This document shows positions 1 to 28,742 of a stretch of 28,742 nucleotides of DNA, in pieces. Positions within the stretch are counted from its first letter, which is position 1, and each line of letters begins with the position of its first letter. Origin of the DNA: a virus. The position numbers and the translations under genes were made by a program. The stretch is from positions 1 through 28,742 of IMG/VR virus record IMGVR_UViG_3300035698_012669; one strand, 5' to 3'. The notes under the pieces were generated by a model, which saw only the letters and a list, made by a program, of their open reading frames with translations, had not been told where the DNA came from and ran no database searches.

Positions 1-2
1 GT

Positions 3-22
3 TATATATAATATATATATAA
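3..22. repeat. AT dinucleotide tract at the window edge
   Basis: An almost pure alternating A/T run lies just downstream of the last minus-strand gene. Positions 1-73 hold no gene and no convincing GC-containing hairpin. The tract is simply the low-complexity end of the window. Confidence 0.5.
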
Positions 23-73
23 GTACTGAATTTTAAAAAATCCGGTACCAAAATATATTAAAATCATATCTTA

Positions 74-778
74 TTACCAAATGCAAGTTTTATTTTCGGT
101 TACTTTCTTATTCAAATATCCTCTATTATTTCCAACTATCCAAGGATTTATAGTAGAACCAATATCTATGTATGTGTTATTTGGATTTACCATATGAAGT
201 TGATGTGCTAATATATTCCCCAGTGGACCTGCTGAAAAAAGGAAAAGTTGATTATTCTTTGTTGCTTTTTCTTTCATCATTTCCAAAATTATTTTTAGTT
301 CGGGATTAAACCAAGAACCAATTTGTATTGATATATATTCATCTACTTTAAATGGAAGTTTCTTATTAATCCCTTTTTCATTTGCAACTAATGTAACATC
401 ACCTTCCCAATTATTAAATTCAATAAAAAAGTTATCTTTAAAAAATTCATAATTTGAATTTACAAAAAGATTTGCCCAGGTAACATTATCACAGACAACA
501 GTATCCCGCATCCATTGTACATGATCTGTTGGCTGACAACATGGACAACTGATTCCTACATAATACTCCTTGTTTCTATATAAAAAAGATTCCATTAATA
601 TCTGATATTCAAATTGGTGAAGATTAGGATTAAATGACCATCCATCACAATTAGTAATTGGTTGATTACGTAAAACTTTATATTCACCATCGGCATATTT
701 ACTAAAAGAAAATGGTTCTTTATTTTGTAACTTATTAAAAAGAAAATGAAGATCTGTATGAAAAGATTTTGTTAGCAT
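74..778 (-). CDS. GT-D fold (DUF1792-like) glycosyltransferase
   Basis: This 234-residue protein resembles the DUF1792/GT-D glycosyltransferases. Visible signatures are SKYADGEYK at residues 26-34, which matches the D-G-E motif proposed to bind metal and nucleotide sugar, and FLFSAGPLGNILAHQL at about 178-193, the nucleotide-binding-type segment of that family, followed by IDIGS. There is no signal peptide or membrane segment, so it should be cytoplasmic. Its start overlaps the stop of the upstream GT2 gene in a TAATG arrangement, implying translational coupling and joint action in sugar transfer. The acceptor (phage DNA, a phage structural protein or a host surface glycan) cannot be inferred. 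The fold assignment is fairly secure; the sugar and target are unknown. Confidence 0.65.
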   Translation of the reverse strand: MLTKSFHTDLHFLFNKLQNKEPFSFSKYADGEYKVLRNQPITNCDGWSFNPNLHQFEYQILMESFLYRNKEYYVGISCPCCQPTDHVQWMRDTVVCDNVTWANLFVNSNYEFFKDNFFIEFNNWEGDVTLVANEKGINKKLPFKVDEYISIQIGSWFNPELKIILEMMKEKATKNNQLFLFSAGPLGNILAHQLHMVNPNNTYIDIGSTINPWIVGNNRGYLNKKVTENKTCIW

Positions 779-1515
779 TATAACGAATCGTAAAATTCAT
801 TTTGAGCTAATTGACGTTCTATCTCCTTATGATGGTATAAACAATAATGCTCATCGGTTGGGAGAGCTGTAAACGTTGAATACCCAGTTATCTTTTCATG
901 CACCTTACCTAACCATTGAACTTCTTTTGTGTTCTTATACAGTCTAGTTTGGTAATCAGGATGGTTGATTATAGGTATATAGTACTCTACCTCGTCTTCG
1001 TTTTCATTAATGATCAAATTATTTTCCTGTAATAATCGGTATTCATCACTTGTAAAATTCATTTCTTTTTTTGCGACGTGAGTTTCTAACTTTGATATCT
1101 TCCAATTCCATTTTTTTACATGAGTATACCCAAGTCCATCTACTGTATTAATTCTTGGAATAAAAAATAAATCAATTTCATTATTTTCCTCTAACAGATT
1201 AGGTAGAATTTCAAGTAAATATTCATGTGGTATTTCATCCGCATCTAACTGAAGTATATAATCACCTTTTGAATGTTGTTTTAGATTCGATTTAAACGTA
1301 CCAAAGTCATCATTTAATGGAAATCCTACTACCTTAATAGTATCATGTACGTTCTTTATCACATTTAAGTATTCCATTACCTCATCAGTAACGCCTGTTT
1401 TGTCATACTGAATAATGATTTCATCTTCGATTCGGATTCTAGGTTGTAAGAAATTTATTAAACTTGTAATTTCTTTAATTTCGTTTACTACGGTTATTGC
1501 GTATGATATAATCAT
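778..1515 (-). CDS. family 2 (GT-A) glycosyltransferase
   Basis: This 245-residue protein begins with the GT2-type strand MIISYAITVVNE and carries a DxD-like metal/nucleotide-sugar motif, LQLDADEIP, with the acidic pair at residues 91 and 93. The C-terminal half contains NHPDYQTRLYKN and WLGKVHEKI, patterns common in short GT2 enzymes whose conserved H-x-x-Q-x-R-L segment follows the catalytic domain. It lacks transmembrane segments. It sits three bases after the 168-residue unknown gene and overlaps the GT-D gene downstream, inside a run of four glycosyltransferases. It probably adds a sugar within a shared pathway; donor and acceptor are not determinable from sequence. Confidence 0.75.
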   Translation of the reverse strand: MIISYAITVVNEIKEITSLINFLQPRIRIEDEIIIQYDKTGVTDEVMEYLNVIKNVHDTIKVVGFPLNDDFGTFKSNLKQHSKGDYILQLDADEIPHEYLLEILPNLLEENNEIDLFFIPRINTVDGLGYTHVKKWNWKISKLETHVAKKEMNFTSDEYRLLQENNLIINENEDEVEYYIPIINHPDYQTRLYKNTKEVQWLGKVHEKITGYSTFTALPTDEHYCLYHHKEIERQLAQNEFYDSL

Positions 1516-1517
1516 AA

Positions 1518-2024
1518 TTAAATATGTTTTGGTTTATCAACAAATCCTTCAATTTTATAACTTTGAAAATATTTTAAATATACTTCATTTTTTAAATTAA
1601 CTTCTTTAATATATCGTATACCGTTCAATTTATATGTTCTGTATGTTTCTATATTAGTTTTATAAAAAGTGGAAGGTTTAATGTATCGTTCAAATAATTG
1701 TTTTCCTTTTTTATCACTTCGTCTTACGATATCATCTAACGTTTTTATCTCATCTATTTTTTTGTTATTAATAGTTATTTTATCCAACCATTTGAAAAAT
1801 ACGTTTGGTCTTATATCATTTAACTTTAAACCATGTACCAAATCACCATCTACACCAGAAACAAAAAGAAGAGCTTGTTCTACTCCCTGTAATTTTTGTA
1901 TTTCATTATGTACAGTTTTATATAAAGTAATTCTATATAATCTTCTTGGTAATATAGCATTCCGTGATATTCTCTTTTCCGATGATACGAATTTTTGATA
2001 CTCTCTTGTATGATTAATTGCCAT
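1518..2024 (-). CDS. conserved-looking phage hypothetical protein in GT cluster
   Basis: I do not recognise a named family with confidence. The 168-residue protein is basic, especially at the N-terminus (HTREYQKF, EKRISRNAILPRRLYRITLYK), and has no signal peptide, membrane helix or cysteine pattern. The middle (LLFVSGVDGDLVHGLKLNDIRP) looks like a small beta domain. It starts 5 bases after the stop of the 414-residue glycosyltransferase and ends 2 bases before the start of the GT2 gene, so it is co-translated with glycosylation genes. That context is the only functional clue. The start is supported by the tight spacing; the leader has no good Shine-Dalgarno. Confidence 0.6.
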   Translation of the reverse strand: MAINHTREYQKFVSSEKRISRNAILPRRLYRITLYKTVHNEIQKLQGVEQALLFVSGVDGDLVHGLKLNDIRPNVFFKWLDKITINNKKIDEIKTLDDIVRRSDKKGKQLFERYIKPSTFYKTNIETYRTYKLNGIRYIKEVNLKNEVYLKYFQSYKIEGFVDKPKHI

Positions 2025-2029
2025 ATCTT

Positions 2030-3274
2030 TTAAAACTTAGGTAATTTGATTTCTTTGAACTCTGGCAAATTCACAAACTTTTTTAGTATAGTATCCAATT
2101 CAGTTGTCATATTATCCAATGAAAAGTTAGTACGATTATATGATTTTATTTGATTTGATTTTGTTAACCAACTTTCATAATTCTTCCATACATCAAGTAG
2201 AGTTCCAGCAGCTTTACTATAATTTACGTTAAACCATTTTGATTCTTTAATGATAAATTTATTTACTGCAGATGGATCAACGTTCTTTAACTCACCTTCT
2301 AATTTAGCAAAATGCCCATCCTTTAAAAAGTCAAGATGTCCAGACCAATTTGATACTATGATAGGTTTTCCTGTAAAAGAAAATTCACATAATGGTCTAC
2401 CATACCCTTCACCTTTAGTAAAACTAACCATTGTTTTTACCTTTGAATCATAATATAAAGAACTCAATTCTTTTTCTTCTAAGTCACCATGTAGTAAATA
2501 TACAGGTGGGCATTTCTCACCAAACTTATTTGTGATTTTTGTTATTCTTTTCCAAATTTCTTGTCTATCTAAAATTGAAAATCCTGCTTGTGAAGTTTTT
2601 AACACAAGAGCAGGTTGTTCTTTTTTTGGTAATGAGCTGAACACCGTGCAAAACGTTTCAATCATGCCTCCTACATCTTTTCTATCTTGTGTGTGTTTAG
2701 CGTTCAACCAATGACCTACAAATAGAAATACAAAATCTTCTTTAACTTCATCTAAAATAGAATGATTATATGATTTTGTAAATGTACTAGAAACTCCTTC
2801 AAACAAAACTTCAACAGGAACTTTTATTTTATGCTCTCTTATAACCTGTCCTGTTTGTTTATTGGTTTCGGAATAAACAGTAGATTCTAATACCTTTTTT
2901 GTAAATGTAGATGGTACGATTATTAAATCCATTCTATTACACCCATCAATAAACTCTTTAGGTGCCAATGAAGATTCAGTGCCAGCTGTGATTCCAATAT
3001 TATATTTCCCGATTTTCTGGAATTCATTTGGAACTGTAATCTGTATAAATATATCAGGTTGTTCCTTTATAACTCCTGCATGTAATCTTTCTGTAACCCA
3101 TTCTTTGAATTCTTGTTCATCATCCAGTGCATTTGTAGGTGTGTTTCCCCATTTTTGTGGAATGATTTTAATATTATACTTACCGATATCCCGTAAAGAT
3201 TTTACTATATCTCTTGCATGGGCACCATAACCCGATACTGTGTGTACTGGTGCTGATATTAATAATGATTTCAT
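2030..3274 (-). CDS. GT-B fold glycosyltransferase (GT4-like)
   Basis: This 414-residue protein has the layout of a GT-B retaining glycosyltransferase. The N-terminal domain has SGYGAHARD at residues 14-22, the glycine-rich acceptor-side loop. The C-terminal donor domain has FLFVGHW, followed by GEGYGRPLCEFSFTGKPII, the E-x7-E-type nucleotide-sugar-binding segment, and SNWSGHLDFL. No signal peptide or membrane anchor is seen. It follows the 104-residue small gene by 4 bases and precedes the 168-residue unknown by 5. A GGTAAG sequence about 10 bases upstream of the ATG is one of the few Shine-Dalgarno-like signals here. Sugar and acceptor are unknown. Confidence 0.75.
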   Translation of the reverse strand: MKSLLISAPVHTVSGYGAHARDIVKSLRDIGKYNIKIIPQKWGNTPTNALDDEQEFKEWVTERLHAGVIKEQPDIFIQITVPNEFQKIGKYNIGITAGTESSLAPKEFIDGCNRMDLIIVPSTFTKKVLESTVYSETNKQTGQVIREHKIKVPVEVLFEGVSSTFTKSYNHSILDEVKEDFVFLFVGHWLNAKHTQDRKDVGGMIETFCTVFSSLPKKEQPALVLKTSQAGFSILDRQEIWKRITKITNKFGEKCPPVYLLHGDLEEKELSSLYYDSKVKTMVSFTKGEGYGRPLCEFSFTGKPIIVSNWSGHLDFLKDGHFAKLEGELKNVDPSAVNKFIIKESKWFNVNYSKAAGTLLDVWKNYESWLTKSNQIKSYNRTNFSLDNMTTELDTILKKFVNLPEFKEIKLPKF

Positions 3275-3278
3275 TTAT

Positions 3279-3593
3279 TTACTTACCTTTATTTTTTTGA
3301 TATTCCGTTCCCTTCTTAAACATATCAAGAAGAATTTCGTTCAATGGTTTAGTTTTATCCAATTCTAAGTTATCAAAATGATCTATCAATTTATGTTCTA
3401 ATATTTCTGGTTTATATTTTAAATATAATTCTTCATACGTTTCATCATATTTTTTTGACCATACCACTAAGTTCTTAGATTTTTCTCCGCTCATCTTATT
3501 CGCATAAAATGCTGAAAATTTATGAATTTCACTTTCTTCGATATCTGTAAGTGGGAATTTTTCTTTTATTTCTTCTGTTATTGTTGGTTTCAT
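3279..3593 (-). CDS. small acidic/helical hypothetical protein between glycosyltransferases
   Basis: I do not recognise this 104-residue protein. It is highly charged (E/K/D rich) and predicted to be mainly helical, with no cysteines, membrane segments or obvious motif. It lies 5 bases after the 480-residue glycosyltransferase and 4 bases before the 414-residue one, so it belongs to the same transcript. A role as an accessory or adaptor of the glycosyltransferases is only a guess from position. The ATG has an A/T-rich leader and no Shine-Dalgarno. Confidence 0.55.
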   Translation of the reverse strand: MKPTITEEIKEKFPLTDIEESEIHKFSAFYANKMSGEKSKNLVVWSKKYDETYEELYLKYKPEILEHKLIDHFDNLELDKTKPLNEILLDMFKKGTEYQKNKGK

Positions 3594-3598
3594 AATTA

Positions 3599-5041
3599 TT
3601 ATATTTTATATAGTTTAAATCTTGCAGGTACTTCCCAATTTTCTAATGTAGTATTCACTGCTTTTATCATTTCCTCGGACATATCATCAACTGAAAATTC
3701 ACCATCTCCTAACATCCATTCTCTTCCCTTAACTCCGTTCTCTTTTAATATTTTCCTATCAATATCATATACTACTTTTATAGTTTTAGATACATCCTCA
3801 GAATTTACTTTATCATCAAAAATATATGGAGTTGTTACAGAACCAATAATTGTTTTAGTAGCCGCCCAAATTGGATACGCCCAGTCGCCCCATTTTAATT
3901 TATCTTCCCATTGTGGTGAATGTAAACTTTGAATTTCTACATAATCATCAGCTGTAAATGGTTTTCCATTATAAGTAAATCCACATTGATCTTGCAACCC
4001 ACCTGTAACTGTTGTTATGATAGGCGTACCTGCCAATATTGATTCATGAGTAGTTAACCCATGTCCTTCATTACCCGCTATATTAATAGTAACGGTAGAA
4101 AGATTATAAAGTTGATTTAATTCTTCCTGTTTCAATCTATTTGTTGAGATTTTCACATCATAATCTGGACATACTGCATCTTTCACCGCATATAAATCAG
4201 TACCATTATTATCAGTCGGATTTGTATGCATTAATAATACACATTTGTCTGCTTTTTCTTTTGGTAATGAGTCGCAAAATAATCTATAACTATATATTAC
4301 ATCAGATGGTTGTTTTCTCTTGATATTTCGATTCATCCAAAATACAATAAAATCATAATCTTTATCACCTAACACACTTCTTTTAAGTTTCAAGTCAATA
4401 TCAGTTGAACTTAGTGGTTTGTATATATTCTGATTTACTCCATGCTGTACGTGTGATATTTGCCAATCTTCTAGTTTCGGGTATAATGGAGTTTCATAAT
4501 TCTGTGTTAATCTCTTTACAATTCCATACGTTTGTTTGGATATACACGCTATATGATCACAAGAAGCGTAATATGGTCTATTCCATTCTGGGTCAGGAAC
4601 ATTATCCCAAATAGCATAAAATATAATTGGACATATTCTTCGTACTTCATGTTCCATTTGATATAACCAGATCCAATACCTGGGATCTGTGAAGTGAATA
4701 AGAGCATCAGGTTTCTCTGAATCTAATAGCTGGCGTAATATTGTTGGATTTCCATAACCATCCCAAGGAATAACTCTAACTGAACTATCTTCTAATCCAG
4801 TTTGTGTATTTACATCAGTACTTAAATCAAAAACCTTTCCTTGTTCAGGATGTTTTACTGCTGCTCCTAATTGAATGATGTTAAAATGATGAACAATACC
4901 TAATACAAACTCTTTAGTCATTGTTGCTACACCAGAGTGTAATCTTAAATCATCGGCGAGTATTAATAACTTCTTTCTTTTTTCTTTTGGTAGAACTTCA
5001 TAACCGTTTCGGATTTCTCCTACTTTCCATTTTTTGCTCAT
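3599..5041 (-). CDS. GT-B fold glycosyltransferase, 480 residues
   Basis: This is a large GT4-like glycosyltransferase. The N-terminal region has KLLILADDLRLHSGVATMTK, the usual first beta strand followed by an S-G-V-A loop. The donor-binding domain has DFIVFWMNRNIKRKQP, then INIAGNEGHGLTTHESILAGTPII, where E-G-H-G-L-x3-E is the canonical nucleotide-diphosphate-binding E-x7-E region. An insertion between the domains is rich in aromatics (IHFTDPRYWIWLYQ). It starts 6 bases after the 2H phosphoesterase stop and heads the run of four glycosyltransferases. Large T4-like phages of marine bacteria often carry such clusters, for surface-glycan or DNA-base glycosylation. I cannot tell which applies here. 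Confidence 0.8.
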   Translation of the reverse strand: MSKKWKVGEIRNGYEVLPKEKRKKLLILADDLRLHSGVATMTKEFVLGIVHHFNIIQLGAAVKHPEQGKVFDLSTDVNTQTGLEDSSVRVIPWDGYGNPTILRQLLDSEKPDALIHFTDPRYWIWLYQMEHEVRRICPIIFYAIWDNVPDPEWNRPYYASCDHIACISKQTYGIVKRLTQNYETPLYPKLEDWQISHVQHGVNQNIYKPLSSTDIDLKLKRSVLGDKDYDFIVFWMNRNIKRKQPSDVIYSYRLFCDSLPKEKADKCVLLMHTNPTDNNGTDLYAVKDAVCPDYDVKISTNRLKQEELNQLYNLSTVTINIAGNEGHGLTTHESILAGTPIITTVTGGLQDQCGFTYNGKPFTADDYVEIQSLHSPQWEDKLKWGDWAYPIWAATKTIIGSVTTPYIFDDKVNSEDVSKTIKVVYDIDRKILKENGVKGREWMLGDGEFSVDDMSEEMIKAVNTTLENWEVPARFKLYKI

Positions 5042-5047
5042 AACTAT

Positions 5048-5569
5048 TTATAAATCTATTTTAAATTTTACTTTATCTGTAGTAGAATATATAATATATG
5101 TAGGATCTACTGTGAACTCTCTTATTTTCTTTTCATTGAATAACTTAACATATTTACTTCCTGTTCCACTTTTTAAATAAGCCACTGTTAAATGTGGATT
5201 GTATTCATCATATGGATTAGTATGTGGTAGTTTTTTTAAATCGGAATTACATTCATATATACTTTTACCTGAAACGATAAATTTTAATACATCGTATTCA
5301 TCAGTTTCAAATAATGATATATTATTTATTGTACATTTACCAAATTCATACTTCGATACTATTTTTTTAATTGAATCTAATGAAACATTATCATGCAATC
5401 CATATAACAACGTACAATGCGGTTCTACTTCTTTTGTTAGTAAATCTTCTTCTTCTATATAACTATGTAATTCCGTTATTTTCGGAAATTTAAAATACAA
5501 CATCGCACATCCGTACGTTCTCTTATTAACCGTTTCAAATATAATATCTAAAATATTTCTCAGTTTCAT
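5048..5569 (-). CDS. 2H phosphoesterase (LigT / 2'-5' RNA ligase-like); possible Acb1-type anti-CBASS enzyme
   Basis: The 173-residue protein has the two H-x-T/S signatures that define the 2H phosphoesterase superfamily: PHCTLLYGL (H51, T53) and NPHLTVAYL (H126, T128), 75 residues apart as expected for the two lobes. Family members hydrolyse 2'-5' or cyclic phosphodiester bonds. The T4 protein Acb1 is a 2H enzyme that destroys the cyclic oligonucleotide signals of CBASS immunity. Whether this one does that, or processes RNA ends, cannot be told from the motifs. The start overlaps the stop of the upstream small frameshifted gene (ATGA), and the downstream glycosyltransferase follows by 6 bases. 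Confidence 0.75.
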   Translation of the reverse strand: MKLRNILDIIFETVNKRTYGCAMLYFKFPKITELHSYIEEEDLLTKEVEPHCTLLYGLHDNVSLDSIKKIVSKYEFGKCTINNISLFETDEYDVLKFIVSGKSIYECNSDLKKLPHTNPYDEYNPHLTVAYLKSGTGSKYVKLFNEKKIREFTVDPTYIIYSTTDKVKFKIDL

Positions 5570-5825
5570 TTTATATTATCCATATTAATATCAGCAAGAA
5601 AACTATAAAAATTTTCATCATAAGTAACATCTTCAATTTTTTCTTTGATTTCTTTAGGTGATTCTGTTATTTTAAAATCAATCCTTTCAATCCTAAGATT
5701 TGAGTTATTCATATTTGTATAAAACCATTGCCCAATCTGAATATCTTTTTTGATAATTCAGTCAAAGCATTTACTACATTATCAACTTCTCGTTGTATTT
5801 GTTCCTTTGTTACCTTCATCTTCAT
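5566..5825 (-). CDS. small gene read in two frames across an A-AAA-AAG heptamer
   Basis: From the ATG at 5825 the first frame runs 38 codons to a TGA at 5709-5711. After residue 27 the -1 frame stays open for 59 more codons, to a TGA at 5566 that overlaps the next gene's start. The two frames meet at A-AAA-AAG (5751-5745), the classic E. coli -1 slippery heptamer. Slippage there gives an 86-residue product with the plausible junction LSKKDIQIGQWFYT. One missing A in a run of six would give the same result, so a sequence error is equally possible. A third reading is two tiny genes, the second starting at the ATG at 5712 that overlaps the TGA. I see no strong downstream stem-loop. Function is unknown. 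Confidence 0.5.
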
Positions 5826-5854
5826 TTATTTTTATATAGTGTTATTGTTTATTT

Positions 5855-6766
5855 TCATGTCCATTTATTAAAATCAGGAGTTTGCTCTACCTTTCCATCA
5901 CAATGAACCCCTAAGAACTCACAAAATTTACAATTGCGTTGCTTTTCTCCAGGCGTTTTTCTATATGGTTGATCTTTATATGAGCCATCATCGTTAAACA
6001 CGTCATCTACAAAATTCATAAACTCTTTATATGCTTTATTAGTGGAAGGTGTACCATGAGATGGAACGAATCTGGAAATTCTTGGATTAGACCAACCTGT
6101 ATCTTTTAGTTTTCTTTTTAGTATTTGATACTCAACTGTAATTTTATCTAGCGATACATCGAATTTTCCAGCATAGAACTTCTTATACAACAGCATTTGA
6201 GAAGTTTTGATCTTATCATTTTTCTCCCAATGTGACCAACCCCATGTAGATGTTTTTAAATCTATAATTGTATATATATCTTTTTCTTTATTTCTAATAC
6301 AAACATCAATAAAACCTAAGAACTGTAAACCTTCTTTTAGTTGATTATCTAATTTTAATTCGATTCCTACTAACTCATACCCTCTTTTCTTATAAAACTT
6401 AGAAGTGTTTGATTTAAACCATTTTAAGATTTGCCTACCTTGTCCATAAAACTCTTCCAATTCCAATTGAGTGCAAGGATTTAGGTTATCTATAGATTTT
6501 TCTTTTTCTTTTTTAAAGTTATCCACCAATGCTTTCATTAACATTGCGTCTAAATTTAACATATCCGCACTCTTCTTAGAACTCTCATACATCTTGGTTA
6601 GATAAGTTTGTACAGTATCATGCATACTAGAACCAAAGATCAAATGTATAGAAGATTCTTTCTTTGATAATTTATCAATATACTTCAGTTTATATTGTCT
6701 TGGGCAATTTGAGTACATTGAAAATTGTGAATACGAAACTACCTTTGTTCTTTCTTTTTTACTCAT
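5855..6766 (-). CDS. PD-(D/E)XK nuclease with Fe-S cluster cysteines (RecB/AddB/Cas4-like)
   Basis: This 303-residue protein matches the RecB/Cas4 type of PD-(D/E)XK nuclease. It has the leading YSQFSMYSNCPRQYKL (C21), GSSMHD with H49, D154 in LGFIDVCI, the catalytic IIDLKTST (D169, K171) and a motif-QxxxY-like Q190-MLLY. The C-terminal cysteines C279, C282 and C289, with C21, form the four-ligand set that in AddB and Cas4 holds a 4Fe-4S cluster. Such phage proteins act as single-strand or end-directed exonucleases in recombination or in degrading host DNA. It follows the promoter at 6897-6925 and is otherwise isolated by a 165-base gap, so it may be expressed as part of a separate transcript. 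Confidence 0.8.
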   Translation of the reverse strand: MSKKERTKVVSYSQFSMYSNCPRQYKLKYIDKLSKKESSIHLIFGSSMHDTVQTYLTKMYESSKKSADMLNLDAMLMKALVDNFKKEKEKSIDNLNPCTQLELEEFYGQGRQILKWFKSNTSKFYKKRGYELVGIELKLDNQLKEGLQFLGFIDVCIRNKEKDIYTIIDLKTSTWGWSHWEKNDKIKTSQMLLYKKFYAGKFDVSLDKITVEYQILKRKLKDTGWSNPRISRFVPSHGTPSTNKAYKEFMNFVDDVFNDDGSYKDQPYRKTPGEKQRNCKFCEFLGVHCDGKVEQTPDFNKWT

Positions 6767-6799
6767 AAATATATTAGTGTAGATAAAATTATATCTAAA

Positions 6800-6925
6800 T
6801 CATCTGATTCTTGTAATATCAACAACTTTAGACCAATCCTTGATATTCTCTCTATTTACTTTTATTTCTCTTATATTAATAATAGGATTACCCTTCAATA
6901 TAACAAATTTATTAGAAAATGTCAA
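6800..6925 (-). CDS. possible 41-residue ORF with TTG start, overlapping a promoter
   Basis: An open frame from a TTG at 6925 to a TGA at 6800-6802 fills most of the 165-base gap before the nuclease. Its product contains FVILKGNPIINIREI and DWSKVVDI, which look protein-like. However, the TTG is also the start of the -35 box of the promoter at 6897-6925, there is no Shine-Dalgarno, and no ATG is available. The open frame could be a decayed gene fragment that the promoter now overlaps. Low confidence. Confidence 0.2.
   Translation of the reverse strand: MTFSNKFVILKGNPIINIREIKVNRENIKDWSKVVDITRIR
6897..6925 (-). promoter_or_regulatory. sigma70-like promoter upstream of the nuclease gene
   Basis: On the minus strand TTGACA (6925-6920) is followed by exactly 17 bases and TATATT (6902-6897). 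It lies in the gap before the RecB-like nuclease. The same -10 hexamer and spacing recur at 16776-16804 and 20252-20280, which supports it as a real host-polymerase promoter. Confidence 0.6.
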
Positions 6926-6931
6926 TAGTTT

Positions 6932-7180
6932 TTATAGGATATTGACCTTTACATAATCATCAGATGATTCCAATTGTTCTAATAAATTATCTACTTTTTT
7001 CTTATCTATTGAAGAAAAGTATCCTCTACCTAATCCTAGCATATATTCTAAATGTTCTCTTAAATTTCGCTTAGAAGTTGGAGATTGTTCGATATCATAT
7101 ATCTTTATAAAGGTAAATAAATCTCTATATGCTTCTTGAATATCTAAATCTCTGTTAGTATCACTCATTCCATCACTCAT
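6932..7180 (-). CDS. 82-residue hypothetical protein coupled to gene 62
   Basis: I do not recognise the family. The protein is short, acidic and helical (AYRDLFTFIKIYDIEQSP, NLLEQLESSDDYVK), with no cysteines or membrane helix. It overlaps the end of the clamp-loader small-subunit gene by four bases (ATGA), so translation is coupled. In T4 the corresponding position after gene 62 holds regA, a translational repressor. This protein is shorter than RegA (about 122 residues) and I see no convincing similarity, so I do not call it that. Two in-frame ATGs near the start (residues 1 and 5) leave the start slightly uncertain. Confidence 0.55.
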   Translation of the reverse strand: MSDGMSDTNRDLDIQEAYRDLFTFIKIYDIEQSPTSKRNLREHLEYMLGLGRGYFSSIDKKKVDNLLEQLESSDDYVKVNIL

Positions 7181-7647
7181 TTTTTCCTTTGTTTTAATAC
7201 CTTTTTAATTTCTTTAGGATCGGTTCCATACTTTTCACAAATATGTTGTATGGTATCCTTTCCATCCTTTGTTGAATATAATATATCTAAGTAGTCTTCT
7301 GCTTCTAATTGAGAAACTTGAAACTCTTTTGCTAACAATTCAACTAACCATTTTTCGTATTTGTTATCATTATCACCTTTAATATATTTACTATAATAAT
7401 TTCTCTTTGGTATTATTCCAATGAATATTTTATAAAATAACTCTGGTTCTAATTCTTGAACCAACGGCTGAAAATCAATTACAATTGGATGTAACTCGTC
7501 ATTCATTGATAAGAAACGAAGTAACATAAAATTACTCCATGTTTTTTTCGATTCAACTGAAATCTTATTAAAATAGTCAGGATCTTGAATCGACGTGATT
7601 GCTTTTAAATGATCAAATAAGCTTTGCTTTTTTTTAGTTTTATCCAT
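7177..7647 (-). CDS. 62: clamp loader small subunit (T4 gp62-like)
   Basis: This 156-residue protein is somewhat shorter than T4 gp62 (187 residues) but aligns by eye in its core: IPKRNYYSKYIK and KWLVELLAKEFQVSQ parallel the T4 patterns VPRGKRYGKW and LLAKRYQV, followed by a similar Y-x2-IL. In T4, one gp62 binds four gp44 subunits to form the ATPase that loads the gp45 clamp onto primer-template DNA. Gene 44 is two genes upstream and gene 45 lies within the window, so all clamp-handling parts are present. A 91-residue zinc-ribbon protein separates it from gene 44, unlike in T4. The start is 2 bases after that gene's stop. Confidence 0.7.
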   Translation of the reverse strand: MDKTKKKQSLFDHLKAITSIQDPDYFNKISVESKKTWSNFMLLRFLSMNDELHPIVIDFQPLVQELEPELFYKIFIGIIPKRNYYSKYIKGDNDNKYEKWLVELLAKEFQVSQLEAEDYLDILYSTKDGKDTIQHICEKYGTDPKEIKKVLKQRKK

Positions 7648-7649
7648 TA

Positions 7650-7925
7650 TTATTCAAAGAATTCTCTTAATTCAGCAGGTAGTAAATCTGTATTCAACGT
7701 TCCACATTGAGCGCAAAGAAATACCTCTACAGGAATTAGTACATCTTGCGGTGTTGCGGTAATTACCTTTGGTATCTTTCGTAAATGAACCGCGTTTAAA
7801 TAAATATCATGTTGACATTCCTTACATTCCACTGATTTTGATTGTTTAACACTCACCTTTGGTGGTTGTTTTTGTTGATCTTTTTGTGGTTTCTTTCCTT
7901 TTCCTAAGTCTAGTATTTTTCCCAT
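7650..7925 (-). CDS. small zinc-ribbon protein between genes 44 and 62
   Basis: This 91-residue protein has a basic, lysine/glutamine-rich N-terminal tail (about residues 7-30) and then a C-x2-C (C34, C37) and a second C-x2-C (C71, C74) separated by a beta-rich stretch, a classical zinc-ribbon arrangement. It ends with an acidic helix (LLPAELREFFE). It lies between the two clamp-loader subunit genes with gaps of 2 and 4 bases, so it is made together with them and may bind DNA, RNA or the loader. I cannot assign a specific function. Zinc binding is inferred from cysteine spacing. Confidence 0.65.
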   Translation of the reverse strand: MGKILDLGKGKKPQKDQQKQPPKVSVKQSKSVECKECQHDIYLNAVHLRKIPKVITATPQDVLIPVEVFLCAQCGTLNTDLLPAELREFFE

Positions 7926-7929
7926 AATG

Positions 7930-8886
7930 TTATTTTATTATATCTAATATTCTTGTTATACATCCCATAAACTGGATTTCTTTATCTATGACTAATGCTT
8001 CTTGGTACTGTGATTCTGCTAATATGAGAATAACTAGAAATTCCATTTTTACTGGACAGAAATCCTCTATTTTATCATATAAAAATCTATACATGTCTGT
8101 AAAATCCATTAACCTTGCATTAGCTATAGTTTTCCTGATATTTATGAATTTATTTCTTGGTATATCCTTTTGTTTAAGTATATCCAAAATCTTATTTTTA
8201 TAATCACCCTCATGTACAGTAAATTTATCAATTTTTAGTACTCCCTTTGATGTGGATAATTGACAAGTATTGATAACCTTTCTAATATCAGGATATGCAT
8301 TATCAATAATAGGTACTAAATCTGTAGGTTTAAACTGTACCTTTTCTTTTTGTAATATCTTTGACATATGAATTGCAATTTCCTTTTTAGATGGTGGCAC
8401 AACTTCAAATACCTGACATCTAGATTGTATAGGTTCTATAATTCGTTCTATATAATTACACGTCAATATAAATCTTGTATGTAATGAAAATGTTTCCATT
8501 AAATTACGAAGAACTGCCAGTCCACTAGCTGATATATAATCTGCCTCATCCAATACAATTATTTTCAATGGATTGAATCCCATTGTAGAGGCAAATCCTT
8601 TTACTTTATTTCTAATTGTATCCACGTTATTTTCATCTGATGCGTTGATGAACAAACTGTCACATTTAATAGTGTTTACCAACATTTTGGCTGCTGTAGA
8701 TTTACCACTTCCAGCTCTACCATGTAGAAGTAAGTGTGGAATATCTCCATCTTCTAAATAACTAGCGAACTTTTCTTTCAAATGGACATTACCTATATAC
8801 TCTTCTAATCTCTCTGGTCTATAACGTTCAGTCCATAAAGAATTTTTACTGTTTATTGATTCCTCTTCTAATTCAAAAAAACTCAT
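7930..8886 (-). CDS. 44: clamp loader large subunit, AAA+ ATPase (T4 gp44-like)
   Basis: The 318 residues match T4 gp44 (319) in length and motifs. Visible are the RFC box start LWTERYRPERLEEYIG (about 18-32), Walker A GRAGSGKST (56-64), Walker B IIVLDEAD (109-116), a sensor-1-type TCNY (142-145) and the SRC arginine-finger motif (155-157). With gp62 it opens and loads the gp45 clamp at primer ends using ATP. AGGA lies 7 bases before the ATG, one of the clearest Shine-Dalgarno signals in the window. The ATG also overlaps the stop of a frameshifted small ORF upstream. Assignment is secure. Confidence 0.93.
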   Translation of the reverse strand: MSFFELEEESINSKNSLWTERYRPERLEEYIGNVHLKEKFASYLEDGDIPHLLLHGRAGSGKSTAAKMLVNTIKCDSLFINASDENNVDTIRNKVKGFASTMGFNPLKIIVLDEADYISASGLAVLRNLMETFSLHTRFILTCNYIERIIEPIQSRCQVFEVVPPSKKEIAIHMSKILQKEKVQFKPTDLVPIIDNAYPDIRKVINTCQLSTSKGVLKIDKFTVHEGDYKNKILDILKQKDIPRNKFINIRKTIANARLMDFTDMYRFLYDKIEDFCPVKMEFLVILILAESQYQEALVIDKEIQFMGCITRILDIIK

Positions 8887-9093
8887 ATTAGTATCCTATT
8901 GTGTTTTATAATTTCTTCTTTAATACTTCTATTATTATTAAGATATGATATAACTTTATACCACTCGTCCCTATCTACAATTACATGCTCATTTTCAATA
9001 TGTAATTTGTTTTCCAATGCTGGATGACTATGTAAAAATCCATAATCAAACCCAGCAGGTTTATTTAATTGTATTTTTTTCTTTATTTTTCAT
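8883..9093 (-). pseudogene. 70-codon small gene with a one-base frameshift in an A7 run
   Basis: An ATG at 9093, overlapping the end of the 81-residue gene, opens MKNKEK. It reaches a long open frame ending at a TGA (8885-8883) that overlaps the gene 44 start, but only if one A is removed from the seven-A run at about 9080-9074. The long frame encodes PAGFDYGFLHSHPAL and VDRDEWYKVISYLNNN, which look like real protein, and the ATGA coupling at both ends fits this operon. Alternatively, a -1 slip on AAA at the stop of the upstream gene would fuse the frame to it. No start codon exists in the long frame itself. Function is unknown. Confidence 0.45.
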
Positions 9094-9328
9094 CGTTTTG
9101 TAAAAATTTAACTAATTTCAACATAATATCTCTATCAATAATCATTTGATCTTCATACGGTTCACCAAAACGAATTATATGCCAAATATGTCGGATTTTG
9201 TTTTTCCAACTTCGGTGACTAAATCGTTCGAAGATTGCAAGATAATATGAATTCATTTCCTCATCATATTGTACTTGTAATAATTCCGTTCCACACAAAC
9301 ATTCTAATATTATTTTATCATCTGTCAT
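9083..9328 (-). CDS. 81-residue hypothetical protein with CxC motif
   Basis: I recognise the pattern from many tailed-phage hypotheticals but know no function. It starts with IILECLCGTELLQVQYDEE, a beta hairpin with a C-x-C-G, and continues with YYLAIFERFSHRSWKNKIRHIWH, a basic aromatic stretch, then a short C-terminal helix. Two cysteines alone are too few for a zinc site unless it dimerises. The gene is two bases after the preceding small gene. Its last codons overlap the ATG at 9093 of the frameshifted ORF. Cytoplasmic, no membrane segment. Confidence 0.6.
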   Translation of the reverse strand: MTDDKIILECLCGTELLQVQYDEEMNSYYLAIFERFSHRSWKNKIRHIWHIIRFGEPYEDQMIIDRDIMLKLVKFLQNDEK

Positions 9329-9330
9329 AA

Positions 9331-9597
9331 TTATTTCACTTTTAATTCAAGTACACATACTTCTGTTAATCCATTTGTCCACGTGTAGTCATCGTTCTTT
9401 TCCCATTTATAGGGAAGTTCAGGCATTTCATCATCATCTTCGTACACATTATCATCTTCTTGTTGGTATATATTAACTAACTCTACTGCAATAGATACTG
9501 CATCATCTATATCACGATATACAATTGAAGTTATGCTACCGCCTTCAAACACAGATCCCTCATATATCCCATATACTGTTTCATATTTATTCGTCAT
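9331..9597 (-). CDS. small acidic hypothetical protein
   Basis: An open frame begins at a GTG at 9636, but I choose the ATG at 9597 because GGAG lies 3 bases before it and this shortens the overlap with the preceding gene to 11 bases. The resulting 88-residue protein starts MTNKYETVYGIYEG, has a strongly acidic middle (QQEDDNVYEDDDEMPEL) and ends with a W/Y-rich strand (YKWEKNDDYTW). It has no known motif, cysteine cluster or membrane helix beyond one isolated cysteine. It belongs to the string of small genes following dUTPase. No function can be assigned. Confidence 0.5.
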   Translation of the reverse strand: MTNKYETVYGIYEGSVFEGGSITSIVYRDIDDAVSIAVELVNIYQQEDDNVYEDDDEMPELPYKWEKNDDYTWTNGLTEVCVLELKVK

Positions 9598-9823
9598 CGT
9601 CTCCATAGTAATAAATGTTTGGATGTTTAAGTTCACCTGTCTTTTTATCGTTTTCCAACTGGTCTATAATATCTTGTTCGGTATACACTGTATTATCATA
9701 CATGACCTGTGTCATATATTCATCGTCAAAATATAAACTAATATGTGATGGTAACTTTCGGGTTTTCGCTTCTATTTTCCTTGTTGTAATATTTAAATTA
9801 ATTTCCGGTATGTCCATATCCAC
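9587..9823 (-). CDS. small hypothetical protein overlapping dUTPase
   Basis: This frame opens at a GTG (9823) or, two codons later, an ATG (9817), inside the last codons of the dUTPase gene. A GAGG-like sequence precedes the GTG. The product of about 76-78 residues has a basic patch (TTRKIEAKTRKLPSH) followed by an acidic tail ending in GDDDE. There is no recognisable domain. Overlapping starts on both sides indicate coupled translation. Function is unknown. Confidence 0.5.
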   Translation of the reverse strand: MDMDIPEINLNITTRKIEAKTRKLPSHISLYFDDEYMTQVMYDNTVYTEQDIIDQLENDKKTGELKHPNIYYYGDDDE

Positions 9824-10262
9824 CTGTTCCTCTATCCGTTTCAGTTAATTCATCCACTTCTACAAATTCCACAGTTGGTATAGGTTGTATCATCATTTGA
9901 CCAATACGATCACCAATTTCATATATTTCAGGTTCTGCCGTTGTAACCATATGAATACCATCAGCTCCAACATATTCCGCTTTTTTTGTGAACCAATAAC
10001 GAAAACCAACTTCACCACGATATCCTGAATCAATAACTCCTACAGAATTTTTTAACATTAAATCCTTTTTCGTTACAGATGATCTTGGAAATATCAATCC
10101 CACATACCCTTCGGGAATTTCAAATGCCAATCCCGTTCCATATTCAATAAATTTATCAGTTGTATGATAACTGGTAGCTACCAAATCAAAACAAGCATCT
10201 CCTTCTTTTGCGTATTTTGGAATTACTGCATCACTTTCAAGTCGTTTTATTTTTAATTTCAT
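9798..10262 (-). CDS. dut: dUTPase (dUTP diphosphatase)
   Basis: The 154-residue protein carries all five motifs of trimeric dUTPases in order: GDACFDLVA (21-29), PRSSVT (59-64), GVIDSGYRGEV (75-85), IGDRIGQMMI (116-125) and the C-terminal P-loop-like RGTGGYGHTG (144-153), which closes over the nucleotide. It hydrolyses dUTP to dUMP, preventing uracil incorporation and feeding thymidylate synthesis. With the RNR and thioredoxin in this window it completes a small nucleotide-supply set. The C-terminal motif has Y-G-H in place of the more common F-G-S but looks functional. Its end overlaps the next small gene. Confidence 0.95.
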   Translation of the reverse strand: MKLKIKRLESDAVIPKYAKEGDACFDLVATSYHTTDKFIEYGTGLAFEIPEGYVGLIFPRSSVTKKDLMLKNSVGVIDSGYRGEVGFRYWFTKKAEYVGADGIHMVTTAEPEIYEIGDRIGQMMIQPIPTVEFVEVDELTETDRGTGGYGHTGN

Positions 10263-10446
10263 TTTTTATCTTAGTTAATAATTTTGTTGCCAATTCTTTC
10301 TCTGTTGGTGCTGTATCATATTCATATGATGAGCATATTCCCTTACCTGTAGATATTCTATCAAGTACATCCAACATATCTTTGATCGTTTCCGAACCTG
10401 ATTGTTGTATTTGTTTTGCCAAATCTGTATTGTATATATTATCCAT
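10237..10446 (-). CDS. 69-residue hypothetical protein
   Basis: Not recognised. It is helical and mildly charged, with one cysteine. The region IKDMLDVLDRISTGKGI and the lysine-rich end KLLTKIKNEIKNK suggest a small alpha-helical fold. It overlaps the preceding 70-residue gene by 8 bases and the dUTPase start by 26 bases, so the three are translationally linked. No function can be assigned. Confidence 0.5.
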   Translation of the reverse strand: MDNIYNTDLAKQIQQSGSETIKDMLDVLDRISTGKGICSSYEYDTAPTEKELATKLLTKIKNEIKNKTT

Positions 10447-10651
10447 ATCTGAACATTATATCTTGTGCCAATTCAGGTATGTGATCTTTAATTTCTTCTG
10501 CGTATACAAGTATTGCTTTTCTACAAGCATCTATATGTCTGTCATCACCACTACCTTTTACTTTTAATACAAAATAGTGGTCTGTTGGATCTATTGATGT
10601 ACCGTCTGTTCTTTTTATAGTATATTTTTTATATAATCCTGGATCTGTCAT
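10439..10651 (-). CDS. 70-residue phage hypothetical protein
   Basis: This type (KYTIKRTDGTSIDPTDHYFVLKV, then an alanine/charge-rich helix DACRKAILVYAEEI) is a familiar small-phage-protein pattern: a short beta sheet followed by a helix, often near DNA-metabolism genes. I know no established function. It starts 2 bases after the terminase-like gene stop and overlaps the following gene by 8 bases. No membrane segment is present. Confidence 0.55.
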   Translation of the reverse strand: MTDPGLYKKYTIKRTDGTSIDPTDHYFVLKVKGSGDDRHIDACRKAILVYAEEIKDHIPELAQDIMFRYG

Positions 10652-10653
10652 AA

Positions 10654-11463
10654 TTATTCTTCTTTAAAGTTTCCATTTATTTCACTGTTGAAAAGATTCT
10701 CATCAAATGCGTAGGTCTTTTTTTTATAAGATAACCACTCTTCATCTCGTTCAGGATGATCTCTCCAATCATATTTTAGCTTTTTAAATTGATTTTCCTC
10801 TTTCCATAATTTATAAAATAAGTTTTGTTTTACATTAGGAGTCGATTGTATGATAATTTTTGCACTTGGAACTAATCTCATGTACTGATATATATCTTCT
10901 TGGCGATTATTAAATGCGAAATCATTAGATATGATCAGAGAAGGTTTTATTGATTTTATTTTTTTATCTGTTGTAACGTTAGTATACTTTATATAAGAAC
11001 CGTTACTAAATTTAAGATCTCGCTGATTAGGTAATACGGGGATGGATGAATTTAACGCATATAGTTCATTTAAATTTTGAAAAAATCTATCTTTATTTTT
11101 TTGTTCTATATGTCTATTTACTGAAAAATTTATAGTAGTAAAGTTATCATTAAAAAACATACTATGAATTGAATATACTGTTAATAAATTATCCATTCCC
11201 ATTTGCCTTGCTGAACATATCATATGTTTAGTATTTGATACCAATGATTGTAGTATCTCTTTTTGAAACGGATATAATTTAAACGGTATAAGTCCATTTT
11301 CAACAGTTTGTATTTTCATATAATTCTCTACAAAATACGTAATATCTGTTTTACATCGTTCAAATTCGGTCAGAGTTTCTACATTATCAATACTAATCCA
11401 CTTAGGTAGCGTAACCCCAAATGGTAGTATTGCCATTGTTTTAATAAAATTTAGTCGTTTCAT
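10654..11463 (-). CDS. terminase large-subunit-like ATPase domain with ruined Walker motifs, no nuclease domain
   Basis: The 269 residues follow the ATPase half of T4-like TerL (gp17): the adenine-binding FKLYPFQKEILQ, a P-loop position ICSARQMGMDNLLTVY, the segment FSNGSYIKYTNVTTDKKIKS, the Walker-B position LIISNDFAF, the coupling motif IIIQSTPN and the closing NLFNSEINGNFKEE, which matches the gp17 end of subdomain II. The catalytic residues are altered: the P-loop Lys/Thr (RQxGKT/S) is replaced by M and D, and the Walker B Asp-Glu by Asn-Asp. The whole RNase H-like nuclease domain is absent. The N-terminus (KRLNFIKTMAILPFG) is unusually hydrophobic. It is probably a paralogue with a structural or regulatory role, or a decayed copy. 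It is not the packaging motor. Confidence 0.6.
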   Translation of the reverse strand: MKRLNFIKTMAILPFGVTLPKWISIDNVETLTEFERCKTDITYFVENYMKIQTVENGLIPFKLYPFQKEILQSLVSNTKHMICSARQMGMDNLLTVYSIHSMFFNDNFTTINFSVNRHIEQKNKDRFFQNLNELYALNSSIPVLPNQRDLKFSNGSYIKYTNVTTDKKIKSIKPSLIISNDFAFNNRQEDIYQYMRLVPSAKIIIQSTPNVKQNLFYKLWKEENQFKKLKYDWRDHPERDEEWLSYKKKTYAFDENLFNSEINGNFKEE

Positions 11464-11479
11464 TATGTTTTATTTTTAA

Positions 11480-12721
11480 TTATCTACCCACTTCTTTGAT
11501 ATATTTTTTCTTGGCAGTTTCCCAATCCATACCTATGATCGGAAGATACCATAATAACTCAGGTTTTATTCTATCGTCCTCAATTAATTTTAGGTATCGC
11601 CTTTTAGCTTTTTTCTTCCACCATTTCAAAGAGTATTCATCACCTTCTTTAAATTTAGTTTTCATCACTAAATCTTCTTCAGGTATTTCATCTCGTAAAA
11701 ATTCATTACCGTTATCATACATCATTGCTAAATATACACCACGCTTAAATCCATGGTGGTACTCTGATTGTTTGATTCCTAATTCTTTAAATATCATACC
11801 TAATATTCGCTGTTTAATACCACTAACTGGGCCAGATGCACCCTCTCCCGTTCCCATACTTTTACCGTTGCGGATACGTTCATTTGTGATCTTTTTCTCA
11901 TAATCATCTGCTCTATGCTTTTTTAACCATTGATGCCAAGGTTCGTATACAGAATCATCAGGTTTGATACTAATTTTGCCTTTACTTTCACCTAGAGTTT
12001 TAAAATGTGGTATACCATTATACTGTGAATGAACTCCATATAAAGAAGTAGTACCAACTCCTATTAATCTATCACCATATTTACTTTCCCATGCATCCCT
12101 TACAACTGGAGATGTTGCCATACACGCAATTAACTTACCTCCTAAAAAATTATATCCCAATGGTTGTGTAGAAACTATAGTTGTTGCAATAGCAGTATTG
12201 TTTAATTTACCTTTTTTAAATCTATCATCACGCGACCATCCAATATAAGCATCTCTTACTCCAAGTGAAGTTACATCAGAACCAACTGAAATTTGTCCTA
12301 ATATTTTATTAGTTTTTTTATCACGAACATTAAATTTTAGATTTCTACCAGGATTAGCTACATATGCCATTGTATGAATTAGTTTCCTTACTTCAACCCA
12401 TTGAGTCGCATCATCAGAATTTTCTATATATTCTACAAATGGTTCTAATTCATCTATTTCTTTTAATGTTACATCAACGTTATAAATATCTTTCGGCATC
12501 CATAATTGATCATAATTTAATGCCAATTGAGATTTTTTTGAATATGATGATTTTAAATCTTTGTTCCACTCTTCCCATTTTTTATAAAGAGTTTGTTCCT
12601 CTACACTCATATTATAAAGATAGTCCATATTTTCTATAAACTTCTTTTTTTCTACTTCAAAGTTAAATTCACCATCATCAAAATCATCACCATTATCCCA
12701 AAAATTATTATTTCCTATCAT
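11480..12721 (-). CDS. DruA/DUF4338-like protein
   Basis: This 413-residue protein contains the DUF4338 (DruA) type core: RNLKFNVRDKKTNKILGQIS, YIGWSRDDRF, LNNTAIATTIVSTQPLGYNF, GGKLIACM, and WESKYGDRLIGVGTTSLYG. It is flanked by an acidic N-terminus (DNGDDFDDGEF) and a basic C-terminal region. DruA is a component of bacterial Druantia anti-phage systems, but its biochemical activity is not established, and related stand-alone copies occur in phages. Here it is not accompanied by the Druantia helicase. It starts 2 bases after the full-length end of the glycosyltransferase gene. A role in modifying or protecting phage DNA is conceivable from the neighbouring Mom-like genes but is inference. 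Confidence 0.6.
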   Translation of the reverse strand: MIGNNNFWDNGDDFDDGEFNFEVEKKKFIENMDYLYNMSVEEQTLYKKWEEWNKDLKSSYSKKSQLALNYDQLWMPKDIYNVDVTLKEIDELEPFVEYIENSDDATQWVEVRKLIHTMAYVANPGRNLKFNVRDKKTNKILGQISVGSDVTSLGVRDAYIGWSRDDRFKKGKLNNTAIATTIVSTQPLGYNFLGGKLIACMATSPVVRDAWESKYGDRLIGVGTTSLYGVHSQYNGIPHFKTLGESKGKISIKPDDSVYEPWHQWLKKHRADDYEKKITNERIRNGKSMGTGEGASGPVSGIKQRILGMIFKELGIKQSEYHHGFKRGVYLAMMYDNGNEFLRDEIPEEDLVMKTKFKEGDEYSLKWWKKKAKRRYLKLIEDDRIKPELLWYLPIIGMDWETAKKKYIKEVGR

Positions 12722-12723
12722 AG

Positions 12724-13860
12724 TTATCGTTCACTGAATTTTTCATGTAATTTTTTTAACATTATACTTTCATTTTTAGATAGTTCTTTGGCTCTTTTTA
12801 AACTCATTTGTTCACGCTCTTGTCTATAACTATCGTTATCTAATATTTTGTCCAACGCATCAAAAAGGTCTGATTTGTATTAAAAAAATAAACCGTCTGG
12901 TTCAATTTCTCTGTAACATAACGATTCCTGATAAATCATAGGTGTACCGTTCATAAGACAATCTGTAGCAGATACCGACCATCCGTAATTTGTTTGTCGC
13001 ATTTGAACACCTACTTTACATTCCTGTAACCTTTTGTAGTATTCTTGTTTTGGTGATTTGGAATTATCTATCCAATTTTCAGGAGACTTACGATTTAATT
13101 GTGGAATCCAAACTACAAAATCATCACGCCGTTCTCTATACTCTCTCATTAATTTTAAAAATTTAGGATATCCCTTATACCCTGCAGCTCGGTGATTAAA
13201 TACAATAATATTTCGCTTATCAGTTGATGGAGTTTCAATAATCTTATTTTCTTGAACTCCTAAATTCCAAACTTGTAAAATAGAATCTAATTTCTGTACA
13301 AACGATTTATTAAATATTTCTCCAGCTTCTTTTAAAACACGATTCTTTTGATCTAATGTATTTAAATAACACGTTTCCATTTGAGATACACCTAATAATT
13401 CAACAGGCAACCATAACCATTTTGGTTTCCCTGGTCGATTATCAGGCCCATTTGCAACCGATGTTTCCCACCAATGACAATATCCGATTATTGATGTATC
13501 CATGTGCTTTTTATATCTCCCAACTTGTGTCCAATCTGGTAAATGAGAATAAATAATATCATAATCTACATCACGCAATAAAGCTACCAATTTATCATCA
13601 GGAAATGATCTTTGATTCATCATATCACCTGGAATATCCATTTGATGTTGTTTCACATTTCCTAAGTTTAGCTTTTTACTTACATTGCCAGTGGGCATTA
13701 TAATATGCCAAAAATAATCACCATATAGCTCTAAACCTTTAATATGGTTATAGATAACATCTACAAATGAATCCTTTTCAATATTAGATGAATTAGTAAT
13801 ATTTGGTATTACTAATATTTTTTTACTATTATTATAATCTATACTATCCCAATATTTCAT
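12724..13860 (-). pseudogene. glycosyltransferase gene interrupted by an in-frame TAA
   Basis: From the ATG at 13860 the reading frame gives 326 residues of a GT-B-like glycosyltransferase (GYCHWWETS, FNHRAAGYKGYPKFLKL, then a donor-site segment SATDCLMNGTPMIYQES) and stops at a TAA (12882-12880) in DGLFF-stop. The same frame then continues open for 51 codons (YKSDLFDALDKIL, YRQEREQ, KLHEKFSER) to a TAA at 12726-12724, two bases before the next gene. That extension is the expected C-terminal helix of such enzymes and restores normal gene spacing. The TAA follows a T7 run, so two compensating base-call slips, a true nonsense mutation or readthrough are all possible. The truncated form may lack stability. 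Confidence 0.65.
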
Positions 13861-13891
13861 TATTTATTTAATTTAAAAATCAATACATTAC

Positions 13892-14694
13892 TTACCAATA
13901 ATTCTGCTTAAAATCAGAATCAGGTGAATATGTAAGGTGGTGTTCTATATCTGGCATAAATTTATCTACATCCTTTGGGTATGGATATATATCATGCTTT
14001 AATCGTTTGTGTAAATTTTTCTTCTCAGCTTTTGATTGTGCTAGTATTTGAATGTATCGGTGTTTAGGCGGTTCCATTCTTCTCCAAAATTCTTTATAGC
14101 CATCTTTTCCGATTTCATGTTTCAAATGTTCTAAATTTGAACTTCCCCATTTTGTATATACCGTTCTGGAATGAATCCATTTGTATGGATCTTTCTGTAA
14201 AGATATTCCATAATTGGGCATAAGTGCTATTTCATCTGAAGTAGATTGGTAAATCCAATTCGTAGCTTGATAGATTCCACCTAAATGACCTTGTCCATTA
14301 TCTGCGTAACTAAGTAAAACTTTGATGTTTTCATCATTTTCTTTTATCCATCGGAAAGTTTTTGCCAATGCATTAGATTCAATATTTGTTCCATATCCAT
14401 CGTGAATATACAACCTAGTCAATTCTAATACATTATCTTTCGTAAGACCGTCACAAATAGATGTTGGTGCCTTTGCCCTACTGGAAAGCCATATATAGCA
14501 CAACCAACTAAGGTATCATTGTTACCAAGTATATCTTCTTCATCTTCCTCATAATAAATACCAATTGCGTATCTACAAGCACTCCAATAATGAGTATAGT
14601 GATATTTTACTATTAAATCTTTAGCTATATTTTTATTTATAAGCGAAACTTTAACTTTATCTGTATCACAATATTTTTTTCCCTCTACTTTCAT
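13892..14694 (-). pseudogene. Mom-like DNA-modification protein (GNAT fold), frameshifted
   Basis: Two overlapping frames (14694-14425 and 14503-13892) make one protein of about 267 residues if a single G is restored in the GGG at 14478-14476. The N-part has DLIVKYHYTHYW and LVGCAIYGFPVG. The C-part has LELTRLYIHDGYG, LLSYADNGQGHLGGIYQATNW and PKHRYIQILAQSKAEKK. This is the layout of phage Mu Mom and relatives, acetyltransferase-fold enzymes that convert adenine in DNA to N6-carbamoylmethyladenine to resist restriction. A second homologue lies at 15365-16019. The start overlaps the HD gene stop (ATGA). Frameshift cause: sequence error, phase variation or decay. Confidence 0.65.
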
Positions 14695-15356
14695 TTACTC
14701 TTCGTTCTTTCATATTCGGCCAATTCAATTCTACAGCTCATTATATCCCCCCAATGAATAATATACGGCAACTCCGTTTTAAGAAATCCACCTGGAGAAT
14801 AGTTAATATAATATGATTTTGCTGATTCATTATATAACCCATCTGCCAATTTAATACCTAACATTTCTTTTTGACTGTATTTAATACCATATTGATTCAA
14901 TAACCATAAGGCTCTATCTGTTACATCCATCCAGTGTAATTCAGGGTTAACTACAAATAATGAATTTTGATTCTTTCTATGCCAGTCCGATGTTTGTTCT
15001 ATATAGTGAGGTTTTTCACCATCACCAACTTTACCTAAATCATGGTGAAGTGCTGCGAAAAACAGTTCTTCATCTGTAAAATTAATGTTTCCACCACCAT
15101 CCGCAAACATTTTTTTAATGTTATATGCATTCTTACATACATTTAAAACGTGATCCATATATCCACCTACATAAGCGGAATGAAAATGAGCTTTACCACT
15201 TGAGGGCGCAAACATCATTTCTTCTCCTAATTCATCCATTGAATACATATGTAATAATTTATTTAAGCGTTCTTCATCATTTGAAAATGCCTTTTTTATA
15301 AATTCAAGAAATCGTTCGTAATTTTTAACTAATTGCTCTTCGTTATATTTTATCAT
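14691..15356 (-). CDS. HD-domain phosphohydrolase
   Basis: The 221-residue protein has the HD superfamily arrangement: H59 in HFHSAYVGGYMDHV (with H69), the doublet AALHHDLGKVG (H105, D106) and a later aspartate in GIKLADG (D172). Enzymes of this fold hydrolyse phosphate esters of nucleotides or cyclic nucleotides with divalent metals. In phages they have been linked to dNTP metabolism and, in some cases, to removing host dNTPs or signalling nucleotides. The substrate cannot be read from these motifs. It lies between the two Mom-like genes, overlapping one by 4 bases and starting 8 bases after the extended end of the other, so it may be part of a DNA-modification module. Confidence 0.75.
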   Translation of the reverse strand: MIKYNEEQLVKNYERFLEFIKKAFSNDEERLNKLLHMYSMDELGEEMMFAPSSGKAHFHSAYVGGYMDHVLNVCKNAYNIKKMFADGGGNINFTDEELFFAALHHDLGKVGDGEKPHYIEQTSDWHRKNQNSLFVVNPELHWMDVTDRALWLLNQYGIKYSQKEMLGIKLADGLYNESAKSYYINYSPGGFLKTELPYIIHWGDIMSCRIELAEYERTKSK

Positions 15357-15364
15357 AGTTCCTT

Positions 15365-16019
15365 TTAAAAAAATTTGTTTATCATAACAGTATGGTCTGG
15401 ATCATAACTCGCATCATATCTACTATTTTCTCCTTTGGGATATGGCAAAATTTCATATAATTCAGAAATTTCTGTTTTTAATCTTCGTCTATCCGATTTT
15501 GTACCTGTTACTTGAAAATATCTATGCTTCCCAACTTGGTCTTTTGTCTCAACTATATTTTCCCATTTCTACTAATTTAGGAATAGATGATGTTCCGTAG
15601 ATATCATGAACTGATCTTCTAGAAATTTTCTTTCCATTCACAAACATGAGTTTTTCAGCAGATGAATATCCAGTGTATAACCAATTTGTAGCTTGATATA
15701 TGTAACCATAATGTCCTTGATTTTCATCAGCGTATGAAACAACTACCGATGGTTCATTAATTTGTTTTAATGATTGAGACAAAAACCAAGATAAGGTATT
15801 CTTTTTAAGTTCATCATTTAACACCATTCTACTCAATTCATATACAGAGGTTGAAAAATCAAAAGAACCAGTTGGATATGAAAATGCACAAATCCCTTCT
15901 AATTTAGAATCAATAACTAATCCAAAAGTAAAGGCAATTGAAAATGGCATTCGTTTTAAATAATGTTTTTTCAAAAACCAATCTTTATATGTAGATTTAT
16001 TTAATCTTACTACATCCAT
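15365..16019 (-). pseudogene. second Mom-like DNA-modification protein, frameshifted near the 3' end
   Basis: The first frame (16019-15549, 156 residues) contains KHYLKRMPFSIAFTFGLV, LEGICAFSYPTGS, VYELSRMVLNDEL and VVSYADENQGHYGYIYQATN, the same ordered motifs as the Mom-like gene at 13892-14694. It stops at a TGA, but the neighbouring frame continues VGKHRYFQVTGTKSDRRRLK and LPYPKGENSRY to a TAA at 15367-15365, again matching the other copy's C-terminus. Removing one base, most simply a G from the GGG at 15564-15562, joins them into about 217 residues ending 8 bases before the HD gene. The core acetyltransferase-like domain is intact in the first frame. Substrate: DNA adenine, by homology only. 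Confidence 0.65.
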
Positions 16020-16051
16020 ATTAATCTTTACTTTTGGATAGTTACTATCTA

Positions 16052-16747
16052 CTATTGAATTTGAACTAAATAATAACTACTTTTATATTCACTATCGCTA
16101 AATGAAACATACGCCAACCCATCCGTTGAAATTTTTAATACGGAATATGAAGAATCTTTGTTTGCCATTAGAATTTGCTTTAAATATCTAGCAGAAAAAG
16201 AGATTGGGGAAACATCACCATCTGTTTTTGCTGTTACTTGTAAGGAAATTCTATTTGTATTCACTGTAGAATATCCCAATATAATTTCAGATTTTTCTCC
16301 TTTGGAAACAAATGTAAACGTATCTGATTCAGTTAAAGCGCCTTTAGATTTAATAAATCTATTTACCACATCTGCTCCTAGTGTAACTTCAATATTAAAT
16401 TCTGGCAGTTCCTTTAAAGCAGGAACATCTGGAATAACTATTTCCGATGCCAACATGTAATTTATTTTAGATAAATTATCTGAAAATTGTAAGCTTCCAG
16501 GTGTTTCTTTTACTGTGATTTCATCATCTAATACAGTAAGGAATTGTTTTAGTTGAGATGTGGTATAAATGCCAAATGAACCATTTGGAAACTCTATATT
16601 TGCCGCTGATACTTCACCCAATAAACTTTTATCATCTGAAATCATTCGGACTGTTAACGAATCATCTGTTGATTTAATCACTACAGAATCTACTTCGCCG
16701 CCAAGTGAATATCTATTAATAAAACCTTCTAATTTTTGTTTGTTCAT
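16052..16747 (-). CDS. 45: sliding clamp / DNA polymerase processivity factor (T4 gp45-like)
   Basis: The 231-residue protein has the length (T4 gp45 is 228) and two-domain beta pattern of phage clamps. Near the middle is FGIYTTSQLKQFLTVLDDEITV, equivalent to the gp45 segment leading to a loop that starts the second strand set. The second domain has IEVTLGADVVNRFIKSKGAL and ISFSARYLKQILMANKDS, typical clamp helices. Trimers encircle DNA and tether the polymerase; in T4 the clamp also activates late transcription. It has its own sigma70-like promoter at 16776-16804 and follows the polymerase C-part. The assignment rests on fold-like patterns and context (gp44, gp62 and polymerase in the same window). 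Confidence 0.8.
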   Translation of the reverse strand: MNKQKLEGFINRYSLGGEVDSVVIKSTDDSLTVRMISDDKSLLGEVSAANIEFPNGSFGIYTTSQLKQFLTVLDDEITVKETPGSLQFSDNLSKINYMLASEIVIPDVPALKELPEFNIEVTLGADVVNRFIKSKGALTESDTFTFVSKGEKSEIILGYSTVNTNRISLQVTAKTDGDVSPISFSARYLKQILMANKDSSYSVLKISTDGLAYVSFSDSEYKSSYYLVQIQ

Positions 16748-16775
16748 TTTTATGTTATTTAAGTTTATATATTAT

Positions 16776-16804
16776 AATATACAAAAAAATATATTAATTG
16801 TCAA
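16776..16804 (-). promoter_or_regulatory. sigma70-like promoter for the sliding clamp gene
   Basis: On the minus strand TTGACA (16804-16799), a 17-base A/T spacer and TATATT (16781-16776) lie in the 70-base gap between the polymerase C-part and the clamp gene. The -35, spacing and -10 are identical to those of the promoter at 6897-6925. A dedicated promoter would allow high clamp expression independent of the broken polymerase gene. Confidence 0.65.
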
Positions 16805-16817
16805 TTTATTTTTCATT

Positions 16818-17666
16818 TTAAAAACTAAAAAATTCTTTACTTTTGTTTTGATGTGAGATTACACTTCTCCATCCTAATGCAGAAAAGAAATCAGTGAATT
16901 TTGATAATAATTCTCTTTCGAATATTTTATCATAATCTATGTACGTTTGAATAATATCCATTATTTCATCGGGATCTTCATCTCCGGAAAAGGCAAGTGC
17001 ACTCAATCCAAATGGATTGTTTTTTAAATAAGCCCACTTTAATTTATCACCATCTTTGAACGGTGGATATTTATATGCACATTTAAAATGTATTAATAGT
17101 TGGTTATAAGCAATTGCTGCTTTAACGTGAGCGGGAGTTGATTTTTTAAAATTAAACAGTGAACCTTGCTTACCTTCAGGTAAATATTTAGTCATATTTT
17201 TCACTGCCGTACTTTTTGATATTTCCAATATTCCCAGCTCTGGTAATTTATTTTTAAAATGGCTTATTTTACCTGATAATAGTTCTTCATCTTCACCGTT
17301 TAATATACCAATTAGTATTTCTGACATAAATTCTCTAAATGCCATTGGGAATGATGATCTTACAGTATCCAATCCCTTTACATCTAATTTTTCAACTGGA
17401 ATTCCATTATCTGATATGATCCATTGTGCGTATCTCTTTTTTGCTACCCAAAATCCAGCCTTTGATACGTATTCTTTTTTTATTTCAAATCTATGATCTG
17501 GTGCATTAAACATTTTCGTAGACATGATATTGTAAAAATTATTTAAATATTCTTGAAATTCTGAAGCTATTTCATTTACTTTTTCTGCAATCTTATCATC
17601 ATCTAATGATTTCCAATCTGGATATCTATGATTTAAAAGTGGAACTGCTGAGACAAATATGGAATC
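16818..17666 (-). CDS. 43: family B DNA polymerase, C-terminal part (end of palm plus thumb)
   Basis: Coding similarity begins at 17666 with DSIFVSAVPLLNHRYP, the tail of catalytic motif C (YxDTDS), and runs to 16818. It includes EYVSKAGFWVAKKRYAQW (the KKRY motif of family B polymerases) and a thumb region ending SKEFFSF, resembling the clamp-binding C-terminus of T4 gp43. A methionine at 17525 is the first ATG in this frame, but it has no Shine-Dalgarno and would omit motif C. Upstream the frame closes at a TAA (17702-17700). The first half of motif C (IIYVDT) lies just upstream in another frame. The piece therefore looks like a fragment of a once continuous gene; how active enzyme is made is unclear. 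Confidence 0.75.
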   Translation of the reverse strand, partial: DSIFVSAVPLLNHRYPDWKSLDDDKIAEKVNEIASEFQEYLNNFYNIMSTKMFNAPDHRFEIKKEYVSKAGFWVAKKRYAQWIISDNGIPVEKLDVKGLDTVRSSFPMAFREFMSEILIGILNGEDEELLSGKISHFKNKLPELGILEISKSTAVKNMTKYLPEGKQGSLFNFKKSTPAHVKAAIAYNQLLIHFKCAYKYPPFKDGDKLKWAYLKNNPFGLSALAFSGDEDPDEIMDIIQTYIDYDKIFERELLSKFTDFFSALGWRSVISHQNKSKEFFSF

Positions 17667-17668
17667 AA

Positions 17669-17752
17669 TCAGGTGTCGACATATATAATATGATTCATAT
17701 TATCTATATCGACATTGACGCCCTCGTTACGTCTAATTTTATTTATTTTCAT
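17669..17752 (-). pseudogene. short frame carrying the first half of polymerase motif C
   Basis: A 27-codon frame from an ATG at 17752 ends NHIIYVDT-TGA at 17671-17669. IIYVDT is the strand leading into the polymerase catalytic motif; the DS and following strand start 5 bases later in the C-part frame. Between them is TGATT, with TGATTGATT suggesting a small tandem duplication. The preceding residues (KIRRNEGVNVDID) are reminiscent of intein block F, but no HN terminus is present. It is best read as part of the broken polymerase gene. Confidence 0.5.
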
Positions 17753-17846
17753 ATACTTTTATTTTTCCTTTATAATTAATTTCTATAAATTTACAATTTA
17801 ATTCATTAACAATATTCATTCTCCGTTGGTTATCTTTTTCCCGTAA
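17739..17846 (-). pseudogene. possible homing-endonuclease C-terminal remnant in the polymerase gap
   Basis: An open frame, with its only ATG at 17819 after GGAG, encodes REKDNQRRMNIVNELN followed by CKFIEINYKGKI and stops at 17741-17739. The pattern D-x3-R, a short helix, 'LN' and an x-I-x-I-x-Y strand resembles the C-terminal core of Vsr-like (EDxHD) or related phage homing endonucleases. It fits a decayed mobile gene that once sat between the two polymerase halves. The similarity is short and uncertain. Confidence 0.3.
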
Positions 17847-17862
17847 TTATATTATATAATTA

Positions 17863-19632
17863 TTAAGTTTTAGGTAAAATTAAATCATCACCATCTTCTA
17901 ATTCACTGGCGGGTATAGTTAAAAGTACGTTATTACGTTTTACATTTACTACATTATTAGAATACATTTTAATTGTTGTACCATTATCCATATCCAAAAA
18001 GAATTGATTACCTAATTCTTTACTATATTTTCTGGATGCGGCTTTAGCAGTTGCCTTTATTACTTCTACACCAGTAGTGGTTACAGCTTCAGCATTATCT
18101 AAATCAAAAAATCGCCAGTTCTGCAATCCAAGTACACCGTACAGAGAATTGAGTAGAATTTTTTGAATTAATTGACGTTTCTTATAAAATTGATACTTCT
18201 CTTCATCTCCAGAATTACCATATTTTTTCTCCAATTTTCGGTATTCTACTCTAGTTCCGAACCAAGTATTTAATATATCAGGAATACATCCTTCTTTATC
18301 TAAATCATAAATAACACCATTTGGCGATATTGAAAAATTAAATTTAGTTAATAGTTGTTGAATCTCAGATACGGTAACCGGTTGTCCATTTAACTCATAA
18401 TCATTATCTTCTTCTTTCAAATATTTTTCTAGATCAAAATTTTGAATCACTCCCATTTTGGTTTCTGGACTTATATTTAAACTCATAATAATAGACGGAT
18501 ACAAGGAAGTTAAATCTAAATCAAATATCCAATCATACTTACCCGGAATAGGTTGTTTTACAAAAGCACCAGTGAATTTAACAGTATCTTCTTCATATGC
18601 TTGATATTTTTTATTAGGGGCAATCTTTCCCTTTCGTTTCAAATATGTCAAAATTGCACCTTCTAAATATCTAGATGAAAAAACAATATCTTCATACGAA
18701 ATGTGACCGATGTGACATATACCTCTTGCCAAATCTATAAAATCTAACTTTTTATCTAATCCTACTACAATGTCAACATCAACTAAGTTATATTCAATAA
18801 ATTTATTAATATCATTTTTAAATAAATCATCTAACGAACCTTCATACTCAATCTTACCTTTTCCAATTTCCAATTTTCCAACTGTATCTAATCGGTAATT
18901 ATCTAATTCATTATATGTGAATTTTTTATACAACATCATATAATCTAAACATGATACACCTGCAATCTGATAAACTTTTCTGAATTTATGATAATTAACT
19001 ACTCCGATTGGCGATAAATTATTAGCTTGCCTCTCCCCTAAAACATTTCTCAATCTATTATATAGATAAGGAACATCAAAGAAATCAATGTTCCATCCAG
19101 TAATTATATCAGGATTAATTTCTTGATACTTATTAATAAATGTTTGTAATAAGTTTTTCTCATTATTAAATGGTTTGATATGAACAGTTCTACCATCTAT
19201 TTCAGTAAACCGTTCAGTCAATAATTGCTCTTTATCTAAAATATAAACAAAATATTCATTTGATAAAGAATCATGTCCACCAATCGCAGTAATCTCATTG
19301 TTACCTTCCATTGGATTTGGTAGCCCAGTATCCATTTCAACCTCAATATCAAACGTTAAAACTACATTTCCTTCAGATAATTCATCTGATTCTGTGTATA
19401 AATCAATAAGTGTGCGAGTAATTGGTTGAACATCTGATTCAAATAATTCACTATGTTCATCTTTATTCGGGTAGGCTATTTTTGATAACTTATCACCATA
19501 TATTGATTCGTACTCTCCGTTATCATCTTTAACATATCCATAAGGTCTAAATTTAAAATGGGCGTATCCTTCATAATCATCCCATAGATGTATAGTGCTT
19601 GATCTTCTATCGTAGTATACATTTTTGTACAT
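17863..19632 (-). CDS. 43: family B DNA polymerase, N-terminal part (exonuclease plus motifs A and B)
   Basis: The 589 residues include the 3'-5' exonuclease motifs Exo I VLTFDIEVE (D95, E97), Exo II GWNIDFFDVPYL (D186) and Exo III YNLVDVD (Y281, D285), then polymerase motif A IFDLDLTSLYPSI (D371) and motif B KKRQLIQKILLNSLYG (484-499). T4 gp43 has 898 residues; the rest is encoded separately at 16818-17666. After KYSKELGNQ (about 535-543) the sequence leaves polymerase similarity and adds a 46-residue tail (DMDNGTTIKMYSNN, NVKRNNVLLTIP, ASELEDGDDLI) that resembles the beta elements and 'ASEL-x-x-GD' of Hint/intein domains, though without the catalytic Cys. This piece alone lacks motif C and cannot polymerise. 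The gene follows the HTH gene by 4 bases. Confidence 0.88.
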   Translation of the reverse strand: MYKNVYYDRRSSTIHLWDDYEGYAHFKFRPYGYVKDDNGEYESIYGDKLSKIAYPNKDEHSELFESDVQPITRTLIDLYTESDELSEGNVVLTFDIEVEMDTGLPNPMEGNNEITAIGGHDSLSNEYFVYILDKEQLLTERFTEIDGRTVHIKPFNNEKNLLQTFINKYQEINPDIITGWNIDFFDVPYLYNRLRNVLGERQANNLSPIGVVNYHKFRKVYQIAGVSCLDYMMLYKKFTYNELDNYRLDTVGKLEIGKGKIEYEGSLDDLFKNDINKFIEYNLVDVDIVVGLDKKLDFIDLARGICHIGHISYEDIVFSSRYLEGAILTYLKRKGKIAPNKKYQAYEEDTVKFTGAFVKQPIPGKYDWIFDLDLTSLYPSIIMSLNISPETKMGVIQNFDLEKYLKEEDNDYELNGQPVTVSEIQQLLTKFNFSISPNGVIYDLDKEGCIPDILNTWFGTRVEYRKLEKKYGNSGDEEKYQFYKKRQLIQKILLNSLYGVLGLQNWRFFDLDNAEAVTTTGVEVIKATAKAASRKYSKELGNQFFLDMDNGTTIKMYSNNVVNVKRNNVLLTIPASELEDGDDLILPKT

Positions 19633-19636
19633 TTAT

Positions 19637-19951
19637 TTATTTATTTTTATATTTATTAAGTTCATTTTCATCAATTTTTGTACATGATAATTGATTAGGT
19701 GGTGAGTTGCTATTTAATTCTATAATAAACTCATCTTCAATTAATTCATTAACATCTACATTATGTAAGTTATCTACTAAAAGATGCTTCCACGTTTTAC
19801 CTTTTACAATAGATTTTACATTCCAAGTAGATATATTATGATTTTTGGCAATGACTCGATGAGTAAATCCTTGTTTTGAAAGCTTACGTATTTCCAATAC
19901 TTGATCTGCTGTCAGCTTGGAATTTGGATGTAGTTCACCCTTTAGTGCCAT
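19637..19951 (-). CDS. stand-alone helix-turn-helix protein of homing-endonuclease-associated type
   Basis: The first half of this 104-residue protein (HPNSKLTADQVLEIRKLSKQ, IAKNHNISTWNVKSI, GKTWKHL) matches the C-terminal DNA-binding HTH commonly fused to HNH homing endonucleases and NUMOD-type modules in phages. No HNH or GIY-YIG catalytic domain is present. The second half (acidic, then NSPPNQLSCTKIDENELN) is unlike known domains. It sits between thioredoxin and the polymerase N-part, the gene in this operon that is broken, so it may be a relic of the element that invaded the polymerase region or a small regulator. The start ATG is embedded in an A/T leader. Confidence 0.6.
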   Translation of the reverse strand: MALKGELHPNSKLTADQVLEIRKLSKQGFTHRVIAKNHNISTWNVKSIVKGKTWKHLLVDNLHNVDVNELIEDEFIIELNSNSPPNQLSCTKIDENELNKYKNK

Positions 19952-19970
19952 AATGATTATTGTGTAACAG

Positions 19971-20246
19971 TTATTTTAGTGAAGATTTGATTGCGTTTCT
20001 GTATACATCTTTTGATTGAAGTCCTATAAACCTTCCGTATTCTTGTCCGTTCCTTACTATCACAACAGTAGGAACAGAGTGAACTCCGTATTGAGTAGTG
20101 GTATCAGGATCAGTATCTATATTTACATATTGAAATTGTACACCTTTCGGTAGGAATTCATCTCTCACTTCGTCAATTACTCTTTTTAATGCGGTACAAG
20201 GCGAACACCATTCCGCCCAAAACTTTAATACTATTATATTATTCAT
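19971..20246 (-). CDS. thioredoxin
   Basis: The 91-residue protein is a short thioredoxin. It has VLKFWAEWCSPC with the redox pair C14 and C17 (CSPC rather than the usual CGPC), then YVNIDTDPDTTTQYGVHSVPT with the conserved cis-proline, and IVRNGQEYGRFIGLQ. It lies directly downstream of the class II ribonucleotide reductase gene and is the likely electron donor for re-reducing that enzyme's active-site cysteines. It has its own promoter at 20252-20280, so it may also be transcribed independently of the RNR. Glutaredoxin is excluded by the WCxxC context and the VPT loop. Confidence 0.9.
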   Translation of the reverse strand: MNNIIVLKFWAEWCSPCTALKRVIDEVRDEFLPKGVQFQYVNIDTDPDTTTQYGVHSVPTVVIVRNGQEYGRFIGLQSKDVYRNAIKSSLK

Positions 20247-20251
20247 AACTT

Positions 20252-20280
20252 AATATACTATTTTTTTTGATTAAAATCAA
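20252..20280 (-). promoter_or_regulatory. sigma70-like promoter for thioredoxin and downstream genes
   Basis: In the 61-base gap after the RNR gene, on the minus strand, TTGATT (20280-20275) is separated by 17 bases from TATATT (20257-20252). It has the same -10 and spacing as the other two promoters in this window, with a weaker -35. The -35 region forms an inverted repeat (TTGAT, TTTA, ATCAA) that could also serve as an operator. Confidence 0.5.
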
Positions 20281-20307
20281 TTTTTATTTTCATTTTTATT
20301 TTCATCT

Positions 20308-23300
20308 TTAAGCACATTTACTTGTGCCACACGTTTTACAAATCAAACACGATTCAGCATATTCGATTTGGCAATCATCACCATCGTTAGGACAATCCAA
20401 TGGATTATCTTTTATTAATTTTTCTGCTCTTGTAGTATCTATATATTTCTTTAATTGTCTTGCAATAGCTTTACTAAACGAAACAATAGATCCTTCTGCT
20501 TTTTCTAATTGTTCAACGACAAAATCTATCTTCGCCCCATGTCGTAATGAAGTAGAGATCAATCTTGTTATAGCAACTTCTTCATCTGTATTTGTTTCAG
20601 TAATGTTATCTTCAACTCCACCATTTACAAAGTTATAGTGTCCTGATTTAATTTTTACCATTTCACCTACATCTTTATGTTTTCCATATTTACCCTTTAC
20701 AGCAAATACTTCGTATGGGAATTCATTCATTATACCCACAAATACTGTCCACTGTTCACCCTTTGCTACAGTGTGATAAACATCACAATATAACGATTTA
20801 GGTCTTTTAGGTGCATCAGAGTGAACAATTCCTACTTGTTTGTCTTTCTTTGATGTAGTATTTAATACACCTGTTCGACATTCATCTCTATATGCTGTTA
20901 TTCCTTTACAACCACTTTTCCAAGCTGTCATATATACATCATTTACTACATCTACTGATATATCTTTTGGTAAGTTTACGGTTACTGATATAGAGTGATC
21001 TATATGTTTTTGAACCCGTCCTTGCATTTCTACCTTTTTGACCCAATCTACATCATTTGCGGTTGTACCATGATATGGTGATTTTCTAATCCACTCATCC
21101 GCCTCAACTTTTGTTAAATTAATAATTTCATCCTCTGATAATCCATTTATTTTTAAAAATAGTTTAAATGTTGGGTGAAATACTGGAAACTCTTGCCAAG
21201 AATCTCCCATTTCATCAGTGTAATCAACTCTTACGTTTGCATCATTTGGATTGACCTTCTTAGAACGGAAATATACAATAGAAAATACGTTTTCAATTCC
21301 AGACGATGTTTGTGTCATTAAAGAAACTGTCCCAGTCGGGGCTATCGTAGATATTGCTATATTTCGTCTTCCCGATCTTTGTAGCCTGTTCCATAATTCT
21401 TCATTTTCACTTTTCAATCGTAATAAAAACGGATTATTAATTTCTCTTTCTGGATCCCAAATTGGGAATGCTCCTCTTTCTTCTGCAAGTATGATGGAAG
21501 ATTCATATTCTTTATGTTTCTTTCTCATCATTAAATCTTCCACAAAATCGTTACATTCATCGCTACCATATGTAAGTCCAATTGCTGCAACCATATCACC
21601 AAGTGCAGTAATTCCACATCCAGTTCTTCTACCTTGTTCAGCTTTTTCTTTGATGGTTTCCCATAAATTTAATTCTACCCATTTAATATCATCTGGCTCA
21701 GGATCTGCTTTAATCTTATTTATAATTTTTTGTACGGCTTCCAATTCTAAATCAATGATATCATCCATTAATCTCATTGCTAATACTACTTGTTCATCAA
21801 ATTTATCCCAATCAAAATATGCGTTTTCCGTAAACGGATTAACAACAAATTTAAATAAGTTCACTGCCAATAATCTACAACTATCTCTATCACAAAGAGT
21901 GATCTCACCACACTGCAAGTTATTGATATATAAGCTCTTATGTTTTTCGTTAGTTGTTTTTGTTTCAAATCCACCTATGAAAAAATTATGAAATTCATCA
22001 ACAGTCCCGTTATAAACATCCTCAGTCCCGTCAAGTTCAACAGAAACAACTTTGTGATTATAATTCATTGCCATTTCTTTCAATTTATTGAAATTTTCTA
22101 TTGGGGAAGACTTTCTACCAATTTCAGATGACACGTTTAGAGATTTACATTCAAGTATCCATTCTTTCAACATTGGTATCCTTCCCAATTTAAACTTTAA
22201 ATCTGAATATATTTTCACTTGTTCATTAGCAACTTTCCCTTTTCTCTCGTTTTCAGTTTTTGTTCTTGTTGATTTTATTCTAGCTTTGATATCAGTATTA
22301 GAATGCATTTGAATGTTATGGCATTTGGTAGAGCACAATGATACCTCTCTTTGTTGATGCTTATGTTTTATTTCCGTACCACAGCATTCACATTGTTTTG
22401 TTATAATAACTTGGTTACCCACAATTTCAGCATCGTATCCCTCATCCAACATTCTATGATATGTTTTTACCAATCTGGGATCAACATCACTATATTTTTC
22501 CAAGCCCAATTCCTTGGCCGCCCATTTTGCCAATGATATAACATTACCATTTAATTGTTTCTGTCTCCACCCACTAAAATGTTGTGGCATACCCACACTT
22601 TTAGCATGTTCTCGCCATTCTTTTATAGAAAATCGGCAGTTTAATTTATCAGTCAATTTTAATGCCGATTTTCTTAAATCTCCTTCTGTATAACCAGAAT
22701 AGTTACCATTCAACACACCAGCAGATTCACTGAACTTTCGCTTCCAATCATCAGTCATTCTATGATATGGGTTTTTATCACCTATCATGTCTTGACAATG
22801 CAATTCATCGTGTGCAACTTTACTCATAATCCAAAGGTTGCTTGGGTTATTATTCCTTGTATTATAGTCGATATGATGTACAACATGCCCTTTAGGTATT
22901 TTAGTATTATTATTAAACTCAGCAATTATCCTATGTTCTGATTTACTCCCCCTAATATTACCATTATTAATCCAAATATAATCTTGTGACTTACTATTAG
23001 AACCTGGGAACATATCTTTTAATGATGCCTCATATTTTGTCATAACTTGTAAAGAATCACCAAATACCAAATCTTTGGCTTCCTTATATTCTCCATTTTT
23101 TAACATAAATTTATGATTGCCAGTAACTCTTTCAGTCCACCCATCTTCCAATGTGACTTTATAAATGGGCTCGTCATATCCAGTTATTCTTGGATTCCTC
23201 ATATACCGAATTACAACATTCCCCTTTTCATCATAACAATAAACAGGAACATCTTTATTTTCTTCTGCAAGCTGTTTTATTGTTATATCTCCACGACCAT

Positions 23301-24222
23301 CTGCAACTGATATTATGGTGTCTCCAACTATACATGGATTTGTTGAAACTGTCTTAAATCCGAGGTCTGCGTAACAATCAGGAATAGATTCTCTGAGAAT
23401 TGTATCCCAAAACAACAAACCAGGTTCCGCATTATCCCAAACATTAAAAATTAATTTATGCCAAATTTCTTGAGGGTTAACAACCTTAGTTATTTGTGCT
23501 TCTTCTACTGGTTTATCAGTAGGCCAGTGTAATATAAATTCAGTATCACCTCTATCAACTGCTTGTAAAAATGAATCGTATTGTCTAACAGAAACATTTG
23601 CACCTGTTACTGATTTTTTATCTGCTTTAATATCTATAAATTGTTCAACATCAGGGTGTAATCCACTAATAGTCAACATTAATGCCCCACGTCTACCCGA
23701 TTGAGCCACTTCACGAGTAGTATCTGAATATCGTTCCATAAACGATACCGCACCAGTTGAAGTTCTTGCAGCATTATTTACAGGTGTAGTTTCTGGTCGT
23801 AAATGTGATATATCAGTACCAACACCTGCTCTTCGTTTCATTAAGTGAACTAAATGTTCATCGGTTCTCATTATACCTGAATACGAATCTGCAGTATTTT
23901 GAACCACAAAGCAATTAGATAAACTCATTACTTGAAATGGATTTCCTATAGCCGCCATTGGTGAACCCTGTGGTATTAAATACCCAAAATCCTTTAACGA
24001 ATCGTATATTTCTTCGTAAGTTCGACCGTTCTTATACGTTTGTTCTATTCTATATAATTCACTTGCCATCCTATGATGCATATCATCTGGAGTTGCTTCA
24101 TATAAATTACCTTCATTATCTTTTAATGCGTATTTATCTAAAAAAACACTAGCTTCTAAGTTTGAGCCATTAAAATATTCTTCGGATAGGTGTAACGCTT
24201 TTTCATAATCAATTTTTTTCAT
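20308..24222 (-). CDS. nrdJ: class II (adenosylcobalamin-dependent) ribonucleotide reductase with intein
   Basis: The 1304-residue precursor encodes an RNR of about 830 residues plus a 474-residue intein (297-770). Class II is indicated by SLSNCFVV (redox C104), EVAQSGRRGALML, the STNP/CGEI active site with thiyl-radical cysteine C771, its partner C782 eleven residues on, APTGTVSLM, GITAYRDECRTGVL and a C-terminal cysteine-rich tail (CLICKTCGTSKC), the redox tail typical of NrdJ. It reduces ribonucleotides to deoxyribonucleotides without oxygen and needs B12, so the host must make or import cobalamin. The intein must splice before the enzyme can work, because it separates STNP from the catalytic Cys. 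Thioredoxin follows immediately. A possible terminator lies upstream at 24297-24322. The ATG has an A-rich leader. Confidence 0.95.
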   Translation of the reverse strand: MKKIDYEKALHLSEEYFNGSNLEASVFLDKYALKDNEGNLYEATPDDMHHRMASELYRIEQTYKNGRTYEEIYDSLKDFGYLIPQGSPMAAIGNPFQVMSLSNCFVVQNTADSYSGIMRTDEHLVHLMKRRAGVGTDISHLRPETTPVNNAARTSTGAVSFMERYSDTTREVAQSGRRGALMLTISGLHPDVEQFIDIKADKKSVTGANVSVRQYDSFLQAVDRGDTEFILHWPTDKPVEEAQITKVVNPQEIWHKLIFNVWDNAEPGLLFWDTILRESIPDCYADLGFKTVSTNPCIVGDTIISVADGRGDITIKQLAEENKDVPVYCYDEKGNVVIRYMRNPRITGYDEPIYKVTLEDGWTERVTGNHKFMLKNGEYKEAKDLVFGDSLQVMTKYEASLKDMFPGSNSKSQDYIWINNGNIRGSKSEHRIIAEFNNNTKIPKGHVVHHIDYNTRNNNPSNLWIMSKVAHDELHCQDMIGDKNPYHRMTDDWKRKFSESAGVLNGNYSGYTEGDLRKSALKLTDKLNCRFSIKEWREHAKSVGMPQHFSGWRQKQLNGNVISLAKWAAKELGLEKYSDVDPRLVKTYHRMLDEGYDAEIVGNQVIITKQCECCGTEIKHKHQQREVSLCSTKCHNIQMHSNTDIKARIKSTRTKTENERKGKVANEQVKIYSDLKFKLGRIPMLKEWILECKSLNVSSEIGRKSSPIENFNKLKEMAMNYNHKVVSVELDGTEDVYNGTVDEFHNFFIGGFETKTTNEKHKSLYINNLQCGEITLCDRDSCRLLAVNLFKFVVNPFTENAYFDWDKFDEQVVLAMRLMDDIIDLELEAVQKIINKIKADPEPDDIKWVELNLWETIKEKAEQGRRTGCGITALGDMVAAIGLTYGSDECNDFVEDLMMRKKHKEYESSIILAEERGAFPIWDPEREINNPFLLRLKSENEELWNRLQRSGRRNIAISTIAPTGTVSLMTQTSSGIENVFSIVYFRSKKVNPNDANVRVDYTDEMGDSWQEFPVFHPTFKLFLKINGLSEDEIINLTKVEADEWIRKSPYHGTTANDVDWVKKVEMQGRVQKHIDHSISVTVNLPKDISVDVVNDVYMTAWKSGCKGITAYRDECRTGVLNTTSKKDKQVGIVHSDAPKRPKSLYCDVYHTVAKGEQWTVFVGIMNEFPYEVFAVKGKYGKHKDVGEMVKIKSGHYNFVNGGVEDNITETNTDEEVAITRLISTSLRHGAKIDFVVEQLEKAEGSIVSFSKAIARQLKKYIDTTRAEKLIKDNPLDCPNDGDDCQIEYAESCLICKTCGTSKCA
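21913..23334 (-). mobile_element. NrdJ intein with HNH homing endonuclease
   Basis: The intein starts at C297 with block A CIVGDTIISV, has block B TGNHKFMLKNG, and near its end block F VYNGTVDEFHNFF. It terminates SLYINNLQ before the +1 Cys of CGEI, so the last residue is Gln instead of Asn and the penultimate residue is Leu, not His. Gln-ending inteins are known and splice. Between the splicing blocks are an HNH nuclease (HVVHHIDYNTRNNNPSNLW, residues 447-464, and H471), a CxCC plus CSTKC zinc-like site (611-634), and two repeats of an x-EW-x-x-x-x-K/H segment (about 534-540 and 686-693). Insertion directly before the essential thiyl Cys is a classic refractory-to-loss site. Confidence 0.92.
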
Positions 24223-24296
24223 TCTTTTCTTTTGTTTCTTAATTTCGTTTGAGTATATAAGTAGTTTTAATTTTTAATATGTGTGATGATTTTATA

Positions 24297-24322
24297 GAAA
24301 AAAATATGTATTTTTGAAATAC
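24297..24322 (-). terminator. possible weak intrinsic terminator after the SLOG gene
   Basis: On the minus strand GTATTT, a 3-base loop and AAATAC form a six-pair hairpin (24322-24308), followed by A-T-A and a run of seven T residues. The stem is A/T-rich and weak. It lies in the 123-base gap between the SLOG gene and nrdJ, the longest fully non-coding gap in this half of the window. I found no convincing -35/-10 pair in the rest of that gap. Confidence 0.35.
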
Positions 24323-24345
24323 GTAGAAAGTTAGGTAAATTTGTA

Positions 24346-24687
24346 TTAATATCTAATAATTTTAAGCGGTTTATTGGATTTCTCACATAATCCAAATGAA
24401 TGTTGTGTTCCTTTACTCTCTCCATCCCAAAATGCAATTACAGCATCTGAATTTTCTACTATATCTGTATTTCGGACGAAACCTGCCCTCTTACCGTATT
24501 TTTCCCAATCAGGTAAAAAAATATTAGTATTCTTATCATTTTCATTTGCCCATCGGTCTCCTAATGAATCTGCTCCTTTGGTTCCACCAGAAACTACTTC
24601 AGTTATTTTATCTTTATATTGTTCTAATGTAGATTTCAAAAGATCATAATTGTCGAATCCAAGTGAACCTATAATTGCTAATTTCAT
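24346..24687 (-). CDS. SLOG-superfamily (DUF2493-like) nucleotide-binding protein
   Basis: The 113-residue protein shows the Rossmann-like SLOG/DUF2493 pattern: MKLAIIGSLGF at the N-terminus, VVSGGTKGADSLGDRWA (the GG-x-x-GAD nucleotide-binding loop) at about 32-48, FLPDWEKYGKRAGFVRNTDIV, and DAVIAFWDGESKGTQHS. SLOG proteins bind or cleave nucleotides and nucleotide-derived ligands, and some act in defence signalling. Many phages carry this short form, whose role is not established. The start overlaps the metallopeptidase-like gene by 4 bases. Confidence 0.8.
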   Translation of the reverse strand: MKLAIIGSLGFDNYDLLKSTLEQYKDKITEVVSGGTKGADSLGDRWANENDKNTNIFLPDWEKYGKRAGFVRNTDIVENSDAVIAFWDGESKGTQHSFGLCEKSNKPLKIIRY

Positions 24688-25130
24688 AGTATTCGTTTTT
24701 CATTATGTTTTATAACCCACTCATATTCTTCTAAATTTGTTTCATCTGGAGAGTGTTTAACCTCATAAAGTAAAGCATCCAATTCAGGTATATTATCAGT
24801 ATAATAATCAATAATTGCATCTTTGTATTCATTATCGGTATTGAACTCATAATCATACTCGTCCAATTTCCACCCAAAATCTATCATTTGTTGGTGGTGT
24901 CTAAATTCATGTGATATAGTTGCTTCATTCTGATCTTCTCTTATAAGTAAAATTCCTCTTTCCATTGTATATTCTCTTCCATCCACATATATTTCAGAAT
25001 ATTTATTAGGTGAATAATATCCACCTGCGAAATCATATTCATCTACACTGATTATGATGATATCAGGGATTGATATATCCTTTGGAAACTTTAACCAATT
25101 TAATTCTAATGATGGATTTTTTATTTTCAA
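24684..25130 (-). CDS. zincin-like metallopeptidase-type protein (HExxH)
   Basis: The 148-residue protein has one clear signature, ATISHEFRHHQQ (H74, E75, H78), the HExxH zinc-binding and catalytic motif of zincins, within a helix following an extended beta region (GILLIREDQNE). A third metal ligand is not certain; E or D residues follow in the acidic stretch DEYDYEFNTDNEYKD, about 15-25 residues on, as in gluzincin-like enzymes. There is no signal peptide, so it would act in the cytoplasm. It overlaps the genes on both sides by 4 bases. Protease activity is inferred from the motif only. Confidence 0.6.
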   Translation of the reverse strand: MKIKNPSLELNWLKFPKDISIPDIIIISVDEYDFAGGYYSPNKYSEIYVDGREYTMERGILLIREDQNEATISHEFRHHQQMIDFGWKLDEYDYEFNTDNEYKDAIIDYYTDNIPELDALLYEVKHSPDETNLEEYEWVIKHNEKRIL

Positions 25131-25433
25131 AAATCAAAAAATTTATTTATGGTTTCTTGTTGTTTTTTAGGTATTATTTCAGTGGTTCCCTTCATTGCAT
25201 TTTCAATCCTCGCCGTTGCTATATCAAAAAATTCATCTTCCATTTCCATTCCGATAAATGAAAAACCACCAAGACGTTTGACTGCCTTACCTGTACTACC
25301 CGATCCCATATACGGATCTAATACCGTTCCATTTGGTGGGTCTGTAACGATACTATCCACAGAGTTATCAGGCAAACTCCTTTAATAACTCATAGTTATC
25401 CCCATGTAGTAATTGTATAGTATTTTGTGTCAT
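25127..25433 (-). pseudogene. remnant of a beta-class DNA methyltransferase, internally deleted and frameshifted
   Basis: An ATG at 25433 opens TQNTIQLLHGDNYELLKEF and runs into a TGA (25370-25368). Removing one T from the TTT at 25376-25374 joins it to PDNSVDSIVTDPP, the usual methyltransferase motif IV start. There DPP is directly followed by NGTVLDPYMGSGSTGKAV, the SAM-binding motif I, and GFSFIGMEMEDEF. The catalytic tyrosine of DPPY, the target-recognition domain and about 150 residues expected between these two motifs are missing, consistent with a deletion between two similar P-P codon regions. It cannot be an active methyltransferase. It sits between the gp41 helicase and the metallopeptidase-like gene. 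Confidence 0.8.
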
Positions 25434-25445
25434 CTCTGTGTATAG

Positions 25446-26822
25446 TTATCCATTATCAGTACCAATTGTATTTAAATATTTTTTATATAGATGTTGTTTT
25501 TCGATAGATTCTCCACCGTTAGATGCTTCCTTTTGAGCCATAATACCTTCAGGAGATTTTCCCTCATATATCTCTATCATCCCTGTATTCGTATCCATCT
25601 TAGCAGGAAACGTTAACCCATCTGGACCAAACCTATTCTTCATAATATGGAACCTAGCAGTTTCATTTACCTTATCAGATGCCTTTCTAGATAGTGATAT
25701 AATAAAATCAGAATGCATAACTTTTGCATATGAATCTGCGATCTTATCAGCTTGAATATATTCTTCATTTATAGCCCCACGAGATGCTTGGGATGCTGTC
25801 CAAAATGGGATTTGATATAATCCTGATAATCCTCTCAGTTCCACATAAATACCACCTTGTTCTGCGTATGTTGAATCCATATGACCTCCCTTTGATAATA
25901 ACAGATCTGCATAATCAATAATAACCAATCCTGGTTTATTACCATTTGCTATTAACTTCTCTATATGTAGTTCTATTCTCTGTGAAGTTATACCTTTAGG
26001 TGGGAAATATTTAATTAATAATTTACCTGGAATGTTCTTAATCTTTTTATAAACATCCTCTTGTTTTTCTTCCAAATCAGTGGAAGGTATTCCAGTAAAA
26101 ATAGTATCATATCGTTTACCTACATAATACTCATTTAATTCCAAAGTGTAATGAACGACATCATACCCCAGTTTCAATGCAGCGGCTCCTAAGTGACATA
26201 ACACCCAAGATTTACCACCACCAGAAGCAGAAACAACAACACCCAATTCACCACCGCCTAAACCACCATCCATTAAATCATTAACAAGTTCCCAATCAGT
26301 TGGAACTGTAGTACGATTTATTTCCTCATTTCTTTCCGAAAAATCTTCAATATAATCATGCCCTAAATCGTTTTCTACGCCAACTTTTAGTGCTGTATCT
26401 ACTAACTCTTTAATTTTTTGATAATTACCAATCTTCATTAAATCAACAGAGTGGATAATTGCCTTCTTCATATTTTGATTAAAACAGAATTCAGTAAATT
26501 CCTTTTTCACATAATCAAAATCCTCAGTTCCAATTTTTGTATAAATTGTCCGTAAGTTATCTACAATAAGTTTCTTTAGTATCTCATCATCTATCTTTGT
26601 GATTTCAGCTTTAAACACATCCATCGTTGGAAGCTTTTTATAACCATCATAATATTCTAATATGGTTTCTACTATCCATTTTGCTGCATCGGAATCAAAG
26701 AAATTAGGTGATATCGTTTCATATAACGACTCAATTAATTTAACATCTGTTAATAAAGAAGATATGATTTTTAATTGAAAAGAAGTTCCATATTTATTTA
26801 ACGTATCTTGTTCATTGTTCAT
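25446..26822 (-). CDS. 41: replicative DNA helicase, DnaB-like (T4 gp41-like)
   Basis: The 458-residue protein has a DnaB-type N-terminal helical domain (SFQLKIISSLLTD to about residue 150) and a RecA-like motor with Walker A SASGGGKSW (198-206), a catalytic-glutamate region YTLELNE (225-231), Walker B LVIIDYADLL (299-308), the DnaB motif IPFWTASQASRGA and an SLSRKASDK segment. It unwinds DNA 5' to 3' as a hexamer on the lagging strand, working with the phage polymerase. T4 gp41 is 475 residues, so this copy is complete and intein-free, although gp41 is a known target of fractured inteins elsewhere. Its start overlaps the 5' nuclease gene by 4 bases. Confidence 0.92.
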   Translation of the reverse strand: MNNEQDTLNKYGTSFQLKIISSLLTDVKLIESLYETISPNFFDSDAAKWIVETILEYYDGYKKLPTMDVFKAEITKIDDEILKKLIVDNLRTIYTKIGTEDFDYVKKEFTEFCFNQNMKKAIIHSVDLMKIGNYQKIKELVDTALKVGVENDLGHDYIEDFSERNEEINRTTVPTDWELVNDLMDGGLGGGELGVVVSASGGGKSWVLCHLGAAALKLGYDVVHYTLELNEYYVGKRYDTIFTGIPSTDLEEKQEDVYKKIKNIPGKLLIKYFPPKGITSQRIELHIEKLIANGNKPGLVIIDYADLLLSKGGHMDSTYAEQGGIYVELRGLSGLYQIPFWTASQASRGAINEEYIQADKIADSYAKVMHSDFIISLSRKASDKVNETARFHIMKNRFGPDGLTFPAKMDTNTGMIEIYEGKSPEGIMAQKEASNGGESIEKQHLYKKYLNTIGTDNG

Positions 26823-27859
26823 ATAACCATTCTTGTTGAAAGTTCTCTAAACCAATCATTTGCGTTTGTAAATGTCTGTAACATTTTATAGTTATTCATT
26901 ATCTTAAAAAATTCGAATTTACCTTTATTTTTAATTGTTTCATCAAATCGTTCTCGAATCATTAATTTATTTTTTGTACCAATATCAGGATCTTCTAATT
27001 GCATTAATTTCTTATTCATTATTAATGTTTTCTTCGATTCTGCTATTTTTTTAAATATCTTATAGTCATCTTTTTGTTTTTCTGATATCTCAATGATTTC
27101 ATCTATTGTGAGTTTCTTATCACCTCCAATTTCCGGTATCCGTTTGAGTAAAGTTTTCAAACCTACACCTTGTATACCAGGAATGTTATCAGATTTATCA
27201 CCGTTTAAAACTCTATATAATAGCATGTTTTTTGGGTATATATTATATTCTTTATATAACTTATCCGTATTATATAGTAGTTTTTTAGTTGGTGACCAAA
27301 CCAATGTGGTATCATTAATCAGCTGTAAGAAATCTTTATCTGAAGACATGATGATGGACTCTTCACCATTCACTAATATCTGTCGGGATATATACGCTAT
27401 AACGTCATCTGCTTCGATACCTTCATATATCATTGTTGTGAGAGGTGTATAATCCAAACAATCAATTAACCAAAATAATTGCCTTGCCATTGATTTATGT
27501 TCTTCTTCCTCATTCATCATTTCAGGATATTGACGGTTCACCCTAAAACGTGATTTCTTTCGATTTGCTTTATAACCTTCGTATTCTTTTTTCTTTCTAT
27601 TAGAATTCCCCTTTCCATCAAATATTACAATGACTCTTGTCGGATTTAATTCTCTAATAGCATATCCAATTGAATTTAAAAACCCAGTGATGCCACCAAT
27701 ATGATCTCCATTTTCATTCATAGTTGGTGTAACCGTCCAAGCTCTTATAAAGGTATTTAATCCATCAATTAATAAAACTCTATCATTACGATTTCTGTCT
27801 ATAGTTGGTTTTGATGTATTATTTACTTCGTCTAATATATCTTTGTATAATTTTTTCAT
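26819..27859 (-). CDS. rnh: 5' nuclease / RNase H of the FEN family (T4 Rnh-like)
   Basis: The 346 residues carry the PIN-like 5' nuclease set of acidic residues: VLLIDGLNTF (D32), VIVIFDGKG (D81), EGIEADDVIAYI (E149, D151, D152), MSSDKDFLQL (D174, D176) and NGDKSDNIPGIQGVGLKT (D221, D224), the last including the helix-3-turn-helix that grips duplex DNA. The family removes RNA primers and flaps from Okazaki fragments; T4 Rnh is the closest functional counterpart (305 residues). It lies between uvsX and gene 41, so it belongs to the replication/recombination operon. A helical KKEYEGYKANRKKSRFR arch gives the basic clamp region. Confidence 0.9.
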   Translation of the reverse strand: MKKLYKDILDEVNNTSKPTIDRNRNDRVLLIDGLNTFIRAWTVTPTMNENGDHIGGITGFLNSIGYAIRELNPTRVIVIFDGKGNSNRKKKEYEGYKANRKKSRFRVNRQYPEMMNEEEEHKSMARQLFWLIDCLDYTPLTTMIYEGIEADDVIAYISRQILVNGEESIIMSSDKDFLQLINDTTLVWSPTKKLLYNTDKLYKEYNIYPKNMLLYRVLNGDKSDNIPGIQGVGLKTLLKRIPEIGGDKKLTIDEIIEISEKQKDDYKIFKKIAESKKTLIMNKKLMQLEDPDIGTKNKLMIRERFDETIKNKGKFEFFKIMNNYKMLQTFTNANDWFRELSTRMVI

Positions 27860-27861
27860 AG

Positions 27862-28686
27862 TTATTCATCTTCTGACTCATCTATTTCTAATGTATCTGG
27901 ATCTATCTTACCACTTTTATACTTTGTAATAATATTATCACATATTTTTTCATATATTTCAGCACGAAGTTCATCCCTAGTTTCCATCATTTCTATGAAA
28001 TCTTTTGATTGAAATTTTATTTCTTCTTTATCATTCCCCTCAAATACATATGTATACCATGCGCCACCCTGTTTAACTAATTTATTATCTTTCATTACAG
28101 TTAACCAACTACCATAATCATCTATACCACTATCAAAGAATATATCAAAATCTGCAGATCTCAGTGGTGGACCCATTCTGTTTTTTACAATTTGAGCTCG
28201 GATTTTCATCCCTATAATTCTATCTTGTCCGTTTTCTTTTTGTTTAATTCTACCTAATGATTTTAAACGAATGCGTACAGATGAATGGAAAGCAAGACTC
28301 TTACCTCCGCTTGTTGTATTATGGTTCAATCTACCATTGGCTAAATACGAATGTAAATCCTCAACTTCTATATCCGCAACATACATTTTACCGTCAACTT
28401 TATTAAAATCCGGATGGTCTTTTGCAAAAATAGTGGTTCCATTTTCTATAAAGCGATGATTACTTGTTACCCTAATATCACCATCAGTATAATATTCATT
28501 TACAGTATCTTTAATCAAAAAATTCTGTATTGGTTTATATACCTCATTACCACCTTCATCAAGTGTCAATACATCAACACCTAAATCTTCAACATCATAT
28601 GCATTTGGTTCTGAGTAATTATTTACTCCAATAAATCTATCAGCAAACTCTGCTAATGTTAATTCTTCTTCTATATAAGATTCCAT
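27862..28686 (-). CDS. uvsX: split UvsX/RecA recombinase, C-terminal half fused to an intein C-fragment
   Basis: Residues 1-123 form an intein C-fragment (described separately). From T124 the protein is a RecA/UvsX C-terminal half: SGGKSLAFHSSVRIRLKS (loop L2 and following strand), KIRAQIVKNRMGPPLRSADF, IFFDSGIDDYGSW and GGAWYTYVFEG, then an acidic tail (EIDESEDE). UvsX forms filaments on ssDNA and drives recombination-dependent replication in T4-like phages. Walker A and B are missing and must be encoded upstream of the window. Five in-frame stops lie in the 56 bases upstream, so this is a separate gene. GAGG occurs 13 bases before the ATG. Trans-splicing with an N-half is required for function. 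Confidence 0.9.
   Translation of the reverse strand: MESYIEEELTLAEFADRFIGVNNYSEPNAYDVEDLGVDVLTLDEGGNEVYKPIQNFLIKDTVNEYYTDGDIRVTSNHRFIENGTTIFAKDHPDFNKVDGKMYVADIEVEDLHSYLANGRLNHNTTSGGKSLAFHSSVRIRLKSLGRIKQKENGQDRIIGMKIRAQIVKNRMGPPLRSADFDIFFDSGIDDYGSWLTVMKDNKLVKQGGAWYTYVFEGNDKEEIKFQSKDFIEMMETRDELRAEIYEKICDNIITKYKSGKIDPDTLEIDESEDE
28318..28686 (-). mobile_element. atypical split intein, C-fragment (about 123 residues)
   Basis: The fragment begins MESYIEEELTLAEFADRF, continues DVLTLDEGGNEVYKPI, shows block B VTSNHRFIENG (residues 73-83), block F YVADIEVEDLHSYLANG (102-118) and ends LNHN before the +1 Thr. Ordinary split inteins break after block B. This one breaks before most of the block A-B region, leaving an N-fragment that probably holds little more than the first 10-25 residues, like the AceL-TerL and VidaL types. 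No LAGLIDADG or HNH domain is present. Confidence 0.8.
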
Positions 28687-28742
28687 ATTTTATTTTTTAC
28701 CTCATTTATGTTATTTTTAATATCACTTTCCCAAAATGATAA
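28671..28742 (-). CDS. 3' end of an upstream gene, probably a Vsr-like homing endonuclease (partial)
   Basis: A frame open to the window edge ends LSFWESDIKNNINEVKNKIW followed by NLI and a TAG at 28673-28671, overlapping the start of the split uvsX gene. FWE-x-DI followed by a short amphipathic helix is a common C-terminal signature of phage Vsr-like (EDxHD) homing endonucleases, which are known to sit between halves of fractured genes. Only 23 residues are visible, so the call is tentative. Confidence 0.4.
   Translation of the reverse strand, partial: LSFWESDIKNNINEVKNKIWNLI

Follow-up and report, generated by a model that had tools for sequence, protein, structure and literature searches.

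A phage family B DNA polymerase gene broken at motif C beside a probable relic of a split intein

The stretch of DNA analysed here (the window) is the entire 28,742-b IMG/VR record IMGVR_UViG_3300035698_012669. Its polB gene encodes a family B polymerase and lies on the minus strand from 19632 down to 16818, as do the polB features described below; the gene is broken, being interrupted at motif C. The N-part ORF (17863-19632, 589 aa) carries the exonuclease domain PF03104 and positions 15-208 of the PF00136 profile. Judged by PF03104, PF00136 and the alignments of relatives, the polymerase portion of this ORF is residues 1-542 (18007..19632), which hold the exonuclease and motifs A and B and end with KELGN; residues 543-589 (17866..18006) form an in-frame tail, followed by the stop TAA at 17865-17863. 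The C-terminal piece starts at DSIFVS (16818..17666, 282 aa and a stop) and contains PF00136 positions 249-349, KKRY and the thumb. Two mini-ORFs lie between the pieces: mini-ORF1 (17739..17819, 26 aa) is in the DSIFVS frame, at the expected start of an ORF for the C-half of a split intein (IntC), and mini-ORF2 (17669..17752, 27 aa) has as its last residues the motif C strand IIYVDT (17672..17689), directly followed by a TGA stop (17671-17669). Five bases (17667..17671) place IIYVDT and DSIFVS in different frames. A preliminary description of this DNA had reported the separation of the N- and C-parts, the splitting of motif C across frames and about five surplus bases, and all three were confirmed. 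It had also placed an insertion of about 180 bases after the N ORF; this had to be revised, as the foreign stretch starts at 18006, inside the N ORF. From the end of KELGN at 18007 to the start of IIYVDT at 17689 there are 317 b, compared with about 15 b in relatives. The order of elements is polymerase, a lobe of an intein N-half (IntN, see below), stop, about 173 b, motif C strand, five bases and remaining polymerase.

The window is found in full, gap-free and with 2 mismatches, in a second record, IMGVR_UViG_3300023296_001057 (69,013 b), whose junction is identical; both mismatches (27486 and 28235) are substitutions far from the break. A private sequencing error is therefore unlikely as the cause of the break, the two records being in agreement though perhaps not independent assemblies. 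A search with the C-part matched 174 relatives, of which the best 80 were kept, one of them being the same phage. The frame is continuous through YIDTDS in all 79 other relatives (best 80 of 174), where it reads KELG....NIYIDTDSVFFSA; two of the 79 (L044 and L055) have little sequence upstream of YIDTDS. The C-part is 58-63% identical to these 79 relatives, and no near allele with 63-100% C-part identity was found in IMG/VR among the best 80 of the 174 matches. In nearly all alignments the N ORF aligns with relatives only up to residue 540-543. Judging from this comparison, the polB break is not a family trait.

Reference inteins were sought by motif scan, as PolB genes whose C-part opens with an intein end (HN/TDS). 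The first scan gave 7 stretches: 4 were unrelated frames and 3 (the near-identical L091, L094 and L095) were split-intein PolBs, in which the middle ORF ends with ...PVSIYGD/S...TEDHSLIVFRNGEKMEIKPKELKSGDRVIIHN and a stop, and the last ORF opens with an IntC, ...VYDLEMEDESHTFIANDILVHN/TDSIFVS. These three belong to a lineage other than the window PolB family. When phage records were searched with the middle ORF, 45 matches were obtained, several of them annotated as "intein-containing split DNA polymerase precursor." Three scans for intein-bearing PolBs of the window family gave 7, 11, and 25 stretches, with patterns that need exact codon classes. L132, L139, L141, and L142 resemble cis inteins before TDS, none of the last 36 loci from the scans matched the window C-part, and with these exact-codon-class patterns an intact intein did not turn up in any PolB of the window family, which counts against an intein origin.

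Residues 543-589 match the end of the IntN of split inteins located at motif C in the PolB of Aeromonas, Campylobacter, Tenacibaculum, Pseudomonas, and Lak phages. Against a profile built from seven PolB IntN ends (L091, Aes508, PTm1, F379, PAC2, LR756500, and Lak-A1) the tail scored 17.7 bits, and 0 of 5000 shuffles were as good (best shuffle 9.7). It reached 30.7 in a frameshift-tolerant alignment, with a shuffle maximum of 15.6 (0/200 as good), and ranked first among the 1274 reading frames of the 69-kb contig (E 0.009; next frame E 2.8). The same IntN end with a stop at that place is present in working-looking PolB split inteins (L091, Aes508, AS-gz, Aes516, PTm1, F379, PAC2, LR756500, and Lak-A1). 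The tail is only 22% identical to the first reference IntN, and the parts that serve splicing are lost: the block B sequence TxDH, found in 7/7 references, is YSNN in the tail, with T and H replaced; residue 1 (Ser/Cys1) and block A are absent at the N-extein junction, where KELGN directly joins the later lobe; and 68-76 N-side residues are missing by comparison with five whole IntN. By alignment, the tail would correspond to the N2 lobe of PMC12707363, which is described there, for characterised split inteins, as disordered, charge-complementary to IntC and driving the first capture. The predicted structure of the N-part had a mean pLDDT of 33.9 alone and 44.5 with 14 relatives, and strands appeared in the tail, at a confidence too low to be of use. 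Against an intein relic, the general libraries missed the tail (Pfam, NCBIfam, and PDB searches) and PF14890, the general intein model, had no match in polB in the search of the 69-kb contig. Close relatives of the tail were found only in the same phage in IMG/VR, and none in phage records. Of the explanations offered in the preliminary description, the IntN-tail scores and the missing catalytic residues support "degenerate intein invasion," more exactly as a splicing-dead split intein. We regard it as probable that the locus is a splicing-dead relic of a PolB split intein together with a repair scar, in an allele descended from a working polymerase.

A further point against such a relic is the C-half. 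The two mini-ORFs scored 1.3 and 2.1 bits with an IntC HMM, and 1696 and 1171 of 5000 shuffles were as good. An IntC PSSM on the 69-kb contig gave rank 18904 and was equalled by 2684 of 5000 shuffles (280/2000 with one deletion allowed), and the frameshift-tolerant IntC alignment scored 9.3 against a shuffle mean of 10.6 (164/200 as good). IntC blocks F and G (HN before Ser/Thr) gave no signal in the HMM, PSSM, or alignment tests. Mini-ORF1 and mini-ORF2 (...VDIDNMNHIIYVDT, ending NHIIYVDT) were each considered as IntC and dropped after failing in the HMM, PSSM and frameshift-tolerant alignment. Away from polB, the 69-kb contig gave an IntC-like match (G001, 16628-16738; 13.4 bits); it covers 14 residues, runs antisense to an ORF, and was judged a chance match. 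A GGAG before mini-ORF1 was rejected as a ribosome site, since a single base separates it from the ATG, a spacing too short for a good site. A promoter scan of the gap gave 7 sites with 5.1 expected, and neither a terminator nor a homing endonuclease gene was found in the gap between the two pieces.

IIYVDT fits the polymerase strand NIYIDT of relatives, and no other of the 57,484 sites in the window equals its score (1/2000 shuffles as good). Mini-ORF2 is singled out by this 6-residue motif only; a profile of the 18 columns leading up to motif C failed to pick it out (2425/5000 shuffles as good). An inverted repeat with 19-nt arms and a 3-nt loop lies at 17674..17714, and 16 of the 18 bases of IIYVDT are within one arm, just before DSIFVS. 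The repeat does not figure in the preliminary description. With a score of 13 it is the strongest short-loop hairpin on the 69 kb, ten random 69-kb sequences giving 12 or less. Folded as RNA, the hairpin has a z of -2.75 over 161 nt and of -1.49 over 281 nt, where 18/200 shuffles were as good. In the window the IntN remnant precedes IIYVDT, whereas the known inteins sit downstream of the motif C strand (after YxD or YxDTD); a rearrangement must therefore be assumed, which weighs against the intein relic. The inverted repeat may be a trace of that rearrangement, since fold-back copying during break repair would create one.

Translational bypassing of the gene 60 type uses matched take-off and landing codons, with a stem-loop and a stop at the take-off site. 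The preliminary description had listed such bypassing, and a hop or frameshift from mini-ORF2 (...IIYVDT) to DSIFVS would have, like T4 gene 60, a hairpin and a stop near the coding gap: the stop comes right after ACC and the hairpin is just upstream. However, inspection of 17752-17640 revealed no matched take-off/landing codons and no slippery heptamer, ACC being unpartnered beside GAT; the hairpin signal fades in the longer fold, and the N-chain would stay unjoined in any case. Recoding is very improbable. A self-splicing RNA intron interrupting polB has a precedent in the group I introns in gene 43 of Aeromonas phages (record notes; PMC2993671), but no Rfam intron matched 17400-18200 at E up to 10, and the N-ORF continues into the IntN-like tail; we give this explanation hardly any credence. 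The sole Rfam match in 17400-18200 was a microRNA, judged implausible.

Next, we considered whether a polymerase can be made from the locus. The C-part frame has no ATG, GTG, or TTG before 17525, and from the upstream stop (17702-17700) to GAT its codons are TAT, GAA, TCA, TAT, TAT, ATA, TGT, CGA, CAC, CTG, and ATT. The locus does not hold two translatable ORFs that cover all motifs: motif C is split over frames and the C-part is without an ordinary start. As the sequence stands, motif C is rejoined neither by an ordinary start codon nor by splicing. As predicted from these frames, the locus can make the 589-aa N-chain, and a C-chain only from a weak or unusual start, neither of them with a complete motif C. 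Conservation was examined in 84 loci, of which 59 had a single polymerase ORF >700 aa; clustering at 90% left 12 besides the window. The window is changed in 13 of the 147 columns invariant among the 12 other polymerases. In leave-one-out comparisons, the intact and more distant Mel-JY01 was changed in 25/159 and KVP40 in 112/246, and each of ten mutually close IMG/VR members in 0-2 of 134-136. Changed invariant columns numbered 2/39 in the C-part and 0/5 in the stretch from DS to the ATG, which only these 5 columns test. The changes concentrate near the break (5/17 in residues 500-541 vs 8/126, p 0.009). The extein pieces show no decay, an odd state for a long-dead gene and a point against the intein relic. 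This pairing of conserved exteins with a decayed intein would fit either a single, recent accident or a gene still used in pieces, and we lean weakly toward the accident.

Continued use in pieces would mean that the N-chain and C-chain assemble non-covalently, perhaps helped by the leftover intein lobe, with the C-chain begun at a rare codon such as the CTG or ATT immediately preceding DS, perhaps when ribosomes re-initiate past the mini-ORF2 TGA. Its conserved residues are kept (13/147 changed vs 25/159 in the intact Mel-JY01), no other polymerase is seen in the 69 kb, and the split 43A/43B of Aeromonas phage 25 is described as co-purifying and active (PMC2988022). On the other hand, the C-chain that includes the catalytic Asp has no ordinary start, the N-chain is without the motif C strand, 43A/43B break before motif B and not in motif C, and the DS-to-ATG stretch is covered by only 5 invariant columns. 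A working polymerase in pieces is on balance unlikely. This model is about present function and is compatible with an intein origin. In a related form, the splicing-dead split intein could have been domesticated, its catalytic N1 half shed and only its capture lobe (N2) kept as a docking tail, while the polymerase works as separate chains; the cut between the chains would then fall exactly where the catalytic hairpin turns (...IIYVDT / DSIFVS...), and the 27-residue peptide of mini-ORF2 would possibly supply the first strand. We consider domestication distinctly improbable.

It had been proposed in the preliminary description that the phage may use another polymerase. The 69-kb contig, itself a fragment, did not bear this out: it has the broken PF00136 gene and no second one, and no match to PF00476 or PF07733. 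Four intact relatives (contigs of 95-270 kb, possibly fragments) likewise gave no PF07733 match, and for PF00476 only a weak one below the cut-off, in G002. This suggests that the group of relatives depends on PolB. The window gene may instead be a dead or hitch-hiking allele, with polymerase coming from another gene outside the assembled portion of the genome, from a second allele carried by the population, or from the host. Such an allele would fit a sequence that, as it stands, cannot encode motif C, and a genome seen only in part; against it stand the lack of PolA, PolIII alpha or a second PolB in the 69 kb, the presence of the break in two records, the lack of a 63-100% allele in IMG/VR, and the intact conserved residues. 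A dead allele is possible, and we hold it to be doubtful.

The intein relic gains from the company it keeps. A cis intein with an HNH nuclease is present in the ribonucleotide reductase gene at 20308-24222 (PF14890, E 5.6e-10), and a split intein in UvsX was recognised by inspection, where a Cys follows DPW towards the end of the N ORF (69-kb contig) and LNHN/T occurs in the C ORF at 27862-28686; its PF14890 match is weak. From these two cases inteins are regular visitors in this phage genome. They favor the relic together with the IntN-tail scores, the same IntN end in working-looking PolB split inteins, the scar at motif C, and the presence of the junction in the second record. We propose that the polB of a T4-type phage once carried a PolB split intein, IntN on the first half and IntC on the second, and that the halves were normally joined by protein trans-splicing at YxDTD/S or YxD/TDS. 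With residue 1, block A, the T and H of block B, and any recognisable IntC gone, the intein would have become unable to splice, and the deletion, inverted repeat, and small insertion would be the scar of faulty repair at the intein or homing site.

The kind of element is already known, both from PolB split inteins and from split gp43. The PolB split inteins of Aes123/Aes508/AS-gz, CP21/F379, MIJ3/PAC2, PTm1, and Lak-A1 are in the same gene and motif and have a "GDxxI"-type IntN end with a stop. PolB1 split inteins have been studied biochemically, that of Aes123 being called well studied and that of CP21 being a candidate cysteine-less split intein (PMC12707363), and a split PolB with an intein was described for MIJ3 in 2019 (PMC6892783). 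Compared with these, the window has no residue 1, no block A, no TxDH pair, no recognisable IntC, and no nuclease gene between the pieces, and its remnant is before the motif C strand while theirs is after it. The gp43A/gp43B of Aeromonas phages 44RR2.8t and 25 are likewise a T4-type polymerase in two ORFs; they break before motif B (43A, 498 aa) and have ordinary starts, whereas the window gene breaks in motif C and its C-part has no ordinary start. In Aeh1, nrdA is split by mobE, a mobile insertion that likewise leaves an essential phage enzyme encoded in two pieces (PMC2988022). The genes-in-pieces explanation of the preliminary description is to that extent a fair analogy for the two ORFs; its homing endonuclease has no counterpart in the window, where the gap holds a probable intein remnant and no endonuclease gene. 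We make no claim that dead PolB inteins are unreported. The unusual thing here is the state: the element is dead, it sits at the catalytic hairpin, and its phage has been assembled twice.

An essential protein should be lost when the intein within it does not splice. Here a probable dead intein remnant is fused into the catalytic region of the only visible replicative polymerase, and it is present in two records. If this is true, either a replicative polymerase can withstand being divided at its active site, or lethal intein scars persist via complementation.

In the loci L091 (positions 1856-3666), L094 and L095, which are near-identical, PolB is divided among three or more pieces and has a split intein. 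The split intein of these loci sits at YGD|TDS. In Aes508, PTm1, F379, and PAC2, phages that also have PolB split inteins, the site is YxDTD|S, two residues further downstream. The middle PolB ORF of the three loci contributes only 42 extein residues. L132, L139, L141, and L142 hold long ORFs that seem to encode family B polymerases from other lineages and appear to carry cis inteins ending in HN|TDS.

Directly upstream of polB in the window lies an ORF for a helix-turn-helix-like protein of 104 aa (19637-19951, minus strand). Of the 79 other loci retained among the best 80 of 174 polB relatives, 4 (L026, L056, L062, and L066) contain stretches of about 55 aa similar to this protein, located 2-4 kb upstream of polB; many of the loci have too little upstream sequence for a judgement. 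The 104-aa protein is possibly the DNA-binding remnant of a homing endonuclease.

By eye, the overlapping pair of ORFs at 13892-14694 (minus strand) reads as a single gene with one frame change near a GGG run, and an intact similar ORF is present at 15549-16019. In the short DNA methylase-like ORF at 25127-25375 (minus strand) the middle is, by eye, seemingly gone, with VTDPP joined to NGTVLDPYMGSGST.

The class II-like ribonucleotide reductase ORF (20308-24222, minus strand; 1304 aa) contains a cis intein with an HNH nuclease (PF14890 and PF13392 matches); by eye, the last intein residue is Gln (…YINNLQ|C), not Asn. A putative split intein was also noted in UvsX/RecA, encoded by two ORFs (27862-28686, minus strand, and 17968-18714 in locus L089). 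The N-half carries about 30 intein residues including Cys1; the intein C-half is long, with TSNH and LNHN|T present. Judged from its sequence, this intein looks atypically divided, resembling the AceL/VidaL-type splits.

What the first reader, a model, noticed from the sequence alone, without database searches (positions are those of the whole stretch)
27862..28686. uvsX is fractured at an intein with a very long C-fragment
Seen: a stand-alone gene starting with about 123 intein residues (blocks B and F, ending HN) and continuing as the UvsX C-half; five in-frame stops upstream rule out continuity. Known: most natural split inteins break after block B, leaving C-fragments of about 35-45 residues; a few atypical ones (AceL-TerL, VidaL) have a tiny N-fragment. 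Inference: this is a member of that atypical class in a recombinase, where trans-splicing would couple two translation products to make UvsX. An N-fragment of about 10-25 residues would be among the shortest natural ones.
Basis: partly seen in the sequence, partly recalled or inferred. Interest (0 to 1): 0.85.

Follow-up and report, generated by a model that had tools for sequence, protein, structure and literature searches.

The report
Phage recombinase split at short-N intein

Summary
The finding holds. Window 27862-28686(-) is 123 intein residues (block B T74xxH77, block F, terminal H122-N123) followed by the UvsX C-half starting at Thr. The missing half lies in near-identical contigs L002, L003 and L013: a uvsX N-half ending DPW^CVDPLTTKIKIRYKVDLKLKYDTKLIKL*. 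Joining DPW to TTSGGK gives a full UvsX, 77% identical to an intein-free relative with no gap at the junction. The N-fragment is 28 aa; an exact 29-nt tandem duplication hides an earlier 16-aa form (CVDPLTTKIKIRYKVD*). The split falls right after the second strand of a confidently predicted Hint fold, the 'atypical S1' site of VidaL (16 aa) and PolB16 (15 aa). The same intein at the same uvsX site occurs in some 20 or more other phage lineages: mostly split (N-fragments usually 15-20 aa) with a Vsr-like homing-endonuclease gene between the halves, sometimes contiguous. In this phage the endonuclease is deleted; a C-terminal stub remains in two spacer alleles, and the window's contig ends exactly where they diverge. 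Trans-splicing itself is inferred. New member of a known kind, with informative twists: nuclease loss without re-fusion, and N-fragment elongation by duplication.

The parts
28318..28686 (-). Int-C: C-terminal intein fragment, 123 aa, from the ATG to the terminal Asn123
   Evidence: Sequence and family alignment: T74xxH77, H122-N123
27862..28317 (-). UvsX C-half, 151 aa starting Thr-Thr-Ser-Gly-Gly-Lys, plus stop
   Evidence: Pfam RecA E=1.3e-13; aligns without a gap at the junction to intact L004 after joining
28671..28742 (-). C-terminal stub of a Vsr-like homing endonuclease (LSFWESDIKNNINEVKNKIWNLI*), overlapping the Int-C start
   Evidence: Profile of relatives' endonucleases, E=6.5e-5 for the window part and 3.2e-9 for the longer L002 stub; no shuffle of 1000 as high
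28699..28703 (-). Possible ribosome-binding site GAGGT upstream of the Int-C ATG
   Evidence: Read directly from the sequence; not tested
28742..28742 (.). Contig end, exactly at the point where two spacer alleles (L002 versus L003/L013) diverge; the UvsX-N::Int-N gene lies beyond it (L002:5148-5894)
   Evidence: Alignment of L002, L003, L013 and window; ORF

Best explanation
uvsX of this phage is a fractured gene. An intein sits between DPW and TTSGGK of the recombinase, corresponding to the L2 region of RecA. The gene is cut after the intein's second beta-strand into UvsX-N::Int-N (220+28 aa) and Int-C::UvsX-C (123+151 aa). The two products are translated separately. Int-N docks into Int-C to complete the Hint fold; Cys1, the block-B Thr/His, His122-Asn123 and Thr+1 then carry out ordinary cysteine-first (class 1) protein trans-splicing, giving a 371-residue UvsX. 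The split arose, or was kept, with a Vsr-like homing endonuclease gene between the halves, as in related phages. Here that gene has been deleted down to a C-terminal stub, and a 29-nt tandem duplication lengthened Int-N from 16 to 28 aa. Shown: gene structure, both halves, precise junction, conserved catalytic residues, endonuclease stub, duplication. Inferred: docking, splicing, and the order of events.
For: Upstream UvsX-N::Int-N ORF in L002, L003 and L013. The joined model is 77% identical to intact L004 over 365 residues with no gap at the junction. The intein family aligns across split and contiguous forms with catalytic positions kept. AlphaFold model of contiguous homologue L028: pLDDT 96; top Foldseek matches are all inteins, including Mtu RecA, Pho RadA and the Aes123 PolB1 split intein. 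Vsr-like ORF between the halves in many lineages. Endonuclease stub. Exact 29-nt duplication hiding CVDPLTTKIKIRYKVD*. Only the two RecA halves on the 69-kb contig. Purifying selection on Int-C between relatives, e.g. L033/L062 dN 0.013, dS 0.20.
Against: No splicing assay or proteome data. Int-N carries 12 extra residues created by an out-of-frame duplication, which could slow docking. The contigs are incomplete, so a second recombinase elsewhere in the genome cannot be excluded. Int-C is identical at protein level in all alleles of this phage, so selection within the phage cannot be measured; dS against its nearest relatives is saturated. The Pfam intein model scores below its cut-off.
Confidence: 0.87

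Rival explanations
1. The two halves assemble non-covalently into a working UvsX without splicing, as reported for split gp43 of phage 25 and split NrdA of Aeh1; the intein parts are relics.
For: Non-covalent reassembly of split phage proteins is documented (PMC2988022). Splicing was not measured.
Against: Cys1, block-B Thr/His, terminal His-Asn and Thr+1 are all retained in this phage, and the terminal His-Asn and Cys1 across the family. About 150 extra residues would lie in the L2 region, which in RecA binds DNA (established knowledge).
Confidence: 0.07
2. uvsX is a decaying pseudogene in this phage, and recombination relies on the host RecA or another gene.
For: The endonuclease is already eroded, and Int-N has suffered a frame-changing duplication. 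Other genes in the window look broken.
Against: Both uvsX ORFs are intact in three contigs from different metagenomes; the joined protein is 77% identical to an intact relative over its length, including the P-loop. Catalytic intein residues are kept.
Confidence: 0.04
3. The fracture is an assembly or sequencing artefact of one continuous intein gene.
For: The window ends within the spacer, where two alleles diverge, and such points are prone to misassembly.
Against: Two complete junctions (L002, L003) and one partial (L013) from different metagenomes agree on the Int-N stop, and all four contigs agree on the Int-C start; the spacer codes an endonuclease stub, and homologous loci have the same two-gene layout.
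Confidence: 0.02

Closest known systems
VidaL, an atypically split intein with a 16-aa Int-N (Neugebauer 2017; Burton 2020; as cited in PMC13014065)
   Same: Cysteine-dependent intein split immediately after beta-strand 2 (position S1). The deduced ancestral Int-N here is 16 aa. From memory only: its full name is VidaL UvsX-2, i.e. a UvsX intein.
   Different: The present Int-N is 28 aa after a duplication. Direct sequence comparison was not possible: the VidaL papers are not held, and no chain named VidaL appeared in the two sequence searches of the PDB copy.
PolB16 OarG split intein (PMC10189870)
   Same: Atypical S1 split; 15-aa Int-N and long Int-C (168 aa); found in a metagenome; trans-splicing characterised biochemically.
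   Different: Host is a B-type DNA polymerase; nucleophiles are Ser1/Ser+1. Here Cys1/Thr+1 in a recombinase.
AceL-TerL and GOS-TerL atypically split inteins (described in PMC11766414 and PMC13014065)
   Same: Short natural Int-N (25 and 37 aa) and long Int-C.
   Different: Split after helix 1 (S2), not after strand 2; host is terminase (TerL).
[quoted passage not shown] 2009; cited in PMC3229294; text not held)
   Same: Host gene halves each carrying an intein part, with a free-standing endonuclease gene between them (present in the relatives found here). That the 2009 endonuclease family is the Vsr-like one is from memory.
   Different: From memory, those inteins are split at the canonical endonuclease site; here at S1. 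In this phage the endonuclease gene is gone.

Membership tests
Class 1 intein (Hint splicing domain) | Cys/Ser at position 1 directly after the extein | tested here: met
   Cys follows DPW in L002, L003 and L013; DPW-TTSGGK is contiguous in intact L004
Class 1 intein (Hint splicing domain) | Block B Thr-x-x-His, terminal His-Asn, Ser/Thr/Cys at +1 | tested here: met
   T74-S-N-H77, H122-N123, Thr124
Class 1 intein (Hint splicing domain) | Hint fold | tested here: met
   Modelled on contiguous homologue L028, pLDDT 96; best match to a solved intein E=1.7e-5. The split pair itself was not modelled.
Atypically split intein (position S1) | Natural split after beta-strand 2, short Int-N (15-37 aa), long Int-C | tested here: met
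   The family split falls after strand 8-13 of the model; Int-N 28 aa, Int-C 123 aa
Atypically split intein (position S1) | Trans-splicing activity | not testable with these tools
   Needs expression of the two ORFs
Fractured gene with split intein and Vsr-like homing endonuclease | Endonuclease gene between the two gene halves | tested here: not met
   Present in most split relatives; in this phage only a C-terminal stub remains
Direct relative of the VidaL intein | Sequence similarity to VidaL and the same host gene | not testable with these tools
   VidaL sequence not available; its UvsX origin is from memory

The most novel reading that the evidence does not exclude
The split has outlived its endonuclease: this phage keeps a trans-spliced UvsX with no homing gene left, and its Int-N was remodelled by a 29-nt duplication. 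That would suggest that the fractured state is stable by itself (or controls recombinase maturation) rather than being merely a transient by-product of a selfish element.
Probability: 0.2. Interest if true: 0.65.

Novelty: new member of a known kind. Interest (0 to 1): 0.5.

Why it matters
The locus and its relatives give a natural series at one insertion site: no intein (L004), contiguous intein (L028, L040), split with endonuclease (L029, L041 and others), split with a decaying or deleted endonuclease (L050, L002, L003), and overlapping split genes without one (L022, L097). L040 and L041 are about 99% identical phages differing in this state. That makes the open question of how split inteins arise and are lost directly testable. 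The family also offers many new cysteine-first split inteins with 15-20-aa N-fragments, a size useful for protein semisynthesis.

Tried and rejected
Sequencing-error continuity: rejected on three further contigs. A second intact recombinase: none on the 69-kb contig, but that contig is incomplete. Cellular genomes: no relative of the intein confirmed (one scan with one short pattern). Annotated phage records: at E<=1 only weak or partial matches to the intein part. Sequence search of the PDB with the window fragment alone found nothing significant; the family profile gave one significant hit, a DnaX mini-intein at E=2.2e-4. A group I intron explanation for the further break in L022 was tested with Rfam and gave no match; left open. 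The texts of Dassa 2009, Neugebauer 2017 and Burton 2020 are not held.

Full report
What is in the window. The minus-strand ORF 27862-28686 has 274 codons. Its first 123 residues end NGRLNHN and carry T74-S-N-H77; residue 124 onward is the C-terminal part of RecA/UvsX (Pfam RecA E=1.3e-13). The Pfam intein model gives only a sub-threshold hit (E=0.017). In another frame they encode LSFWESDIKNNINEVKNKIWNLI*, overlapping the start of the ORF.

The missing half. Three IMG/VR contigs from different metagenomes carry the same locus: L002 (99.97% to the window over 6.9 kb), L003 and L013. In L002 a 248-aa ORF (5148-5894) is UvsX-N (Pfam RecA E=1.6e-38) ending MPFSDPW and then CVDPLTTKIKIRYKVDLKLKYDTKLIKL*. 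The intein-free relative L004 reads MPFGDPWTTSGGK at this point. Leaving out both intein parts gives a 371-aa protein, 77% identical to L004 over 365 residues with no gap at the junction.

The N-fragment. The 28-aa Int-N contains an exact 29-nt tandem duplication (L002 5828 and 5857; also in L003 and L013). With a single copy the frame reads CVDPLTTKIKIRYKVD*, close to the 15-20-aa form seen in most relatives. That the duplication came second is an inference. Published natural short Int-N fragments span 15-37 aa (PMC13014065), so the present one is in range but not a record.

The family. Junction patterns and protein searches in viral contigs found the same intein at the same uvsX site in many phages. 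Most are split: Int-N usually 15-20 aa, a Vsr-like ORF of about 285-390 aa, then Int-C of about 120-130 aa, with the endonuclease stop overlapping the Int-C start by 4-28 nt. The Vsr label is a weak match: Pfam Vsr E=4e-4, below its cut-off, for one of the two endonucleases of this site that were scanned, none for the other; the motif ECxGDxWHAxP is conserved. Others are contiguous (L028, L031, L034, L036, L051, L053, L057, L058). L040 (contiguous) and L041 (split, endonuclease gene upstream) are 98.7-99.4% identical over 6.5 kb and diverge just at the Int-N/Int-C junction. The Int-C tree, without an outgroup, intermixes split and contiguous forms, so the state has probably changed more than once; the direction is not resolved.

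Endonuclease loss. The stub in L002 (KKDEIRMNTFILNEYSFLSFWESDIKNNINEVKNKIWNLI) matches the C-terminus of the relatives' endonuclease profile with E=3.2e-9, and the shorter window part with 6.5e-5; none of 1000 shuffles scored as high. L003 and L013 have a shorter spacer (65 nt in L003) than L002 (106 nt), and the window's contig ends exactly where these alleles diverge, which explains why the N-half is absent from the window. L050/L095 keeps only an 81-aa open frame with a similar C-terminal tail in a 392-nt spacer, and L022 and L097 have overlapping halves with no endonuclease between them.

Fold and split site. AlphaFold2 on the contiguous homologue L028 with ten relatives gave pLDDT 96.4. 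The family split falls after the strand at residues 8-13 and before the next one, at 16-21. All Foldseek hits with E<=0.001 are inteins: TFIIB mini-inteins, Pho RadA, Aes123 PolB1 split intein, NrdJ-1, Mtu RecA and others. The split corresponds to the S1 position that PMC13014065 names for VidaL and PolB16.

Selection. Between closely related members Int-C evolves under constraint (L033/L062 dN 0.013, dS 0.20; L040/L041 dN 0.039, dS 0.113). For the window's intein the nearest relatives are distant and dS is saturated, so this supports function only at family level.

Mechanism. The most likely working is ordinary cysteine-first trans-splicing: Int-N docks onto Int-C, N-S acyl shift at Cys1, transfer to Thr+1, Asn123 cyclisation and release of the joined UvsX. 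Cys1 with Thr+1 is a known combination (PMC11766414). None of these steps was observed here. The main rival, non-covalent assembly of the halves, has precedents in split gp43 and NrdA of other phages (PMC2988022) but does not explain why the splicing residues are kept.

Verdict. Observation confirmed, interpretation supported with corrections. It is a new member of the atypically split inteins, in an endonuclease-less version of a fractured-gene arrangement. From memory, VidaL itself derives from a UvsX gene; if so, the host gene is not new either.

Noticed in passing
window 16818-19632 (-): The B-family DNA polymerase is also in two ORFs. Homology to Mel-JY01 PolB stops at 18010 and resumes at 17666 (DSIFV). 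The ~340-nt insert encodes a Hint-like tail (DNGTTIKMYSNNVVNVKRNNVLLTIPASELEDGDDLI); NMNHIIYVDT then appears in another frame, ending in a stop just before DSIFV, so the catalytic DTDS motif is interrupted; an imperfect hairpin overlaps it.
   Followed up: partly
window 20308-24222 (-): Ribonucleotide reductase large chain with a contiguous intein (residues about 305-749) carrying an HNH endonuclease domain.
   Followed up: no
window 13892-14694 (-): A Mom-family DNA-modification gene lies in two overlapping ORFs in different frames, suggesting a frameshift. A similar-looking ORF lies at 15549-16019.
   Followed up: no
window 25127-25375 (-): An 82-aa DNA methylase stub in which the DPP motif region is joined to the C-terminal DPYMGSG region, as if by internal deletion.
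   Followed up: no
window 11480-12721 (-): A 413-aa protein matching Pfam DruA (Druantia) with E=9e-22.
   Followed up: no
L022:4016-7167 and L097: In L022 uvsX has a contiguous intein at the P-loop and a split intein at the DPW^TTSGG site, with overlapping genes and no endonuclease between. A further break comes right after HNTTSGG, with a Vsr-like ORF before the rest of the gene; no Rfam match. L097 shows the same overlap and truncated end.
   Followed up: partly
L064, L070, L071, L073, L089: Further intein-like C-ends (GILSHN or GILAHN followed by e.g. SWVLAK, TWALAA) in other genes near uvsX; several resemble the replicative helicase.
   Followed up: no
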